Shown piece by piece: positions 1 to 64,000 of a stretch of DNA of 64,000 bases; the first letter of the stretch is position 1; the number at the start of each line of letters is the position of its first letter. The DNA comes from Adhaeribacter soli (GTDB lineage Bacteria > Bacteroidota > Bacteroidia > Cytophagales > Hymenobacteraceae), in the NCBI RefSeq assembly GCF_008727925.1, contig NZ_VTWT01000007.1, positions 62,001 through 126,000 of the forward strand, given 5' to 3'. The translations under genes and the position numbers were made by a program. Below the pieces are notes generated by a model, which searched no databases, was not told the origin of the DNA, and was given only the letters and a program-made list of their open reading frames with translations.

Positions 1-2
1 AA

Positions 3-329
3 ATACAAGGCACCTGGACCAAAGACGAAGAAGGCTTCATGGAATTCGAAACCTCGCAACTGCAGCGATTATACGAAGCCGTAACCGATAAATACCACCA
101 GGTTTACAACCGCTACGCCGAAGAACTCGATGACGAGGATGAAGCTTATTACAAAGCCCTGGAAGCAGGCTACGAAATGATAACGGATTACAAAGAAATT
201 GACGGGGTAACCGAATTCGTAACCACCTACAAAACGCCGTCCTACGTAGCCGATATCTGGTACGTAACCGATGCATACACCGGCAAAAGGATTTACGACA
301 GGGGTTTTCTCCGGATCAAAAGTAAATAG
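3..329 (+). CDS. Hypothetical protein, 5' end cut by window edge
   Basis: The reading frame is already open at base 3, twelve codons before the first ATG at 39, so the gene most likely starts before the window and only its C-terminal ~108 residues are seen. The visible part is acidic and rich in Tyr, Glu and Asp, with a DDEDEAYYKALEAGYEM segment followed by a beta-rich end containing DIWYVTDAYTGKRIYDRG. There is no signal peptide or membrane segment in the visible part. I do not recognise the family. It is followed by a repeat element and lies tail-to-tail with the response regulator. Confidence 0.6.
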   Translation: MQGTWTKDEEGFMEFETSQLQRLYEAVTDKYHQVYNRYAEELDDEDEAYYKALEAGYEMITDYKEIDGVTEFVTTYKTPSYVADIWYVTDAYTGKRIYDRGFLRIKSK

Positions 330-363
330 GCCTCAGGAGTTTCAAGGGGGCTTTTGTTGTAAA

Positions 364-568
364 GTGTAAAACAACCACCCCCTAACCCCCTCCTTGAAAA
401 AAGGAGGGGAGCTTTTTTTCTGCTAAGTTTTAATTGTAGTAGCTTTTATTCTAACCAGCTTTTCTGAAAAGAAAAACGATATGCTTTAAGCTCAAAAAGC
501 CAATAGAAAGCAGCAAAGGAAAGCTCCCCTCCTTTCCAAGGAGGGGTTCGGGGGTGGTTATTTTACAC
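364..568. repeat. MITE-like element with ~49-bp inverted ends
   Basis: Positions 364-412 and 520-568 are imperfect inverted copies of each other: GTGTAAAA, then CAACCACCCCC, then CTCCTT...AGGAGGGGAGCTTT. The ~107 bases between them are AT-rich with no reading frame. Each arm also has its own CCCCTCCTT/AAGGAGGGG hairpin. Half copies of the arm occur at 42751-42785 and 57671-57697. No coding capacity is visible, so this would be a non-autonomous repeat. Confidence 0.7.
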
Positions 569-584
569 CTGAGAGCAAAAACAA

Positions 585-610
585 AAAGACTACCGCAACC
601 GGTAGTCTTT
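585..610. terminator. Hairpin terminator between convergent genes
   Basis: An 11-bp stem (AAAGACTACCG / CGGTAGTCTTT) with a CAAC-type loop, flanked by an A-run on the left and Ts on the right. It could work in both directions: for the gene ending at 329 and for the regulator ending at 679. Confidence 0.55.
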
Positions 611-678
611 CCAATTATAAACCCTATCATCTTCGAGAAAAAAAGCCCTCCCCTGAATTAGGGGAGGGTTGGGTGGGG

Positions 679-1104
679 TCAAAACACGTAAACGTTTATA
701 GCTTTTTCGAGCTTTTCCTCCGTGAGCGGTTTATGGATAAAGCCCTTTACTTCCGGAATGTTTACGGCCCGCTTTTCTTCGTCGGGGTTATTGCTGGTGG
801 TCAGCATCAGGATCTTGATCCGGCGGGTCTGTTCGTCGGGTAATTGTTTGTAGGCTTCCAGGAATTCCCAGCCGTTCATGCCCGGCATGTTTATATCCAG
901 GAAAATAAGGCCGGCATGCGGTACGCTTCCGGTGCCGTTATTTCTTCCGCCGTTTGTCAGGTAATCCAGAGCTTCTTTTCCATCATGGGCAACATGTACA
1001 TTCGTAAGGATATTTGCCTTCCGAATAACCCGCTGATTCAGGTAGTTGGTTGCTTCGTCGTCATCCACTAACAGGATGAAATCAAGGCCGTTTATCTTTC
1101 TCAA
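679..1104 (-). CDS. Single-domain response regulator (Rcp/CheY-like)
   Basis: A stand-alone receiver domain of about 141 residues. It has the acidic cluster VDDDE near residue 13, the phospho-acceptor Asp in FLDINMPGMNG, the Thr in LMLTTS and the conserved Lys in FIHKP. There is no output domain, as in phytochrome-associated Rcp1-type regulators that pass phosphate on or act by protein contact. The open frame extends to 1209 inside the upstream kinase, but homology starts near KINGLDFILLVDDDE, so I chose the TTG at 1102-1104, 2 bases after the kinase stop. That start is unusual and not certain. The tight spacing indicates co-transcription with the PAS kinase, its likely partner. Confidence 0.85.
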   Translation of the reverse strand: MRKINGLDFILLVDDDEATNYLNQRVIRKANILTNVHVAHDGKEALDYLTNGGRNNGTGSVPHAGLIFLDINMPGMNGWEFLEAYKQLPDEQTRRIKILMLTTSNNPDEEKRAVNIPEVKGFIHKPLTEEKLEKAINVYVF

Positions 1105-1106
1105 AA

Positions 1107-2597
1107 TTATAAGCTGTTTGTATTGATGGTAAAATAGAACGTGCTGCCTTTCCCGGGCTCCGAAACAGCCCAGATTTTGCCGTGGTGCAGTTCTACAATG
1201 CGCTTGCAATGAGCCAGCCCGATGCCGTTGCCGGCAAAATGCTGACGGTTGTGCAGGCGCTGAAAAATTAGGAAGATCCGGTCCAGGTACTGTGGCTCGA
1301 TGCCAATACCGTTATCTTTCACACAGAATTTGTATTGGCCGTCGGTTTCTTCCGCACTTATCCGGATGTGCGGCTTTTCGTCCGGTGTCCGGAATTTAAT
1401 GGCATTCCCAATCAGGTTCTGTAGCAGCAGCCGGAATTCAGTGGCATAACCCTTAATAACCGGCAGCGGCCCGACTTCTATTTCAGCCCCGGTTTCCTTT
1501 ATCAGCGTGCTGAAATCGGCGCATACGTCTTTTACGATCTCGTTCACATCTATTTCCGAAACCTGGGCATTGCGGCCTAAACGGCCATAATCGAGCAGGC
1601 CGTTTATAAGCTGGCTCATGCGCCCGGTGGCTTCCTTAATGAAACGCAACGCTTCGGTGCCTTCTGCATTCAGGTTCGTGCCATGGTCTTCAATAAAAAT
1701 ATCGATGAAGCTGGAGATATTCCGGAGCGGCTCCTGCAGGTCGTGCGAGGTAATGTAGGTGATCTGTTCCAGTTCGTCGTTGCGCACTTCCAGGCGCTGC
1801 ATGTGCAGCAGGGTGGCTTCCGCCTTTTTCAGTTCCGTCAGGTCGCGGGTAACTTTTGAGAAGCCAATTACTTTGCCGTCATCGGCGTGCAGGGCCGTAA
1901 TGGTAACGCTGCTCCAGAAACGGGAACCGTCTTTACGCACGCGCCAGCCTTCGTCCTGGGCACGGCCCTCTCTTTTGGCTCTTTCCAGTAAGCGTTCCGG
2001 TTTTTTGGCGTCCAGGTCTTCCTGGGGGTAGAAGGTCCGGAAATTTTTACCTACTATTTCGCTGGCTTTATAACCTTTAATGCGTTCGGCGCCTTTGTTC
2101 CAGTTCTCCACCTTGCCTTCCAGGTCCATGAGCAGAATGGCATAGTCCTGAATCTCGGAGATCATTTTATGGTAGCGTTCTTCACTCCGGCGAAGGTTTT
2201 CCTCAGTCAGTTTTTTTTCGGTAAGGTCGCGGGTAACTTTGGTAAAGCCAATTATGCTGCCGTCGTCGTCGTGAATGGCCGTGAGCAGGATGTTGCCCCA
2301 GAACTTTTCCCCGTTCTTCTTCACGCGCCAGCCTTCGTGACTGGCTTTCCCGTTCTGTCTTGCCAGTTCCAGCAAACGCTGGGGCAAGCCGGAGGCTTGG
2401 TCTTCGGGCATGTAAAAGGTCCGGAAGTTCTTGCCGATTATTTCGCTGGCCTTGTAGCCTTTAATTCGCTCGGCGCCTTTGTTCCAGTTCTCGATATTGC
2501 CTTCGGCATCCAGAAGTAAAATGGCATAATCTTCCACTTCCTCCACCATGCGTTCGAGCCGGAGCTTTTTTATATCTAAATCGGGGGTCATATTCAT
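1107..2597 (-). CDS. PAS-PAS hybrid-sensor type histidine kinase
   Basis: A cytoplasmic sensor kinase of 496 residues with no transmembrane segment. Two PAS domains with PAC ends (about residues 15-130 and 140-255) share nearly identical cores (NWNKGAERIKGYKASEI then GKNFRTFY), so one arose by internal duplication. A short coiled coil leads to a HisKA domain with the phospho-acceptor His in ITSHDLQEPLRN (about residue 286). The HATPase_c domain shows the N box NLIGNAIKF, the G1 box DNGIGI and the G2 box GNGIGLAHCKR. The family is the phytochrome-like HWE/HisKA kinases with PAS sensors; the ligand cannot be told from sequence. It is the first gene of a two-gene unit with the response regulator downstream. 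Confidence 0.93.
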   Translation of the reverse strand: MNMTPDLDIKKLRLERMVEEVEDYAILLLDAEGNIENWNKGAERIKGYKASEIIGKNFRTFYMPEDQASGLPQRLLELARQNGKASHEGWRVKKNGEKFWGNILLTAIHDDDGSIIGFTKVTRDLTEKKLTEENLRRSEERYHKMISEIQDYAILLMDLEGKVENWNKGAERIKGYKASEIVGKNFRTFYPQEDLDAKKPERLLERAKREGRAQDEGWRVRKDGSRFWSSVTITALHADDGKVIGFSKVTRDLTELKKAEATLLHMQRLEVRNDELEQITYITSHDLQEPLRNISSFIDIFIEDHGTNLNAEGTEALRFIKEATGRMSQLINGLLDYGRLGRNAQVSEIDVNEIVKDVCADFSTLIKETGAEIEVGPLPVIKGYATEFRLLLQNLIGNAIKFRTPDEKPHIRISAEETDGQYKFCVKDNGIGIEPQYLDRIFLIFQRLHNRQHFAGNGIGLAHCKRIVELHHGKIWAVSEPGKGSTFYFTINTNSL

Positions 2598-2833
2598 AAA
2601 AACAACTTTGCTGAAGCCGGGAATTCTGCTAAAAACCCGGAACGCCGTCTTTCTTTACGATATCGGCCGCTTATCGTTATCTGCCGGCGGCCGCTTACCG
2701 ATAAAGCCGCAAGGCAAACGAAACACTGTTTCCGGAAACATCCCTTTTTACCCTCCGCCCGGTTTGGTTATTATTTCCGATAACCTGGCCGAAAGAGGGC
2801 GCTTTAAACGGTAGTGTTCGGGGGATAAAAAGC

Positions 2834-2868
2834 ATAAGCCTGCTTAAATTGGTTTTAAGCAGGCTTAT
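2834..2868 (-). terminator. Intrinsic terminator of the 2883 lipoprotein gene
   Basis: A perfect 15-bp stem (2834-2848 with 2854-2868) around a 5-base loop, followed on the minus strand by GCTTTTTATC. It lies 15 bases past the stop of the lipoprotein gene. Confidence 0.8.
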
Positions 2869-2882
2869 AGGTAAAACGTACC

Positions 2883-3371
2883 TTATTTTTTCAGCGGAGC
2901 GCCAACAGCAATAGCGCAATCGTGGCCGGGCTGGCCGTGAGGCGGGTTCATGCCCGGAGCGGTGGCAGTAGGAGTCGGAACCGAAATAGGAGCAGGTGCC
3001 GGGGTGCTCATTACCTCCGCGGAAGTAGAAATCGGGGCGGAATTCGTTGGGGCACTGGCAGCGCTTGACGGAGCCGAATTAAGCGGTGCACCAACGGAAA
3101 TGTCGCAACGGTGGCCGGGCTGGCCGTGCGGCGGGTTCATGCCGGTGGCAGTGGCAGCGGCCGGCTGGTCGGCAACGCCCTGGCTAAGGGTTGGTTCCGA
3201 AGTGGTGGAAACGCCGGTTTGATCAGCAGTAGCTGGTAGCTGTACCTCGCCTGAACCGGCAGAAATATCGTTGATGGTAGCGGTTTCGCTGGCGTTGTTG
3301 TTGCCTTTTTCGGAGCAGGCCGCAAAGCTCAGTACAGAAACGGCAATTAAAATGCGGGAGAATAATTTCAT
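2883..3371 (-). CDS. Small lipoprotein with two GMNPPHGQPGHxC motifs
   Basis: A 162-residue secreted lipoprotein. The N-terminus is a signal peptide ending in a lipobox (LSFAAC, Cys about residue 19). The middle is a low-complexity linker rich in Pro, Ala, Ser and Thr. Two copies of GMNPPHGQPGHxCxIxVGAPL occur, one mid-protein and one at the very C-terminus; each holds two His and one Cys and could bind metal, but this is inference. The motif recurs in Bacteroidota envelope proteins of unknown function. It is a single gene with its own terminator. Confidence 0.8.
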   Translation of the reverse strand: MKLFSRILIAVSVLSFAACSEKGNNNASETATINDISAGSGEVQLPATADQTGVSTTSEPTLSQGVADQPAAATATGMNPPHGQPGHRCDISVGAPLNSAPSSAASAPTNSAPISTSAEVMSTPAPAPISVPTPTATAPGMNPPHGQPGHDCAIAVGAPLKK

Positions 3372-3556
3372 AAGAATGTTGGGTGATTGAGCCCTGGCAG
3401 GCCTGGTTTGTCTGGTTATTGTAAACGTTAATGTTAAAGCTTAACGCATTTATCCGTTATTTATTAACAATAAAGGCAAAAAGCATTTCAAAGATAACCT
3501 TTCTTTCAGCTTTTTCTAAAAATATTGTTGCTATTTTAAGAGAAAGCCCAAATGAA

Positions 3557-3587
3557 AAAGCCTGCAGGTTTAAACGCTGCAGGCTTT
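3557..3587 (-). terminator. Terminator of the YceI-family gene
   Basis: An 11-bp stem AAAGCCTGCAG / CTGCAGGCTTT (3557-3567 with 3577-3587), followed on the minus strand by a short T-rich stretch, 40 bases past the stop codon. Confidence 0.65.
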
Positions 3588-3626
3588 CCGGATATAATCT
3601 TTCCGGTTAAAGAATAGTGCTAATGC

Positions 3627-4166
3627 TCAGGAGGTTTGTTTTACCAGCTGAAGCTCACAATGCACCCGGATCTCGTCGCTTACTACTACCTGGCCGGCTT
3701 CGGTTACGGCATCCCAGGTAAGTCCGAACTCTTTCCGGCTTACCTTTCCCTCTACGGTAAAACCGGCTTTGGTCTGGCCATACGGGTCTACCACAATGCC
3801 GGCCTGCTCTACGTTTACGCTCACCGTTTTGGTAACGCCCCGGATCGTGAGGTCGCCGGTAAGCTTGTAGCCGCTGCCGGATGGCTCGTAGGTGCGGCCC
3901 ACGAATTTTAACTGGCCGTGTTCTTCGGCATTAAAGAAATCGGCCGATTTCAGGTGCGTGTCGCGCTGCTCGTTGTTGGTGCTGATCGAATCGACGTCGG
4001 CGGTAAATTCAATGCGCGAGGCTTTGGTAAAATCGTCGCCTTCGGTTTCCACTTCCAGGTTATAATTTCTGAAATAGCCCGTTACGGTGGTAATCATGAG
4101 GTGCTTTACCTTGAACTGGATCTCGCTGTGCGTAGGGTCTACCACCCATCTGGTTTTTTCTGCCAT
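3627..4166 (-). CDS. YceI-family lipocalin-like protein
   Basis: A 179-residue protein that covers one full YceI domain, a beta-barrel that binds isoprenoid-type lipids in characterised members. Diagnostic stretches are WVVDPTHSEIQFKVKHLMI at the N-terminus, ADVDSISTNNEQRDTHLKSADFF in the middle and GDLTIRGVTKTVSV near residue 120. There is no signal peptide from the chosen start, so this is a cytoplasmic type of YceI. I chose ATG 4164-4166 (MAEKTRW) rather than the 15-residue longer frame because homology begins there. It is a single gene with a terminator downstream. Confidence 0.9.
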   Translation of the reverse strand: MAEKTRWVVDPTHSEIQFKVKHLMITTVTGYFRNYNLEVETEGDDFTKASRIEFTADVDSISTNNEQRDTHLKSADFFNAEEHGQLKFVGRTYEPSGSGYKLTGDLTIRGVTKTVSVNVEQAGIVVDPYGQTKAGFTVEGKVSRKEFGLTWDAVTEAGQVVVSDEIRVHCELQLVKQTS

Positions 4167-4229
4167 GGTTTTATTTTTTAGGTATGAAGGGTTAAAGATC
4201 AGGATAGGCAATAGGTACGCAACGCAGGC

Positions 4230-4526
4230 TCAGCGGTTTTGGGCTACCAGATCCTGAAATTCGGGGTGGCGTTTTATGTAGGCCGCCACGTAGGTGCAGG
4301 TAGGCGTTACCTGGTAATTCTGCTGGCGGCAATACTCGAGCGCCCGCTGTACCAAAACCCTGGCCACGCCTTTGCCTTCCAGTTCCGGGTCTACTTCGGT
4401 GTGGTAAAGGTCTAAGTGCTTTTCGCCCAGCTTTTCGTATTCGATCATGCCCTGGCTGCCTTGGGTATGAACCTGAAACTGGCTGTCTTCTTCGCTGTTG
4501 CGGAAGGAAATATTATCGTGGTTCAT
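4230..4526 (-). CDS. Small GNAT-type N-acetyltransferase (YjdJ/Acetyltransf_CG)
   Basis: A 98-residue protein of the short GCN5-related group. It has the acetyl-CoA loop ELEGKGVARVLVQRALEYCR (about residues 50-70) and the C-terminal CTYVAAYIKRHPEF signature. These proteins lack the N-terminal part of ordinary GNATs and their acceptor is unknown. It shares its strand with the YceI gene, 63 bases downstream, and could be co-transcribed with it. Confidence 0.85.
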   Translation of the reverse strand: MNHDNISFRNSEEDSQFQVHTQGSQGMIEYEKLGEKHLDLYHTEVDPELEGKGVARVLVQRALEYCRQQNYQVTPTCTYVAAYIKRHPEFQDLVAQNR

Positions 4527-4665
4527 GTGCTTGATTTAACTAAATAGTGCCTGTTCTGTTTTCGGTCGGTGATCTGAGCCATAACATTTTCATACGCATA
4601 AAGTTTGGTTCAGGTCTGAAGTTACTGGCAGCAATCTCAGAGGTCCTTCAACTTAAAAGTATTGC

Positions 4666-4792
4666 GTCATTCTGAGCTCGTCGAAGAAACTTATACATAC
4701 TACTATGATAAAACGAGCGTAGCAAGGTTTATCTAATTGCTAAATTTGAATATGAAGCCCCATAAGTTCCCTCGGCTGGCGCTCGGGATGAC
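4666..4792. repeat. MITE-like repeat, copy 1 (GTCATTCTGAGC ends)
   Basis: This ~127-bp stretch begins GTCATTCTGAGC and ends GCTCGGGATGAC, which are imperfect inverted ends. It matches 14654-14781 along its length (shared CGAGCGTAGCAAG and the end CCATAAGTTCCCTCGGCTGGCGCTC). A related element with the same ends is at 14865-14958. It fills the gap 4527-4846, which has no gene. Confidence 0.75.
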
Positions 4793-4846
4793 TTAAATTG
4801 GTCCTAACTTTCCTTGAGCTGAAATTTTGGGTGGTTCCTTGGATGC

Positions 4847-5113
4847 TTAATCGGGTTTGGGTTTTATGGTAAGGATCAGGTACAGGATAATGGCCGCCAG
4901 AGAAGCCGTAATGGAATTGGCCAGAATAATGGGAAGGTCTTTGATGTAGATGCCGTAAACAAGCCAGAGCATGGTGCCCAGAAAGAAAAGCGCATACGTT
5001 CCGGCCGAAAGCCCTCTGGTCGACTTCGTTTTAATGGTTTTATAAGCCTGTGGCACAAAGGCAGCAGTGGTAAAGCAGGCAGCAGCAAGGCCAAGCGTAG
5101 AGATCAGGTCCAT
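4847..5113 (-). CDS. SemiSWEET-type sugar transporter (PQ-loop)
   Basis: An 88-residue membrane protein with three predicted transmembrane helices, the size of a SemiSWEET half-transporter that works as a dimer to move sugars across the inner membrane. The PQ motif is seen in FVPQAYKTIKTKSTRGLS, followed by a helix with TMLWLVYGIYIKDLPIILAN and a third helix. ATG 5111-5113 was chosen because the longer frame adds a hydrophilic tail not found in this family. The substrate is not determined by sequence. Confidence 0.88.
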   Translation of the reverse strand: MDLISTLGLAAACFTTAAFVPQAYKTIKTKSTRGLSAGTYALFFLGTMLWLVYGIYIKDLPIILANSITASLAAIILYLILTIKPKPD

Positions 5114-5250
5114 GTAGGTTTGTTTGCAGGTACGGGTTGGGTACGGGGAATTTATTCGGGCAGCCAGACCCGAACGCATGGCTTCGGCTTTAAATTAAAA
5201 ATCCGCTTAAAATTAACCTGCCGGGCTTTTTATCCGAAAACAATACCGTT

Positions 5251-5631
5251 TCATTTCACCGAAGTGATCCACCAGGTATTGCCGAAAGGATCGGTCACGC
5301 CACAGCTACGCCCGTAAGGCTGATCGGCGGGTTCCATTACGGAAGTGCTGCCTTCGGCCAGGGCAATTTTGTAGGTTTCGTCGGCATCTTCCACGTACAC
5401 GAACATGCTTGCCGACATCGGTTTCCAGGTTTCGGTGCTGTCGGCAAACATAATTACGCTGCCGCCAATCTGAGCTTCGGCGTGCATAATGGTTTTTTCG
5501 TCGCGCATGTGTTTTTCTTTTTCCGTAGCATTAAAAACGGTAGTTAAAAAGCGCGAAAAGCCGGTGGCATTTTCCACGATCAGGTAAGGCATTACGGCCT
5601 GGTAGCCCGCCGGTACGTTCAGTTTGTTCAT
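5251..5631 (-). CDS. VOC-family (glyoxalase/PhnB-like) protein
   Basis: A 126-residue protein of the vicinal oxygen chelate fold, single domain. It shows GYQAVMPYLIVENATGFSRFL at the start, a central HAEAQIGGSVIMFADS, and the C-terminal DQPYGRSCGVTDPFGNTWWI typical of PhnB-like VOC proteins. Members are often annotated as glyoxalase or bleomycin-resistance proteins without proof; no specific reaction is claimed. It shares a strand with the metallo-hydrolase 42 bases upstream, so the two may form one transcript. Confidence 0.87.
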   Translation of the reverse strand: MNKLNVPAGYQAVMPYLIVENATGFSRFLTTVFNATEKEKHMRDEKTIMHAEAQIGGSVIMFADSTETWKPMSASMFVYVEDADETYKIALAEGSTSVMEPADQPYGRSCGVTDPFGNTWWITSVK

Positions 5632-5673
5632 GTAAGTTCAGGAATTCAGTTTCAGTTTAAAAAGTGCAGCGGT

Positions 5674-6435
5674 TTATTGGTTCGGGTACCAGTTCCGGAG
5701 CCGGACCTCTATTTTGCTGTTGCCCTTTTTTACCAGTTGTTCGAAGGTTTTTACATCGCTTAAGCCCTCTTGTCCCCGGTAGTGGTACGGGTACACAATT
5801 TTCGGTTTAAAAGCCAGTACGCCTTGCGCCGCCTGCTCCACCGGCATGGTAAAAGGCAGGTTCATGCACACGAAAGCTACATCTATATTTTTAAGGGCGC
5901 GCATTTCCGGAGTGTCTTCCGTGTCGCCGGAAATATAAATGTTTTTGCCGCCAATAGTCAATACGTAGCCGTTGCCCCGGCCTTTCGGGTGGCGCGAATC
6001 GGCTGTTTCCGGCAGGTTGTACATCGGTATGGCCTTGATCTCGATGTCCTGGTATTTGGTAGTGGCGCCGTTGGCCAGCACCATTGCTTTGGCTTTCAGG
6101 TTATCCGGAAGCATATCGGCAACGGCTTGCGGTACTATGAATTTGGCTTTAGCGGTGTTTATAGCGTTTAGGGTAGCAGAATCCAGGTGGTCGGCATGAA
6201 TATCGGTGATCAGGATGAGGTTGGGCGCGGGCTGTCCGGTATACAGGCTCCAGCCGCCGTAAGGATCTACGTAAATGGTTTGCTTGTTCCAGGTTAGTAC
6301 CAGCGAACCGTGCGTAACCGGCTGAATGGTAAGCGGGCCTTTCTTTGTTTCCAGCACATCGGGCTTTGCCAGCTGGGCCAAAGCCGGCGAAAAAACGAAA
6401 CTTAAAAGCAGGACTAGAAGCGTAAAGTATTTCAT
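5674..6435 (-). CDS. Exported MBL-fold metallo-hydrolase (UPF0173-like)
   Basis: A 253-residue protein with a cleavable signal peptide (MKYFTLLVLLLSFVFSPALAQ), so periplasmic or secreted. The metallo-beta-lactamase fold is shown by ITDIHADHLD (HxHxDH-type metal motif, first His replaced by Asp as in the UlaG/UPF0173 group), the later GDTEDTPEM and the C-terminal YPYHYRGQEG. Relatives are often annotated as L-ascorbate-6-phosphate lactonase-like, but the exported location makes a sugar-phosphate substrate unlikely. The physiological substrate is unknown. Confidence 0.85.
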   Translation of the reverse strand: MKYFTLLVLLLSFVFSPALAQLAKPDVLETKKGPLTIQPVTHGSLVLTWNKQTIYVDPYGGWSLYTGQPAPNLILITDIHADHLDSATLNAINTAKAKFIVPQAVADMLPDNLKAKAMVLANGATTKYQDIEIKAIPMYNLPETADSRHPKGRGNGYVLTIGGKNIYISGDTEDTPEMRALKNIDVAFVCMNLPFTMPVEQAAQGVLAFKPKIVYPYHYRGQEGLSDVKTFEQLVKKGNSKIEVRLRNWYPNQ

Positions 6436-6550
6436 AGGAAGCAGGTTAAATGGTAAAGCAAAATAAGGAATTGTCCGTTAACCCGCCAATAACGAAACAA
6501 CCGGAAAGAAGTTAAGCCTGGAGTTTTTATAACCGGAGAGCTGGCCTTTA

Positions 6551-6596
6551 GTAGCCTTAGTAGCGTAGGGTTTAAACCCTACGCTACTAAGGCTAC
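6551..6596. repeat. 46-bp perfect palindrome
   Basis: Bases 6551-6573 are the exact reverse complement of 6574-6596, starting GTAGCCTTAGTAGCG and meeting at TTTAAA. The gap between the MBL gene and the next lipoprotein (6436-6823) holds no gene; it carries this palindrome and the REP pair just after it. It could form a cruciform or a long RNA hairpin. No T-run follows, so it is not a classical terminator. Confidence 0.8.
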
Positions 6597-6605
6597 AAAG
6601 GAATT

Positions 6606-6759
6606 CCGTTGACTGAAGTCAACGGCAATAGAAATAAGTTACTCTGGGATTCAGTTTTATACTTGTGGGCCGCCCGGTAATTATGGAAAACAGGTCTTTT
6701 AAGTTAAGACTTTCCTGAAAATACATAAGCCATCCATTGCCGTTGACTTCAGTCAACGG
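6606..6759. repeat. Inverted pair of REP-type hairpins (GCAATG foot)
   Basis: 6606-6629 reads CCGTTGACT..AGTCAACGG followed by CAAT, and 6735-6759 is its inverted copy beginning CATTGCCGTTGACT. The hairpin foot (ACGGCAAT/ATTGCCGT) is the same as in the repeats near the IS200-like transposase at 38.4 kb, although the palindrome core differs. About 105 bases of unremarkable DNA lie between the two. Confidence 0.7.
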
Positions 6760-6823
6760 AATTAAGACATACTGTAAGCCTGCGGAACTGAAAAATCCAG
6801 GCAGCAAAAAACGCAAACAGCTT

Positions 6824-7219
6824 TCAGTAAAACACCCCTACAAAGAGGCAGCTGCCGGTAACCGAGGCTTCGGTGCCGCCTGCAATGCCCCGCGAACTCA
6901 GCGAGCCTTCGTCGATCGTAATAATGGAAGAAGACCGTACAATTCCCTGGTTATCTTTGGCCTCAATTTTATGCTTGCCGGAATGCACGGTATAGGCGAG
7001 CATTTTTAGTTTCAGGCTGTCGTTGCGGCATTCGGTTTTTCCGGAAACCGGCGGCAGGGCGCCAATGGGCTGGTCGTTCAGAAAAAGGGTAAGCGGAACT
7101 TTGGGATTGGTTTGTTTGGTGTAGAAAAAGGCATTGAAAACTTTGTCCTCCAGTTTCCGGCAACCGGGGAGAGTAGTGAAAAGAAAGGCAATTAAAGCAA
7201 GGGTAAGCAACTGTTTCAT
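6824..7219 (-). CDS. Small predicted lipoprotein, unknown function
   Basis: A 131-residue protein with a lipoprotein signal (MKQLLTLALIAFLFTTLPGC, lipobox LPGC, Cys about residue 20). The rest is a short beta-rich domain (VPLTLFLNDQPIGALP, HSGKHKIEAKDNQGIV) and a hydrophobic, Gly-rich C-terminus. I do not recognise the family. ATG 7217-7219 was preferred to the ATG two codons upstream because it gives a normal signal peptide; either is possible. It is a single gene. Confidence 0.75.
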   Translation of the reverse strand: MKQLLTLALIAFLFTTLPGCRKLEDKVFNAFFYTKQTNPKVPLTLFLNDQPIGALPPVSGKTECRNDSLKLKMLAYTVHSGKHKIEAKDNQGIVRSSSIITIDEGSLSSRGIAGGTEASVTGSCLFVGVFY

Positions 7220-7614
7220 AAGCATCAGATTCAGAAGTAAAACTACTTACAGGTAATAGAGCCTTGCGGCTTAAACGTGTTTCAGAAAGCTGATTGCAGC
7301 GCGGGGAAAGAAGCCGCCGGAACCGGAAGCCTCAGTAAAAGCATAATGCTGGTGCTTAAACCAGGCAGAATGCTAAGGCTTTGAGCCTTAAAAGTATAGC
7401 AGGAAAGCGCTTTTCCTGCCGGAACTGAAATGAAGCCACTAACATAAAATATTTTAAAAGAAAATGCAAATAAAATGCTACGCTTTTGTCCACGAAAACC
7501 AGATAATACCCGAAGGTTGCCGATTATTACTTATACTTGAACAAATTTGAACCAAATGAAGTAAGAACCAGGTCATCTGACCATTCCTGCTTCAAACGCC
7601 TTCAAACAAACTGT
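7220..7614. other. Gene-free spacer between divergent genes
   Basis: About 395 bases between the minus-strand lipoprotein and the plus-strand PAS gene. It should hold both promoters. The right half is AT-rich, but I see no clear TAnnTTTG element, no reading frame and no strong hairpin. Confidence 0.5.
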
Positions 7615-8868
7615 ATGGATTTCTTCGAGTTATTTACCAATATTCCTCAGAACATCGTCATCGTATCGCCGGAGTATAAAATTCTGGCTGCTACCGATGC
7701 TTACCTGAAAGTGACCATGGAAACCCGGGAAAATATTGTCGGGAAACATTTTCTGAAAGAGATCTTTGTAGATCCGGCTTATTCTTACGAAGAAAACCCG
7801 GTTATAAAATCGCTTGACAAGGCCTGGGAAACGAAGGAAGTGGATTACCTCGATGTGATCCGCTACGATCTGCCAACCCCCGACGGCCGCATCGAGGTGC
7901 GGTACTGGGAAGCTTCGCACACGCCGGTGCTCGACGAAAGCGGCAACGTGAAATACCTGATCCAGAATACCGTAGACGTTACCGAACGGGAAAAAGCCAG
8001 GCAGTCGGCCGCCGAAACCGAGCACAAATTCCAGTTCATGGCCGAAACCATTCCCCAGCTCATCATTACGACAGATGCCCGGGGCGAAGCAACTTACTTT
8101 AACGGCCGCTGGAACAAATATACCGGGGTGGCCAAAGAAGAACTAACCCAGCAAAATCTGCACAAAGTTATTCACCCCGACGACCTGGAAAAAGTGAGGG
8201 CGAGCTGGAAGAAAGCTTTGCAGGAAAAAGAGGCATTTGCCATGGAACTCCGCATCCGCGACAAGGAAGGCCATTACCGCTGGTTCCTGAACCGCACCCT
8301 GCCCATGTGCGATCAGGCCGGGAATATTCTGATGTGGGTGGGCAGCTCCACCGATATAGATGAGACCCGGAAACTGGTGCAGGAACTGGTCTCTACCAAC
8401 GAACAAATGGCCGAACTCGCCGACCAGGTGCAGCAGGCTTACCTAAAGGCCGAATCGGAACGGAAAACGCTGGAAAGGCTTATTATGGATGCCCCTGCTA
8501 TTTTCTGTACCCTGAAAGGCCCCGATCATAAATTCGATCTGGTGAACCAGCATTACCAGGCTTTGTTCCCGAACCGCGAACTGGTGGGCAAGTCGGTAGC
8601 CGAAGCCCTGCCGGAAGTAATTGAACAGGGCTTTATAGGAATTTTAGATAATGTTTACCAGAAAGGCGAAAAGTTTGTAGCCGAAGAAGTGCCCATTATG
8701 CTGGATAAGTACGACAGCGGCAAACTGGAAGAATACTTTTTAACCTTCATATACCAGCCCATTTTTAACGAAGCAGCACAAATTACCGGAATCCTGGTGT
8801 TTGCCATGGAAGTGACCGATCAGGTAAACCTCCGGCAAAAATTACAGGAACTTGGCCAGGCGGAGTAG
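7615..8868 (+). CDS. PAS-domain sensor protein without kinase domain
   Basis: A 417-residue soluble protein built only of PAS units: about residues 1-125 (MDFFELFTNIPQNIVIVSP, ending TVDVTEREKAR), 130-255 (FQFMAETIPQLIITTDARG with a PAC end GSSTDIDETRK), a coiled coil around 260-290, and a third PAS (APAIFCTLKGPDHKFDLVN to VFAMEVTDQVNLRQKL). It stops without HisKA, GGDEF or any other output domain. ATG 7615 was chosen because homology begins at MDFFELF; the frame is open 26 codons further up. It is followed after 27 bases by a CZB-like gene, suggesting a two-part sensor whose output partner lies elsewhere. Confidence 0.85.
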   Translation: MDFFELFTNIPQNIVIVSPEYKILAATDAYLKVTMETRENIVGKHFLKEIFVDPAYSYEENPVIKSLDKAWETKEVDYLDVIRYDLPTPDGRIEVRYWEASHTPVLDESGNVKYLIQNTVDVTEREKARQSAAETEHKFQFMAETIPQLIITTDARGEATYFNGRWNKYTGVAKEELTQQNLHKVIHPDDLEKVRASWKKALQEKEAFAMELRIRDKEGHYRWFLNRTLPMCDQAGNILMWVGSSTDIDETRKLVQELVSTNEQMAELADQVQQAYLKAESERKTLERLIMDAPAIFCTLKGPDHKFDLVNQHYQALFPNRELVGKSVAEALPEVIEQGFIGILDNVYQKGEKFVAEEVPIMLDKYDSGKLEEYFLTFIYQPIFNEAAQITGILVFAMEVTDQVNLRQKLQELGQAE

Positions 8869-8895
8869 AAAAGTACGATCTGAGGAAACAGCGAG

Positions 8896-9246
8896 ATGAA
8901 CTTAGCGCAGGTAGACTTTCAACAGCTACGCATAAAACATATTCTTTATAAATCGAAGGTCCGCTCCATGCTTTACGGCGGTACCTACGATCCCGCATTT
9001 TTCTCGGCCACCGGCCCGGTAAGCCAGTGGTTTACGGCCACCGGCCAGGTAAAATACAACCGCGAACCCGAACTGCACGCCCTCATAAATGTGCACCAGG
9101 AACTCAACACCGCCGCCACCCAGATGCACCGCCTTTATACTTCCGGTAAAATAGACGAAGCCCACGACGGCCTGAAAAACATCGAAAAGAAATCGGATCA
9201 GTTCCTGGACCTCCTGGCGCAAATGGAAAAAAGGCTGGCTGTTTAA
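8896..9246 (+). CDS. CZB-like protein lacking the zinc cysteine
   Basis: A 116-residue helical protein of the chemoreceptor zinc-binding (CZB) type. RIKHILYKSKVRSML matches the first helix with its His, and NVHQELNTAATQMH the later His pair. The normal Cys-x-x-Gly-x-Trp motif (CPFGQW in the paralogue at 46103) is replaced by GPVSQW, so the Cys ligand is Gly. Known CZB domains bind zinc with three His and one Cys, so this copy probably binds zinc weakly or not at all. It is co-directional with and 27 bases after the PAS-only gene. Confidence 0.8.
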   Translation: MNLAQVDFQQLRIKHILYKSKVRSMLYGGTYDPAFFSATGPVSQWFTATGQVKYNREPELHALINVHQELNTAATQMHRLYTSGKIDEAHDGLKNIEKKSDQFLDLLAQMEKRLAV

Positions 9247-9270
9247 GCGTGAAAAACGAACGTTAAATGA

Positions 9271-9306
9271 AGCCGCTTCCGGAAGCGGGGGCGGCTTTTT
9301 TTTTCT
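9271..9306 (+). terminator. Terminator after the PAS/CZB pair
   Basis: Stem AGCCGC / GCGGCT with an inner TTCCGGAA palindrome, followed by about ten Ts. It begins 25 bases after the CZB stop codon. Confidence 0.8.
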
Positions 9307-9633
9307 GAATCAGGATTTACATGATTAACAGAATTTTCAGAATTGTCTTGTCTGTCTTGTCCTGAAATAGGTTTACACTAGAAGTAGACCTATGGAAGAT
9401 AAAAATCCAAAAAGAATCTGAAGCACAAACGCGGCAAATTAAAGAGCGAAGCCCGGTTGGGGAGCAGTTTCCAAGGCCTGTCCCCCGACAGGTATTTTAC
9501 TATTGCCTATAAGATTGTAGAATAGGAATTTTCAGAATTTACCTTCCTTTAGCATGAACCGCTTATGAGGTAAGCCTATGCCAAATTAATCGGTTCTGAA
9601 ACAAGGTTGTTTCAATTGAATTTAGTCTGAATC

Positions 9634-9690
9634 CATTGCCGTCTGCTTTAGCTGACGGTTTTAAGCAATCAAACGGCTTTAGCCAGACGA
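9634..9690. repeat. Two-hairpin REP element (IS200-associated family)
   Basis: CATTG followed by CCGTCTGCTTTAGCTGACGG (hairpin with a T:T mismatch), then ~15 bases and a second small palindrome GGCTTTAGCC at 9675-9684. The same two-part layout occurs at 12593, 12691-12746 (inverted), 38365 and 38893-38946 (inverted). The rest of the gap 9307-9838 has no gene; it contains low-complexity TCAGAATTTTCAGAA-type sequence around 9320-9360. Confidence 0.8.
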
Positions 9691-9838
9691 TTTCCTCGCG
9701 GTGTTTTTAATGTAACGTTTGCTCTTGAAATAAAAGGATAAACCATTTACCCGTCTTATTGGTACAACGCAGAATAATAGGTAAGATCAGAAAAGCAGGT
9801 GTTAACCTGACAGCAAAACCCACACCGGATTCAGAAAT

Positions 9839-10981
9839 ATGATGGGCGCACCCACTTACCAGGCAGCCAGGCTGGTTGCCGGCACTGTAGAGCAACACTT
9901 TTTGCAGCACCAGGAAAGAGCCCGCTTGCTGGGTGAACAGAACCTGGCGCCGGTGCCGCCGGCCCGGTTAATAGAAGCCATCATCGATGCGGCTTTCTGG
10001 GCCAGCCTTCGCCGCGAAGAAGGGCATCCGCCTAAAATTTCCCTGGCTTTTCTACCGCCCGATTTCGCTGTAAAACCTATGCTTTTTCAGAAACGCATTC
10101 CGCTTGCGCCTTATATGCTCACCAAACTGGCGCCGGGAGTGGAACGGCCGGGCATTCACCTGGGCGTATGGCACGAGCAGGAGGTGCTTTACGTTTGGGG
10201 TACCACCCACGCGGTTAACAGTTTTTGTTTTGTGCTCGACGTTTCCGAACCAGGGTTGCTGGTTATCAAACACCGGCGCATTGGCAGCTACGGCAAGTTT
10301 ACGAACGTGGCGGTGCTGAAAGGCGATCAGATAAAAATAGTGGATGAGCAAAGCGCCAGCCTGCCCGATTGCCCGGAACTGCTTACCACCTTGCTGGGTT
10401 TTACGTCTGTTTATGCGCCCAACGATGCTGTAAATGTGCTGGTGCAACTGGCCGTTTCGATGCGGGCGCACGGCCGGGGCGGAACCCTGCTGGTGGTGCC
10501 GGCCAATTCCGAAGCCTGGCGCGGCTCCATTCTGCATCCCATTTCCTATGCAGTTTCGCCGGCCTTCTCCGGACTTTCCGACCAGATGCACCAGAGCATG
10601 GAACAACGCAACCTGGGGCTGTGGCAGGGCGCGCTCCGCCGCGAGATCGATAACCTGGCCGGCCTTACTGCTTTAGATGGAGCCGTTATCATTAACAATC
10701 AGTACGAATTACTGGCCTTCGGCGCCAAAATAACCCGGGCCGGAGGCAGCGTGGTGGTAGAGCAAATGGTAGTAACCGAACCCATAGAAGGCAACGTGGC
10801 TGAAATCGTGAATCCTTCGCTGCACGGTGGTACGCGTCACTTATCGGCCGCCCAGTTCGTGTACGACCAGCACGATGCTATTGCCCTGGTGGCATCCCAG
10901 GACGGCCGTTTTACGATCTTTGCCTGGAGCCCTTGCGAAGAAATGGTGCATGCCCACCGGATCGATACGCTGCTCTTGTAG
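9839..10981 (+). CDS. DACNV/DisA_N-type diadenylate-cyclase-like protein
   Basis: A 380-residue soluble protein. The C-terminal ~130 residues resemble the diadenylate cyclase (DAC/DisA_N) fold that makes c-di-AMP: LDGAVIINNQYELLAFGAKI matches the DGA motif, and GGTRHLSAAQF aligns with the GTRHR motif, but the last Arg of RHR is Leu. The N-terminal ~200 residues match what has been called a DACNV sensor domain in Bacteroidota. Whether this form still makes c-di-AMP cannot be told; the altered RHR motif argues for caution. It is a single gene, convergent with a hypothetical gene. The start is ATG 9839 or the next codon. Confidence 0.75.
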   Translation: MMGAPTYQAARLVAGTVEQHFLQHQERARLLGEQNLAPVPPARLIEAIIDAAFWASLRREEGHPPKISLAFLPPDFAVKPMLFQKRIPLAPYMLTKLAPGVERPGIHLGVWHEQEVLYVWGTTHAVNSFCFVLDVSEPGLLVIKHRRIGSYGKFTNVAVLKGDQIKIVDEQSASLPDCPELLTTLLGFTSVYAPNDAVNVLVQLAVSMRAHGRGGTLLVVPANSEAWRGSILHPISYAVSPAFSGLSDQMHQSMEQRNLGLWQGALRREIDNLAGLTALDGAVIINNQYELLAFGAKITRAGGSVVVEQMVVTEPIEGNVAEIVNPSLHGGTRHLSAAQFVYDQHDAIALVASQDGRFTIFAWSPCEEMVHAHRIDTLLL

Positions 10982-10999
10982 TAATTTCCTGCATTAATT

Positions 11000-11392
11000 T
11001 CAGGAACCGTGCGGCAGCGCATCCTGGTAAATATCGTATATTTTTTCGGCTAAGGCTTCCGCGATATTCAACGGCACGGGCGAGAAGATATACCACAAGG
11101 GAATGGGGTTGGAAATATTGCTGGCCCGCACTTCCGAGGTCGAAAACATTATGTCAGTTTCCGGGTATTTCTTCTGAAGTTGCTGCAGCTGGTCTTCCAG
11201 GATCATTCTTCCCGATACGGTAATCAGCGAATCGTCGGTGCTGAGCCAGTTATCGCAGCTTACTTCGGCAAAGTCCGGGTGTCGGGTAATGATTACACAA
11301 GGGCGTTTTTCCTGGTGACAGGCCAGCCGGAATGCTTTTACTTTAAGGGCATCTGCTTTGTTTTCATGCTGAACGGTGAGGTACTTTTCCAT
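11000..11392 (-). CDS. Hypothetical cytoplasmic protein
   Basis: A 130-residue protein with no signal peptide or membrane helix. The first half is mixed alpha/beta (MEKYLTVQHENKADALKVKAFRL, CVIITRHPDF), and there is a Gln/Lys-rich helix DQLQQLQKKYPETDIMF. I do not recognise the family. It is convergent with the DAC-like gene (18-base gap) and divergent from the cyanophycinase gene. The reverse-strand frame has no better candidate, so it is probably real. Confidence 0.6.
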   Translation of the reverse strand: MEKYLTVQHENKADALKVKAFRLACHQEKRPCVIITRHPDFAEVSCDNWLSTDDSLITVSGRMILEDQLQQLQKKYPETDIMFSTSEVRASNISNPIPLWYIFSPVPLNIAEALAEKIYDIYQDALPHGS

Positions 11393-11499
11393 TTAAGCGT
11401 TATTTCTTTTAGTTATTTCCTGCTTATTGTTTTTCCCCCTTTACGTTAAAGAATTAAAAATCATCTACGGCAATTCAAGTTTTACAACATTTTAAGTTT

Positions 11500-12351
11500 A
11501 TGGAAACTCCGAAAGGTAAAATAGTAGCCATTGGTGGGAAAGAAGACAAAGGCAGCATTCCGCAGCCAACCGACCCGGAACTCCGGAATCAGGTTCGTTT
11601 CTTCGAGAACGGCATTCTGAAACGGATCCACGATGAGCTTTACGGCTTGGGAACCCGCATAGAAGTAGTAACTACGGCTACCCAGTTTCCGGCCGAAGTG
11701 GGGCAGGCTTATCTGGATGCGTTTCTGCTCCTGGGTTGCGACAACGTAGGGCAACTGCCTATTCATAGCCGCGAAGATGCGGACGAGCCGGAATACCTGG
11801 AGCGCCTCCGGAAAGCCGACGGCGTAATGTTTACCGGCGGCGACCAGACCCGGATCGCCGAAATTTTTCCTGGCTCAAAAGCCTTGCAGATTCTGAAACA
11901 GCAATACTGGCAGAAAGAGAAATTCCTGATCTCCGGAACCAGCGCGGGGGCTATGGCTCTGGCCGGCATCATGATCACCGCCTCCGATGAGCGGGACCCG
12001 CTGGTGAAAGGAACTGTGCAGCTGGGCGAGGGCTTGGGTTTGCTGCAGCAGGTAATTATCGATACCCATTTCATAAACCGCCGCCGCATGCCCCGCATGA
12101 TCGAGAGCATTGCCGCTTATCCGGACCACATCGGCATTGGATTGGGAGAAGATACCGGTATCCTGATCACCAGGGGCACCAACATCGAAACCATTGGCTC
12201 GGGGCTGGTGATGATTATGGACGGCAGAAAATTAAAAGATAATAATTATCAGCAGGTAGAGCCCGGCGAGCAGCTTTGCCTGGAAAATATTCTGCTCCAC
12301 GTACTGCCTCGCGGCAAATCATTTCAGATCCCATCCGGCAATCTGGTGTAA
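11500..12351 (+). CDS. Cyanophycinase (peptidase S51 family)
   Basis: A 283-residue protein with the full S51 peptidase fold. The nucleophile Ser sits in SGTSAGAMALAG (about residue 149), preceded by MFTGGDQTRIAEIFPG, and GLGLLQQVIIDTHFINRRRMPRM and GIGLGEDTG follow, all typical of cyanophycinase. The enzyme cleaves the Arg-Asp polymer cyanophycin to beta-Asp-Arg dipeptides. No cyanophycin synthetase gene is in the window, so it may act on scavenged polymer or other beta-aspartyl peptides. There is no signal peptide. It is a single gene. Confidence 0.9.
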   Translation: METPKGKIVAIGGKEDKGSIPQPTDPELRNQVRFFENGILKRIHDELYGLGTRIEVVTTATQFPAEVGQAYLDAFLLLGCDNVGQLPIHSREDADEPEYLERLRKADGVMFTGGDQTRIAEIFPGSKALQILKQQYWQKEKFLISGTSAGAMALAGIMITASDERDPLVKGTVQLGEGLGLLQQVIIDTHFINRRRMPRMIESIAAYPDHIGIGLGEDTGILITRGTNIETIGSGLVMIMDGRKLKDNNYQQVEPGEQLCLENILLHVLPRGKSFQIPSGNLV

Positions 12352-12438
12352 TCAGGGAAACGTACTTTTTAAGGCAAAAGCATACCGTTTTAACTTTCCT
12401 GCCAGGAAGAGGTTCTCGAAAGAATGAATGAATGATCT

Positions 12439-12898
12439 CTGGCGCAAGTGTTAAGCGAAAGCGTCACTTGGGGCTAAGAACAGGAGGAAGTCTTCAGACT
12501 TCCGGATCAGGAAACTAACAATTACTTTTTCAGAAAAGTCCTCCCCTGTTTTTAGGCTAATCCTACCCCATAGAATATTTAATAAAAAAATTCATTGCCG
12601 TCTGCTTTAGCTGACGGATAAGAAGCAATATTTTGAATGGCTTTAGCCTAAACTTTACTTCTTTCGATGATTTATCAACCGAAAAAATTTGGCTAAAGCC
12701 TGAAATTAGAGTGCTCCTAAACCGTCAGCTAAAGCAGACGGCAATGAAAGAATGTTTTTTTAGTGTTCATCCTAATTAGCTTTGGCTATGGAGGAGGATT
12801 AGGTTTTTAGGAGAGGATTTAGGTGGGGTCACGTCAGTCCGGAGACTGGCTTCTGTCTGTCAGGCCCAAGTGACGCTTTCGCTTAACACTTGCGCCAG
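12439..12898. repeat. Nested inverted-repeat block
   Basis: An exact 34-base inverted repeat (12439-12472 with 12865-12898; core GCGCAAGTGTTAAGCG) encloses 392 bases without a gene. Inside it lies an inverted pair of two-hairpin REP units (12593-12648 and 12691-12746). The motif AAAAGCATACCGTTTT occurs outside on both sides, at 12376 and 12937. Short hairpins GGAAGTCT/AGACTTCC (~12486) and CAGTC/GACTG (~12835) sit just inside the outer arms. This accounts for most of the 12352-13070 gap. Confidence 0.8.
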
Positions 12899-13070
12899 AA
12901 AAAAGTAGCCAAAAACAGCTAACGGGTTTTTAGGCCAAAAGCATACCGTTTTAAAACGCTGTCGCTTTTCAGAAGCGTTCACCTGGAATAAATGAATTCT
13001 TTTCCGGGTTTGTAACCTATTCCGCTTTCTTTACTCTAACAGTTCAACTAACCTTCTAAACCGATCTGTT

Positions 13071-13409
13071 ATGTTGTACGCATGCATTGCTCTTTTTGCC
13101 TTAGCCGCCGTAGCGGGCTTGACCATTCTGACGTCCTGGCTGAAAAAGAAGAACGTTTCCCGCACGGTTATTTACACGCACGGTTTACTGGCAGCCACAG
13201 CCTTGGTGCTGCTGGCAGTATTTGCCTGGAACAACCCGGAAAGCTTTCCCAAATACAGCCTAATACTGTTTATAATAGCAGCCTTGGGTGGTTTCTACAT
13301 GTTCTTCCGCGATATGCGCGGAAAAAGCAGCCCGATGGCCCTGGCCGGTTTGCATGCTTTTCTGGCGGTAGCCGGCTTTGTTTTCCTGTTGATCTTTGCT
13401 TTCAGTTAA
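13071..13409 (+). CDS. Small four-helix membrane protein (paralogue of 16645)
   Basis: A 112-residue, very hydrophobic protein with four predicted transmembrane helices and a short basic cytoplasmic loop (WLKKKNVSRT). Conserved features shared with the 113-residue protein at 16645 are YTHGLLA/FTHGPMA in helix two, GGFYMFFRDMRGK/GGVYMLYRDLTGR before helix four, and the C-terminus LLIFAFS/LLVFAFS. The paired His residues could bind haem or metal, which is inference. It is 16 bases upstream of the DUF2231 gene and begins a likely operon with it and the sigma factor. Confidence 0.8.
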   Translation: MLYACIALFALAAVAGLTILTSWLKKKNVSRTVIYTHGLLAATALVLLAVFAWNNPESFPKYSLILFIIAALGGFYMFFRDMRGKSSPMALAGLHAFLAVAGFVFLLIFAFS

Positions 13410-13425
13410 TTTAACCAATTAGCTT

Positions 13426-13890
13426 ATGAAACTGGATTACCACCCGCCGCACCTGATCCTGATCCACTTTCCGGCCGCCCTGTTTCCCATGGATCTGGTT
13501 TGCTCGGCAATAGCTTTGTACCGGCAGGACCAAAGCTTTAACTACGCTGCTTTTTATGCTTTGGGCGGTGGCGTATTGGTAGGTTGGCTGGCCGTCATGT
13601 TCGGGTTTGTGGATCTGTCCCGGATTCCGGCGGAAAGAAAGGCGGCGCTAAACACGGGCCTGATCCATGGTTCCATCAATACGGTTATGCTTATCGGGTA
13701 TTCGGTGCTGTTCTTTCTGCAATGGCGAAGCCCGGAAATAACGTATGCCACAGTTCCGCTGCTTTTGCTGAAAGGCGTATTGTTGCTGCTTTTAATTGTA
13801 GGTAACTATTTAGGCGCGCAACTGTTACTGAAACACAAAATCGGTATCTTAAACCATTCTGAAACCCCTCAACCCGGAAAGCATGCATAA
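13426..13890 (+). CDS. DUF2231-type membrane protein
   Basis: A 154-residue inner-membrane protein with four helices. The N-terminus YHPPHLILIHFPAALFPMDLV matches the DUF2231 signature, in which the His residues have been suggested to bind haem. GFVDLSRIPAERKAALNTGLIHGSIN lies between helices two and three. It overlaps the start of the sigma-factor gene by 8 bases, so translation of the two is probably coupled. Confidence 0.82.
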   Translation: MKLDYHPPHLILIHFPAALFPMDLVCSAIALYRQDQSFNYAAFYALGGGVLVGWLAVMFGFVDLSRIPAERKAALNTGLIHGSINTVMLIGYSVLFFLQWRSPEITYATVPLLLLKGVLLLLLIVGNYLGAQLLLKHKIGILNHSETPQPGKHA

Positions 13891-14542
13891 ACCCGACGTC
13901 CTCAGCAGCGTAGCCACCGACCCGGAAATTATCGGCAAAATTACCGCCGGCGAAAAAGATTACTTCGAGATCCTGATCCGGCGCTACAACGGGGTGCTGT
14001 ATAAAATTGGCCGCTCCTACGGCCTCGCCCACGACGATGTGCAGGACCTGATGCAGGAAACCCACATTGCGGCCTTTCTGAACCTTGGCAAATTTGAAGA
14101 ACGCTCCACTTACAAAACCTGGCTTATCCGGATCATGCTGAACAAATGCTATCATTGGGCGCAGAAAAAGTCGTTAAAGGCCGATGGCGTTTTTTCGGAA
14201 GCCAGCCACACCGGCGCCGTTTTAACCGCGGAAGCCGTAACGTTTTCCGATGCCCGCAAAGAAATCCTAAACCGCGAACTAGGCCTGGTACTGGAAACCT
14301 GCATCGAAAAATTACCACCCGATTACCGGACGGTTTTCGTGTTGCGTGAACTGGAGGGCCTGAGCGTACAGGAAACCGCCGAAGCCACCAGTATTTCCGA
14401 AGCCAACGTAAAAGTGCGCCTGAACCGGGCCAAAGCCATGCTCCGCAAGCAACTCGAAAGCTGGTACCCGCAGGCGCAGGTCTACGAATTCAATTTGATT
14501 TATTGCGATAAAGTGGTGGAGAAAGTGTTTGAAAACATTTGA
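13883..14542 (+). CDS. ECF-type RNA polymerase sigma factor
   Basis: A 219-residue sigma-70 family protein. Region 2 is seen in ILIRRYNGVLYKIGRSYGLAHDDVQDLMQETHIAAFLNL and FEERSTYKTWLIRIMLNKCYHW; region 4 in LPPDYRTVFVLRELEGLSVQETAEATSISEANVKVRLNRAKAMLR. There is a short extra tail after region 4 (YPQAQVYEFNLIYCDKVVEKVF), common in Bacteroidota members. No anti-sigma factor is recognisable next to it. Overlapping the DUF2231 gene, it is in a unit with membrane/redox genes that it may control. Confidence 0.92.
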   Translation: MHKPDVLSSVATDPEIIGKITAGEKDYFEILIRRYNGVLYKIGRSYGLAHDDVQDLMQETHIAAFLNLGKFEERSTYKTWLIRIMLNKCYHWAQKKSLKADGVFSEASHTGAVLTAEAVTFSDARKEILNRELGLVLETCIEKLPPDYRTVFVLRELEGLSVQETAEATSISEANVKVRLNRAKAMLRKQLESWYPQAQVYEFNLIYCDKVVEKVFENI

Positions 14543-14653
14543 GTTTTCCGGGCGTAACACACGGTATATTCAGGTTCGGGAAGGTAAGTTGAATTTTAGT
14601 TTTTATAGTTATTGGTGTTGTTCCGATAGCCGTTAGCCTAAAGACAAAAGCAG

Positions 14654-14781
14654 GTCATTCCGAGCGAAGCCGAGGAAACTTATGGAGATTACAATGACAA
14701 AGCGAGCGTAGCAAGATTAGTCTTACTAATTAATTTAAATATGTGGCTCCATAAGTTCCCTCGGCTGGCGCTCGGGATGAC
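14654..14781. repeat. MITE-like repeat, copy 2
   Basis: About 128 bases, starting GTCATTCCGAGCGAAGC and ending GCTCGGGATGAC, homologous to 4666-4792. The gap between the sigma factor and the Rieske oxidoreductase (14543-15036) contains this copy, a shorter relative, and no gene. Confidence 0.75.
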
Positions 14782-14864
14782 GCAATAAGGTAGCTTAGCC
14801 TAATTACCCTGGCGGCAACGGCAGAGATTATCAGCAAAAACAAAAAGCTAGCTCAAAAGCAGCT

Positions 14865-14958
14865 GTCATTCTGAGCGCGAGCGAAGAACCTCGTCGGCGT
14901 TTAGTAGAAAAGTTTATGCTGGCAGCAGACGAGGTCCTTCGCTCGCGCTCAGAATGAC
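14865..14958. repeat. Short GTCATTCTGAGC element with exact inverted ends
   Basis: A 94-bp element whose first 22 bases (GTCATTCTGAGCGCGAGC...) are the exact reverse complement of its last 22; pairing continues imperfectly through CCTCGTC/GACGAGG. It shares its terminal motif with the two longer copies. It ends 79 bases before the oxidoreductase start, so it is in that gene's upstream region. Confidence 0.8.
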
Positions 14959-15036
14959 ATGTGCATTTTGACATGTGTATTTTTTAGTGAGATTATAGTT
15001 AGTGCGCTTACAGTTTTAATCCTTAAAATTCTAACC

Positions 15037-16632
15037 ATGGAAACACAATCTTTCTGGGAAGCCACTACGCCCCACCGGCCTGAATTTCCTGCCCTGGATG
15101 GCAACATAGACGTAGACGTGGCCATAATCGGTGGCGGCATTACAGGTATTACCACGGCACTTCAGCTGACCAATGCCGGTAAAAAAGTAGCCGTGCTCGA
15201 AGCCCGAAGGGTGGGCGGCGGCACCACCGGCTGGTCTACCGGAAATTTGTACGTGCCCGTTGGTTTCTACCTACACAACATTGCCAGAAGCCGGAACCAG
15301 GAAGTAGCCAGTACCGTGGCGCGGGCCCGCTACGCCGCCCTGGATTACATCGAGCAGCAAACCCGCGAAAAAAATATCGATTGCCATTTCAGCCGCCGGC
15401 CCTGGTATTTTTTCACCCAGGAAGACAATATGGTTTCTACCGTAGAAAAAGAAGTGGAAACCTTGCAGAAAGCCGGCTTGCGGGCCGACCTGGTAAACGA
15501 CGTGCCGCCGCTGCATCTGCCGGAACTGAAACGGGCCGCTAAAATGGACGGGCAGGCGCGTTTCCATCCGTTGCGCTACGTGCTGGGGTTGGCTACCGCG
15601 GTGGCGCAGCAGGGCTGCCAGATCTACGAACACACCACCGTTTTAGACCTGAAAGAAAAAGAAGACCATTGTCTCCTGGTTACCAGCCACGGCGTCGTTA
15701 CCTGCCGGCAGGTGGTTATTGCCACGCACATTCCCATCGGTATTCATTCGGTGCAGACGGTGGCCGCGCCCTACCGGAGCTACGTGGTGGCCATGCGTCT
15801 GAAAAGCGGCGCTTACCCCGATGCCTATTTCTGGCATAACGATAAAACCCACCACGCCATTACCACGCACAGCAGCACTTCCATGGAGCTGGACATGCTC
15901 ATGATCGCCGGAAATCACCACAAAACCGGACAGGCCTCGCACCAGGAATACCAGCATTATTTCAACGAGCTGGAAGCCTACGCCCGTAAACATTTCGATG
16001 TGGCTTCGGTAGAATTCCGCTGGTCGGCGCAGCATTACCGCTCCGGCGACGGCGTGCCGTACATCGGCCTCACGCACAAAAGCGCCAAACGCACCTACAT
16101 TGCCACCGGTTTTTATGCCGACGGGCTTACCTACGGCACCATTGCCGGCATCCAGCTGGCCGATATGATAACCGGGCGGGGAAATTCCTGGATCGGGGCG
16201 TTTGATGCTACCCGCGGAACGAACCTGGCTACGGCCGGAAGTTTTATAAAAGAGAACCTGAACGTAGCCGCCCAATACCTGAAAGATTTTCCGGTGGGCA
16301 AAGCCAGCCATTTCTCCGATATAAAAGCCGGCGAAGGCAAAACGATAGAGGTAGACGCCGAAAAACTGGCCGTGTACCGCGACGAGCAAAACCAGCTGCA
16401 CGTTTGCTCGGCAGTTTGCACCCACATGAAATGCATCGTGAACTTCAACAACGCTGAAAAAACCTGGGATTGCCCCTGCCACGGCAGCCGTTTTATGCTG
16501 GACGGCAGCGTAATAGAAGGCCCGGCCATTCTGAACCTGGAGCGCAAACAGGTAGACCCGCAAACCGAACACCTCATTAATACCGGCGGCCACACCTCCG
16601 GCGAACGCGAGATCAATAACCCGATAACCTAA
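15037..16632 (+). CDS. FAD-dependent oxidoreductase with C-terminal Rieske domain
   Basis: A 531-residue fusion. Residues ~25-400 are a DAO-type FAD oxidase: Rossmann motif DVAIIGGGITGITTALQL, then GGGTTGWSTGNL. Residues ~425-515 are a Rieske [2Fe-2S] domain with both ligand motifs, CTHMKC (CxH) and CPCHGS (CxxH). Relatives are annotated as gamma-glutamylputrescine oxidase-like or FAD/Rieske proteins; the substrate is unknown. ATG 15037 (METQSFW) was chosen since the 26-residue longer frame runs back into a repeat element. It is followed 12 bases later by the small membrane protein at 16645, which may connect it to the membrane. Confidence 0.92.
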   Translation: METQSFWEATTPHRPEFPALDGNIDVDVAIIGGGITGITTALQLTNAGKKVAVLEARRVGGGTTGWSTGNLYVPVGFYLHNIARSRNQEVASTVARARYAALDYIEQQTREKNIDCHFSRRPWYFFTQEDNMVSTVEKEVETLQKAGLRADLVNDVPPLHLPELKRAAKMDGQARFHPLRYVLGLATAVAQQGCQIYEHTTVLDLKEKEDHCLLVTSHGVVTCRQVVIATHIPIGIHSVQTVAAPYRSYVVAMRLKSGAYPDAYFWHNDKTHHAITTHSSTSMELDMLMIAGNHHKTGQASHQEYQHYFNELEAYARKHFDVASVEFRWSAQHYRSGDGVPYIGLTHKSAKRTYIATGFYADGLTYGTIAGIQLADMITGRGNSWIGAFDATRGTNLATAGSFIKENLNVAAQYLKDFPVGKASHFSDIKAGEGKTIEVDAEKLAVYRDEQNQLHVCSAVCTHMKCIVNFNNAEKTWDCPCHGSRFMLDGSVIEGPAILNLERKQVDPQTEHLINTGGHTSGEREINNPIT

Positions 16633-16644
16633 ACCGCTGCCTCT

Positions 16645-16986
16645 ATGGAAATTATTTACGCTTCTATCGGTTTTTTTGCTTTGGCCGCTTTGCTGGGCAT
16701 GTACCTGCTAACCTTTGTGCTCCGCGGCAAAGAAACGCCCAAAGCCATCGTTTTCACCCACGGCCCCATGGCGGTTATCGGCGTGGTTTTGCTCATCATC
16801 TACATCCTGAAAGGCGGCCCGAACCCCTGGGAAAGTCTCGTGCTGTTTGCTTTAGCAGCCGTAGGTGGTGTGTACATGCTCTACCGCGATCTCACCGGCC
16901 GGCCCATCCCGAAAGCATTGGCAGTAGGGCACGGATTGCTGGCGGTTTGCGGTTTTGTGTTGCTGCTGGTGTTTGCGTTTAGCTGA
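16645..16986 (+). CDS. Small four-helix membrane protein (paralogue of 13071)
   Basis: A 113-residue hydrophobic protein with four helices, clearly related to the 112-residue protein at 13071 (THGPMA, GGVYMLYRDLTGR, VFAFS end). It follows the Rieske-FAD gene by 12 bases and is likely co-transcribed. The two paralogues bracket the sigma-factor/oxidoreductase genes, suggesting the whole 13.0-17.0 kb block is one functional group. The role is unknown; electron transfer or quinone/haem binding is a guess from the neighbours. Confidence 0.8.
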   Translation: MEIIYASIGFFALAALLGMYLLTFVLRGKETPKAIVFTHGPMAVIGVVLLIIYILKGGPNPWESLVLFALAAVGGVYMLYRDLTGRPIPKALAVGHGLLAVCGFVLLLVFAFS

Positions 16987-17148
16987 GTTTGTGCAGGAAG
17001 GCTGATCGTTTTCAGCAATGGAGTGATAAAGAGAAATCCGGCCTGGCTTTTACAAATTCAAAAGCTGAACCGGATTTTTAATTTGAAAGGATCGTCTTTT
17101 ATAAAACCTGAACGGCGCAATTCATTTATGCCTTAAACCTGGCAGCTT

Positions 17149-17400
17149 TTACCGGTTCTTTTTGCCTTCTTCCAGCTGTTTCAGAAGTGCTTCATCGGAT
17201 AAATTTTGCTGCCAGTCGCTTTGCAGCTCCAGCCGCACGGTTTGTTCGCCGCCGCTGGGCGTGCAGACTACCGTTACCGTACCTTCCGACGTTTCAGCCA
17301 GATCGGTTGCTTTTTCCGCCGCCTGCCCCGAAACGCCGGCATAAGCCTGCACGCAGGTCCAGGTAGTATTGTTTTGATCGGTTACTTCGCGTTGTTCCAT
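17149..17400 (-). CDS. Small conserved-looking hypothetical protein
   Basis: An 83-residue acidic protein without signal peptide: MEQREVTDQNNTTWTCVQAY at the start, a beta-rich middle with TVTVVCTPSGGEQTVRLEL, and a charged helical end. It has two Cys residues. I do not recognise a named family. It is convergent with the 16645 gene and marks the left edge of the AT-rich region that follows. Confidence 0.65.
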   Translation of the reverse strand: MEQREVTDQNNTTWTCVQAYAGVSGQAAEKATDLAETSEGTVTVVCTPSGGEQTVRLELQSDWQQNLSDEALLKQLEEGKKNR

Positions 17401-17510
17401 AAATTAAAATTTAGGGCTTGTACGGGAAGGGAGAAGGCTAAGGTTGTGTTGCTGGTATTTGCGAATGCAAATAGTTTTTTGGAAGTTACTTTCTACCCGG
17501 ATCTCACCAG

Positions 17511-17575
17511 GTGCCGGCGAAATCTGCTGTCAATATTTAAATCTGGTCAGCTGCATATCTGCTGCTTTGCTGTCA
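17511..17575. repeat. Cassette-like intergenic repeat module 1
   Basis: It contains GTGCCGGC (17511), TGCTGTCA (17525), CTGGTCAGCTGCA (17543) and a second TGCTGTCA (17568). The same motifs in the same order recur at 18649-18719. The last TGCTGTCA overlaps the stop codon of the minus-strand gene that ends at 17573 (TGA of TGACAGCA). Confidence 0.65.
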
Positions 17576-18607
17576 GTTATAAGCGATTCTCAAATTTGTA
17601 GCTGCATATTTAGGTTGAAAGAAGTTTAGATTACTTTTAAATAGTGATTTGTAAATTGTTGGAGCAAACATGGAAGTTTCTTCAAGTTCTTTTATTAATT
17701 GCCTTTTCCCGGCATCTCCCAAAGCTTCATATAATGCAGGTGCAATGAAAGTGTTTTCTACTACACCTATTAAAATTGAAGATAATACCTTGTTTTGCTG
17801 AAAGGATGGTAATGAGTCAAATTCATCAATAAACTGAACGCTTCTTTTATGTTCTGGTAAGCAGCCCATAATTACAATTGTTTGCTCAAAGTCTGGTAAA
17901 ACTGTGAAGAAGACAGGTTCGTAAGTTTCTAAAGAGGAAATGCTGTAATTCAGTTTCTTATTAGATTTTGGGGCGAATTTAGGTGTGAATGCAGCAGAAC
18001 TGGCAATAGGAAATAATTGATCATAAACTATTGTAAAATATTCTAAGCCGGAATAGTCTTCATTATCTAATAATTGCTCAAGCCTTCTCCTTACTCTTTC
18101 GCCATTAGCAATGCCAATTTTAGTCCCCTCAATTCTTCCAGCTAAATGAAAAGCCTGAAATTTATTAAATTCGGCATCTGAAGTAAAGGCCTTTAATTGT
18201 TGAATTTTCATGTGTTGGCTATGAGCAAATGCTCTATAGCAATGTAGAAAACAATGTTTGTCGCTGTCATCAAACATTTTGTTTTCAATTGGGCTAAAAA
18301 GGGTTGAGTCATGATAATCACAAAACCCGAAAAAAGTGGAGGCTTTCGCTTTACCTATGGGCTTTAGTTCTAACTGATGAGAAGAAAGGTTTATATCTAC
18401 TTCAGTAAAACTGTAAATGCTTTTATTCCCATTGACATCGCCTTCAATAATGGAGAGTCTACCATTTCTTTGAATGCTATGAGCTAATTTTATTTCACCT
18501 TTGCATTCCTCTTTTTTATGATGAAAGCACTCTGATATTCTAGCCTTTTTTCGAAGCTCTTCATTTACTTTATTGAGTCGAACTTTTAACTCCTTAGGAT
18601 TCATCAT
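17573..18607 (-). CDS. Cys/His-rich protein of unknown function (accessory region)
   Basis: A 344-residue protein with no signal peptide or membrane helix. The N-terminal third has paired Cys/His groups: ECFHHKKEEC, then KLAHSIQRNGRLSII, FGFCDYHDSTLFSPIE and HCFLHCYRAF. The spacing suggests a metal-binding or HNH-like fold, but no exact HNH motif is seen. The C-terminal half is mixed alpha/beta, ending NLRIAYN. Codon use and base composition are much more AT-rich than the neighbours, suggesting transfer. The stop TGA is part of a repeat motif. A defence-type role is possible from the context but is not shown. Confidence 0.75.
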   Translation of the reverse strand: MMNPKELKVRLNKVNEELRKKARISECFHHKKEECKGEIKLAHSIQRNGRLSIIEGDVNGNKSIYSFTEVDINLSSHQLELKPIGKAKASTFFGFCDYHDSTLFSPIENKMFDDSDKHCFLHCYRAFAHSQHMKIQQLKAFTSDAEFNKFQAFHLAGRIEGTKIGIANGERVRRRLEQLLDNEDYSGLEYFTIVYDQLFPIASSAAFTPKFAPKSNKKLNYSISSLETYEPVFFTVLPDFEQTIVIMGCLPEHKRSVQFIDEFDSLPSFQQNKVLSSILIGVVENTFIAPALYEALGDAGKRQLIKELEETSMFAPTIYKSLFKSNLNFFQPKYAATNLRIAYN

Positions 18608-18622
18608 AAGTATCTATTAGCT

Positions 18623-18774
18623 TGCTGTCAAAATTACTCCGAATCTTCGTCGGCACTGCTGAAAATTGCTGTCAACATTTCTTAACCTGGTCAGCTGCAG
18701 GGCTTCGCTTTTGCTGTCAGACTCTTTCTTGACCAGTGCCGGCACTAGGTTGGTCAGGTATCGGGCTGCTGTCA
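18623..18774. repeat. Cassette-like intergenic repeat module 2
   Basis: This gap between the two AT-rich genes has TGCTGTCA at 18623, 18667, 18712 and 18767, CTGGTCAGCTGCA at 18687, and GTGCCGGCAC at 18736. The stretch 18649-18719 parallels module 1 at 17511-17575. The last TGCTGTCA is 3 bases from the stop of the next gene, mirroring module 1. Confidence 0.65.
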
Positions 18775-18777
18775 GTT

Positions 18778-19386
18778 TTACATATCCTGCTTTATTTTCG
18801 AGATCAATGCATTATTTATTTTGGACAAAGCGCTAATAGCCGGCTCTAAGATCATTCGTTGATCAGGGTGGAAGCCTTTTTCACCATGAAATAAATTGCA
18901 TCTTAAATTGTAAAGGACTTTAAGCATGCTCTCAAAAATCTCAAAATTTTCACTAGATCTTAATTTATTTAACAATTCTTTATCATTCAGCTCACTTGGA
19001 TCTCCGTAGGAAAAAGATATTTGGAATTCTTTATTAATTAAAAGTACTTTGATTTTATGTATTTCTGTTTCAATGCTTAAGTTTAAGCTGCTTAACTCAC
19101 TTCTTAAATAGTAAGCAATGCAAGTTGTTGCAGCGCCTCCTTCATAAGGAAACTCTTTTTTATGCCGTTTTCTTACTTTTAAATTATATTGATCTTTAAG
19201 AATTGATAACTTTCCTTTTTCAATTAAGTCTATCACAACTACATTGTAGATTTTATTGAAAATTACAAAGAGGGTGAAGAATTTATCAAAGCAATCGCTT
19301 AAGGTATTTGAGCCATATGCTTCGGCTTTTTCGTTCCACCGAATATAGAACTCCTCAAGTTCAAATTTTTTAATAATAAGTGTCAT
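18778..19386 (-). CDS. Putative HEPN-domain protein (accessory region)
   Basis: A 202-residue, mainly helical, AT-rich gene product. Near the C-terminus it has LRCNLFHGEKG, where Arg-x4-His followed by Gly fits the HEPN signature (RNase active site or its relic in toxin, CRISPR and abortive-infection proteins). The N-terminal part is helical (EEFYIRWNEKAEAYGSNTL) with no known domain. HEPN is inferred from one motif plus helical content. It lies upstream of the Cys/His-rich gene on the same strand with a repeat module between. Confidence 0.7.
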   Translation of the reverse strand: MTLIIKKFELEEFYIRWNEKAEAYGSNTLSDCFDKFFTLFVIFNKIYNVVVIDLIEKGKLSILKDQYNLKVRKRHKKEFPYEGGAATTCIAYYLRSELSSLNLSIETEIHKIKVLLINKEFQISFSYGDPSELNDKELLNKLRSSENFEIFESMLKVLYNLRCNLFHGEKGFHPDQRMILEPAISALSKINNALISKIKQDM

Positions 19387-19421
19387 TATGGTAGATAGAT
19401 TTAAACAGAAGATTTATGTTT

Positions 19422-19565
19422 CTACTTCTTCCCCTTTAAAATTTCAATCATTTCTTTCTGAGTATCTACCAGCTCCCGATGCAACGCGTCTTTTTTCTCT
19501 TGACTGTTAGTTGAGGTAAACTTTTGTTGCATAAGGGTGTAAAGTTTATTTGAAACCACTAACAT
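19422..19565 (-). CDS. Small ORF, 47 residues, charged helical peptide
   Basis: A continuous 48-codon frame from ATG (19563-19565) to TAG, translating to MLVVSNKLYTLMQQK..., with a C-terminal helix ELVDTQKEMIEILKGKK. It is AT-rich like its neighbours and lies 35 bases upstream of the HEPN-like gene on the same strand. There is no database family I can name. It could be a small partner or antidote of the next gene, or chance. Confidence 0.4.
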   Translation of the reverse strand: MLVVSNKLYTLMQQKFTSTNSQEKKDALHRELVDTQKEMIEILKGKK

Positions 19566-19705
19566 AGTATTCTCAAAATGAAAATCCTAAAGGTGTTAAA
19601 TATATAAATCAGAAAAAGAGATGAGCTTATTGCTGTCAGAATCAGCAATAAGCCTGTAAATGAAAACGTTATAGAAAAGGTTGAAAAACCGAATGGCCGG
19701 AAAAC

Positions 19706-19754
19706 AAAAAAGCCTCAGATTTCTCTGAGGCTTTTTAAGCTGGTGGTGATGATT
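19706..19754. repeat. Broken third copy of tRNA-Phe 3' end plus terminator
   Basis: These 49 bases match 21533-21581 with two differences. They contain the terminator hairpin (AGCCTCAGATTTCTCTGAGGCT) and the last 14 bases of tRNA-Phe including CCA, but the tRNA body is missing. Such displaced tRNA ends are typical scars of integration at a tRNA 3' end. The hairpin may still work as a terminator for the TPR gene that ends at 19803. Confidence 0.7.
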
Positions 19755-19802
19755 AACCTTGCTTATCAAAACATCTGTTCACCCTTGATGGTATTTTCAG
19801 CT

Positions 19803-20576
19803 TTATTTGGTAAAAGCAGCTTTTAGTTCTTCGACTTTTTTCCGGCCTGCTTTAAAATTTGGGTCTAAGGCAATTGCTTTGTCGAGGTACGTTAATGCCT
19901 GGGTTCGGTATTTTTTATCTTGCCTTTGCTTGGCCCAAGCCCAATAAGTAAAGCTCATTATTTTCCAGTTGGCAAACGCACTATCCTTTTCCTGTTTGTC
20001 AATTATAGCTTGAAAATCCTGCCTGGCAAATCTTCTTTTAGAGAAGAAAAACCAGGGCAGATTTTCTGAAACACTACCGCGTAGAAACTCGGGCAAATAG
20101 GAAACGCCGGCAAATCTGGTAATTGCGTCATCAAACAAAGTGAATGCCTCGCCTAATAATTTAAGATCGTTGGTTTCGGCGCTCACCAATGCCAGCGCAG
20201 ATGCCCGGTAAGACGCAATAAATGGCAGTAAGGCTGGTGCCGTATTCGGCGAGGTGCAGAGTTCGCTTAAATGGTCATAACTCTTTTTTGCGTAACCTTT
20301 AAATGCTGTGTTGGAAAAGAAGGAAAGGTTTAAAGCGGTTTCGTGGTAAATAATGCCAAGCCGGGCTTTGTTGATCTCGCTGGGGTTTTGCAGGTAATTG
20401 TCTTCAACCGCTTTGAGTTTTATTTTCAATTCGGTTGTATCCGTTATTTCCATTACATCGTCTAGCTGCAGTTCAAAAGCTTTTACTTTTGTAAGATCCA
20501 GCTGTTGGGCCAGCGCGGTTACACTTTTAATAGTTGCAATAGCCAGAATGATTGCCGTAAAGAGTAATTGTCTCAT
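19803..20576 (-). CDS. Exported TPR-type protein of unknown function
   Basis: A 257-residue protein with a signal peptide (MRQLLFTAIILAIATIKSVTALAQ). It is all-helical; the C-terminal ALTYLDKAIALDPNFKAGRKKVEEL is a recognisable TPR unit, and earlier helices such as EAFTLFDDAITRFAG look like weaker repeats. It is probably periplasmic. It is preceded by a divergent-looking gap and then the Crp-like gene on the same strand, which may regulate or be co-expressed with it. It lies between the broken and intact tRNA-Phe copies. Confidence 0.72.
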   Translation of the reverse strand: MRQLLFTAIILAIATIKSVTALAQQLDLTKVKAFELQLDDVMEITDTTELKIKLKAVEDNYLQNPSEINKARLGIIYHETALNLSFFSNTAFKGYAKKSYDHLSELCTSPNTAPALLPFIASYRASALALVSAETNDLKLLGEAFTLFDDAITRFAGVSYLPEFLRGSVSENLPWFFFSKRRFARQDFQAIIDKQEKDSAFANWKIMSFTYWAWAKQRQDKKYRTQALTYLDKAIALDPNFKAGRKKVEELKAAFTK

Positions 20577-20644
20577 TTTTTTATCTGTTTAAAATTGATG
20601 AGACAAATGTGCAACCTCAGGGAAGCTGATAACGATGACTTAAG

Positions 20645-21229
20645 TTAAGATTTTAGTTTATCGAAAATTCTCCGTCTGATCCTGCTCAAACTCTCGGGAC
20701 TTATACCCAAAAAGTTGGCAATATATTTTTGAGGAATTCGCTGGAACAGGTCAGGCTGCTTTTTTATTAAGTTCTGGAACCGTTCCTCAAGTTTATCTGA
20801 GGAAAGCGACATGGCAATTTCCGTAGCTCTTTGCGCCACCTGCTCTGCCATAAGCCTACCAAACGTTTCATAAGCATGGCAATCAGAATATATTTTATGG
20901 AGGTTTTCCTTCCGGATAATAAACACGGTGGTATCTTCCATTGCCTGCAAATTCATAATGCAAAGAGAATTATGCGTGAAGCTTTGAAAATCGGTAACCC
21001 AGGAATTCTCAAATGAAATATCACAGGTTTTTTCTATCCCGTCTTTCACGTGAAAATGCCTGATCGTTCCGTTGTTGATAAAGCCGATGAAGTCGCAAAT
21101 TCTTCCATCCTGAAGTAAAAATTCTTTTTTCTTTAAATCCTTAACTTCAAAATACTGGTCAATAAGGTTCAATTCTTCCTCCGAAAGTGGAACAATGGCT
21201 TTGCAGAATATTTTAAGTCTATCGTACAT
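20645..21229 (-). CDS. Crp/Fnr-family transcriptional regulator
   Basis: A 194-residue regulator. Residues ~1-115 form a cyclic-nucleotide-binding-like barrel (KKKEFLLQDGRICDFIGFINNGTIRHFHV, ITFE-type stretch, DTTVFIIRKENL). The C-terminal helix-turn-helix is IPQKYIANFLGISPESLSRIRRRIF. There is no Cys cluster for an Fe-S sensor, and the canonical cAMP-binding Arg/Ser motif is missing, as is usual in Bacteroidota members, so the ligand is unknown. It is 68 bases upstream of the TPR gene, same strand. Confidence 0.9.
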   Translation of the reverse strand: MYDRLKIFCKAIVPLSEEELNLIDQYFEVKDLKKKEFLLQDGRICDFIGFINNGTIRHFHVKDGIEKTCDISFENSWVTDFQSFTHNSLCIMNLQAMEDTTVFIIRKENLHKIYSDCHAYETFGRLMAEQVAQRATEIAMSLSSDKLEERFQNLIKKQPDLFQRIPQKYIANFLGISPESLSRIRRRIFDKLKS

Positions 21230-21386
21230 TTCAGAGGAATAACCGGAAGTTATTTTATAAAAACCACTGGGGAATAAGCAATGTTTAGTTTTTTAATGGA
21301 AACCGGTATCCTTTTCAAGCTCAAAACTCAGAAAGGCCCAAAAGCAAAAAAGCCTGTTTCTGGTTAAAGAAACAGGCTTTCTAAGC

Positions 21387-21462
21387 TGGTGGTGATGATT
21401 GGAATCGAACCAACGACACAAGGATTTTCAGTCCTTTGCTCTACCGACTGAGCTACATCACC
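21387..21462 (-). tRNA. tRNA-Phe (GAA), copy 1
   Basis: A 76-base cloverleaf on the minus strand: acceptor GGTGATG pairs with CATCACC, anticodon loop CTGAAAA gives GAA (Phe), T-loop TTCGATT, and CCA is encoded. A terminator-like hairpin (21346-21380, stem AAAGCCTGTTTC) follows. It is identical in sequence to copy 2, 181 bases away. Confidence 0.95.
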
Positions 21463-21567
21463 AGCTCATTTCGCAACCCTTCTCTCGAAAGGGTCAGCAA
21501 AAGTAGGAATGTTTTTTGGATTTACAAAATAAAAAAAAGCCTCAGATTTCTCCGAGGCTTTCTAAGC

Positions 21568-21643
21568 TGGTGGTGATGATTGGAATCGAACCAACGACAC
21601 AAGGATTTTCAGTCCTTTGCTCTACCGACTGAGCTACATCACC
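21568..21643 (-). tRNA. tRNA-Phe (GAA), copy 2
   Basis: The same 76-base tRNA as copy 1, minus strand, with encoded CCA. It is followed by a hairpin terminator (21533-21562, GCCTCAGATTTCTCCGAGGC) that is nearly the same as the one in the broken copy at 19706-19754. Copies 1 and 2 form a tandem array. Confidence 0.95.
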
Positions 21644-21746
21644 AGCTCCTTTCGCAACCCTTCTTTTGGAAGGGTCTGCAAAAGTAGGAATGTTTTTTTT
21701 ACGTGCAAAATTTATTTCAAAAATTATTTTCTAGCGCTTAATCCCG

Positions 21747-21754
21747 TAACTTTG
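21747..21754 (+). promoter_or_regulatory. Bacteroidota-type -7 element (TAACTTTG)
   Basis: TAACTTTG fits the TAnnTTTG -7 consensus and is 43 bases upstream of the Fe-S reductase start. The -33 box is weak (TTATT region near 21724), so the assignment is tentative. Confidence 0.45.
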
Positions 21755-21797
21755 CTTCCTTTCAGAAACCCAATGTTCGAACCTAATTTTTCTGACT

Positions 21798-23165
21798 GTG
21801 GTAGATAACCTCATCTTCTTAGTTGTTGCCATCATTGCCATCGGCCTCTTTGTATGGCAGATCCGCAAGATCACCAAAAACATCAACCAGGGCTACGATA
21901 AGAGTCTGGCCGATAATCCTGCCGAACGCTGGAACAATACTTTGCTGGTGGCCTTCGGGCAGAAGAAAATGTTCAAGCGTCCGTGGCCGGCCATCCTGCA
22001 CTTCTTTGTATATGTAGGCTTTCTGGTTATTAATATCGAAGTGCTCGAGATCCTGATCGACGGGATTTTTGGTACGCACCGCGTGCTGGGTTTTATGGGC
22101 CCGGTGTATAGCGTTTTAATGGCGGTAAATGAAATTCTGGCCCTGCTGGTAATTATTGCCTGTGCTATTTTCCTGGTTCGTAGAAATATCACCAAAGTGC
22201 CCCGCCTGGCTACCGGCGTAGAAATGCGCGCCTGGCCCAAAATGGACGCCAACATTATCCTCACCATCGAGATCGTATTGATGCTGGCGCTTTTCGCCTT
22301 CAATATTTCCGACCTGAAAATGGCGCAACTCGCCGGCCACGAACTGCCGGGCGCTTTCCCGATCTCGGCCGGCCTGATCGATCTTTTCGGTTCTGACCAT
22401 GGTACGCTGAAAACGATAGCCGGCTTTGGCTGGTGGTTCCATATTCTGGGTATTTTCGCTTTCATGAATTACCTGCCAAGCTCGAAGCACTTCCACATCA
22501 TCATGGCGTTCCCGAACGTGTATTACTCCAAGCTGGCGCCGAAAGGGAAATTCAATACCGTAGAAAGCATCAAGCACGAGATCAAAGCCATAATGGACCC
22601 AAGCTACCAGCCGCCGGCTCCGGCGCTGGATGCAGCAGGTCAGCCAATCGTGCAGCGTTTCGGCGCGAAAGACGTGGAGGACCTGAGCTGGAAACAGTTA
22701 ATGGATGCCTATACCTGTACCGAATGCGGCCGCTGCACCGATGTTTGTCCGGCCAATATTACGGGTAAACTGCTCAGCCCGCGGAAGATCATCATGGATA
22801 CCCGCGACCGCATGGAGGAAAAAGGCGAACACCCGGCCATTTTCAAACCGAACCATTACAAGGAAATGGGCGTGGAGCGCGTAAAAACCACCGACGAGAA
22901 CACCTTATTAAGAGGCTACATTACGCCGGAAGAACTCTGGGCCTGTACCACCTGTAATGCCTGCGTAGAAGCCTGCCCGGTAAACATCGACCAGCTTTCA
23001 ACTATCATCGACCTGCGCCGCTTCCTGGTGCTGGAAGAATCGGCCGCGCCGTCGTCTTTGAACGCCATGTTCAGCAACATCGAAAACAACGGCGCCGTGT
23101 GGGCGTTCCCGGCTTCCGACCGCTTCAACTGGGCCGATGAGCTGTACGTGACGGTTAAAAATTAG
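21798..23165 (+). CDS. Membrane-bound (4Fe-4S) reductase subunit (DsrMK/HdrE-D like)
   Basis: A 455-residue fusion of an N-terminal membrane part (five or so helices, residues 1-240, similar to the NarI/DsrM cytochrome b-type subunit) and a C-terminal ferredoxin-like domain with two 4Fe-4S motifs: CTECGRCTDVCP (about residue 310) and CTTCNACVEACP (about residue 395). Such proteins pass electrons between quinone and a soluble cysteine-rich Fe-S partner. The start is a GTG at 21798. The partner gene follows at 23273. Confidence 0.88.
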   Translation: MVDNLIFLVVAIIAIGLFVWQIRKITKNINQGYDKSLADNPAERWNNTLLVAFGQKKMFKRPWPAILHFFVYVGFLVINIEVLEILIDGIFGTHRVLGFMGPVYSVLMAVNEILALLVIIACAIFLVRRNITKVPRLATGVEMRAWPKMDANIILTIEIVLMLALFAFNISDLKMAQLAGHELPGAFPISAGLIDLFGSDHGTLKTIAGFGWWFHILGIFAFMNYLPSSKHFHIIMAFPNVYYSKLAPKGKFNTVESIKHEIKAIMDPSYQPPAPALDAAGQPIVQRFGAKDVEDLSWKQLMDAYTCTECGRCTDVCPANITGKLLSPRKIIMDTRDRMEEKGEHPAIFKPNHYKEMGVERVKTTDENTLLRGYITPEELWACTTCNACVEACPVNIDQLSTIIDLRRFLVLEESAAPSSLNAMFSNIENNGAVWAFPASDRFNWADELYVTVKN

Positions 23166-23272
23166 AAGTAAGACTCAAGACTTAAGACACAAGATTGTGA
23201 AATTGGCTCTTCTATAAAAAGAATATCTTATATCTATTGTCCTGTGTCTTTTGTCTTTTTTAAAATAAAGCA

Positions 23273-24076
23273 ATGTCAGAAAAGAGATTAATAAAAGTGC
23301 CGACCATGGCCGAATACGCGGCTAACGGCCAGGAGCCGGAAATCCTGTTCTGGGTAGGCTGCGCCGGTTCTTTCGACGACCGTTACAAGCGCGTAACCCG
23401 TGCATTTGTGCAGATCCTGGAACACGTAGGCGTGAAATATGCGGTTCTGGGTACCGAAGAAAGCTGCACCGGCGATCCGGCCAAGCGTGCCGGTAACGAG
23501 TTCCTGTTCCAGATGCAGGCCATGACCAACATTGAAGTGATGAACGCCTACAATGTGAAAAAGATCGTTACGGCTTGCCCGCATTGCTTCAACACCATTA
23601 AAAACGAATACCCGGACCTGGGCGGCAACTACGAAGTAATTCACCACTCTACGTTCCTGCAGCAGTTAATTAACGAAGGCAAAGTGGCGGTGCAAGGCGG
23701 CGAAAGCTTTAAAGGCAAACGCATTACCTTTCACGATTCCTGTTACCTGGGCCGCGCCAACAATATTTACGAAGCCCCGCGCGATGTTTTAGCTGCTTTA
23801 GATGCCGACCTGGTAGAAATGAAGCGTAGCCGCGCCAACGGTTTATGCTGCGGCGCCGGTGGTGCCCAGATGTGGAAAGAACCGGAGCCGGGTAAAAAAG
23901 ACATTAACGTGGAGCGCGCCGAAGAAGCCCTGGGAACGGGTGCTACGATCATTGCTTCGGCCTGTCCGTTTTGCATGGTAATGATGAACGACGGCGTGAA
24001 AAACAAGAACCAGGAAGACAACGTGAAGGTGTTCGATATTGCCGAACTGATCGCTTCGGCCGAAGGTCTGAATTAA
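23273..24076 (+). CDS. Cysteine-rich (CCG-domain) Fe-S oxidoreductase subunit
   Basis: A 267-residue protein of the HdrB/GlpC/LutA type with CCG domains. It has CAGSFDDR near the start, TACPHCFNTIKNEYP, FHDSCYLGRANNIYEAPR and LCCGAGGAQMW, and a final SACPFCMVMMND. In this family the Cys residues hold a noncubane Fe-S cluster for thiol or quinone redox chemistry. It is 107 bases after the membrane subunit and almost surely works with it. The spacer holds repeated AAGACTTAAGACACAAG / GTGTCTTTTGTC sequence. Confidence 0.88.
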   Translation: MSEKRLIKVPTMAEYAANGQEPEILFWVGCAGSFDDRYKRVTRAFVQILEHVGVKYAVLGTEESCTGDPAKRAGNEFLFQMQAMTNIEVMNAYNVKKIVTACPHCFNTIKNEYPDLGGNYEVIHHSTFLQQLINEGKVAVQGGESFKGKRITFHDSCYLGRANNIYEAPRDVLAALDADLVEMKRSRANGLCCGAGGAQMWKEPEPGKKDINVERAEEALGTGATIIASACPFCMVMMNDGVKNKNQEDNVKVFDIAELIASAEGLN

Positions 24077-24119
24077 GTTTTTTGGATGTGTAAGGCGTTA
24101 TTAATCTGATGTTTACGGG

Positions 24120-24154
24120 AAAATACCGGTTTTTAGGACCGGTATTTTCTTTTC
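24120..24154 (+). terminator. Terminator after the Fe-S pair
   Basis: An 11-bp stem AAAATACCGGT / ACCGGTATTTT (24120-24130 with 24138-24148), then CTTTTC. It is 44 bases after the stop codon. Confidence 0.8.
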
Positions 24155-24234
24155 GTTAAAAAACTTTAAAAAGGTTGGTTTTTTACTTTAAAAAAGCCGA
24201 ACTTTAAGCTTCCTTCAGAAAATATTATAAAAGA

Positions 24235-24717
24235 ATGTACGTTTCTTTTGAACAACTGCCGCCACAGGCCCGCATCTGGATCTACCAGGCGGACCGGGAG
24301 TTTACCCCGGCGGAAGCAATCGAACTTCAGGATAAAATAAAGAGCTTCGTAACCGACTGGAGCGCTCACGGAAAAGCCCTGCTGGCTTCCGGCTTGCTGT
24401 TGCATAACCGCTTTGTAATTCTGGGCACCGATGCCGATGTAACGGCTCCCAGCGGTTGTTCCATAGACAGTTCGGTGCAGTTTATCCGCGAGCTGGAGCA
24501 AACGTATGGCGTGTCTTTATTCGACCGGACGCACCTGGCTTTTAAGGTGAACGGCGCAATTGAGATTCATCCGCTTACCGAAATGCCGGTGGCGGTTGCC
24601 TCCGGCAAAATAACAGCGGAAACGCCTTATTTCGATAACCTGGTAGGAGAGGCCGGCACCCTGAAAAACGGCTGGCTGAAGCCGGCCGGAGAGAGCTGGC
24701 TAAGAAAATATTTCTAA
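24235..24717 (+). CDS. Conserved Bacteroidota hypothetical protein
   Basis: A 160-residue soluble protein. It opens with FEQLPPQARIWIYQADREFTPAEA and has GTDADVTAPSGCSIDSSVQFIRELEQTYGVSLFDRTHLAF. Relatives are often labelled ABC transporter ATPase in databases, but there is no P-loop, Walker B or signature motif here, so that name is wrong. The conserved CSIDSS segment and acidic residues suggest an enzyme or binding protein of unknown role. It is a single gene. Confidence 0.75.
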   Translation: MYVSFEQLPPQARIWIYQADREFTPAEAIELQDKIKSFVTDWSAHGKALLASGLLLHNRFVILGTDADVTAPSGCSIDSSVQFIRELEQTYGVSLFDRTHLAFKVNGAIEIHPLTEMPVAVASGKITAETPYFDNLVGEAGTLKNGWLKPAGESWLRKYF

Positions 24718-24817
24718 GGTATTGAAAAATACCATAATATTTTATTAATATTGTTTCCTGAAAATCAACAGCATTGATTTTATTTTTATAAATCGTAGTA
24801 TCGTTTAAATTTTAGCT

Positions 24818-26746
24818 ATGAAGAAAATTATAGTTAGTTGTGTAGTCCTCTCGGTGGCGTTTATGAGTGGCTGCAGTTCAACTGGCAGCATGAGTAAGGC
24901 TGACAAGAAGTTCGCCAAAGCAGAGTACGAAACAGCTATAAAGCTTTATCAGGACGACATTAAGAAAGGCAAGGACGTAGCGAATGCTAACTACAAAATT
25001 GCTGAAGCTTACCGGATGTCGAACCGTTTGCCACAGTCCGAAACCTATTACCAGGCTGCTTTGGAAGCCGGTAATAAAAGAGAGGATGCCAAATTCTATT
25101 ACGGCATGGCTTTAAAAGCAAACGCTAAATACGACGAAGCTGCGAACCAGTTCAACGCGTATGCTGCCGCCGGCGGTAAAAATGCGAACCTGATTGCCCG
25201 CGCCAAACGCGAAGCAGCAAACGTGCAGAAAGCCACAGAGCTTCTGAACACGCCAACTTACATGGAAGTTACCAACGTGCAGCCGGTAAACAGCACCGCT
25301 TCTGAGTATGCTCCGGTAATGAAAGGCGACGAGCTGGTATTTTCTTCTTCCCGCGGCAATAAAACTTATGCCGGTAACGGCGAAGGCTTTAACGATATCT
25401 TCGCAATTAAATTCGACGATGCCGAGGCAATGACCGGCGGTACCGTTCGTGGTTTCGATAACCAGATAAACCTGAGCGATACGCACGATGCAGCTGCTAC
25501 CTTCTCGAAAGATGGCAACACGGTTATTTTCGCCCGTGGCAACACCGGTTCTAAAAAAGGTACTTTAAACGTAGACCTGTTCATTTCCCGCTTCAAGAAC
25601 GGGGTTTGGTCTGAGCCAAAAATGATCAGCGTGAACGATAAGCGCGCCTGGGATTCTTCTCCGGCTTTCTCTCCGGATGGTACTACGCTTTACTTCTCTT
25701 CCGACCGTAAAGGTGGCCAGGGCGGTAACGATATCTGGAAAACTACTTTAGATGCCAGCGGCCGTTTCTCTGCTCCGCAGAACTTAGGTCCTGAGATCAA
25801 CACCCCGGGTAACGAAAACTTCCCGTTTGTTGCTCCTGACGGAACGCTTTATATCTCTTCCGACGGACATCCGGGTTTAGGTATGCTCGATCTGTACAGA
25901 ATTGAGAACGGCAAACCGGTAAACTTAGGCGCTCCGATCAACTCGAACGCCGATGATTTTGCTCCGTTCATTAAAGACAAAGATCAGGGTCTGTTCTCTT
26001 CTAACCGTGCAGGTGGTGCAGGTGGCGACGATATTTATTCCTTCAAGAAGAAAAAACCGAAATTGGTTACTTTCTACCTGGAGGGTGCAGTTAACCTGAA
26101 AGAAGATAAAAAATCAGCTGTTCCGGCTGCTAACCAGAAAGTTTTACTGAAAGACAAAGCCGGTAAAACCGTTCAGGAAGTTGTAACCGATGCCCAGGGT
26201 AAATTCTCCCTTAAGCTGGATACCGCTGCTTCTTACTCTGTAATAGCTGAGAAAGATAAGTATATCACCGACAAGAAAGCGATCACTACCATTGGCAAAA
26301 CGCCTCCACAGGCTCAGTTGCAGAACGAAATGAACGATATTCGCTTAAGCACTGTGTTAACGCTGGATAAGATTGTAGTAGGAAAAGCCTTCGAGGTAAA
26401 AGATATCAATTACGATTACAACCAGTATGCTATCCGTCAGGATGCGGCCGTTAACCTGGATTCCCTGGTAATGTTCCTGAACGATAACCCGAAAATCACG
26501 ATCGAGTTAAGCTCACACACCGATGCCCGCGGTAAAGACGACTTCAACATGAAGTTATCGCAGCAGCGTGCCCAGGCAGCCGTAGATTATATCGTATCTA
26601 AAGGTATCGATAAGTCACGTATCACTGCTAAAGGTTACGGCGAAAGCAAGCTGAAGAACAAGTGCAAAAACAACGTGAAATGTACTGAAGCTGAGCACGA
26701 GAAAAACCGTCGTACTGAGTTTAAAGTAACGAAGATCGCGCAGTAA
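24818..26746 (+). CDS. PorE-like OmpA-family lipoprotein (T9SS envelope)
   Basis: A 642-residue lipoprotein: signal MKKIIVSCVVLSVAFMSGCSS (lipobox MSGC), TPR repeats (about 25-140), a PD40/beta-propeller with repeated SPDGTTLYFSSDRKGGxGGNDIW motifs (about 150-400), a carboxypeptidase-regulatory-like domain (about 410-500), and a C-terminal OmpA peptidoglycan-binding domain (LSSHTDARGKDDFNMKLSQQRAQ). This order matches Porphyromonas PorE, which ties the type IX secretion machinery to peptidoglycan. Paralogues with the same layout exist, so porE itself is likely but not certain. It is a single gene with a terminator. Confidence 0.85.
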   Translation: MKKIIVSCVVLSVAFMSGCSSTGSMSKADKKFAKAEYETAIKLYQDDIKKGKDVANANYKIAEAYRMSNRLPQSETYYQAALEAGNKREDAKFYYGMALKANAKYDEAANQFNAYAAAGGKNANLIARAKREAANVQKATELLNTPTYMEVTNVQPVNSTASEYAPVMKGDELVFSSSRGNKTYAGNGEGFNDIFAIKFDDAEAMTGGTVRGFDNQINLSDTHDAAATFSKDGNTVIFARGNTGSKKGTLNVDLFISRFKNGVWSEPKMISVNDKRAWDSSPAFSPDGTTLYFSSDRKGGQGGNDIWKTTLDASGRFSAPQNLGPEINTPGNENFPFVAPDGTLYISSDGHPGLGMLDLYRIENGKPVNLGAPINSNADDFAPFIKDKDQGLFSSNRAGGAGGDDIYSFKKKKPKLVTFYLEGAVNLKEDKKSAVPAANQKVLLKDKAGKTVQEVVTDAQGKFSLKLDTAASYSVIAEKDKYITDKKAITTIGKTPPQAQLQNEMNDIRLSTVLTLDKIVVGKAFEVKDINYDYNQYAIRQDAAVNLDSLVMFLNDNPKITIELSSHTDARGKDDFNMKLSQQRAQAAVDYIVSKGIDKSRITAKGYGESKLKNKCKNNVKCTEAEHEKNRRTEFKVTKIAQ

Positions 26747-26761
26747 CCTGCGAGCCCATAC

Positions 26762-26797
26762 AAAAAAGCCTCTGCCAACGCGGGGGCTTTTTTTTTA
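26762..26797 (+). terminator. Terminator of the PorE-like gene
   Basis: Stem AAAAAGCC / GGCTTTTT with a long loop, ending in nine Ts, 16 bases after the stop codon. Confidence 0.75.
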
Positions 26798-26800
26798 ACC

Positions 26801-26830
26801 GTTGTTCGTTGTTCGTTATTCGTTATTCGT
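26801..26830. repeat. Four tandem 7-mers GTTRTTC
   Basis: GTTGTTC twice, then GTTATTC twice, then GT. It sits just after the terminator, in the purM upstream gap. It is a short microsatellite that could slip in copy number. There is no gene in 26798-27022. Confidence 0.6.
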
Positions 26831-27022
26831 ACTTTTGACGCTTAATGCAGTTATCAGTAAATAGTTATCAGGAAACAGTTTATAGTATTTAGTTGGGAGT
26901 AAAAGTAATTCAACCAAATAAACTACTGAGAACGTTAGATAACTTTCAATTTTATTTCTGAAAACTGTCTTTTTAATCTTTATTACCTGATAATTGTTCA
27001 CTGCTTACTGTTAACTGAAAAC

Positions 27023-28186
27023 ATGCAAGACCGTTATATGCGCCGGGGTGTTTCGGCCTCGAAAGAAGATGTTCATAACGCTATTAAAAACTTAGACAAA
27101 GGCCTGTTTCCGAAAGCCTTCTGCAAAATTGTAACGGACCTGTTGGCGAATGATCCTGAGTTCTGCAACATTATGCACGCCGATGGAGCCGGTACCAAAT
27201 CGTCGCTGGCTTATTTATACTGGAAAGAAACGGGCGATTTAAGCGTTTGGAAAGGCATTGCGCAGGATGCAGTGGTTATGAATACCGACGATCTTTTGTG
27301 CGTAGGCGCTACCGATGCCATTCTGCTTTCGTCTACCATCGGCCGTAATAAAAACCTGGTTCCCGGCGAAGTGATCTCGGCTATAATTGAAGGTACCGAA
27401 GAGGTTTTGCAGATGCTTCGCGATAACGGCGTGGGTATTTACAGCACCGGCGGCGAAACCGCGGATGTAGGCGACCTGGTGCGCACCATTATTGTGGACA
27501 GCACCGTTACGGCCCGCATGAAACGCTCGGAAGTAATTTCGAACCACAACATAAAAGCCGGAAACGTTATTGTAGGTTTTGCTTCTTACGGACAGGCCAC
27601 TTACGAAACCGAATACAACGGCGGCATGGGCTCAAACGGCTTAACTTCCGCGCGCCACGATGTTTTCCATAAATATTTAGCCGAAAAATACCCCGAGAGT
27701 TTTGACCCGCAAATCGATAGCGACCTGATCTACAGCGGCACCCGCAAGCTTACTGAACCGGTTGACGGAACCGGGCTGGATGTTGGCAAATTAGTTTTAT
27801 CACCAACCAGAACCTATATGCCGGTAGCCAAAGCCATCCTGGAAAACCACCGCGCTAAAATAGACGGCATGGTGCATTGCTCCGGCGGCGGCCAAACCAA
27901 AGTGCTGCATTTCACCGAGAACGTACATATTATAAAAGATAACCTGTTCGAAGTGCCGCCACTGTTCCGCATTATTCAGGAAGAAAGCCAAACCGACTGG
28001 AAAGAAATGTACAAGGTATTTAATATGGGCCACCGCCTGGAAATCTACACCGACGAAACCACAGCTGCCGACCTGATTGCGATTGGTAAATCGTTCAACA
28101 TCGATACAAAAATTATCGGCAGGGTAGAGGCACACGGAGGTAATAAATTAACAATCCGGAGCGATAAAGGCGAATTCCTTTATTAA
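27023..28186 (+). CDS. purM: Phosphoribosylformylglycinamidine cyclo-ligase (AIR synthase)
   Basis: A 387-residue PurM-type ATP-dependent enzyme for the fifth step of purine biosynthesis (FGAM to AIR). It has HADGAGTKSSLAYLYW, the ATP/Mg region MNTDDLLCVGA, GIYSTGGETADVGDLVRTI and the C-terminal HCSGGGQTKVLHF. The length and YMRRGVSASKEDVHNAIKNLD start match the longer Bacteroidota form rather than the ~345-residue E. coli form. ATG 27023 is a good start. It is a single gene, followed by a palindromic repeat. Confidence 0.92.
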   Translation: MQDRYMRRGVSASKEDVHNAIKNLDKGLFPKAFCKIVTDLLANDPEFCNIMHADGAGTKSSLAYLYWKETGDLSVWKGIAQDAVVMNTDDLLCVGATDAILLSSTIGRNKNLVPGEVISAIIEGTEEVLQMLRDNGVGIYSTGGETADVGDLVRTIIVDSTVTARMKRSEVISNHNIKAGNVIVGFASYGQATYETEYNGGMGSNGLTSARHDVFHKYLAEKYPESFDPQIDSDLIYSGTRKLTEPVDGTGLDVGKLVLSPTRTYMPVAKAILENHRAKIDGMVHCSGGGQTKVLHFTENVHIIKDNLFEVPPLFRIIQEESQTDWKEMYKVFNMGHRLEIYTDETTAADLIAIGKSFNIDTKIIGRVEAHGGNKLTIRSDKGEFLY

Positions 28187-28222
28187 AATTTATTGACCGG
28201 ATAATTTGCAGAATCACCATCT

Positions 28223-28250
28223 GTAGAGACGCCATGCATGGCGTCTCTAC
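28223..28250. repeat. 28-bp perfect palindrome with GTAG ends
   Basis: GTAGAGACGCC-ATGCAT-GGCGTCTCTAC is exactly self-complementary and is followed by GTTTTTG, so it may also end purM transcription, 36 bases after the stop. Close relatives of this palindrome are dispersed in many Bacteroidota and cyanobacterial genomes. The ends carry the GTAG typical of REP elements. Confidence 0.75.
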
Positions 28251-28404
28251 GTTTTTGCGGCAATACCATATTGTTTTCCGGATTTACCAGCAAAACCCTA
28301 CCATTCCCCAGGAATAAATAACCACGATACCCTTCAACCCACAGGTTCTGGCACAGTTTTGGGATTTAGCGCTTCATGCTACACAACTACTAAATCCTAC
28401 CCAT

Positions 28405-29229
28405 ATGAAACGGTTTGCACTGGCTTTCTTCGTGATGGCCTTGTTCCTGAGCAACCTTGCCGCCCACGCAGCTGGCGCCACTTTTGCCACCCGGCAGGGT
28501 GAAATCTTTCAATTATTCCTGAACGGACGGCTTGTAAATGGTCCGGGTTCCAGTAATGTGAAAATAGATCGTTTACCGGCCGGACCATATAACCTGGAAT
28601 TCCGGGTACCGGCCCGCCGTGGATATTTAACTTTCTGCACCAAAGTATTCCTGGCGCGCGGCTTCGAAACGAATTATGTGTTAATTCCGCCGGGCTATAA
28701 CCGTAATTTTTTGCTGAAGAAAGTAAGCGTAGTTCCGTTACGCCCGCCGGTGTGCAATACCTGTCCGCCGCCGCGCCCGCACGGCCATGGCGGTTACAAC
28801 GACCGCGATGTTTATGATGATTATGAACCTTATAGCAACCAGGGTGGCTACCATAACGAACCGCATAATCCGGGGAATAACTATAACGATGCGCCGAGCT
28901 ATGGCAATAATTACAACGGCAATTCCGGCTACGGGCAGCCCCAAAATGTAATGAGCGCTTACGATGTAGACCTTTTAATGGAAAGCATCGGCCGGAAGAA
29001 TTTTGAAAGCGGTAAACTGGAAGTCGCCAAACAGGCCCTGAGCAATACTTACATTCTGGCGGAAGATGCCAAAAAACTGATGCGCAAATTCAGCTTTGAA
29101 AGTACCCGGGTAGAGTTCGCCAAATTCGTTTACGCCCGCCTTTACGACCAGCAAAACTTCTACCGCGTCTACGATGCCTTCGAATTCGACAGCAGCATTT
29201 CCGAAGTAGAACGCTGGTTAGCGCGCTAG
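28405..29229 (+). CDS. Exported DUF4476-domain protein
   Basis: A 274-residue protein with a signal peptide (MKRFALAFFVMALFLSNLAAHA). A beta domain follows (RQGEIFQLFLNGRLVNGPGSSNVKIDRLPAGPYNLEFRV), then a low-complexity Tyr/Asn/Gly/His-rich linker (about 125-185), then a C-terminal DUF4476 domain (about 190-274; MSAYDVDLLMESIGRKNF..., REFAKFVYARLYDQQNF type). It is probably periplasmic or on the cell surface. The stop codon TAG is inside a GCGCGCTAGCGC palindrome that begins the inverted repeat with the next gene. Confidence 0.82.
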   Translation: MKRFALAFFVMALFLSNLAAHAAGATFATRQGEIFQLFLNGRLVNGPGSSNVKIDRLPAGPYNLEFRVPARRGYLTFCTKVFLARGFETNYVLIPPGYNRNFLLKKVSVVPLRPPVCNTCPPPRPHGHGGYNDRDVYDDYEPYSNQGGYHNEPHNPGNNYNDAPSYGNNYNGNSGYGQPQNVMSAYDVDLLMESIGRKNFESGKLEVAKQALSNTYILAEDAKKLMRKFSFESTRVEFAKFVYARLYDQQNFYRVYDAFEFDSSISEVERWLAR

Positions 29230-29523
29230 CGCGCGCCGATTGTTCGAATTTTCGATTGTTCGAACGTTCGACTTTTTTATTCGAAAACGGTATCGTTCTA
29301 TCATTTTTAGCACTTAATAGCTAAAGCCTTTTTAAAGAATTAGGCCTATACAAAAAAGTCCCGCTGAAATAATCTCAGCGGGACTTTTTTATGCTGAAGG
29401 CATAGTGTTTTCAGGATGATTTTAAATCTGGTACTACTTGATCGTTTCTAAAACGATAGCGTTCTGACCAAAAAAAGTCGAACAATCGAATATCGAACAA
29501 TCGAAAAATCGGCGCGCTAGCGC
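29221..29523. repeat. Symmetric inverted-repeat block between convergent genes
   Basis: Left arm 29221-29280 and right arm 29470-29523 are imperfect inverted copies: GCGCTAGCGCGC, then CGATT/TTCGATTGTTCGA units, then GTTCGACTTTTTT. Inside the arms lie AAAACGGTATCGTTCT (29284) and AAAACGATAGCGTTCT (29450), and a terminator sits in the centre. Both genes that end here take their TAG stop from the GCTAGC part of the arms. Confidence 0.8.
29352..29390. terminator. Bidirectional terminator
   Basis: A perfect 16-bp stem AAAAAAGTCCCGCTGA / TCAGCGGGACTTTTTT (29352-29367 with 29375-29390). The A and T tracts on either side let it stop transcription from both converging genes. Confidence 0.9.
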
Positions 29524-29993
29524 AAGCGGTCTACGGAACGTACCAGTTGCTCGTCGCGGCGGATGAAGCGGTTGGCCAGCATGTTCAGCAATAAAGCCAG
29601 CAGCGGCAGATAGAAAGCGGCTTCGCGTTCGCCGGGAGCGCCTTGTACCAGTTCCTCGCCTACGTACAGCGAATAATAAATTACCGCACCCAGTAAGCCG
29701 GCCAGTACCAGCGTGTTCAGCATTCCAAGCTTCATTTGGGTAATGCGGTTCTTGAATTGGAAGATCTCATACAAAGCGATGCCTGCCGCAATAATAGCCA
29801 GAATGCCAATGGCAATGGTGCTGGTGGAAGTAGGCGTAGCATCCGGTCCGGCTGGTTGCGATAAAGAAAAAGCGGTTAGGGTAGCGGTTTGCCCGGTAGT
29901 CGGATCGGTCTTAGACCAGATCGGGAGGAACAATAAGGCAACCATGCAAAGGGCCAGGAGGAGCAGAAATACAGATTGAATTCTTTGTATCAT
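29517..29993 (-). CDS. DUF4293 membrane protein
   Basis: A 158-residue inner-membrane protein with four predicted helices: MIQRIQSVFLLLLALCMVALLFLPIWSK at the start, a short loop with TGQTATLTAFSL, then three more helices and a basic C-terminus NRFIRRDEQLVRSVDRLR. This is the DUF4293 signature found across Bacteroidota; the function is unknown. ATG 29991-29993 is chosen; the frame extends 11 codons up without homology. It is divergent from the thiolase gene with only 64 bases between starts. Confidence 0.87.
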   Translation of the reverse strand: MIQRIQSVFLLLLALCMVALLFLPIWSKTDPTTGQTATLTAFSLSQPAGPDATPTSTSTIAIGILAIIAAGIALYEIFQFKNRITQMKLGMLNTLVLAGLLGAVIYYSLYVGEELVQGAPGEREAAFYLPLLALLLNMLANRFIRRDEQLVRSVDRLR

Positions 29994-30057
29994 AATTAGG
30001 TTGTTTAACTTGCGGAATATTTGCAAAAGTAACCAAAGAAGCCTAAAAGAAAAATCT

Positions 30058-31260
30058 ATGAATGCTGCTTATATTGTTGATATTGTAAGAACCCCGGTTG
30101 GTAAATTTGGCGGAACCCTCAGCTCCGTTCGTCCCGATGACCTGGCAGCGCACGTAATTAAGGAGTTAATGAAGCGTAACCCGGGTTTCGATGCGAACCT
30201 GCTGGAAGACGTAATTTTTGGCGCGGCCAACCAAGCCGGAGAAGATAACCGGAACGTAGCTCGCATGGCCTTGCTATTGGCCGGCTTACCGATGGAAATT
30301 GGCGGCGTAACCGTAAACCGTTTGTGCGCTTCCGGCCTGCAATCCATCATCGATGCTACCCGCGCTATTAAAGCCGGCGATGGCGTAGCATATTTAGCCG
30401 GCGGCGTGGAAAGCATGACCCGCGCGCCTTTCGTAATGGCCAAAGCCGAAACTGCTTTCTCCCGTACTCCGGAAATTTACGATACTACTATTGGCTGGCG
30501 CTTTACGAACAAAGGTTTAAGCAAACTGCACTACCCGTATTCCATGGGCGAAACGGCGGAGAACGTTGCCAAAAAATGGAACATCACCCGCGAAATGCAG
30601 GACGAATTTGCCTATAACTCTCAGCTAAAATACCAGGCAGCTGCCAAAGCCGGAAAGTTCGCCAATGAAATTGTGCCCGTAAGCATTCCGCAACGCAAAG
30701 GCGAGCCAATTGTTTTTGCCGTAGATGAACACCCAAGATTATCGCCAGTAGATAAACTAGCAGAATTAAGCCCGGCTTTTGTAAAGGAAAACGGTACCGT
30801 TACGGCCGGAAATTCCTCGGGTATTAACGACGGCGCGGCTGTAAGTTTAATTGTAGACGAAGAAACGCTGAAACGCTTCAACCTGAAACCGATCGCCCGG
30901 GTGGTAGCCACCGCCGTTGCCGGTGTAGATCCGGCTTATATGGGCATGGGCCCGGTGCCGGCCACGCAAAAAGCTCTGAAACGCGCCGGCTTAAGAGCTT
31001 CTGATCTCGATTTAATTGAGCTGAACGAAGCCTTCGCCTCCCAAGCTGTTGCCTGTGCTCAGGACCTGGAACTCGATCCGGCTAAAATAAACGTGAACGG
31101 CGGTTCTATTGCCATCGGTCATCCGCTGGGAGCCAGTGGTACCCGTATTACGGCTACGCTGCTGCACGAAATGCAGAAACGCGACAACGTAAAATACGGT
31201 CTGGCTTCGATGTGCATTGGTGTTGGCCAGGGGGCGGCTATTATTTATGAGAAGTGCTAA
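30058..31260 (+). CDS. Acetyl-CoA C-acyltransferase (thiolase)
   Basis: A 400-residue thiolase. The acylated nucleophile Cys is in VNRLCASGLQS (about residue 90), the His in GGSIAIGHPLGASG and the second Cys in SMCIGVGQGAA near the C-terminus. NEAFASQA is also present. The sequence around GGVESMTRAPFVMAKA and the TTIGWRF segment resembles 3-oxoadipyl-CoA thiolases (PcaF/PaaJ), so degradation of aromatic or fatty acids is possible, but substrate choice is not certain. ATG 30058 matches the usual start MNAAYIVDIVRTPVGK. It is a single gene. Confidence 0.93.
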   Translation: MNAAYIVDIVRTPVGKFGGTLSSVRPDDLAAHVIKELMKRNPGFDANLLEDVIFGAANQAGEDNRNVARMALLLAGLPMEIGGVTVNRLCASGLQSIIDATRAIKAGDGVAYLAGGVESMTRAPFVMAKAETAFSRTPEIYDTTIGWRFTNKGLSKLHYPYSMGETAENVAKKWNITREMQDEFAYNSQLKYQAAAKAGKFANEIVPVSIPQRKGEPIVFAVDEHPRLSPVDKLAELSPAFVKENGTVTAGNSSGINDGAAVSLIVDEETLKRFNLKPIARVVATAVAGVDPAYMGMGPVPATQKALKRAGLRASDLDLIELNEAFASQAVACAQDLELDPAKINVNGGSIAIGHPLGASGTRITATLLHEMQKRDNVKYGLASMCIGVGQGAAIIYEKC

Positions 31261-31355
31261 GCTGCCAGGTACTAAGCTGAATTTTATTTAATACAGGATC
31301 TTGATTAAAACAGGGGGTTCCTTCCGAAAAGGGCTGGAGACTTTACCTCTTTCCC

Positions 31356-31538
31356 CTCGGTCTGTGCCCTCACAGACCGAAGCACTGCAGTTAAAGGTTA
31401 AAAAGCTACCTGCTCATTAATGCATAATAAAGGCTTTGCCCGAAAATGGCGGAATTCCGAACTTCTTTTATAGTTTAGATTACAAACCATTGCTAATTTT
31501 TAAGGCCTCTGCTTCGGTCTGTGGGGCACAGACCGAGG
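31356..31538. repeat. Inverted pair of TCGGTCTGTG hairpins
   Basis: 31357-31380 (TCGGTCTGTG-ccct-CACAGACCGA) and 31514-31536 (TCGGTCTGTG-ggg-CACAGACCGA) are two hairpins with the same stem; their flanks (CCTC..AGC and GC..GAGG) show they are inverted copies. The gap 31261-31606 has no gene; these hairpins and AT-rich sequence are all I see. Confidence 0.75.
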
Positions 31539-31606
31539 TGATGGAAGCGCTTCGGAGCAGAACCAGGTTAGGATTTTTGTTTAAAAAAGTACCGTTTTTG
31601 AATAGC

Positions 31607-31654
31607 GACACAACAAAAAAGGGAAAGCAACTGCTTTCCCTTTTTTGTTGTGTC
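31607..31654 (-). terminator. Terminator of the DUF3857 protein gene
   Basis: A 23-bp perfect stem (31607-31629 with 31632-31654) containing an internal A6/T6 run next to GGGAAAGCA/TGCTTTCCC. It is 10 bases after the stop of the minus-strand gene. Confidence 0.85.
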
Positions 31655-31663
31655 AGGCAAATG

Positions 31664-34600
31664 CTATTTCAGGGCAATTTGCCGGGCATCGGCGGTAATT
31701 ACGTTGTTGTAGAACTTGCGGAATTCAGTAACGTTACCGGCCGGAATAAGGTCCTTTTTAAATTGCAGCTCGCGGGTAAATACCAGGGTTTTGTTCACCA
31801 GCTTGCAGGAAAGGGTATAATCGGCGTAGGCGCAGGAGTACTTTATGGTTTTCGGAACTTCCGCCAGGGTTTTGTTCGCCGGCAGGGTAATGGCAATCGT
31901 TTCCGTTTCCTTGTCGGTGAAGTTTACATCCGTCAGGTCTATCGGGAATTGGCGGTCGTCTTCCAGTACAAAATCGGCGGCAATGGCTTTGTTGCTCCAA
32001 GGCAGCGTGAACAACGAAAGGCCGCCCACTTCAGTAATCACGTTGCTGGCAGTAAATTCCAGGTCGTTGATAACGGTATCGGCGGTGCTTTCCAGGCCGG
32101 TATACTGTAGCTTGTTTAAGGTTACAGTCGGGTAAAGCGTTTTTAAGCCGTCCAGGGTCTGCTTTTCGCGTTCCTTTGTGCTTAAATTGCGAGATCGCTC
32201 TTTGGCGAAGGCTGCCATGGAAGCGGTTCTGATGTTCGTTTGTTTTACCGCAATATCCTTGTCTTTGATCGAGATCTCCGTTTTCCGGTTAATTGCGTTT
32301 GGTTTGCGCGTCGGGAAGTTCAGGTAACCGAGCTGGGCATTGTTGCCGGTTCCTATTTCCAGAATGCGGGAATTTAACGAAGAGCTGTAAAGGCTGCCGA
32401 AAGGAAGGTAGCTGGAGGTAAGCTCCACGTACTGTGGTTTATTATCGATCTCTACTTTAGCAATGCAATGGTTGAACTCTATGGTTGGCAGTTCCATGTC
32501 GTAAAGGCCGTTTTCCCGGGTGTTTACCAGTACCAGGCTGGCATCTATGCCTGCTTCCTTGCACATAGCCACAAATAAGGTAGAAACGTCTTTGCAGTCG
32601 CCTATCCGGGTATTGAGCACGGTAGCCGCTTTCTGTGGTACCAGCCCGCTTTGGCGGAACGAAACGGAGCTATAGGAAATGTTGGTGATAATATAATCGT
32701 AAATAGCTTTTACCTTGGCTTCGGCGCTTAAATTTTCCTTGCCTTTAAACAAATCGGATACTACTTCTTTTACCTCGAAATCGGCTTTGGCTTTGGAAGA
32801 AGCCAGGTCGGAATACCAGTTCGCTACAAAATTCCAGTCCGGAATGGAAGATAAGTACAGGGTCTGGCCGATATCGGCAAGTACTGGCATTTTGTCTTCC
32901 GGTTTCAGGCTGCCCTGCTGGGTTTTCTCCCAAACGTACAATTCAAAATCGTTATCGGCTTTGGTTTTCTTCGGTTCTAAAGGCCCCTGATTTACTTTGT
33001 ACTGGAATTTTACGCCCGGCGCTATCAGCAAACTATACTTGGTGGTAAGGTAAGGCATGCCGTGGGTAAAATAATATTTGTCCCAGAAGTGCGCAGCCAG
33101 CTGGCCTTCCAGGTAGGTTTGCAGGCGGTGCGTAACGTGTATGGCATCGCCTACTTCCAGGTTGGTAAACACAATGTCGTTGCCGTTTGTTTCGGCCGGA
33201 ACCTTGGTGCCATTGGCCTTTATTACTTCGGCTTTTTCAACCAGCAGGCGCTGGTAATTGTGGTAGGAAATGCTGTATTCTTTCCAGTCTTCCAGGCCTT
33301 TTGTATTCAGCACCTTTACCACGAAAATGCGTTTCTCTTCGGAAGCGCCGCCCGGGTAAACCACCCGCTGCACTTCGTCGTGCACGATCAGGCCTTTGTC
33401 TTCGGGGTAAGCGGCAGCAGCCGGGGCTGCTTTGGCCAGGGCATATACATCCACCGCCGGGAAATGTTCGAAAACATCTTTCTTGCCTTCCAGTTTGCGC
33501 AACTCCTTTATGCTGCTGTAGTCCGAGGGGTTGAGTTCGATGGCTTTTTTGTAGCAGTTAATAGCCTCGGTTTTGTTGCCTAGTGCATCTTTGGTGCGGC
33601 CCAGGTCTGCCCAGTACGAGCCGATGTAAGGCGAAATAACCAGGGTTTTGTTGTATGCTTCTTCGGCTTTCTTATAATTCTGCAGCGAAGAATAAATGTT
33701 TCCGATCTTGTGCTGAATGCCTACGGCCACCGGGCTTCCTGCCAGTGCCTGACCGTATAATTTCAGCCCTTCCGCTACATTGCCCCGCTCAAAATAATCG
33801 CCGGCCAGCAATTCGGCATTGCTGTAATTATCGTTGCGTTTCAGGAAAGATTTCATCAGGCTGGCAGAACCTGCCGTATTATTCCTTACCGATTTCTCTA
33901 CCAGGTACTTCAGTTTTACAAAATACGGGTTGTTCGGGTATTGCGCGTAAGCCTGCTCGGCCAGCTTTATGATATCGGCCGATTGCTTATTGGCCGTTGC
34001 CAGCTCCATTTTCTTGTAAAGCACGTTCTCGTTGTTGCCGAAGAACTTCTCGATCTTGCCTAAAATCACCGCGGCGTTTTCGTAGTTCTCTTTGGCAAAT
34101 TCGTCGCGGTACAACAGGTTCAGCGATAGCGGGTTCTCCGGATCGTGGTCTTTGAGCCATTCCAGGGAAGTAGCTGTTTGGGTGCGGTTGTCTTCTTTGG
34201 AATATACCTGCAGCAGCAGGCTCAGGATATAGCTCGATTCCGGGGCCAGTTTCTGAGCCGCCAGAAAAGCTTTGCGGGCCTCGAAGGTTTTCTCCTGCCG
34301 GAGGTAGGTTTGCCCGAGCAGTACGTAATTTATGGCTTTGTTCGGCTCTTTCTTTATAAGCTGTTCAAAATATTCTTCGGCAAAAACCGGGATGCTGCTG
34401 GCCTGGTAACCGGTTTCGGCAGTATAGGCCTGGGGCGCTTTGGAAAAGGCCAGGCCGCTAACCGGTTTTCCGGCCGCATCGGTAATGCGGGCCATAAAAT
34501 TGGAGCGGTTCGCATAGCTTTCGCCCACTTGGATCAGGATGCGGTTATAGCCTTTATTCAGCTTTATTTTGGTGAGGTAGGTATCGAGGTCGTTGTTGCG

Positions 34601-35425
34601 CTCTTCGGCTTCGCTTAGTACCAATTTGTCGTTCACCCATGCTTTTAAGGAGCCCGAAACGCCGGTACGGAGCTGTACTTCCTGGTCTGCCGGACTACTT
34701 ACAAAGGTCTGGGCGTAAATAACGGAGTTGTGGGTGTAGAAATGGTAGGTAAAGTCGATCCAGCGGTCGTGGCGGTAAGCCGGCAGGTTAAACCACGAAA
34801 CCGACGCGCCGTTTTTGTTGATGAAAGGGTTTTTGGCGTCGGCCTGTTTTACCGGGCCGTAATCTTTGTGGAAGCCGCTGGCCGAAATGTTTTCGAATTC
34901 ACCAACCAGCTGCCAGTCAGTAATGGCGCCTAATTGTTTGTATTCGTTTTCGGCAGCCGATAAATTGTTAATGGCTTCGAAGTGGTTGCCCAGCATGCTG
35001 TGCGCCATGGCCAGCATGGTACCGTTTGCATTCGGGTCTTTGGCCAGGTTTTTCAGGAAGGTGATCTGGGCCGGGCTTTTTCTGCCGCCGCCAGCCATTA
35101 CCGATTCCGTGCCCCATAAGGCAAAGGTATAAGGGTAGGAGTTGGGCTGGGAGCCGGCAAAACGGGCATATTCATTAAAAGCTTCTTCGCCGGTGCGGTC
35201 TATGGTGGCAAGCAGCGAAAGGCCTAAATGGGCTTCTGCTTTACTGGCTGGTTGCTGGGCGGCTTTCTGAAATAAGGTGCGGGCCTGGTTGCGGTCGTTG
35301 GCATAAAAGCTTTTCCAGGCGGCTTCGGTGCCGTCCTGGGCATGGACCAGAAGGCCGGTAGGGGCAAGCAGGCTGAGCAACAGGAGCTTGCGGGCGTGCC
35401 GGGTAAGGGGTGAAAAGTTAAGCAT
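31664..35425 (-). CDS. Large exported TPR + DUF3857 + transglutaminase-like protein
   Basis: A 1253-residue protein with a signal peptide (KLLLLSLLAPTGLLVHAQ). Residues ~30-640 hold many TPR repeats (e.g. PYIGSYWADLGRTKDALGNKTEAINCYKKAIELNPSD). A DUF3857 domain follows (about 660-830), then a transglutaminase-like core (about 880-1040) with RIGDCKDVSTLFVAMCKEAG and FNHCIAKV; the Cys, His and Asp of the triad appear present. The C-terminus is a beta domain. It is probably periplasmic or at the outer membrane. The enzymatic target is unknown. It ends in a strong terminator. Confidence 0.87.
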   Translation of the reverse strand: MLNFSPLTRHARKLLLLSLLAPTGLLVHAQDGTEAAWKSFYANDRNQARTLFQKAAQQPASKAEAHLGLSLLATIDRTGEEAFNEYARFAGSQPNSYPYTFALWGTESVMAGGGRKSPAQITFLKNLAKDPNANGTMLAMAHSMLGNHFEAINNLSAAENEYKQLGAITDWQLVGEFENISASGFHKDYGPVKQADAKNPFINKNGASVSWFNLPAYRHDRWIDFTYHFYTHNSVIYAQTFVSSPADQEVQLRTGVSGSLKAWVNDKLVLSEAEERNNDLDTYLTKIKLNKGYNRILIQVGESYANRSNFMARITDAAGKPVSGLAFSKAPQAYTAETGYQASSIPVFAEEYFEQLIKKEPNKAINYVLLGQTYLRQEKTFEARKAFLAAQKLAPESSYILSLLLQVYSKEDNRTQTATSLEWLKDHDPENPLSLNLLYRDEFAKENYENAAVILGKIEKFFGNNENVLYKKMELATANKQSADIIKLAEQAYAQYPNNPYFVKLKYLVEKSVRNNTAGSASLMKSFLKRNDNYSNAELLAGDYFERGNVAEGLKLYGQALAGSPVAVGIQHKIGNIYSSLQNYKKAEEAYNKTLVISPYIGSYWADLGRTKDALGNKTEAINCYKKAIELNPSDYSSIKELRKLEGKKDVFEHFPAVDVYALAKAAPAAAAYPEDKGLIVHDEVQRVVYPGGASEEKRIFVVKVLNTKGLEDWKEYSISYHNYQRLLVEKAEVIKANGTKVPAETNGNDIVFTNLEVGDAIHVTHRLQTYLEGQLAAHFWDKYYFTHGMPYLTTKYSLLIAPGVKFQYKVNQGPLEPKKTKADNDFELYVWEKTQQGSLKPEDKMPVLADIGQTLYLSSIPDWNFVANWYSDLASSKAKADFEVKEVVSDLFKGKENLSAEAKVKAIYDYIITNISYSSVSFRQSGLVPQKAATVLNTRIGDCKDVSTLFVAMCKEAGIDASLVLVNTRENGLYDMELPTIEFNHCIAKVEIDNKPQYVELTSSYLPFGSLYSSSLNSRILEIGTGNNAQLGYLNFPTRKPNAINRKTEISIKDKDIAVKQTNIRTASMAAFAKERSRNLSTKEREKQTLDGLKTLYPTVTLNKLQYTGLESTADTVINDLEFTASNVITEVGGLSLFTLPWSNKAIAADFVLEDDRQFPIDLTDVNFTDKETETIAITLPANKTLAEVPKTIKYSCAYADYTLSCKLVNKTLVFTRELQFKKDLIPAGNVTEFRKFYNNVITADARQIALK

Positions 35426-35807
35426 AACGTAAAAGATTAATTGGATAATGAACGGGCAAGCATCCTTCCCGGCAGGTACGAAAGCCTTTTTCAGGAGAAT
35501 AAAACAAAACCTGCCTGTAAGATAGGAAATGTTTTAAATGTGTGCAGGCAAGTTGTTATCTTTTTTTTCTTCCGGCTGTTATCTTTTTTCTTTCCTGATT
35601 TGCAGGTTCTTTCTTCCGCTAATTGCCGGCAGCCTTAGAAAATATGCGGAAAACCCTGAAAATAATTAATTTACAGGTAAGGGAGGCGAAGCAGGGTATG
35701 GCGGCGCCCGGTCATTGAAAAAGCAGCATTCACCTTGCCAGTCAGTTCTTTATCCGGAAAGCAGGGCGATTCCCGGATTTTCAGTTACCCAATCAAAAGG
35801 AAAAAAG
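35426..35807. other. Gene-free spacer, divergent promoter region
   Basis: About 380 bases between the DUF3857 gene and truA. It contains TTGTTATCTTTTTTTTCTTCCGGC followed by a second GTTATCTTTTTTC (35550-35595), two similar pyrimidine-rich stretches. I see no reading frame that looks coding and no clear hairpin. Confidence 0.45.
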
Positions 35808-35815
35808 TATCTTTG
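35808..35815 (+). promoter_or_regulatory. -7 element of truA, next to the start codon
   Basis: TATCTTTG fits the TAnnTTTG consensus and ends 4 bases before the truA ATG (35820). Transcription would then begin at or very near the ATG, giving a leaderless or nearly leaderless mRNA. The -33 region is weak. Confidence 0.5.
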
Positions 35816-35819
35816 CCCT

Positions 35820-36617
35820 ATGCGGTACTTTCTTCACATATCCTACGACGGCACGCGCTATAACGGCTGGCAATTGCAGCCCAATGCGCGCGGCGTGCAG
35901 CAGATACTGAACGAAAGCCTGCAAACCATTTTTCAGACCGAAATAAATACCGTTGGCAGCGGCCGCACCGATACCGGCGTGCATGCTGCCGAGCAATTCG
36001 TGCACCTCGATCTGCCACTGGAGCTAAACCCGGAAGAAACGGTATTTCGCATTAATAAGATCCTGCCGAAGGATATTTCCCTGAACGCAATTTGCCAGGT
36101 TGGACCTGAAGCACACGCCCGTTTCGATGCCATTTCCCGCACCTATGAATACCGCATCAGTTTAAAGAAAAACCCGTTCCTGGCCGATTTTGCCTATTAT
36201 TTAAGCCGGAAGCCGGACGTGGAAAAGATGAACGAAGCAGCCCAATATTTATTAGGCTACGAAGACTTTACCGCGTTTTCGAAAGTAAAAGGCGATACCA
36301 AACATTATAATTGCCATATTTACGAAGCGCACTGGCGCGAAGAAACCGATGCGTTGGTTTTCACCATCCGCGCCAACCGGTTTTTGCGGGGCATGGTAAG
36401 GCTGGTGGTAGGTACGTTGCTGAGCGTGGGGAAAGGAAAGATTTCGGTAAGCCAGTTTCAGCAGATCATTAAGAGCCAGGACCGGAGCAAAGCCAGCGGC
36501 GCGGCGCCCCCGGAAGGCTTGTTCCTGACTAAAGTAGAATACCCGGAGCATTACTTCGAAGAGCAGAAAAAGCTTTTTTACCACCACCTCAACGCTGCCC
36601 CTGCCGGAGAAAGTTAA
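35820..36617 (+). CDS. truA: tRNA pseudouridine(38-40) synthase TruA
   Basis: A 265-residue pseudouridine synthase that modifies U38-U40 in the tRNA anticodon arm. The catalytic Asp is in GSGRTDTGVHA (about residue 53). FHARFDAISRTYEYRI-like and RANRFLRGMVRLVVGTLL motifs are also seen. ATG 35820 was chosen (MRYFLHISYDGTRYNGWQ) because homology begins there and the longer frame has no family match. It is a single gene under its own -7 element. Confidence 0.93.
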   Translation: MRYFLHISYDGTRYNGWQLQPNARGVQQILNESLQTIFQTEINTVGSGRTDTGVHAAEQFVHLDLPLELNPEETVFRINKILPKDISLNAICQVGPEAHARFDAISRTYEYRISLKKNPFLADFAYYLSRKPDVEKMNEAAQYLLGYEDFTAFSKVKGDTKHYNCHIYEAHWREETDALVFTIRANRFLRGMVRLVVGTLLSVGKGKISVSQFQQIIKSQDRSKASGAAPPEGLFLTKVEYPEHYFEEQKKLFYHHLNAAPAGES

Positions 36618-36754
36618 AGCAGACACAGGTATCAGGACATTCGTATCAAGACTGATGAAAAGTAATATCTGATATGTACGCCTGACTTTGAGGGGCTGAA
36701 ACCCTATCGTTTTAAGATCACATTAGCACATTAAAAAATTAGCATATTAAAGTT

Positions 36755-38059
36755 ATGATATCCGAAGACAATAAGTATACCCAGTATCTGAATGGTCGCA
36801 AGTTCCGCCCCGAAAGCTTAATGATGAGCTACGGCTACCGTCCGGAACTATCACAGGGTGCTATTAAAAGCCCGATTTTCCAGACTTCTACTTTCGTTTT
36901 CGATTCGGCGGAGCACGGCAAAGCCTTTTTTGAACTGGCTTACGGCTTACGCGAAAAAGAAGAAAAGGAAGAAATGGGCCTTATTTACAGCCGCCTGAAC
37001 AATCCCGACCTGGAGATCCTGGAAAACCGGTTATGTCTTTGGGATGAAGCGGAAGATGCGGCGGTTTTTGCCAGCGGCATGGCGGCCACCAGTACCGCTT
37101 TGCTGGCCTTGCTGAACCCCGGCGATGTAATTCTGCACAGCGAACCGATCTATGGCGGCTCCGATTATTACGTAAAAAATATCCTGAAGAAATTCGGCAT
37201 CACGGCCGTTGGTTTTAATGCCAATCTGCCGGTAGAAGAAGTAGAAAAGATCATTCAGGAAAAGAATATCGGTGGAAACCTGGCCATGATCTTTATCGAA
37301 ACGCCTGCTAACCCGACCAACCACCTGGTAGACATTCAGGCTTGCGCCGAACTGGCGAAAAAATACTCCCGTGCCGATAAAAAAGTACTGGTAATGGTGG
37401 ATAATACCTTCTTAGGTCCGGTTTTCCAGCACCCCTTAAAGCACGGCGCCGACCTGATCGTTTACTCCGCAACCAAATTCATTGGTGGTCACTCCGATCT
37501 TATTGCCGGTGCTTGTTTAGGCTCAGCCGAATTAATGAAGCAGGTGAAAGGCATGCGTACCTTCTCCGGCTCCATGGCTAGTCCTTGGGATGGCTGGATG
37601 ATGATGCGGAGCCTGGAAACGCTGAAGATCCGGATGGAACGTATGGCCCAGAACGCAGCCGTGGTTGCCGACTTCCTGGCCAAGCACCCGAAAGTAGAGC
37701 GGATGCACTACCTGGGCATGCTCGACGACAAACCGCAACAGAAAGCTATTTTCGAAAAGCAATGCTTATCGGCCGGCTCCATGATCTCTTTCGATATTCA
37801 AGGCGGTGAGGCAGAAGCTTTTAAATTCCTGAACAGCCTGAAACTGATAAAGCTGGCCGTAAGCTTAGGCGGTACCGAATCCTTAGCCGAACACCCGGCC
37901 TCCATGACCCACTCCGATATTATACCGGCAGATCGCACCGTAATGGGCATCGGCGAAAATATGGTGCGCTTGTCTATTGGCGTTGAACACCCGGAAGATA
38001 TTATTGCTGACATCGAGCAGGCCCTGGCTGCTGTGGAGATTGGCGTAATGGCCGTTTAA
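36755..38059 (+). CDS. Cys/Met-metabolism PLP enzyme (cystathionine gamma-synthase / methionine gamma-lyase family)
   Basis: A 434-residue PLP-dependent enzyme. The PLP lysine is in YSATKFIGGHSDLIAG (about residue 243). Other family features are SGMAATSTALLALLNPGDVIL, PIYGGSDYYV and SLGGTESLAEHPASMTHS. It has a longer N-terminal region (EKEEKEEMGLIYSRLNNP) than the E. coli enzymes. The family covers synthesis and breakdown of sulfur amino acids; the exact reaction cannot be set from sequence. It is a single gene with a palindromic terminator. Confidence 0.88.
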   Translation: MISEDNKYTQYLNGRKFRPESLMMSYGYRPELSQGAIKSPIFQTSTFVFDSAEHGKAFFELAYGLREKEEKEEMGLIYSRLNNPDLEILENRLCLWDEAEDAAVFASGMAATSTALLALLNPGDVILHSEPIYGGSDYYVKNILKKFGITAVGFNANLPVEEVEKIIQEKNIGGNLAMIFIETPANPTNHLVDIQACAELAKKYSRADKKVLVMVDNTFLGPVFQHPLKHGADLIVYSATKFIGGHSDLIAGACLGSAELMKQVKGMRTFSGSMASPWDGWMMMRSLETLKIRMERMAQNAAVVADFLAKHPKVERMHYLGMLDDKPQQKAIFEKQCLSAGSMISFDIQGGEAEAFKFLNSLKLIKLAVSLGGTESLAEHPASMTHSDIIPADRTVMGIGENMVRLSIGVEHPEDIIADIEQALAAVEIGVMAV

Positions 38060-38079
38060 TTTCGCGCTATATGCTGCTG

Positions 38080-38118
38080 AAGACCTCACAGGTTTCCGAA
38101 ACCTGTGAGGTCTTTTTT
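38080..38118 (+). terminator. Terminator of the PLP enzyme gene
   Basis: A 16-bp stem AAGACCTCACAGGTTT / AAACCTGTGAGGTCTT with a CCG loop, then a T-run, 21 bases after the stop. Confidence 0.9.
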
Positions 38119-38201
38119 ATTGGCGGTTCTGTCTTTTTAAGGGTGAGGAGCTACTATTTCGGCGGTTTTGTTTTGAGCTTTTAGTTGAAGGTGCTGCTTG
38201 T

Positions 38202-38226
38202 CCGTCAGCTAAAGCAGACGGCAATG
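38202..38226. repeat. REP hairpin (inverted orientation)
   Basis: CCGTCAGCTAAAGCAGACGG followed by CAATG, the inverted form of the 9634 unit. It lies ~140 bases before the transposase element, so the gap 38060-38436 carries a terminator, this REP and the left element end. Confidence 0.8.
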
Positions 38227-38364
38227 AATTTTCGGAATACGATTTTAGCTGTTTCTTTTATGGCTATTTGCCTTGACCATTTAGTAAAGCTTTCTCCTGA
38301 ATCACATCTTTGTCGATATTTCCAAACATGGAAAACACTTTGAACTAAATTGTAGTAAAACCTT

Positions 38365-38946
38365 CATTGCCGTCTGCTTTAGCTGACGGTTTTAAAGAAT
38401 TCAAATTTCGGCTTTAGCCAAACATAATCAGCTGCCATGTCCTTCGTGAAAATCTGGGTACATGTGGTTTTCTCAACTAAGAACCGGGAACCTTGGCTCA
38501 GAAAAGAAATCAGGCCAATAGTTTTTAAGCACATAGCCGAAAATTGCAGAGAGAAAGAAATATTCCTTCAGGCTATTAACGGTTATGTAGAACATATTCA
38601 TTGCCTCATTTCTTTAGGCAAAGACCAGAATATTTCGAAAGTGGTGCAGCTAGTTAAAGGCGAATCTGCCCATTGGATGAACAAAGAAACGCTGCTTCCG
38701 GAGAAATTTAGCTGGCAGGATGATTACTTTGCAGTCTCCATTGGCGAATCACAATTGGAAACGGTAGTGAAGTACATCAAAAATCAGGAAGTACATCATG
38801 CAAGGAAATCTTTTGAAGAAGAAGTTAATGCGTTTATGCAGAAATATGGCTGGCAGCAAATCCGAAATTAATTGATCAGGTAAAATAGTTTAGGCTAAAG
38901 CCTGTTTTGAATTCTTTTAATCCGTTGGTTAAAACCAACGGCAATG
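38365..38946. mobile_element. IS200-like element flanked by REP structures
   Basis: The transposase gene 38437-38871 lies between a two-hairpin unit on the left (CCGTCTGCTTTAGCTGACGG at 38370-38389, GGCTTTAGCC at 38410) and an inverted one on the right (GGCTAAAGCC at 38893, CCGTTGG..CCAACGG at 38922 with foot GCAATG). The same hairpins without a transposase occur in at least five other places. I therefore read the gene-bearing copy as the source element, or the RAYT-type host gene, of this REP family. Exact ends are not determined. Confidence 0.7.
38437..38871 (+). CDS. IS200/IS605-type Y1 (HUH) transposase
   Basis: A 144-residue single-domain HUH transposase, full length for the TnpA_IS200 family. 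The start is MSFVKIWVHVVFSTKNREPWL. The HUH motif is in GYVEHIHCLISL (His-Ile-His, about residue 51), and the catalytic Tyr lies in the C-terminal helix (VKYIKNQEVHH, followed by KYGW). It cuts single-stranded DNA at hairpin ends. It looks intact and is flanked by matching REP hairpins, so it is probably the enzyme that spreads them. It is independent of its neighbours. Confidence 0.92.
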   Translation: MSFVKIWVHVVFSTKNREPWLRKEIRPIVFKHIAENCREKEIFLQAINGYVEHIHCLISLGKDQNISKVVQLVKGESAHWMNKETLLPEKFSWQDDYFAVSIGESQLETVVKYIKNQEVHHARKSFEEEVNAFMQKYGWQQIRN

Positions 38947-38982
38947 AAGAAGAATTATCTGAGATTGATTCTGGGGAAAATT

Positions 38983-39007
38983 CATTGCCGTCTGCTTCAG
39001 CTGACGG
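38983..39007. repeat. REP hairpin upstream of ABC exporter
   Basis: CATTG then CCGTCTGCTTCAGCTGACGG (one base different from the consensus). It sits 28 bases before the -7 element of the ABC gene. Confidence 0.75.
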
Positions 39008-39034
39008 AACTTCTAACTACCAACCAAATTCCCG

Positions 39035-39042
39035 TATCTTTG
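39035..39042 (+). promoter_or_regulatory. -7 element of the ABC exporter gene
   Basis: TATCTTTG followed by CAGG, matching TAnnTTTG. It is 19 bases upstream of the first start candidate of the ABC gene and 34 from the GTG. Confidence 0.55.
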
Positions 39043-39060
39043 CAGGCATAAAAACCGGCC

Positions 39061-40848
39061 TTGCGCCTTTTCCCCGTGGAACAAACCCAAAGCAATAAAA
39101 CCGGCAAAGCATTCGACAGCGACGTGCTCAAAAGGCTCTTCGTGTTTGTGCGGCCGTACAGCAAAATATTTTACTTCCTTATCATCCTGACCTTTGGTTC
39201 GGCGGTGCTCGGAACCATCCGGCCCTTCCTGATCCAGTACACCGTAGATGAGTACATCCTTCCGGGGAATATGGTGGGGCTAAACCAGATGTTCATCTGG
39301 CTGGGCGTTTTGCTGGTGGCACATACGCTGGTATCATACCTGCACACGTATTACGCCGGATGGCTGGGGCAGAACGTAGTGCGCGACATCCGCGTGAAAC
39401 TTTACCGCCATATTCTGAAGCTTCGCCTGAAATTTTACGACCGCACACCAATTGGTACCCTGGTTACCCGTAACGTTTCCGACGTAGAAACGCTTTCCGA
39501 CGTATTCAGCGAAGGCTTGGCGGCGATGATCGGCGATGTGCTGCAGCTGGTTTTTATTCTGGGCTACATGCTCTACCTCGATTGGAAACTGACACTGGTA
39601 AGCTTGTGTACTTTCCCGCTGTTGTTTGTAAGTACCTATGTTTTCAAGGAGAAAGTAAAGAAGTCGTTCCAGGAAGTGCGTACGGCGGTGGCTTCGCTCA
39701 ATTCTTTTGTGCAGGAACATATTACCGGCATGAGCATCGTGCAGATCTTCAACAACGAAGAACGCGAATACAAGAAATTTACCGAGATCAATAAAACGCA
39801 TACCGAAGCCAACATCCGTTCGGTACTGTATTATTCCATTTATTTCCCGGTAGCCGAAGTAATTGGCGCGGCCGGCACCGGCTTGCTGGTCTGGTACGGC
39901 GCTAAAGGCGTGATCGATCATGAAGTTACCCTGGGTACGCTCATTGCCTTCATCATGTATATTGCGATGTTCTTCCGCCCGATCCGGCAAATTGCCGACC
40001 GGTTCAATACCTTGCAGTTAGGCGTAGTAAGTACCGAAAGAATTTTAAAGCTGCTGGACAGCAACGAACTCATTTCCGATTCCGGCACTTTTAAACCTGA
40101 AACTATTAAAGGCGACGTGAAATTCGATAACGTGTGGTTTGCTTACAACGACGAAGAATACGTGCTAAAGGGTATCAGTTTCAAGGTAAAAAGTGGCCAG
40201 ACGGTAGCCTTGGTAGGAGCCACCGGCGCGGGCAAAACTTCCATCATTAATTTATTAAGCCGGTTCTACGAAATAAACAAAGGCACCATTTCCATAGACG
40301 GCCACGACCTGAAAGAATACGACCTCGACGAACTTCGCCGGCACATCGGTTTGGTTTTGCAGGACGTTTTCCTCTTCTCCGGTACCATTGCCGACAACAT
40401 CAGCCTGGGCAATAAAGCCATTACCGAAGCCCAGATGTGGGAAGCTGCCGATCTGGTAGGAGCCCGGAAATTTATCGAGCGCCTGCCGGGTGGTTTGCAC
40501 TACAACGTAATGGAGCGCGGCGCCACGCTTTCGGTAGGGCAGCGGCAGCTTATTTCCTTCGTGCGCGCCATGGTCTACGATCCCAAGATCATCATTCTCG
40601 ACGAGGCCACTTCCAGCGTAGATTCCGAAACCGAAGAACTCATCCGCTTTGCCATTGAAAAACTGATGCAGGGCCGCACCTCCATTGTAATTGCCCACCG
40701 CCTCAGCACCATTCAGCGCGCCGATAAAATTATTGTAATGGAACGCGGCGAAATAAAAGAAACCGGCACCCACGACGAACTCCTGAAACTGAACGGCTAT
40801 TACGCCCAGCTTCACCAAATGCAATACAAAAACGTGTTAGACGTATGA
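39061..40848 (+). CDS. ABC exporter, fused permease and ATPase (MsbA-like)
   Basis: A 595-residue half-transporter that acts as a dimer. Residues ~30-320 are six transmembrane helices; residues ~350-580 are the ATPase with Walker A VGATGAGKTS, Q-loop LVLQDVFLFSG, signature LSVGQRQLISF, Walker B IIILDEATS and the H-loop IVIAHRLST. The family exports lipids, peptides or drugs. The frame starts with TTG at 39061, or with GTG at 39076 (VEQTQSNK); both are non-ATG. Its stop overlaps the next start as ATGA, so the two are translationally coupled. Confidence 0.9.
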   Translation: MRLFPVEQTQSNKTGKAFDSDVLKRLFVFVRPYSKIFYFLIILTFGSAVLGTIRPFLIQYTVDEYILPGNMVGLNQMFIWLGVLLVAHTLVSYLHTYYAGWLGQNVVRDIRVKLYRHILKLRLKFYDRTPIGTLVTRNVSDVETLSDVFSEGLAAMIGDVLQLVFILGYMLYLDWKLTLVSLCTFPLLFVSTYVFKEKVKKSFQEVRTAVASLNSFVQEHITGMSIVQIFNNEEREYKKFTEINKTHTEANIRSVLYYSIYFPVAEVIGAAGTGLLVWYGAKGVIDHEVTLGTLIAFIMYIAMFFRPIRQIADRFNTLQLGVVSTERILKLLDSNELISDSGTFKPETIKGDVKFDNVWFAYNDEEYVLKGISFKVKSGQTVALVGATGAGKTSIINLLSRFYEINKGTISIDGHDLKEYDLDELRRHIGLVLQDVFLFSGTIADNISLGNKAITEAQMWEAADLVGARKFIERLPGGLHYNVMERGATLSVGQRQLISFVRAMVYDPKIIILDEATSSVDSETEELIRFAIEKLMQGRTSIVIAHRLSTIQRADKIIVMERGEIKETGTHDELLKLNGYYAQLHQMQYKNVLDV

Positions 40849-41366
40849 ACAACAAGAAATTTTTAGGCATTATTCTTATCCTTATTCTGGCCGCCGCCGG
40901 CGCTTATGCCTACCTGGGCGGCTTTGCCAAGCCGGAAGTCAGCCGGGTTACCACTTCCGAGATTTTTGTGGCCGGAAAAGCGTACCAGGGGCCGGTAAAA
41001 AGCGAGGCCTTTGGCAAACTGTTTCAGGAAGCCGGGAAACTGGTGGCAGAAGGAGCGATAACCGGCGATCCGGGAAATATTTTCTACAACGATCCGGAAA
41101 AACACAAAGATTCCATCAATGCTTTTGTAGGCGTGATCATTTCCGATCCGAAAACATCGCTGCCAGCCGGTTACGAAGTGCGGAGCGTTCCGGCCGGGAA
41201 GAAAGCCGTGCAGGGCACCATCGATGCTCATTCCATTATTTCCCCGAGCAAAGTGTACGACGCCATTTTCAAGTTCGCCAAAGACCAGCACATTACGCTG
41301 CAGGATTACTTTGTAGAGCGTTACCCGAACAGCCATCGCGCCGAAATACTGGTGCTCGAAAAATAA
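40845..41366 (+). CDS. Membrane-anchored GyrI-like effector-binding protein
   Basis: A 173-residue protein with one N-terminal transmembrane anchor (KFLGIILILILAAAGAYAYLG), then a soluble domain of about 130 residues resembling the SOUL/GyrI-like (AraC effector-binding) fold, e.g. VGVIISDPKTSLPAGYEVRSVPAGKKAVQGTIDAHS and YPNSHRAEILVLEK. It would hang on the outer face of the inner membrane. The start ATG overlaps the stop of the ABC exporter (ATGA), so it is part of the same operon and may bind the same ligand. Confidence 0.8.
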   Translation: MNNKKFLGIILILILAAAGAYAYLGGFAKPEVSRVTTSEIFVAGKAYQGPVKSEAFGKLFQEAGKLVAEGAITGDPGNIFYNDPEKHKDSINAFVGVIISDPKTSLPAGYEVRSVPAGKKAVQGTIDAHSIISPSKVYDAIFKFAKDQHITLQDYFVERYPNSHRAEILVLEK

Positions 41367-41378
41367 GCCCGCCTAAGA

Positions 41379-41496
41379 GCAGGAGTGTTTCATGCTGGCT
41401 AATGACTATCCCCTCGAGGGGATCATAGGGGTGTTAACACGTTATCTGATAACCATCAGCAGGTGTAAACACCAATTTCATGCTTAGGGGGAGAAT
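41379..41496. repeat. Dispersed ~120-bp repeat, copy 1
   Basis: It matches 57529-57649 in segments: GCAGG.G.GTTTCAT, ACTATCCCCTCGAGGGGATC, ATAGGGGTGTTAACACGTTAT, ATCAGCAGG.GTAAACACC. A CCCCTCGAGGGG palindrome is inside. The rest of the gap up to 41772 is AT-rich with no gene. Confidence 0.65.
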
Positions 41497-41772
41497 ACTT
41501 TGGATAAAACAGCCCTGCTCCTGAGAAGGAATCTGATCGAAAGCCGTTTTATGAATTTATTAATTTTTTAACGGAATCCGGGCTGAAAAGGTGAATAGTG
41601 ATTTTTGTTTTTCCGGATAAGCGGCATTTACGGTTGGTTTATAGTAATTAAAAGTTGTTATTTGTGTAAAAGCCTGAACTTCAACGTGCGTTAAGGCTTA
41701 TTATTGTGCGGCAGTTTGGCAAATTGCTGCAGTTTTCATAACTTTATACACTCAAAGCGGAAAGTGTAAGTC

Positions 41773-42402
41773 ATGACGACTATAGGAATAATTGAAGATG
41801 ATGCCGTAATACGCGAAGGGTTAAGAACGTATCTGAACCGTTTGCCGGATTATCGCTGTGTGGTAGTGGCCGGGTCGGTAGAACATTTTCTGGAAGCGCC
41901 GCTTACGGATGAGCCCGTAAAAGTGCTGCTATTAGATATCGGGCTGCCGGGTATGTCCGGCTTAGACGGTTTGAAGCTCTTAAAGCAACACCTGCCGCAC
42001 GCCAAAGTGATCATGAGCACCGGCAACGACGAATCGACCTATATTTTTCGTTCCTTCAACGCCGGCGCCAATGGGTATTTATTCAAGAAGAACCTGTTTG
42101 CCGAAGTCCGGAATGCCATCGAATCGGTTATCGACGGCCATGCCTACCTGTCGCCGATCGTTACCCGCAAAGTCCTCGATTTTTTCAACGCCCCGCCAAC
42201 CGAACAGATTGAGATCACCGCGCGCGAACGCCAGATCGTGCAGTGCCTGGTTGATGGCCTGAGCTACAAACTCATTGCCGACCGCCTCGATATCTCCCTC
42301 GATACGGTACGCTTTCACCTCAAAAATCTCTACAAGAAGCTCCGGGTAAACAGCAAATCCGAAGTAGTTTCCAAAGCCCTGAAATCCAATCTGGTTTCGT
42401 AA
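41773..42402 (+). CDS. NarL/FixJ-type response regulator
   Basis: A 209-residue two-domain regulator. The receiver domain (1-125) has IEDDAVIREG, the phospho-acceptor Asp in LLLDIGLPGMSGLDGL, Thr in IMSTGND and Lys in GYLFKKNLF. The C-terminal LuxR-type helix-turn-helix is EITARERQIVQCLVDGLSYKLIADRLDISLDTVRFHLKNLYKKLRVNSKSE. No histidine kinase gene is adjacent, so its partner is elsewhere. It is a single gene, downstream of an unusually long spacer. Confidence 0.94.
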   Translation: MTTIGIIEDDAVIREGLRTYLNRLPDYRCVVVAGSVEHFLEAPLTDEPVKVLLLDIGLPGMSGLDGLKLLKQHLPHAKVIMSTGNDESTYIFRSFNAGANGYLFKKNLFAEVRNAIESVIDGHAYLSPIVTRKVLDFFNAPPTEQIEITARERQIVQCLVDGLSYKLIADRLDISLDTVRFHLKNLYKKLRVNSKSEVVSKALKSNLVS

Positions 42403-42431
42403 TACACAGTCAAGTTAATTATAATCTGCTT

Positions 42432-42482
42432 GGCGGGATTTTCAATCCCGTCTTAACCGAGCCGTGGGATTTATAATCCCAC
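42432..42482. repeat. Pair of GGGATT hairpins in a 780-bp gene-free gap
   Basis: GGCGGGATTTTCAATCCCGTC (42432-42452) and GTGGGATTTATAATCCCAC (42464-42482) are two adjacent hairpins. The gap 42403-43184 has no gene; further on it holds TCAGAATTTTCAGAA low-complexity sequence (~42640-42680) and a half copy of the 364-568 element at 42751-42785. The last ~400 bases are AT-rich and must include the promoter of the large adhesin. Confidence 0.65.
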
Positions 42483-43184
42483 TTTTTAAAAATTAAGTTG
42501 GCTGTGTATTAGGCAGGTTGCTTGAAGCAGCGTAAATCCAATGCTTAGCTTAGTCTGGTGGCGAAGGCAGTTATCCTTGTTCTTTACATTTACAAGTCAA
42601 TGTTGTCGGTTTTATTGGGCAAAAGCCTTTTTGTCTGAATCAGAATTTTCAGAATTTCCGGAATTTTCAGAATTATAGAATTTGCAAAATACTGCCGGTC
42701 AAACTTTCTGTTTTCAGTAGAAGATTTGAGCAGGAACGTGTCTTCCTTGGGCTCCCCTCTTTTTCAAGGAGGGGCAGGGGTGGTTCTGTGTCAGGTTGAA
42801 CATTTCGAATGCTTCCAGGAATAAAAAGAACGCTAAAGTAGGAGAATATTTACTTCAAAATCGACTATAAACACCTATCCTCTAAATTATTTCAAATAAA
42901 CCTACAGCCAAAGATTCCCTCTTCAAACCAACTTCTTCACTTGTGAAAAAGAAACGCCGACCTTGAAATTTCATAGGTTCAGCACTATTTCGGGTAACCA
43001 AAACAGTAGCATTTTAGCCGGAAAATGTAAAAGGTTTCTTCTGAAGCGTGTTCTGCTACCCAAACATGTAGTTGTGCGGTGTTGCTTAAATAGGGAAATT
43101 TAGTGAAAAGAATAAAGAATTTAAGCTTTACACAAGGAAAAATTGCATTAAAGGAATTATTCAGACCCTATCAAACCAGCAATT

Positions 43185-45899
43185 ATGACAAAACATCTAC
43201 TAACCCTGAAAAATGTCTTGGGAGGCCGGCGCTTTCGTGCCGCTTCCCGGCAACGGAGCTTTGCTCCCCGTCACGACCAGAAAAATGCAGGACTGCTTTC
43301 CTCCAAGAGGCTGCTTCTGCTGCTGATTGCCGTATTGTTCAGCATCAACACCTATGCCTCGCACTACAAAGGCGGACAGATTACTTACCAGAGCCTGGGA
43401 GGCGGAACTTACAAGGTTTCGATTAAAAGCTACTGGCGCAGCGCCTTGCCGGGCAGCGTAATTCCGACTTACTCGGGCAGTCCGATCCTGAACACGAACT
43501 TAAGCACGGTGTCGCTTACGCCGCTGCCGGATGGGGTTACTGTAGAGAAAGTGGAACAGCAAACTGTAACCTGGCAGCAGCCGGGCCTGCACACCATTAG
43601 CTGGACGAGCTGCTGCCGCGTAAGCGGGGGCGCTAACTTTGCGCAGAACCTGGACATGGGCCTTTTTGCCGCCGTAAATTACGATCCGGCCAATCCGAGC
43701 TCCTCGCCACAGTTTTACGACCTGCCGGTGTTCAACTACGCTTCCAACGTGCCGCTTTCGTTCAGCTTCAACAACTCCGATCCGGAAAACCACGAACAGC
43801 AGTACACCCTGAACATTCCGTATGGCGTTTCCGGTAATCCGTATGCAAGCATGCTGGCTAGCGGCTTTTCCATTGCCAACAACGGTACCGTTTCCTGGAC
43901 TAACCCGCAACAAGGCGTTTGGCTGGTAAACGTGAAACTGGAAGAAAAAATAAACGGGGTGCTGACTGGCGCTTATGTGTACCGCGACTTCATGCTGAAC
44001 ATTTTCCCTACTACCAACCATGCACCGGCAATAACTGCTATTGCACCACAAACTGTATTAGAAGGCCAGCCGTTGCAATTCACCGTAAATGCTTCCGATC
44101 CGGACCGTAACCTGGTTGCCCTTCGTGCCAGTGGCTTACCAATGGTTATGGGGGCCACTTTCGTGCAGAACGGCTCTAGCAGCACGCCAAACGGTACTTT
44201 CACCTGGACGCCGCCAACCGGCGCTGCAGGTACTTACTCCCTGCAATTTGTAGCTACCGATAATGTGACATCTCCGCTTTCTGCCCAGATCACCGTACCG
44301 GTTACAGTTGTTTCTCCGGCTCCTCCTTGCAACCTGAGTGCTACCGCGGCCATCACCAGCGTGCCTTGCGGCAATAATGGCAACGAAGGCACTATATCTG
44401 TTTCTGCTTCAGGCGGAACAACTTATCAGTACTCCATCGATGGAGGGTTAACGTACCAGAATTCTAACGTGTTCAGTAACCTGGCTCCGGGTACATACCA
44501 GGTAGTAGCCCAGGAAGGTTCCTGCACTTCGGCGGTAGAAACCGTAACCATTGTAGCGAATCCGCTACCAGTAGTTACCCTGAACAGCTTTGGCCGCTTC
44601 TGTATTAATGGCGGAGTTGTTACCTTAGCCGGTGGTCAGCCGCTGGGTGGTACGTATTCCGGACCGGGCGTAAGCAATGGTGTATTTGATCCGGTTGCTG
44701 CCGGTGCTGGTACGCATACTATTTCCTATACCTACACCAACAGCAATGGCTGCTCGAATACTTCTACAGCTACTATAACCGTAAATCCGCTGCCAAGCAT
44801 TACGCTGCATAACTTAGGTTCCGTTTGCGTTTCGGCTCCGGCCTTCTCGCTTACTCAGGGCGTACCGCCGGGAGGTTCTTACTTTGGCGCCGGCGTAAGT
44901 AACGGCATCTTCGATCCGGCGGCTGCCGGCGTAGGCACCCACACTGTTACCTATGTTTTCACCGACAGCCTTGGTTGCACTATTTCTGCTTCTCAGGATA
45001 TTGTAGTTAATCCGTTGCCGGTTGTTTCGTTTGGTGCGGTAGCCAGCGTTTGTAACAATGCGGCGCCGTTTGCCCTTACCCAGGGCCAGCCTGCCGGCGG
45101 AACGTATGCCGGACCAGGCGTAACGAACGGTGTTTTCTCCGCTGCTGCTGCCGGTGCGGGTACCCATACTATTACTTATAACTATGTAAATGCTTCGGGA
45201 TGTGCTTCTTCTGCTACCCAAACCATTAGAGTGAACTCCCTGGTGCAGGCCGATGCCGGTGCTGATAAAACCGTTTACAAAGGTTATGCTCCAACGCAAT
45301 GCGCAACTTTAACGGCTTCTGCTGCCGGCGGCGCCGGTAATTATACTTACCTCTGGAGCAACGGCGCTACCACTGCTGCTATCAGTGTTTGCCCGTCTGT
45401 TACTACTGCGTACACCGTAACGGTAACAGATGCTATGGGCTGTACTTCATCCGATCAGGTAGCTGTTTTAGTTGTAGATGCCACTTGTGGGAATAAAAAC
45501 GACAAAGTGCTGGTTTGCCATAACGGTCAGGAGATATGCATATCAGCCAACGCCGTGAAGGCGCATTTAGCCCACGGCGATTACCTGGGAAGCTGTGAGA
45601 CCTCTAAAAAAGGAAACGGAAATATTCGTGTACAGGGCGGAATAGTACTGCAGGCAATGCCGAATCCGTTTGATCAGAACACTACGGTTACTTTTACCAT
45701 GCCGGAAGCCGGAAACTATACCCTGGAGATCTACGACCTGAAAGGCATGCTGGTGAAGCGCGTGGCCGAAGGAGTAGCCCAGGCTAACGAGCAGCGTTCG
45801 GTAGAAGTTAAAGGTACTGAATGGCCGAAGGGTATTTACATGGCCCGTTTGGTTACCTCCAGCGAAATCAAGGTTACCAGACTGATGCTGGTAAAGTAA
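43185..45899 (+). CDS. Large T9SS-secreted adhesin-like protein
   Basis: A 904-residue secreted protein. The signal peptide is inside an extended basic N-terminus (KRLLLLLIAVLFSINTYAS, about residues 41-58). Then come beta-rich domains (about 60-270), a cadherin/Ig-like He_PIG domain (about 275-370), a SprB-like repeat (YSIDGGLTYQNSNVFSNLAPGTYQV, about 410-450), and three tandem ~78-residue repeats with GGTYSGPGVSNGVFDPxAAGAGTHT (about 460-690). A PKD-like region and a short Cys-rich part precede the C-terminal type A sorting domain (NPFDQNTTVTFTMPEAGNYTLEIYDLKG ... VTRLMLVK). It would be carried by the T9SS to the surface. Only one ATG is available at the 5' end. Confidence 0.88.
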   Translation: MTKHLLTLKNVLGGRRFRAASRQRSFAPRHDQKNAGLLSSKRLLLLLIAVLFSINTYASHYKGGQITYQSLGGGTYKVSIKSYWRSALPGSVIPTYSGSPILNTNLSTVSLTPLPDGVTVEKVEQQTVTWQQPGLHTISWTSCCRVSGGANFAQNLDMGLFAAVNYDPANPSSSPQFYDLPVFNYASNVPLSFSFNNSDPENHEQQYTLNIPYGVSGNPYASMLASGFSIANNGTVSWTNPQQGVWLVNVKLEEKINGVLTGAYVYRDFMLNIFPTTNHAPAITAIAPQTVLEGQPLQFTVNASDPDRNLVALRASGLPMVMGATFVQNGSSSTPNGTFTWTPPTGAAGTYSLQFVATDNVTSPLSAQITVPVTVVSPAPPCNLSATAAITSVPCGNNGNEGTISVSASGGTTYQYSIDGGLTYQNSNVFSNLAPGTYQVVAQEGSCTSAVETVTIVANPLPVVTLNSFGRFCINGGVVTLAGGQPLGGTYSGPGVSNGVFDPVAAGAGTHTISYTYTNSNGCSNTSTATITVNPLPSITLHNLGSVCVSAPAFSLTQGVPPGGSYFGAGVSNGIFDPAAAGVGTHTVTYVFTDSLGCTISASQDIVVNPLPVVSFGAVASVCNNAAPFALTQGQPAGGTYAGPGVTNGVFSAAAAGAGTHTITYNYVNASGCASSATQTIRVNSLVQADAGADKTVYKGYAPTQCATLTASAAGGAGNYTYLWSNGATTAAISVCPSVTTAYTVTVTDAMGCTSSDQVAVLVVDATCGNKNDKVLVCHNGQEICISANAVKAHLAHGDYLGSCETSKKGNGNIRVQGGIVLQAMPNPFDQNTTVTFTMPEAGNYTLEIYDLKGMLVKRVAEGVAQANEQRSVEVKGTEWPKGIYMARLVTSSEIKVTRLMLVK

Positions 45900-45921
45900 A
45901 TTTTGGTTGTTGAATGTTTTT

Positions 45922-45957
45922 AAAACCGGCTGCTTCCTGGCAGCCGGTTTTTTTATT
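45922..45957 (+). terminator. Terminator of the adhesin gene
   Basis: Stem AAAACCGGCTGC / GCAGCCGGTTTT with a TTCCTG loop, then a T-run, 23 bases after the stop. Confidence 0.88.
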
Positions 45958-46102
45958 TCAGGAAACGCCTGTGACTTTGCTGAGCTAAAGAAATGCAAAT
46001 GTTTGAAAATTGCGCGGCTGTACTAAAACCACCTCAGACCTTTGAACGTAGTTGTAGCCCCGCTGCAGTGGTAGCAAACAGGAAGCCGGAAGGAAAAGAA
46101 AT

Positions 46103-46462
46103 ATGACATTATCGGTAAAACAGGAATTTGAGCAAGGTCGGATCAAGCATTTTCTTTTCAAGTCGAAGCTGCGCGCTATCTTGCTGGGAGCTGCCATAGA
46201 CGAATCGCCGGTGCTGTCGGAGCACGAGTGCCCTTTCGGGCAGTGGATGCAGGATTTTCTGCTGGGTGCCTGTGCCTCCTTTAAAGAGCTCCGGCAACTG
46301 GAAACCATTCATACTGATCTGCACCGCGAAGCCCGTCGGGTAGTGAAACTGCACCATGCCGGAGCAGAAGAAACGGCCCTGAAAGGGTTGGATGAAATAG
46401 ATAAAATGGCCGACCAGATCGTGGAATTACTGGACAGGTTAGAGCAGAAATTGCAGGAATAA
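46103..46462 (+). CDS. CZB (chemoreceptor zinc-binding) domain protein
   Basis: A 119-residue stand-alone CZB domain. It keeps all expected ligands: His in RIKHFLFKSKLRA, the Cys motif HECPFGQW, and His pair IHTDLHREAR, so it should bind zinc, unlike the paralogue at 8896. CZB domains sense zinc or HOCl in chemotaxis and c-di-GMP proteins; a free-standing copy may act as a partner or zinc sensor. It is a single gene between the adhesin and a divergent HTH gene. Confidence 0.88.
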   Translation: MTLSVKQEFEQGRIKHFLFKSKLRAILLGAAIDESPVLSEHECPFGQWMQDFLLGACASFKELRQLETIHTDLHREARRVVKLHHAGAEETALKGLDEIDKMADQIVELLDRLEQKLQE

Positions 46463-46523
46463 GCCGCGTAAGGACAAGAGAGAACGGTAGGCTTTTGCCG
46501 TAAAAAAGTAAAAGCCTACCTGT

Positions 46524-46563
46524 AAAAAAAGCGCTGCCGGGAACATTTCCGGCAGCGCTTTTT
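46524..46563. terminator. Bidirectional terminator
   Basis: Stem AAAAGCGCTGCCGG / CCGGCAGCGCTTTT with a GAACATTT-type loop and A/T tracts on both sides. It serves the CZB gene (plus) and the HTH gene (minus). Confidence 0.85.
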
Positions 46564-46582
46564 AATCTATAAGAGTTCAGAT

Positions 46583-46972
46583 CTACAATTGCGTGGTTAA
46601 AGCAGCAATGCGGGCTTTCAGCGCCTCGATCTGGTTCTGGTTGGCTTTCGATTTTTCAATCGCGTCCAGTTTTTCCAGCAAGCGCTGCATTTCCTGCAGG
46701 TGTTGCATGCGTTTCTCCGGCACGATCGGGCCATGGTGACCGGTTTGCTTAAAGAGGTTGCCTTCCCCGTAAATTACCCAGTGCGAATTCAGGTCTTTAA
46801 ATTCCGAAAGCACTTTCAGGAGCTCGTCCATGGTGTAGTTTTTCCCGGCAATTATATTGGAAATAAGGGTGGCAGAAGTCCCGCTCAGGATTCCTGCTTC
46901 GTAAATGCCCAGTTCCTTGATTTTCATGTAGAAACGGAAACGAGCACCAATCTGGTCTAAATTCGCGGCCAT
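46583..46972 (-). CDS. Helix-turn-helix protein with coiled-coil tail
   Basis: A 129-residue protein. Residues ~5-70 look like an XRE-type DNA-binding domain (IGARFRFYMKIKELGIYEAGILSGTSATLISNIIAGKNYTMDELLKVLSEF), followed by NSHWVIYGEGNLFK as in phage-repressor-like proteins. Residues ~85-129 form a coiled coil (MQHLQEMQRLLEKLDAIEKSKANQNQIEALKARI) for dimerisation. It may be a regulator of nearby genes; the adjacent small peptide gene is one candidate. Confidence 0.78.
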   Translation of the reverse strand: MAANLDQIGARFRFYMKIKELGIYEAGILSGTSATLISNIIAGKNYTMDELLKVLSEFKDLNSHWVIYGEGNLFKQTGHHGPIVPEKRMQHLQEMQRLLEKLDAIEKSKANQNQIEALKARIAALTTQL

Positions 46973-47270
46973 GGCAGTAAATTAACAGGTCATAAATAAA
47001 ATAAATCAGAAGTGCCTGAAAGCTACTTCTTTACTTAGAACTAAAAAATACCGGAAATAATTCTGAACAGGCCCGCGGTGTTGTTCTTTGTCCCTGAAAC
47101 CAGTCCAATTTTGCTAAAGAAAATAGTACGGTTTCCTGCCGAAAAACTGCCTTGCAGACGCCCTAAAGGCATAAGCAGGCAACTTTTCGGCAAAGGCGTA
47201 GCACCCTGCCTGTTTCGGCAGATTAATACGGATACGCGGAAGATTGGGATGTAAAAAGAGCAGGCGCTTT

Positions 47271-47310
47271 AAACAAAAACACCACCTGGTCAGCGGACCG
47301 GAAGGTGGTG
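47271..47310 (-). terminator. Terminator of the small peptide gene
   Basis: Stem CACCACCTGGTC (47280-47291) with GACC and AGGTGGTG (47296-47310, three-base bulge), followed on the minus strand by GTTTTTGTTT. It is about 60 bases after the stop of the 56-residue peptide gene, which supports that gene being real. Confidence 0.7.
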
Positions 47311-47371
47311 GTAATGGCTTATTCTTTTAAGTTTACAAGCCGGGAAGGCTTCAAAACCTAAAGGGAAAAGC

Positions 47372-47542
47372 TTAATTATCGGAAAAGGTATAATCCCCGA
47401 AATTGTATATTTCTATACATTCACAGGCAACGGCTCCGGGCTTCTGCAGCTTTTTTGGAGTAGTAACGGCCTGCTCGAAGCCCCATTTTAAACGATTCAC
47501 GAATTTCAATTCATCAGCGAGTAAAATTTTCTTTTTTTTCAT
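47372..47542 (-). CDS. Small 56-residue peptide, possible RiPP-like or secreted peptide
   Basis: A complete frame of 57 codons starting at ATG 47540-47542 and ending TAA. The product opens MKKKKILLADELKFVNRLKWGF and ends GAVACECIEIYNFGDYTFSDN. The basic first part looks like a leader; the C-terminal part has a Cys-Glu-Cys motif and aromatic/acidic residues, as a core peptide might. No GG cleavage site is seen. It lies 294 bases after an ABC exporter gene on the same strand and has its own terminator. No modification enzyme is visible nearby, so a RiPP is only one possibility; a toxin or small regulator is another. Confidence 0.6.
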   Translation of the reverse strand: MKKKKILLADELKFVNRLKWGFEQAVTTPKKLQKPGAVACECIEIYNFGDYTFSDN

Positions 47543-47835
47543 AGCTTTTACGGTTTAAGGATGATTGGTAAAAAAACTATTGGCAAGAAAATGAATGCCG
47601 GTAAGGGCATTAAAAGTGTTTCTTTATTTTACTAAAGAACCAGGTTCTGGTTACGGGCTTTCAGAACAAAAATAGGATTATTCTTGTTTGCTCTTATTGT
47701 TTTTGGTAGAATGCCAAAAAACAACGGCAAGAACGATCCTTTCTTTAAGCAGCAGACGCAATTTCCGGCACTTGCGTTGCTTGCAATTAGTAAGAACGTG
47801 AAAAAAAACTACTTTCCGGTTTAAATTTTGCTCGG

Positions 47836-49620
47836 TTAGGATTGCGTTTCGCTTACAAGTTGCTTTTCGTAGAGGTGGCGGTACAAGCCTTCCTGCTCCA
47901 TTAAAGCCTGATGGGTGCCGTGCTGCACAATGGCGCCGTCTTCCAGTACCAGAATGTGATTGGCCAGCTTGGCCGAGGAAACCCGGTGCGAAATAATAAT
48001 AGAAGTCCGGTTTTGCATAATACGCTGCAGGTTATTCAGAATAGCATTTTCCGTTTTAGTATCCACCGCCGAAAGTGCATCGTCCAGGATCAGGATCTTT
48101 GGTTCGCGCACCAGCGCCCGCGCAATGGAAACGCGCTGCTTCTGTCCTCCGGAAAGCGTAATGCCGCGTTCGCCCAGCTTTGTTTCGAACTTCTCCGGAA
48201 AGCGCATGATATTTTCGTACACATCGGCATCTTTGGCGGCCTGCTCCATTTTGTGGTCAGGCAGCGCTTCTACCCCGAAACCAATATTGGCCCGGATGGA
48301 ATCGGAAAACAGGAAAACATCCTGGGGTACGTACCCGATCTGGCTTCTTAAATTATTCAGGTCGTACTCCTTAATATCTACGCCATCGATCAAGATGCGG
48401 CCGGAAGTGGTATCGTAAAGCCGGCAAACCAGGTTGGCAATGGTGCTTTTCCCCGAGCCGGTATTCCCGATTATGGCCAGCGTTTCGCCGTGCTTAATGC
48501 TGAAGTTCAGGTTCTTTAATGCTTCGATGCCGGTGTCCGGATAAACGAAACTTACGTTCTCAAACGTAATGTCGCCGGTAAGTTCTTTCCGGAAATTGCT
48601 TTGCGAAATAATATCGGTTTTGGTGTGCAGGAATTCGTTGATGCGGGCTTGCGAGGCGGCCGCGCGCTGCACCAGACTGGCCGTCCAGCCCAGCGCCGTT
48701 ACCGGCCAGGTAAGCATGTTTACGTAGATCAGGAACTCGGCGATATTTCCGGCCGTAATGCTGCCGTTTATCACTTCCTTGCCCCCAATCCAGACAGTAA
48801 TAATGGTGCTTAGCCCGATCAGGAATAAAATAAGCGGAAAGAAAAGGGCATTTACAAAGTTCAGCTCCAGCGATTTATCTTTATACGTATTGCTGGCCTT
48901 GTCGAAATTCTGAGCCGAATCGTCTTCCCGCACAAACGATTTCAATACCCTTATTCCCGAAAAAGCTTCCTGTACAAAGGTGGTAATGCCCGACAAGCTT
49001 TTCTGGATCTGGTCCGATTTGCGTTCGATGATGTTGTTCACGTAAAAAATACTGATTGCCAGCAAGGGGAGGGGCAATAGTGTATAAACTGTAAGCTTCA
49101 CGTTTACCGAAAGCATGTACGGAATTACGAGCAGGAACAGCACTACCAGGTTAATGCCGTACATAATGGCCGGCCCCACGTACATCCGCACCCGGCCTAC
49201 GTCTTCGGAAATGCGTGCCATGAGATCTCCCGTATTGTTGCGGCGGTAAAAACTCAGCGGCAAGGTCTGGTAATGGGCGTAAATGTCGTTTTTCAGGTCG
49301 TTTTCTACCAGGCGGCTCATTACAATTATGGTTTGCCGCATTAAGAAAAGGAACACGCCGCGCAACAAAGCCATGATCACAATTAAAGCGCCGTAAAAAA
49401 GGATGTTGCGGGCAAAAACGTCGTAAACGCTCTGTTGCAGGCTGCTGTCGGCGTAAAGTTGGTGCATCCGGATGCCGTCCTTCACCAGATCGAAGGCGTG
49501 CCGCACCACCTGGGCCGGAATAATGGCAAACAGGTTGGAAACCGCCACAAAAATAACGCCCCAGAAAAGGCGCCACTTGTAGCGGAACATGTATTTATTT
49601 AAGTATAGAAGCGATTTCAC
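47836..49620 (-). CDS. ABC exporter, fused permease and ATPase (MsbA-like)
   Basis: A 594-residue half-transporter. Six transmembrane helices occupy residues ~10-320; the ATPase shows Walker A IIGNTGSGKSTI, Q-loop GYVPQDVFLFSD, signature ITLSGGQKQRVSIARAL, Walker B ILILDDALS and an H-loop IIISHRVS. GTG 49618-49620 was chosen (VKSLLYLNKYMFRYKWRLFWG) because this matches the usual start of Bacteroidota MsbA-like proteins; the longer frame runs into a REP palindrome. It has a good promoter (49644-49674) and is about 31% similar in layout to the 39061 exporter. Confidence 0.9.
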   Translation of the reverse strand: MKSLLYLNKYMFRYKWRLFWGVIFVAVSNLFAIIPAQVVRHAFDLVKDGIRMHQLYADSSLQQSVYDVFARNILFYGALIVIMALLRGVFLFLMRQTIIVMSRLVENDLKNDIYAHYQTLPLSFYRRNNTGDLMARISEDVGRVRMYVGPAIMYGINLVVLFLLVIPYMLSVNVKLTVYTLLPLPLLAISIFYVNNIIERKSDQIQKSLSGITTFVQEAFSGIRVLKSFVREDDSAQNFDKASNTYKDKSLELNFVNALFFPLILFLIGLSTIITVWIGGKEVINGSITAGNIAEFLIYVNMLTWPVTALGWTASLVQRAAASQARINEFLHTKTDIISQSNFRKELTGDITFENVSFVYPDTGIEALKNLNFSIKHGETLAIIGNTGSGKSTIANLVCRLYDTTSGRILIDGVDIKEYDLNNLRSQIGYVPQDVFLFSDSIRANIGFGVEALPDHKMEQAAKDADVYENIMRFPEKFETKLGERGITLSGGQKQRVSIARALVREPKILILDDALSAVDTKTENAILNNLQRIMQNRTSIIISHRVSSAKLANHILVLEDGAIVQHGTHQALMEQEGLYRHLYEKQLVSETQS

Positions 49621-49643
49621 GGAAACACAAAAGAAGGTTGCAG

Positions 49644-49674
49644 CAAAGGTACCTTTAGCAAAAGCAATTGCCAA
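49644..49674 (-). promoter_or_regulatory. Promoter of the ABC exporter gene
   Basis: On the minus strand: -33 TTG (49674-49672), a 20-base spacer, and -7 TACCTTTG (49651-49644), a good match to the Bacteroidota TTG-N19-21-TAnnTTTG pattern, 24 bases before the GTG start. Confidence 0.7.
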
Positions 49675-49685
49675 ATTATATGTAC

Positions 49686-49901
49686 GGACAGGGCTTGACC
49701 TGTCCCCACGCATTCCTGATCAAATATTTCTGAATGTGGATTTGAATTACAAATCTGTTCGCTAATGCGTGATCGGATAATTTGCGGACATGTTCAGGAA
49801 TGTGTGATTGGAAATGCGTGACTAGATATGTGTGATCAGAAATGTTTGATCGGAAATGTTTGATCGGGAATGCGTGCGGACAGGTCGCGACCTGTCCCTA
49901 C
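49686..49901. repeat. REP palindromes and degenerate tandem repeats around RAYT 3' end
   Basis: GGACAGG..CCTGTCC palindromes lie at 49686-49705 and 49878-49897, the second followed by CTAC (GTAG foot on the other strand). A third is inside the RAYT gene at 50104-50127. Between the first two, short units such as TGTGATCAGAAATG, TTTGATCGGAAATG and TTTGATCGGGAATGCGTG repeat with changes (about 49735-49875). The same GATCAGGAATGCGTG word occurs inside the RAYT gene. Confidence 0.78.
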
Positions 49902-50500
49902 GGTTTGAAAAATTTATCTTGGTGCCATTTGGCCGGGTTGTTTTGGATGTAATGATAAATGTTCTGATAACCCCGCTCATCACGAATGATATGATCGTGA
50001 AAAGAACGTTGCCATGCAAATTCCGAAAGTCCGGCCTGCCTGATCTTTTTAGAAGTAGTAGTTTTATAAGCGCCAACCAATTCCGAAACCGATTTTATTT
50101 TCCGTAGGGACAGGTCGCGACCTGTCCGCACATTATCTGATCCTTTCCGCACGCATTCCTGATCAAATTCCCCTGTCTCACTTTCTTGATTAAACTTTCC
50201 TATACGCACGCATTCCTGCCCAAAATCTTTCTGAATAAAAGGGTTGATCTCCAAAATGGCATGCACATGATTCGGCATTACAACGTAAGTGTGCAGCACC
50301 AGGTACGGGTACTGACTTTTCAACCAAAGAAATTGTTCATTCGCAATTTTTCCAAAGGTATTCAGGTGTATTGTCTCGTCGGCAACCTTGCCAAAGTAAT
50401 GCTCTCCGTCCTGCACACAAACAGTAATAAAATACAAAGCAGCCGTGCTGTAATCGAAATTCGGTAAACGGTTTAATTTGCGTTCCGGCAGCATGGGCAA
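49898..50500 (-). CDS. REP-associated tyrosine transposase (RAYT)
   Basis: A 200-residue Y1 HUH protein of the RAYT group. NFDYSTAALYFITVCVQDGEHYFG opens the domain; the HUH motif is VVMPNHVHAILEI (His-Val-His), and the catalytic Tyr is in HIIRDERGYQNIYHYIQNNPAKW. RAYTs move or maintain REP palindromes. Here residues ~105-140 (QECVRIGKF..., EFDQECVRKGSDNVRTGRDLSLR) are an insertion encoded by the repeat itself, with the REP palindrome read as RTGRDLS. The stop TAG comes from the GTAG foot of the next REP. It may still be active since the core motifs are intact. Confidence 0.88.
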   Translation of the reverse strand: MPMLPERKLNRLPNFDYSTAALYFITVCVQDGEHYFGKVADETIHLNTFGKIANEQFLWLKSQYPYLVLHTYVVMPNHVHAILEINPFIQKDFGQECVRIGKFNQESETGEFDQECVRKGSDNVRTGRDLSLRKIKSVSELVGAYKTTTSKKIRQAGLSEFAWQRSFHDHIIRDERGYQNIYHYIQNNPAKWHQDKFFKP

Positions 50501-50740
50501 ATCATAAGGTGCAACGTTTATACGGAATCAATCCGAACAAGTAACACATGAATGTCCGGTACTTTTTTGTTCATCCTCCGGAAAACCAAACCGATAATAA
50601 TTCCCTTCCCTCATACAACCAAAACCGCCTGCCGCTTGTCTTATCCCAAACAACGCTATACTTCACCCGCAAAAAAGAGCCTTTCGCACGGTAAATAGCA
50701 AAGAAGCAGGACAGTGTAGGATACTTTTAAAAAACCTGCA

Positions 50741-50771
50741 TTGGCTTTCTGCAAAAATTGAATTACTTTTG
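50741..50771 (+). promoter_or_regulatory. Promoter of leucine dehydrogenase
   Basis: -33 TTG at 50741-50743, a 20-base spacer and -7 TACTTTTG at 50764-50771, a good Bacteroidota match, ~70 bases before the ATG. The remaining gap 50501-50740 has nothing I can name. Confidence 0.65.
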
Positions 50772-50840
50772 CGTTTGATTTGTACTAGGGCTGCCAAGCG
50801 GCTTGTTACAAAATCAGAATAACCTTTTAATTAGCATAAA

Positions 50841-51941
50841 ATGGTCGAAATTAAAGAAGTACCAGTTAAAAAGGAATCCTCCGTTTTCGGACAGGTATCC
50901 GAGTTTCAGCACGAACAAGTTGTTTTCTGTCACGATCATGAGACCGGTCTGAAAGCCATTATCGGTATTCATAATACAGTTTTAGGTCCGGCGCTTGGCG
51001 GTACCCGTATGTGGTCTTACGCTACCGAAGCGGAGGCGCTCAACGACGTACTTCGTCTGTCCCGCGGCATGACTTATAAAGCAGCTATCTCCGGCCTGAA
51101 CCTGGGTGGTGGTAAAGCAGTAATTATTGCCGATTCCAAGAAAGACAAGTCGGAAGCGCTGTGGCGTAAATTCGGCCGTTTTGTAGAAAACCTGAACGGT
51201 AAATACATCACTGCCGAAGACGTTGGAACTACCAGCAAAGACATGGAGTACATTAAAATGGAAACTAACTTTGTAACGGGCTTACCAGAGTCGATGGGCG
51301 GTTCCGGCGATCCTTCTCCGGTTACAGCTTACGGTACTTACGTAGGTATGAAAGCCGCTGCCAAGCGTGCCTTCGGTTCCGATAGCCTTGCCGGCAGAAA
51401 AATTTCGGTTCAGGGTACCGGCCACGTAGGTGGTTACCTGATCGAGCACCTGGTAAAAGAAGGTGCCCAGTTATTCATTACCGACATCGACCAGGAGCGC
51501 CTGAAAGATATCAATGCTAAAACCGGCGCTACCATTGTTGGCCTGGATGAGATCTATGACCTGGATGTAGATATCTATTCGCCATGCGCTTTAGGTGCAA
51601 CCATTAACGACAATACCCTGAGCCGTCTTAAGTGCCAGGTAATTGCCGGTTGCGCAAACAATCAGCTGAAAGACGAAAACGTACACGGCCCTGCTTTAAT
51701 GGAAAGAGGCATCGTTTACGCGCCTGACTTCCTGATCAACGCCGGTGGTCTTATCAACGTGTATTCCGAACTGAACGGTTACAACCGCACCGCGGCTTAC
51801 GACCAGACCGAAAAGATCTACGATTATACCCTCGAAATTTTCAACATGGCTGAGCAGGAAGGTATGTACACCCAGCTTGCCGCTATGAAAATGGCCGAGA
51901 AACGTATTGCCAGCATTGGTAAAGTAAAATCTACTTACTAA
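50841..51941 (+). CDS. Leucine/Glu-Phe-Val dehydrogenase family enzyme
   Basis: A 366-residue NAD-dependent amino acid dehydrogenase, most like leucine dehydrogenase. The catalytic Lys is in GLNLGGGKAVIIAD; GGTRMWSYATEAEALNDVLRLSRGMTYKAA precedes it. The Rossmann motif is VQGTGHVGGYLIEHL. It interconverts branched-chain amino acids with their 2-keto acids, with release or uptake of ammonia, and so feeds branched-chain fatty acid synthesis. It is a single gene with a terminator at 51967. Confidence 0.92.
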   Translation: MVEIKEVPVKKESSVFGQVSEFQHEQVVFCHDHETGLKAIIGIHNTVLGPALGGTRMWSYATEAEALNDVLRLSRGMTYKAAISGLNLGGGKAVIIADSKKDKSEALWRKFGRFVENLNGKYITAEDVGTTSKDMEYIKMETNFVTGLPESMGGSGDPSPVTAYGTYVGMKAAAKRAFGSDSLAGRKISVQGTGHVGGYLIEHLVKEGAQLFITDIDQERLKDINAKTGATIVGLDEIYDLDVDIYSPCALGATINDNTLSRLKCQVIAGCANNQLKDENVHGPALMERGIVYAPDFLINAGGLINVYSELNGYNRTAAYDQTEKIYDYTLEIFNMAEQEGMYTQLAAMKMAEKRIASIGKVKSTY

Positions 51942-51966
51942 GCTGAAACGCTACTGAATCTTAAAT

Positions 51967-52003
51967 AAAAAGTGCTGCATGAATTTGTAGCACTTTTTGT
52001 TTA
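51967..52003 (+). terminator. Terminator of leucine dehydrogenase
   Basis: Stem AAAAAGTGCT / AGCACTTTTT (51967-51976 with 51989-51998), then GTTT, 26 bases after the stop. Confidence 0.85.
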
Positions 52004-52205
52004 GGGCTTGTTTGAGAGCATTATTCCCGACCGGAATACGAATTAAACAAGTCCGCTAACCCGGCGGTATTTTTTACAGTAAAAGCCTACTGTTTCTTAC
52101 CGGCCACTCTTGTTCTTTGACCAGGTTAAATTGCTGAATTGTTAAATTGTTGCATGGTTAATCGGAACGATGTGTGAACTTTAAGGCTGACGTGTTTTTA
52201 AGGGG

Positions 52206-52297
52206 AAAACAGTATCGTTTTTCAACTGAAAACTACCAGATAAAAAACAATAATGGCCAAAGCCATTTCTAATTTCTAATTTTTAATTTCTAATTCA
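52206..52297. repeat. AAAACAGTATCGTTTT motif and TTCTAATT tandem upstream of nusB
   Basis: AAAACAGTATCGTTTT at 52206-52221 is one copy of a recurring 16-bp near-palindrome. Then 52266-52297 has TTCTAATT repeated with small changes. Together they fill the end of the 52004-52302 gap, which has no gene. Confidence 0.5.
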
Positions 52298-52302
52298 TTA
52301 CA

Positions 52303-53478
52303 ATGCTCAATCGACGCACCCTTCGGATCAAAGCAATGCAGGCCATTTATGCTTATAACCAGGCCGAAGGTTCCGATTATCTCATGGCCCTCGACCGCAT
52401 CGAGGAAGATTTTGCCCCGGACCTGAATTCCATGGAGGTGCAGAACAAGCAATTGCTGGAAGGCAAAAAGCAGATCGCTACGCTGCTGTTCAAAGAGTGG
52501 TACGAAACCCGCAAATTCGATGCGGAAGAAACCGACAAGGAAATTCTGGACTCGGTGAACAGCGCCATTGCTTTTTACCAGAACCAGGTTAAAAAAGACT
52601 TTAAATTCTTCGGCAACCAGATGCTTAACGCCGTAGAAACCATCTACGATCATTACCTCATCATCCTGAAAATTACCGAAGAAGTTCTGAAGCAGATCGA
52701 ACTTGACGAGGTAAAGAAAGCCAGCCGTTATACGGTTAAAAAAGAACAGGACTTCCGCCGCCTTACCGAAAACAAGGTAATACAGCAGCTGGTAAATAAT
52801 AAAAACCTGCAGCAGCTCATCATCCGCCGGAACATTAGCTGGGAAAAAGAAAGCGACCTGATCGTGCAGTTTTACCGCACCGTGCTGAAGCAGGACGAAA
52901 CCGTATTAGCTTACTTGGCAAGTCCGGAAGAACAGACCTTCGAAGCCGATAAGGAAATTGCCAAATACATTTTCAAAACGCTCATCTTTAAAGATAAAAA
53001 CCTGCAGGCCTGGTTCGAAGAGCAGGACCTGAACTGGGAAGAAAACAAGCCGATCGTAAAAAGCCTGGTAATGAAAACGGTGAAAATGATCGAAGAAACC
53101 ACCGACGAAAACCTGGCCCTGCTCGACCTTTCCACGAACTGGGAAGACGATAAAGCTTTCTTCGAAGAACTCTACCACAAAACCGTAGAAGAAGACGAAA
53201 AGTACGAAGCCATGATCTCGGCCGGCGTAAAAAACTGGGACATCGAACGCGTAGCCATCATCGATAAGATCATCCTGAAAATGGCGCTTTGCGAAATGCA
53301 CATCTTCCGGAGCATTCCCGTTAAAGTTACTATTAACGAATATATCGAAATCTCGAAACTTTACAGCACGCCTAAAAGTAAGCAGTTTATTAACGGCGTA
53401 CTCGATAAGCTGGCCCAGGATCTGACCGATTCCGGCGCCATCCGGAAAAGCGGCCGCGGCCTGATCGATAATAAATAA
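52303..53478 (+). CDS. nusB: Transcription antitermination factor NusB
   Basis: A 391-residue protein. It opens MLNRRTLRIKAMQAIYAYNQAE, the normal NusB start, and ends with the classic NusB core FLNRAIVIDKIILKMALCEM-type sequence (RVAIIDKIILKMALCEMHIFRSIPVKVTINEYIEISKLYSTPKSKQFINGVLDKL). The middle has a ~230-residue helical insertion typical of the Bacteroidota NusB, making it more than twice the E. coli length. With NusE it helps rRNA antitermination. It starts a run of same-strand genes to coaE. Confidence 0.9.
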   Translation: MLNRRTLRIKAMQAIYAYNQAEGSDYLMALDRIEEDFAPDLNSMEVQNKQLLEGKKQIATLLFKEWYETRKFDAEETDKEILDSVNSAIAFYQNQVKKDFKFFGNQMLNAVETIYDHYLIILKITEEVLKQIELDEVKKASRYTVKKEQDFRRLTENKVIQQLVNNKNLQQLIIRRNISWEKESDLIVQFYRTVLKQDETVLAYLASPEEQTFEADKEIAKYIFKTLIFKDKNLQAWFEEQDLNWEENKPIVKSLVMKTVKMIEETTDENLALLDLSTNWEDDKAFFEELYHKTVEEDEKYEAMISAGVKNWDIERVAIIDKIILKMALCEMHIFRSIPVKVTINEYIEISKLYSTPKSKQFINGVLDKLAQDLTDSGAIRKSGRGLIDNK

Positions 53479-53648
53479 TTAAGTTGCTGGTTGTTGGTTG
53501 GTTTTGATGGAATTATTGAGAAATTAGCAGGAAAGTGTTTTTTAAGCATTTAAGTTTTTATTTTCGGGCTTTTAAAACCAAAACCATAGCGTTTTAAGCC
53601 ACCCGAACGCCAACAACTATTAACGAACAACCAACCACTATTATAGCT

Positions 53649-53951
53649 ATGAGCAAAAAGACAACCGCTATGATTGCCTTCCTCAGCGGCGCTGCAGCCG
53701 GCGTTGCTTTCGGCATGCTGTACGCACCCGACAAAGGCCGCGAAACCCGCGACCGCCTGAGCTTCCGTCTCGATAAATACCGCGACATGTTGCGCGACCT
53801 TACCGAACAGATGATGGCCAAGGACGCCGAACCGAATGCTGCCCAGAGCGAAGGCCAGAAAGTAATAAAAGACGCGAAAGACAAAGCCGAAAAATTATTA
53901 AGCGATGTCGATCTGCTCATTAACCAGATAAACAGCCGGAAAGAAGTTTAA
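53649..53951 (+). CDS. YtxH-domain protein
   Basis: A 100-residue protein with an N-terminal Gly/Ala-rich hydrophobic segment (TTAMIAFLSGAAAGVAFGMLYAPDKG) and a charged helical tail. The GxxxGxLxAPxxG pattern is the YtxH signature of small stress-related membrane proteins. It ends 1 base before the IDH start, so they are tightly linked. The recurring motif AAAACCATAGCGTTTT (53580) is 54 bases before its start. Confidence 0.82.
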   Translation: MSKKTTAMIAFLSGAAAGVAFGMLYAPDKGRETRDRLSFRLDKYRDMLRDLTEQMMAKDAEPNAAQSEGQKVIKDAKDKAEKLLSDVDLLINQINSRKEV

Positions 53952-53952
53952 C

Positions 53953-54951
53953 ATGAGAGTAGTTACCCTTATTCCCGGCGATGGCATTGGTCCGGAAATT
54001 ACCGAAGCCGTAAAATCCATTTTTGAAGCCGCGCAGGTTCCCGTGCAATGGGAAGAAGAAAATGCCGGCCAGACCACTTTCGACAGCAAAGGCGAACTGA
54101 TCCCGCAATCGCTGATCGATTCGCTGGAGCGTAACCGCGTGGGTCTGAAAGGCCCGATCACTACGCCGGTGGGCAAAGGCTTTAAGAGCATTAACGTGCA
54201 GCTTCGTCAGAAATTCGACCTGTACCAGAACGTGCGCCCTGCCTGCACTACGCCGGGTATTCAAACCAAGTTCGAAGGCGTGGATCTGGTGCTGTTCCGC
54301 GAAAATACCGAAGGCTTATACTCCGGTCTGGAAACTTACGACGAGCGCTTAGGCATTGCCGATTCTACGAACCGCATTACGGTAGCCGGTTGCGAGAAAA
54401 TTACCCGCGCGGCTTTTGCCTATGCCCGTAAACACGGCCGCAAAAAAGTAACCGTGGTGCACAAAGCCAACATCCTGAAAATGGCCGGGACCTTAATGCT
54501 GAATGCTGCTAAAAAAGCGCAGGCCGAGTTCCCGGAAATCGAAATGGACGACAAGATCATCGACAACATGTGCATGCAGCTGGTTATAAAGCCGGAGCAG
54601 TTCGATGTAGTGGTTACTTCCAACCTGTTCGGCGATATTCTTTCCGATATCTGTGCCGGTCTGGTAGGTGGTTTAGGCGTAGTTTCCGGCGCCAACATCG
54701 GCGACGACATGGCTATTTTTGAAGCCGTGCACGGTTCGGCTCCGGATATTGCCGGTCAGGGAAAAGCGAACCCAACGGCCATGTTGCGCTCAGGCATTAT
54801 GATGCTGCACCACCTGGATATGCACCACCATGCAACCCGCATTACCAACGCCCTGAACAAAACCCTGCTAAACAAAGAGCAGTGCACCGGCGATTTGGGC
54901 GGAAAAGCCAAAACCATGGAATTTGCCGATCACATTATCAGGAATCTGTAA
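53953..54951 (+). CDS. Isocitrate/isopropylmalate dehydrogenase family, likely NAD-IDH
   Basis: A 332-residue dehydrogenase. It begins VTLIPGDGIGPEITEAVKSIFEA and has the substrate-binding FRENTEGLYSGLE, the Lys/Tyr region KVTVVHKANILK, and DVVVTSNLFGDILSDICAGLVGGLGVVSGANIG plus HGSAPDIAGQGKANPTA. The ENTEGLYSG form (rather than the isopropylmalate RELTGG form) points to NAD-dependent isocitrate dehydrogenase in the TCA cycle. Start is 1 base after the YtxH stop. Confidence 0.88.
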   Translation: MRVVTLIPGDGIGPEITEAVKSIFEAAQVPVQWEEENAGQTTFDSKGELIPQSLIDSLERNRVGLKGPITTPVGKGFKSINVQLRQKFDLYQNVRPACTTPGIQTKFEGVDLVLFRENTEGLYSGLETYDERLGIADSTNRITVAGCEKITRAAFAYARKHGRKKVTVVHKANILKMAGTLMLNAAKKAQAEFPEIEMDDKIIDNMCMQLVIKPEQFDVVVTSNLFGDILSDICAGLVGGLGVVSGANIGDDMAIFEAVHGSAPDIAGQGKANPTAMLRSGIMMLHHLDMHHHATRITNALNKTLLNKEQCTGDLGGKAKTMEFADHIIRNL

Positions 54952-55000
54952 TTTCTTCGTTAGAAACAGAAACTGATTACCTAACCCAAAACTATTACCA

Positions 55001-55489
55001 ATGAAAATCAAATTTATTTACGCGCTGGTGGTACTGTTCGGCTTTTTCGGAATGACTTCCTGCGACAAAAAAGCCGGGAACGCTTCTGAACAAACCGCTA
55101 CGCAGGAAGATCTTTCAGCTGCCGACCTGATCAACAACCCGAATACTGCTAACCCGCACGAAGTACCGGCCGGACCGCTGCCGAAAATGACTTTTGCTGA
55201 AAACGTTTACGACTTTGGCGACATTAAACCGGGGGCAGTAGTAAGCCATACCTTTACGTTCAAAAATACCGGCGAAGCGCCTCTGATCATTGAAAGCGCT
55301 ACGGCAACCTGCGGCTGCACGGTGCCAAACTACCCGAAAGAGCCGATCGCGCCGGGCAAAGAAGGTAAAATTGATGTGCAGTTCGACAGCCAGGGCAAAA
55401 CCGGCCAGCAGAACAAGCAGATCACGATCCGGGCCAATACCCAGCCGAACATTACCGAGCTTACCATTAAAACCAACATTCTTCAGTAA
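55001..55489 (+). CDS. DUF1573 lipoprotein
   Basis: A 162-residue lipoprotein: signal FIYALVVLFGFFGMTSCDK (lipobox MTSC), a short linker, and a DUF1573 Ig-like domain (about 65-162) with YDFGDIKPGAVVSHTFTFKNTGEAPLIIESATATCGCTVPNYPKEPIAPGK. It faces the periplasm or outside. In Bacteroidota it often sits beside yajC, as here, but its function is unknown. Confidence 0.88.
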   Translation: MKIKFIYALVVLFGFFGMTSCDKKAGNASEQTATQEDLSAADLINNPNTANPHEVPAGPLPKMTFAENVYDFGDIKPGAVVSHTFTFKNTGEAPLIIESATATCGCTVPNYPKEPIAPGKEGKIDVQFDSQGKTGQQNKQITIRANTQPNITELTIKTNILQ

Positions 55490-55534
55490 GCAGGCTGCTG
55501 CCGTATTGAGAACCAACCACAAACCATACGCTTA

Positions 55535-55849
55535 ATGAATACACTTCTTTTGCAATCACTTTCAGCGGGCGGCATCCAGCAGATCCTGCTTTGGGGCGCT
55601 ATTATCCTGATCTTTTATTTTTTCATGATCCGGCCGCAGCAGAAAAAAGTCAGCGACCAGAAAAAATTCCGCGAATCCCTGCAGAAAGGTACCAACGTAG
55701 TAACCATCGGCGGTTTGCACGGTAAAATTACCGACATTCAGGAGAACACCGTTTGGCTGGAAGTAGATCGCGGCTTTAAACTGAAGTTCGACAAATCGGC
55801 TATTGCTTCTGCCGCTCCGGTTTCCGGAACTGCCGAAACCAAAGCCTAA
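55535..55849 (+). CDS. yajC: Preprotein translocase subunit YajC
   Basis: A 104-residue protein with one N-terminal transmembrane helix (QQILLWGAIILIFYFFMIRPQQKK) and a small C-terminal domain (GTNVVTIGGLHGKITDIQENTVWLEVDRGFKLKFDKSAI). This is full length for YajC, which with SecDF helps Sec-dependent export. It is 45 bases after the DUF1573 gene, same strand. Confidence 0.93.
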   Translation: MNTLLLQSLSAGGIQQILLWGAIILIFYFFMIRPQQKKVSDQKKFRESLQKGTNVVTIGGLHGKITDIQENTVWLEVDRGFKLKFDKSAIASAAPVSGTAETKA

Positions 55850-55954
55850 TTTCATCCAGATTAAACAAGGGAAGCTATCGACAGGATAAAGCACATACTC
55901 GCCTGGCTGTTAAAGCCTTTCTTTCGAAAAGAAAGGCACTACTGGCGTATTGTA

Positions 55955-56857
55955 TTGCTTTGCTTTCTGGTAGCTTCCACTTTCTGGGTACTTAACTCCC
56001 TGAACAAAACCTATTACAACGTCCGGACCGGCTACCCCATTGTTTTTATTTACGATCCCCAAAAACTGGTACCCGTAACCGAACCTCCCAAAGAAGTTGT
56101 CATAAACGTAACGGCCAAAGGCTGGAAGCTTCTGGGCAAAGCGCTTAATCTGAAAGTTCAGCCGGCCCGCATCGTGCTTCCTGCCAAACCCACTCAGAAT
56201 TACCTCACTTCCCGGCAGCTTCGCACCTACATTAACAGTACATTTCAGGGCGTAGAATTAAATTATGTCGTTACCGATACCATTTATTTCCACTTCGAAG
56301 AACTGATAAAACGCCGCATCCGCCTGGCTGTCGATACCACCAATTCACCGGTGGCCGATGGGTATTTTGTTTCCGGAAAACCAAGAATTATTCCGGCTGC
56401 CGTTACCGTTTCCGGGCCGGCCTCGCTCGTAAAAGCCCTGTCCGATCCGTATCCGCTCCACCTTCCCGATTCCGGCTTAACCGAAAGTTACCAGAAGTCG
56501 GTGCCGCTTGCTTTCGTGCCGCAGGAATTGGTAGGCTCGCAGGTGAAAAAAGTAAACGTCCGGCTGCAGGTAAAACCCTTACGCCAGGCCGAAACCCGCG
56601 TAGCCGTTCAGTTCATTAATCAAAGCCACTTGCCTAATGGCGCGCAGCTGCAGCCCGATTCGGTGCAGGTAAAATACTACTTCGCCGATACCGGCCATAC
56701 GCATCCCGATTCCCAGGCCTTTAAAGCCGAAGCCGACCTGAAAAAGCTCGACCCGCGCGATTCCTCGGTTTCGGTAAAAATAACCCGCAAACCCCGCCAG
56801 GTAAAAAGGGTAGCCGTTTCGCCCGAAAAAGTAAGATTAACTTATCCTGCCCCTTAA
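55955..56857 (+). CDS. YbbR/CdaR-like membrane-anchored protein
   Basis: At least 300 residues: one N-terminal transmembrane helix and three YbbR-type beta domains (RIRLAVDTTNSPVADGYFVSGKPRIIPAAVTVSGPASLVKAL). In Firmicutes the related CdaR regulates the c-di-AMP cyclase CdaA. The recognised start is a TTG at 55955, but that falls inside the helix. The frame stays open to 55865 through a basic stretch (WLLKPFFRKERHYWRIV) that looks like a real cytoplasmic N-terminus but has only ATC, ATA or CTG as possible starts. The stop lies 7 bases before coaE. Confidence 0.82.
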   Translation: MLCFLVASTFWVLNSLNKTYYNVRTGYPIVFIYDPQKLVPVTEPPKEVVINVTAKGWKLLGKALNLKVQPARIVLPAKPTQNYLTSRQLRTYINSTFQGVELNYVVTDTIYFHFEELIKRRIRLAVDTTNSPVADGYFVSGKPRIIPAAVTVSGPASLVKALSDPYPLHLPDSGLTESYQKSVPLAFVPQELVGSQVKKVNVRLQVKPLRQAETRVAVQFINQSHLPNGAQLQPDSVQVKYYFADTGHTHPDSQAFKAEADLKKLDPRDSSVSVKITRKPRQVKRVAVSPEKVRLTYPAP

Positions 56858-56864
56858 TTTACGC

Positions 56865-57455
56865 ATGCTTAAAATTGGAATTACCGGCGGCATCGGCACC
56901 GGCAAAAGCATTGTCTGCCGCATCTTCGAACTGCTTGGCGTACCGGTTTACGATTCGGACCACCGGGCAAAACAGGTAATGGCCTGCAATCCGCAACTGA
57001 AAGAAGAACTCATTGCTGCCTTTGGCCCCAAAACTTTCAACGAACAGGGCCTCGACCGTACTTTTCTGGCTAAAATGGTATTCCATAATGCCGAAAAACT
57101 GCAACTGCTTAATTCATTGGTGCACCCGCGCGTAAAACAAGATTTCGTGGATTGGGTCTCTGAAAATGCCGGCGCGCCTTACGTGCTGAAAGAAGCGGCC
57201 CTGATGTTCGAAACCGAAGCTTGGCGCCAGGTAGATAAAATGATTACAGTTTACGCTCCCCTGGACATCCGCATGAAACGCCTGCTCGAACGCGATACCC
57301 ACCGCACCCAAACCGACCTGGAAAACATTATCGCCAAACAGCTGCCGGAAGAAGAAAAGATCCGTCGCGCCGATTACGTGGTTTATAACGACGATTCCCA
57401 ACTGGTCATTCCCCAGGTATTGGCTTTGCATAAGGAATTCCTGAGCCTGGCTTGA
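56865..57455 (+). CDS. coaE: Dephospho-CoA kinase
   Basis: A 196-residue P-loop kinase for the last step of coenzyme A synthesis. The P-loop is GITGGIGTGKSIVCRIFE, followed by VYDSDHRAKQVM. LVHPRVKQDFVDWV and the LID region with KRLLERDTHRTQTDLENIIAKQ are typical. It ends the nusB-to-coaE run of same-strand genes; the 7-base gap after ybbR implies coupling. Confidence 0.94.
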   Translation: MLKIGITGGIGTGKSIVCRIFELLGVPVYDSDHRAKQVMACNPQLKEELIAAFGPKTFNEQGLDRTFLAKMVFHNAEKLQLLNSLVHPRVKQDFVDWVSENAGAPYVLKEAALMFETEAWRQVDKMITVYAPLDIRMKRLLERDTHRTQTDLENIIAKQLPEEEKIRRADYVVYNDDSQLVIPQVLALHKEFLSLA

Positions 57456-57528
57456 AATCAGAACAATTTCAGGTTCGGTTTACGCCATGGGAATCTTAAA
57501 GCCTGACTAACCAATTCCCCTCCTCGGA

Positions 57529-57697
57529 GGCAGGGGCGTTTCATTCTGTCTAACGACTATCCCCTTGAGGGGATCATAGGGGTGTAAACACGTTATTTGA
57601 TAAAATCAGCAGGAGTAAACACCCCTCTTACTCCCCTCAAGGGGAGAATCCGCCAGAATGAATTAACCCAGTCCCTGGAGGGGTTAGGGGGGGTAAC
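57529..57697. repeat. Dispersed ~120-bp repeat, copy 2, plus GGAGGGG half element
   Basis: 57529-57649 matches 41379-41496 (see there). It contains CCCCTTGAGGGG and, near the end, CTCCCCTCAAGGGGAG. After it, 57671-57697 is a half copy of the 364-568 element arm (GGAGGGGTTAGGGGGGG). This is all that is seen in the gene-free gap 57456-57760. Confidence 0.65.
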
Positions 57698-57760
57698 CAG
57701 TACCAAAAAAGGGAAGGTATTTTTATTTTTTTATAGCTTTTCCCCTGTTAAGCTAACGTT

Positions 57761-59515
57761 TTACGGCAACCCCGGGTTGAAAACCGGCACCTCTTTATAG
57801 ACCCGGTCCAGCTTAAAAACCGATAAGATCTTAAAGTCATCGGCCTTCACCTGGTGCACTTCTTTTTCCAAAGGAAAATCCTGAGGATGCCAGCGGTATT
57901 CGGTCAGGAAATAGTCGGCTTCGGCAATGCTTTTTACATACACCAGGCGCTTTCTTTGTTCCGGCGGCAGCATAAAGCTGTTTACGTAGCCGGAAATGGT
58001 AGGTACAAAAAGCCTGATCTGCTCTTTCTTTGAATCGGCCACCACAAACTCCAGCCCTTCCCGGTAAGACAAGCCCCAGTAATCCAGTTCAAATTGCTGC
58101 CGTACCTTATCCGAACTGAAAATGCTGAAGTAAACCTGCTGATGCGGATGATTCAGAACCATCCAGAAGGCGACTTTCCCAATTAAAATAAGCCAGAGGC
58201 CTGCCAATGCATTCCGAAGCAACAATCTTTGCCTTTCATTTTTAACCCTGCTAATAAGGCTTAAAAGTTCAGATAGCCCAACCGTTGCCAGGTAAACAAA
58301 CCAGGGGTAAAGGAAATAGAAATGCCGCCAGCCGTCGTAAAAAACCAGGTTCAGCACGATGGCGGCCGTAGCGGGTACAAAAAACAGTCCGGCAATTACC
58401 AGGTCCTGGCGAGTAGCCGGCGTTTGGTAAAGAGAAATTCCGGAAGCAATTACCTGCCGCACGATAAAAGCAATTCCAACTAAAAATAAAAAAGTATAGA
58501 GCAGGGGAGTGGTAATGAATAGCCATACTGGCAGGTAATGCCAGGGCAGGTGTTGCGCATTCACGTATTCGCCCAGGTAAAGTATATGCCCGGTCCAGGT
58601 GAAGTTGCCGGCAAAAAGAAAAGCTTCGGAAAAACGGCTGAAAGGATGTTCCCAAAGGTGCGGCCAGAAAGTAATTGCGAAAATAATAAAGAACAGCAAA
58701 AAGCTGAAAGCGGAGACCAGCACCTTGCTCCCGGAAATTCCTTCTTTGGGGTAATATCTGAGATGCAGGAAAACATAAACAAGCGTAGCGGCCGGCAGCA
58801 GAATACCCATGATCCGGATATCCATAGCCAGTGCACAGGCAAGCGCGTGCCAGAAAGCCGTGAGCAGGCCGGGCCTTTTTAAATAGCGGACCAGTGTGTA
58901 GGTGCTTATCAGGCACAGCGACAAAAATGGCAGGTCTTTGGGGTTGTAAAATGAATCGGCAAAGATCCGCGGCGAAAGAATCAGCATCAGGACGCCGGCC
59001 AGGCTTATTAGCGGATTTCGGAAGCGTTCCTGCAGCAGGAAATAAAAGAACAGGGTTGCGGTAAAAAATAGCAGGAAGGTGCAAAGGTGCCGCAACCGGA
59101 AAATATCGCCCTGATCTTCCAATCCCAGAACCCATTCTAAGGCTACGGTTGCCGTTTCAAAAACTGGTCCCAGCACCGCGCCGGAGTAATTTTCCAGGGG
59201 CGGGCAACGCGGACAGAACTCCCTGCCTTCCAGTACCCGGGGCGCCAGCTTTTCTACCAGATATTTGGCGTTTACAATCCCGTTTTCCCGGCTAAGCTGC
59301 TCATCGAAAGAAATACCGTAATCCTTATAGATCAAAAGCCCAAGCAGCAGGTAAAGCCCGAAAAATGTTGCTACTGCCCAATGGCCTTTATGCAGTACCT
59401 TCGAAAATGCTGGAGCAGAGACTTGCAAACAAATCAGCTTTAAGTAAAACAGTAGGTTTCCATTGTGAAAGCCAAGGCCCGGACAGAAGCTATTTAATGA
59501 TCGGGTACCTTTCAA
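57761..59515 (-). CDS. GT-C type membrane glycosyltransferase (GT39-like)
   Basis: Up to 584 residues with about 11 transmembrane helices. It has the GT-C features of ArnT/PMT-like enzymes: an acidic loop motif YGISFDEQLSRENGIVNAKYL after helix one, the SPRIFADSFYNPKDLPFL segment, and GWRHFYFLYPWFVYLA late. It would transfer sugars from a polyprenyl carrier on the outer face of the inner membrane. The TTG at 59515 overlaps the upstream gene by 26 bases; a second TTG at 59428 (LQVSAPAF) would also fit. It is a paralogue of the 60721 protein. Confidence 0.82.
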   Translation of the reverse strand: MKGTRSLNSFCPGLGFHNGNLLFYLKLICLQVSAPAFSKVLHKGHWAVATFFGLYLLLGLLIYKDYGISFDEQLSRENGIVNAKYLVEKLAPRVLEGREFCPRCPPLENYSGAVLGPVFETATVALEWVLGLEDQGDIFRLRHLCTFLLFFTATLFFYFLLQERFRNPLISLAGVLMLILSPRIFADSFYNPKDLPFLSLCLISTYTLVRYLKRPGLLTAFWHALACALAMDIRIMGILLPAATLVYVFLHLRYYPKEGISGSKVLVSAFSFLLFFIIFAITFWPHLWEHPFSRFSEAFLFAGNFTWTGHILYLGEYVNAQHLPWHYLPVWLFITTPLLYTFLFLVGIAFIVRQVIASGISLYQTPATRQDLVIAGLFFVPATAAIVLNLVFYDGWRHFYFLYPWFVYLATVGLSELLSLISRVKNERQRLLLRNALAGLWLILIGKVAFWMVLNHPHQQVYFSIFSSDKVRQQFELDYWGLSYREGLEFVVADSKKEQIRLFVPTISGYVNSFMLPPEQRKRLVYVKSIAEADYFLTEYRWHPQDFPLEKEVHQVKADDFKILSVFKLDRVYKEVPVFNPGLP

Positions 59516-60659
59516 AAGGCTGGTTCGGATCGAAGAGCTTGCGGTAGGTAATGTGGGTTTTGCAAACGGTGGAGCCCAGCAATTTGGTTACGCCCAGCAT
59601 TTTCGGGTTAAAATCGCCGATCCAGTTCATTTCGATATCGGTATAACCCAAGTCAACTACCATTTTCTGGGTAGCGCCGATCATGGCTGCTTCCACGCTT
59701 TTGCCCTGGTGCGCCGGTACCACCCCGAAGATAATTCCGAAGGTTTTCTTGTTGCCCTTTTGTTTTTCCAGCTTATACTTATACCACAGGAATTTCAGTT
59801 TGCCGATCAGGTCAAGTTTGCCGTTCAGGTGTTTGAAGATCTGGTTTAGTTCCGGCAGCATTACAAAAAAGCTGATCGGCTCCTCATTGTAATACCCAAA
59901 CCAGATCAGGCGCTCGTCCATTACCGGTTTCATGGCTTTTACAATGTGGCGGGCTTTTTCAATCGTCATGCGGCTGATACCGGTATGGCTGGCCCAGGCT
60001 TTTGAATAAACCGTGTAAAAATCGTAAGCCAGTTTTTCCAGGTCCTTTTTGCTGGCGTGGCGGAAGGTGTAGCCCGGCATCTGCATAGCCCGGTTAATTC
60101 GGTCCTGCATGGCCGTCGCCAATACTACGCGCGGGTCGCGCCAGAAAGTAAACTGCTTGAAATAAACCTGAAAACCGTATTCCTCGAACAGCGCTTTATA
60201 ATAAGGCATGTGGTAAAACATGCCATAGTTCGGTTCGGTAAAACCTTCCACCAATAAGCCCCACCATTTATCACGCTCCCCGAAATTGATCGGCCCATCC
60301 ATCGCTTCCACACCGCGCGCTTCAAGCCAATGCTTACAGGCATCGAACAACGTAAAAGCCGCCGTTCTATCGTTCACGCATTCGAAAAAGCCCATGCCAC
60401 CCACCGGAAAAGCGCCGGCGTTTTTGGTGTTAGGGTTAATAAAAGCCGCCACGCGCCCAATGGTTTCGCCTTTGTCATCGGTCAGCAGCCAGCGGATCGC
60501 TTCGCCACCTTTAAAGTTTGGGTTCTTCCTCGGGTCGAATACCTCTTCAATTTCATGGTCTAGCGGACGGATCCAGTGCTTTTCGTTTTTATAGAGGCGC
60601 ACCGGAAACTCCAGAAACTCTTTCCGGGTATGGGAGTCGGTTACTTCAATTAATTGCAT
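59490..60659 (-). CDS. GNAT-like protein of unknown substrate
   Basis: A 389-residue soluble protein with a GNAT-type double domain: the N-terminal half has KEFLEFPVRLYKNEKHWIRP and ETIGRVAAFINP, the C-terminal half FGIIFGVVPAHQGKSVEAAMIGATQKMV with a typical acetyl-CoA loop. Relatives are common next to glycosyltransferases in Bacteroidota and are usually annotated only as GNAT family. ATG 60657-60659 was chosen (MQLIEVTDSHTRKEF). It lies between the two GT-C paralogues on the same strand and likely belongs to their operon. Confidence 0.82.
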   Translation of the reverse strand: MQLIEVTDSHTRKEFLEFPVRLYKNEKHWIRPLDHEIEEVFDPRKNPNFKGGEAIRWLLTDDKGETIGRVAAFINPNTKNAGAFPVGGMGFFECVNDRTAAFTLFDACKHWLEARGVEAMDGPINFGERDKWWGLLVEGFTEPNYGMFYHMPYYKALFEEYGFQVYFKQFTFWRDPRVVLATAMQDRINRAMQMPGYTFRHASKKDLEKLAYDFYTVYSKAWASHTGISRMTIEKARHIVKAMKPVMDERLIWFGYYNEEPISFFVMLPELNQIFKHLNGKLDLIGKLKFLWYKYKLEKQKGNKKTFGIIFGVVPAHQGKSVEAAMIGATQKMVVDLGYTDIEMNWIGDFNPKMLGVTKLLGSTVCKTHITYRKLFDPNQPFERYPIIK

Positions 60660-60720
60660 GCGGTAAGGAAAGTAAAACGTGAAATTACTCACAAAACCGT
60701 GAGACTGAAGGTTGGCGAGG

Positions 60721-62367
60721 CTATTTTAATTTATAAACCGACATGATTTTCAGGCCAGCCGGCTTAACGGTAAATATTTCCTCCCAGGTTGGATAAAAGT
60801 TACGCTGCCAACGGTATTCGGTAAGAAAATAGTCTGCCTCATGGGTAATCACAAACTTTAACCGGCTGCGTTGCTCCGGATAAAGAATATCGCTGGCGTT
60901 TATGCCGGAATATACGTTTACAGCAATCGGAATTTCTTTTCTGGGGTCTGTTCGCAGTATATATTCCAATGCTTTGCGGTAGGAGAGCCCCCAGTAATCC
61001 CTCTCAAAGTTTTTTACTACGAACTTGGGCTGCATGAAACTGAAATAAACGTTTTGGTGCGGATGCATTTGGATCATTTTCCAGGCCGTATGCCCCAGAC
61101 CAACCAGTACGCAGGCAATCAGTAATTGACCTGATCTTGCCTGCCACAAGTTTCGGTTGTTTGCATAAAGCCAGCTATAAAGTCTTACCATTCCCAGCAT
61201 CGCGAGATATAAGAAAGGTATATAAATAAAGAACATATGCCGCCAACCATCATAGAGAATGGCATTGGTATAGATCACGATAGCCAGAGGAAAGAAAAAG
61301 AAAAACAAAGCCGAAAGGTCCTGTTTGTTTTCTTCTTTGTGGATAAAAGCCAGTTTTTGCCGGAAAGCACGGGCAACTATTGCCAGGAGGCCAGGCAGGA
61401 AAAGCAGAGAATAAAGTAGCGGGGTAGTAATGATTAACCAAGTTGGAATATAATGCCACGGCAGGGTATGGTAAGGGATAAATTCGCCCCAGTACAGCAC
61501 GTCAAACGTACTGCCGCCCCGATCCAGCTTCTCGAAAACTTCCAGAAAATGCGCCAGCGGCGCCGACCAGAGATACGGCCAGAATAAGATGGTAAAACCT
61601 GCCAGGAATAAAGTAAAAACAATGCCGCACCGGAAAATCTGTAAACGTTTTCTGTTAGAAGTAGCATAGAAAAGTTCATGCGCCAGCCAGAGACCGCTTA
61701 AAGCCAGTAAGCTTAGAGCCATGATGCGGGTATCTAGAGCGGCGGCGGTAATAATGGCGTGCAGGATCGCCCATTTGTAGGTGAAATGCTTCCGTAAATT
61801 ATTCAGCGTATACCAGCCGCCCGCCATCAGCGCCAGAAAAACGATATCCTTGGAATTGAAAAAAGCATCAGCAAAAATCCGGGGGCTAAGGACCAGCATT
61901 AAACTTCCGAGTAAAGCAATCCGCCAGTTCAGGAAGCGCTGTTGCAGAATTTTATAGAAAGCCAGTAGGGCGCCGAAGTAAAAAAGGAAGGTAAAGAAAT
62001 GCCTGAACAGGTAAATATCCCGGACATCGGAAAAGCCGAACAGGTGCGGAAGGATGGAGGCCGGTAACTGGAAGAAGACACCGTAATGCCGATCCGAATA
62101 CGTACTTAATTCCGGCACCTGGGCCAGGTAAGGGATCTTGGATAATGCTTCAGGCGAGATGGTTTCCACCACATACCGGGCATTTACCAGGCCGGTCAGG
62201 TAATCAATCCGTTCGTCGGTGGATATTCCGTAATGCGGGAAAATGAAGATGCCTAGCAGCAGGATCAGCAGAAAAAAAAGTGCAGGCCAGAAAGTTTCGA
62301 GCGTAAGCCTTATGGCTTTGGAATTCGTTTCTTTACCCTTGTTAGGGGTTGATAATACCTTTAACAT
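60721..62367 (-). CDS. GT-C type membrane glycosyltransferase (GT39-like), paralogue
   Basis: A 548-residue membrane protein with about 11 helices, clearly related to the 57761 gene: YGISTDERIDYLTGLVNARYV in the first loop, LVLSPRIFADAFFNSKDIVFLALM, GWRHMFFIYIPFLYLAMLG, and the shared end DYFLTEYRWQRNFYPTWEE. The Asp/Glu after helix one would be the catalytic base region in GT-C enzymes. The start is ATG 62365. It heads the three-gene unit that runs to 57761. Confidence 0.85.
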   Translation of the reverse strand: MLKVLSTPNKGKETNSKAIRLTLETFWPALFFLLILLLGIFIFPHYGISTDERIDYLTGLVNARYVVETISPEALSKIPYLAQVPELSTYSDRHYGVFFQLPASILPHLFGFSDVRDIYLFRHFFTFLFYFGALLAFYKILQQRFLNWRIALLGSLMLVLSPRIFADAFFNSKDIVFLALMAGGWYTLNNLRKHFTYKWAILHAIITAAALDTRIMALSLLALSGLWLAHELFYATSNRKRLQIFRCGIVFTLFLAGFTILFWPYLWSAPLAHFLEVFEKLDRGGSTFDVLYWGEFIPYHTLPWHYIPTWLIITTPLLYSLLFLPGLLAIVARAFRQKLAFIHKEENKQDLSALFFFFFPLAIVIYTNAILYDGWRHMFFIYIPFLYLAMLGMVRLYSWLYANNRNLWQARSGQLLIACVLVGLGHTAWKMIQMHPHQNVYFSFMQPKFVVKNFERDYWGLSYRKALEYILRTDPRKEIPIAVNVYSGINASDILYPEQRSRLKFVITHEADYFLTEYRWQRNFYPTWEEIFTVKPAGLKIMSVYKLK

Positions 62368-62418
62368 ATCTAAAGTAAAGGTAAAATATTTATCAGATTT
62401 TGAACAGTTTGGAAAACA

Positions 62419-62449
62419 AAAAGCCTCACGTTTTCACGTAAGGCTTTTA
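62419..62449 (-). terminator. Hairpin terminator after tRNA-Val array
   Basis: Stem AAAAGCCT / AGGCTTTT around an ACGTTTTCACGT inner hairpin, just past the 3' end of the first tRNA-Val on the minus strand. Confidence 0.7.
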
Positions 62450-62455
62450 AACGAG

Positions 62456-62530
62456 TGGGGCGTACTGGATTCGAACCAGTGACCCCCTGCTTGTAAGGCA
62501 GGTGCTCTGAACCAGCTGAGCTAACACCCC
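62456..62530 (-). tRNA. tRNA-Val (TAC), copy 1
   Basis: A 75-base cloverleaf on the minus strand: acceptor GGGGTGT pairs with ACGCCCC, anticodon loop CTTACAA gives TAC (Val), T-loop TTCGAAT. CCA is not encoded. It is identical to copy 2, 115 bases away. Confidence 0.95.
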
Positions 62531-62570
62531 GTTGGGTTTGCAACAAGAAAGTGTTGCGGCTTTAAAATGG

Positions 62571-62645
62571 TGGGGCGTACTGGATTCGAACCAGTGACCC
62601 CCTGCTTGTAAGGCAGGTGCTCTGAACCAGCTGAGCTAACACCCC
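62571..62645 (-). tRNA. tRNA-Val (TAC), copy 2
   Basis: The same 75-base tRNA-Val as copy 1, minus strand, CCA not encoded. The two copies form a tandem pair transcribed toward the glycosyltransferase genes. Confidence 0.95.
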
Positions 62646-62826
62646 ATTTTTCAGCAACAGACCAGCTGTCTGTTTTGGTGATGCAAATATGGTGGGTTGG
62701 AATGGAAATGCCAAATAATTCTGAGAAAAAAATAAAAATATTTCTGGTCCGTTTTCTGCTTGCCGCCTTAGGGTTTCCGCATTATCTTTAAGGTTCGGGC
62801 TTTGGTCCTGAGAAACAGTAGCGTTT

Positions 62827-64000
62827 GTGAAGAAAAAAGTATTTTACCGCATCTTGATTTATTCCGTGGCGGGTTTGTTGCTGCTTTCTGCTTTGGCAGG
62901 AAGCATGGTTTACGTGTATAAAGACAAGATCATTCAGTTGTTCGTGGCCGAAGCCAACCGGCATTTAAAAGCTAAAGTGGAAGTCGGCAAGATCGATCTT
63001 TCGCTCTGGGAGAAATTTCCGCAAGTGGCCATTACGGTGCAGAACGTGAAAATTTCCGGTTCCCTACCCGAAATTACCGAACCGCTGGCCACCGGCAAGC
63101 AGCTATATTTCACCTTTAACCTGAAAGATGTACTCTCAGGCAAATACGAAGTGCGGGAATTTTCGCTCGAAAACGGGCAGATATTGGTCCGGGTACAGCC
63201 GGACGGGGCGGTAAATTACCATGTTTTTGAACCGGATACAGCCTCTTCTTCCGAAGCTTTTAAATTCGACCTGGAGAAAATTACCCTGAAAAACGTACTG
63301 CTGGAATACGACGACCGGCAGCTGGACCAAACCTACCAGACCGACGCCAAAGAACTGGTAGCCGCCCTGAAAATTTCCCCCGAAAAAATAGCCATTCACG
63401 CCGAAGGCCAAACGCACATCCACAACATACTGATAAACAAAAGCGCTTACTTTAAAGGCAAAGACGTGGTGCTGAACACGCATCTAGATATTTTGCGCCT
63501 GGAGGAAAAAGTGGTGATTGCGCCTTCGGAAGTGAAAGTGGGGCAAGCCAGTTACACCGTAAACGGCTCGGTAGCTTATAAAAACGAAACCGAACTCGAC
63601 CTGAAACTCCACGGCCGCAACACCAATATTCAGTCATTACTCTCGTTGCTGCCGCAGAAATTTACCAAACCGCTAAGCAAGTACCAGAGCCAGGGCAACG
63701 TATATTTTAAAGGCGTGGTAAATGGTACCGCTTCGGGCAGAAAAAGTCCACTTATTGCTTTTGAATTCGGCTGCAAAAACGCTTCTTTCTACCACCCCGA
63801 TTACAAGGAAAAACTCGAAAACATCAGCCTGGAAGGAAGTTTCAGTAACGGCAAAAAGCATAATCTGCAAACCTCCGTTCTGGAGCTGAAAAACCTGAAA
63901 GGCACCTTGCGCGGCCGGCCGTTCAGCGCAAACCTGGTGTACAGCAATTTCGCCAACCCCGACCTGAAACTCGATGCCAAAGCCGACCTGGATATTGCGC
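62827..64000 (+). CDS. AsmA-family protein, 3' end cut by window edge
   Basis: The frame opens at GTG 62827 and stays open to the window end (391 codons). The start VKKKVFYRILIYSVAGLLLLSALAGSMVYVYKDKI is a basic tip plus one transmembrane helix, followed by EANRHLKAKVEVGKIDLSLWEKFPQVAITVQNVKISG, the normal AsmA/DUF748 opening. AsmA-like proteins form long bridge-like proteins in the envelope, implicated in lipid transport. The recurring 16-bp motif GAAACAGTAGCGTTTG (62812-62827) overlaps the start codon. Confidence 0.85.
   Translation, partial: MKKKVFYRILIYSVAGLLLLSALAGSMVYVYKDKIIQLFVAEANRHLKAKVEVGKIDLSLWEKFPQVAITVQNVKISGSLPEITEPLATGKQLYFTFNLKDVLSGKYEVREFSLENGQILVRVQPDGAVNYHVFEPDTASSSEAFKFDLEKITLKNVLLEYDDRQLDQTYQTDAKELVAALKISPEKIAIHAEGQTHIHNILINKSAYFKGKDVVLNTHLDILRLEEKVVIAPSEVKVGQASYTVNGSVAYKNETELDLKLHGRNTNIQSLLSLLPQKFTKPLSKYQSQGNVYFKGVVNGTASGRKSPLIAFEFGCKNASFYHPDYKEKLENISLEGSFSNGKKHNLQTSVLELKNLKGTLRGRPFSANLVYSNFANPDLKLDAKADLDIA

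Follow-up and report, generated by a model that had tools for sequence, protein, structure and literature searches.

The window, that is, the whole stretch of 64,000 nucleotides analysed here, carries on its minus strand an open reading frame of the RAYT or TnpA-REP type (Y1 HUH transposase; 49898-50500), which encodes 200 residues from a TTG start and has an in-frame ATG as its third codon. The HUH motif P-N-H-V-H (residues 76-80; 50261-50275, minus strand) includes P76, N77, H78 and H80, all invariant in alignments A1 and A2, and the Tyr motif YIQNNP (residues 184-189; 49934-49951, minus strand) includes Y184 and N188, invariant in A2; the coordinates of both motifs were computed from the reading frame. 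From what is generally known of the family, Y184 is presumably the nucleophile. The WQ motif is present as AWQRSF. The protein scores 26.4 bits against the Pfam model Y1_Tnp, above the gathering score of 23, and 57.8 bits (E 1.1e-15; best stretch residues 136-191) against the NCBIfam equivalog model NF047646 REP_Tyr_transpos; since the latter score is under the curated cut-off of 80, the protein is not filed under NF047646. The best fold matches of the AlphaFold model (mean pLDDT 82.3) are ISDra2 TnpA, 4er8 and IS608 TnpA (IS200/IS605 transposases), with query-normalised TM-scores of 0.44-0.49, and 4er8 is a REP-associated tyrosine transposase bound to a REP hairpin. An Rfam scan of 49000-51200 gave no match, and the promoter and terminator scans found one candidate each, not above the shuffle level.

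Within the gene, at 50104-50127 (plus strand), lies a REP unit composed of GTAG (50104-50107) and the 20-nt palindrome GGACAGGTCGCGACCTGTCC (50108-50127). The gene reads through this unit on the minus strand as CGG ACA GGT CGC GAC CTG TCC CTA CGG, that is, R-TGRDLS-L-R, in which TGRDLS corresponds to residues 126-131. A second REP is located downstream (49878-49901, minus strand; palindrome 49878-49897, CTAC 49898-49901), and the TAG stop of the reading frame (bases 49900-49898) falls within its GTAG foot. The two REPs are oppositely oriented, their feet face each other over 198 nt at the gene end, and together they form a perfect 30-nt inverted repeat (49874-49903/50102-50131). The downstream REP also forms the gene-proximal end of a complete REPIN (49682-49901) that follows the gene on its 3' side and whose 52-nt inverted arms (49682-49733/49850-49901) are 85% complementary; 5' of the gene, no REP core with up to two mismatches was found in the 5.6-kb locus (L094). 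In RNA folding, the in-gene hairpin has a z score of -2.0, which is only moderately better than shuffles, and the downstream hairpin one of -1.05. The mechanically called start of an ABC transporter reading frame (47836-49713) reaches into the REPIN; its true start is probably downstream.

The in-gene REP lies in an expanded loop of 52 aa (residues 85-136; 50093-50248, minus strand), compared with 13 aa in three insert-free orthologues. In the model, strand 78-85 and a short helix (87-94) come before this loop, and it is followed by helix 138-155, which leads to the tyrosine domain. AlphaFold block means of 48-53 for residues 91-130 suggest that this part of the loop is probably disordered, as are probably the first ten residues of the protein. 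The gene also contains a REP tail repeat with the word GCACGCATTCCTGATC (50142-50168, plus strand) that is 93% identical to the 3'-flank stretch 49699-49725, and a second, diverged tail repeat (50199-50225, plus strand) that is 78% identical to the same stretch. The expanded loop of the window RAYT is REPIN-derived, at least in part. These results agree with the preliminary description of the locus, in which an RAYT-type enzyme with its HUH and Tyr motifs kept, a REP unit in frame at 50104-50127, a second unit at 49878-49901 giving the stop through its GTAG foot, and a tail word of the 3' flank recurring in the gene insertion had been proposed; the motifs, the Y1_Tnp score and the fold matches bear out the first of these, and the positions of both REP units proved exact on re-reading. 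A functional fusion of enzyme and target would be conjecture.

The palindrome belongs to a REP family of this genome. With up to two mismatches allowed, 24 sites were found in 4.97 Mb (23 exact and one with a single mismatch), versus none for a reversed control pattern. The family has a GTAG foot, a palindrome, several genomic copies and inverted pairs, the features by which GTAG REPs are recognised, and the identification of the in-frame element as a GTAG REP of its own genome is thereby confirmed. At L009, at position about 1485, a REP foot gives the TAG that closes a 419-codon open frame, the only such case at the remaining 22 REP sites in this genome. Near position 1505 of L003, a REP of the first family is adjoined by another palindrome-like repeat, GGGCGACC...GGTCGCCC. 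In addition, two RAYT paralogues in the same genome, L021 (C11:208277-208810) and L022 (C13:183616-184152), hold a different palindrome, GAGACGCGATNNATCGCGTCTC, inside the gene, and this palindrome occurs at 8 genome sites in all with up to two mismatches, including those two. A third paralogue, L023, seems to carry yet another REP pair; the search pattern used for it, probably badly written, gave 0 matches.

To place the window gene among its relatives, 204 genomes of the same family were searched, and 38 of them had a match; 28 of these were taken as the orthologue set, and the remaining 10, at 34-40% identity, were excluded as other RAYT lineages. In the loop of the 28 orthologues, the exact 14-nt REP core is present in 16, a changed copy or remnant in 7, and nothing recognisable in 5, so that REP or REP-derived DNA is found at the same loop in 23/28. 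The in-loop REP is not needed, because those five orthologues exist without a recognisable one; in three of them the loop is only 13 aa long, and loop length ranges from 13 to 94 aa among the 26 orthologues with an in-frame loop. The preliminary description had considered that the insertion might be unique to the window copy, which is not the case, and that relatives might carry the same in-frame REP, which they do; its caution that most homologues might share the loop while lacking REP similarity is not borne out among the orthologues, with a 13-aa loop in 3/28 and REP-derived DNA in 23/28. REP orientation in the loop varies between orthologue groups. The loops of L087 and L090 each hold two REPs in inverted order, the second of which is read in a different frame, as DRSRPV; the same frame is used by L067 and, in a changed form, by L091. 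The GTAG foot provides the stop in four of the 28 (L067, L087, L091 and the window). Three genes are broken, one by a stop (L071) and two by a frameshift (L085 and L092), and the loop of each contains a REP. When the loop was excluded from tree building, the five loop states required 8 changes on the resulting tree, compared with a mean of 13.7 after shuffling; 7 of 25 inner branches of this tree have firm support.

The 14-nt core is present in 56/204 family genomes, among them all 28 with an orthologue, and each of these 28 contains at least three core copies, counts that include copies at the RAYT gene itself. No orthologue of this set was found at E up to 1e-22 in the 148 core-less family genomes, nor in the other 28 core-bearing ones. 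Copy number reaches 81-94 in G204, G206 and G017. Among five farther relatives, all core hits lie at the RAYT locus in four (L098-L101), save two 2-mismatch sites elsewhere in Bizionia, and in L097 three core hits lie on three contigs. Locus L099, from the 1.0-Mb genome of a Candidatus Magasanikbacteria member, has two core hits only, one upstream of and one inside an RAYT 44% identical to that of the window; gene and REPs were possibly transferred between phyla. Bizionia arctica (L101) has three copies of a variant that differs in both arms, and one copy lies within the gene, at a second site. Such a second in-gene site, nearer the N-terminus, is seen in both Flavobacterium cheongpyeongense (L098) and L101; by eye, it falls in the turn between the strands matching window residues 37-40 and 43-46 (in L101, residues 40-43). 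From these distributions, we infer that the RAYT gene and its REPs travel together.

A wider sample was drawn from named genomes (Bacteroidota, Chloroflexi, Cyanobacteria, candidate phyla and others) and comprised the best 80 of 450 relatives, of which 73 were parsed and 7 dropped; L095 corresponds to the same locus as L067, and L096 to the same locus as L081. Within these best 80 of 450, a stem of at least 8 bp occurs in 46/73 loops versus 9/73 N-parts and 9/73 C-parts, though the N- and C-parts are mostly longer. In a flank of up to about 12 kb per locus, the bases recurring outside the gene amount to 600/7842 for the loop, 266/18562 for the N-part and 200/16029 for the C-part, and the loci with such bases number 20/73, 13/73 and 7/73, respectively.

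The letters of the in-gene REP are nearly uniform. Of the 18 carriers in which the TGRDLS frame is read, 15 have one and the same REP 18-mer, and 16 have the six residues themselves. In the 18 carriers, the same residue is written with the same codon in 833/867 cases within the REP versus 6968/14311 elsewhere, or 1882/4936 elsewhere when only T, G, R, D, L and S are counted. Outside the loop, none of the 45 columns with an invariant residue uses a single codon (17 of the 18 carriers, the truncated L071 being excluded). The clade with the REP in forward orientation gives the same picture: in 11 of its 13 rows, with the half-deleted L086 and the frameshifted L092 excluded, same-codon counts are 290/310 in the REP versus 3104/5825 elsewhere. 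The mean pairwise difference is 0.000 in the foot and 0.045 in the palindrome, against 0.334 in the loop before the REP and 0.483 after it, and the least diverged 20-nt windows of the N and C parts reach 0.117 and 0.133. Excluding L074 as well changes these values little (palindrome 0.050; loop 0.291 and 0.437). Only the foot and the palindrome are held in this clade, and the surrounding loop has drifted. Since the flanking loop is shared yet diverging, the inserted DNA looks inherited in most of the clade (the tail of L074 differs).

The arms of the hairpin offer a second line of evidence. In the in-gene copy of G190, a C-G pair has become T-A and one loop base has also changed; with one mismatch allowed, this compensated arm pair is complete at the in-gene site only, two other genome sites having one side or a broken arm, and it represents a single event. 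Across 11 distinct in-gene variants, four pairs are changed on both sides, a value reached in 0/500 shuffles, and 88.6% of cells are paired, in a count that is uncorrected for relatedness and includes the L101 variant, also present in the flanks of that locus. Broken pairs occur as well, with two in L069, the base pair in L072 and L091, and three over two copies in L098, in addition to those in the broken genes L085 and L092. The freeze and the compensated pair suggest a constraint on the hairpin itself.

Taking these observations together, we consider it very probable that the window gene is an RAYT of the subclass 2.4 type that has received REPIN-derived DNA in frame in a disordered loop, with the hairpin kept at the DNA level. 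REP mobilisation near the RAYT gene would have led to insertions into the loop, and these would have been tolerated because the loop (residues 91-130) is probably disordered. Whatever then keeps the hairpin would act at the level of DNA or RNA, and hardly through the peptide; since the peptide leaves retention of the hairpin unexplained, the candidates are selection on the DNA or RNA hairpin as an in-gene site, or a correction by other REP copies that is confined to some 24 nt. The TAG stop in the GTAG foot may be a by-product of REPs landing directly behind genes.

How the hairpin is kept admits different readings. One, to which we give a little less than an even chance, is that REPs simply land in a permissive loop and have no role in the gene, their uniform letters reflecting new insertion or correction from the REP population. 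Short-tract correction from other copies could yield the same freeze, copy number is high in G204, G206 and G017 (81-94), and the in-gene variant of Bizionia (L101) equals its two flanking copies. REPs have also been reported in unrelated genes (PMC3733652). The foot type found inside the gene recurs, at the same locus, among the REPs that flank it, as GTAC in G006, G173 and G031 and as GTAG in the other loci with the in-gene foot read; this comparison is uncorrected for relatedness, and a GTAC foot is present in the flanks of L076 and of the window as well. On the other hand, the sequence flanking the palindrome on either side can still be recognised as shared in most rows of the forward clade, and its divergence resembles that of a single inherited insert, so reinsertion of a whole REPIN is unlikely there, and the compensated pair of G190, a single event, is found at no other genome site with both arms otherwise intact.

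A more tentative proposal, about which we have somewhat greater doubts, is that selection maintains the in-gene REP as a cis-acting hairpin through which the RAYT may recognise its own gene or mRNA, the letters being constrained as a hairpin and not as a peptide. Such a hairpin would serve either for self-limitation or as a protected master copy of the REP, whose loss would necessarily damage the reading frame of the enzyme. Selection at the protein level, with TGRDLS as a functional and conserved peptide, is very improbable: the six residues are indeed retained in 16/18 carriers of that frame, but the synonymous sites are frozen as well, which peptide selection leaves unexplained, and the segment is predicted to be disordered. 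The peptide is also unlikely to matter because the DRSRPV frame is used instead in L067 and in the second REPs of L087 and L090, with a changed form in L091, and because 5/28 orthologues lack the peptide. A chance palindrome in an ordinary coding segment can be dismissed, given 24 genome copies versus none for the control and a core in 56/204 family genomes, including all 28 with an orthologue.

A target-like site frozen in the enzyme's own reading frame provides a direct handle on the question of what makes RAYT genes and their REPs stay associated over such long times. Synonymous recoding of the six codons would remove the hairpin alone and leave the peptide unchanged, so that any role of the hairpin becomes measurable. 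The score of 57.8 bits against a cut-off of 80 also calls for caution in annotation, as such loops may depress family-model scores.

Among known systems, Rickettsia palindromic elements resemble the window REP in being palindromic repeats that are read through in frame, and differ from it in not lying in the gene of an enzyme thought to mobilise the repeat. Their occurrence in genes is noted by Di Nocera et al. 2013 (PMC3733652), who describe REPs sharing with the window the GTAG foot, the palindrome, a location inside ORFs and a foot-supplied stop; in their account, GTAG REP termini often give the TAG stop of flanking ORFs, so this property of the window gene is already published. Unlike the situation in the window, RAYT genes are not named among the genes with internal REPs in the available text of that paper. 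That RAYTs mobilise REPs is stated as a hypothesis (PMC3733652, PMC8266576). GTAG REPs usually exceed 100 copies (Nunvar et al. 2010, PMC2817692), whereas the window genome has only 24. The same authors report four rayt 3' ends caught within BIMEs as the inter-REP segment, and the window gene likewise ends between two inverted REPs, except that one of the two is itself coding.

The closest counterpart is subclass 2.4 of TnpA-REP, in which Quentin et al. 2018 (PMC6006769) found REPs lying in frame after the HuH and before the Tyr motif and to which all 100 RAYT group 4 sequences of Bertels et al. were assigned. The subclass motifs NH[IFV]H, WQ and YIxNNP appear in the window as NHVH, AWQRSF and YIQNNP; the window orthologues share with the subclass an insert, variable in length, that separates the HUH strand from the next helix; and REPs lie inside the gene without a frame break in a Bacteroidetes host, as in the window (PMC6006769). 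REPs flanking the gene are a further feature of the subclass; in the window, a REPIN lies directly 3', and the 5' side lacks a core with up to two mismatches over the 5.6-kb locus. Judged by its motifs, its insert and its in-gene REP, the window RAYT is very probably of the subclass 2.4 type, and an in-frame REP in an RAYT is an already published property of that subclass (PMC6006769). The main text of PMC6006769, as available, does not contain the term "stop codon" and reports no stop from a REP foot, and it makes no mention of a DNA-level freeze or compensated pairs in in-gene REPs; no report of a codon-level freeze or of in-gene compensated pairs was found in searches of one open-access library. 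Set against these systems, the DNA-level freeze of the in-gene hairpin is apparently a new observation, and a testable one.
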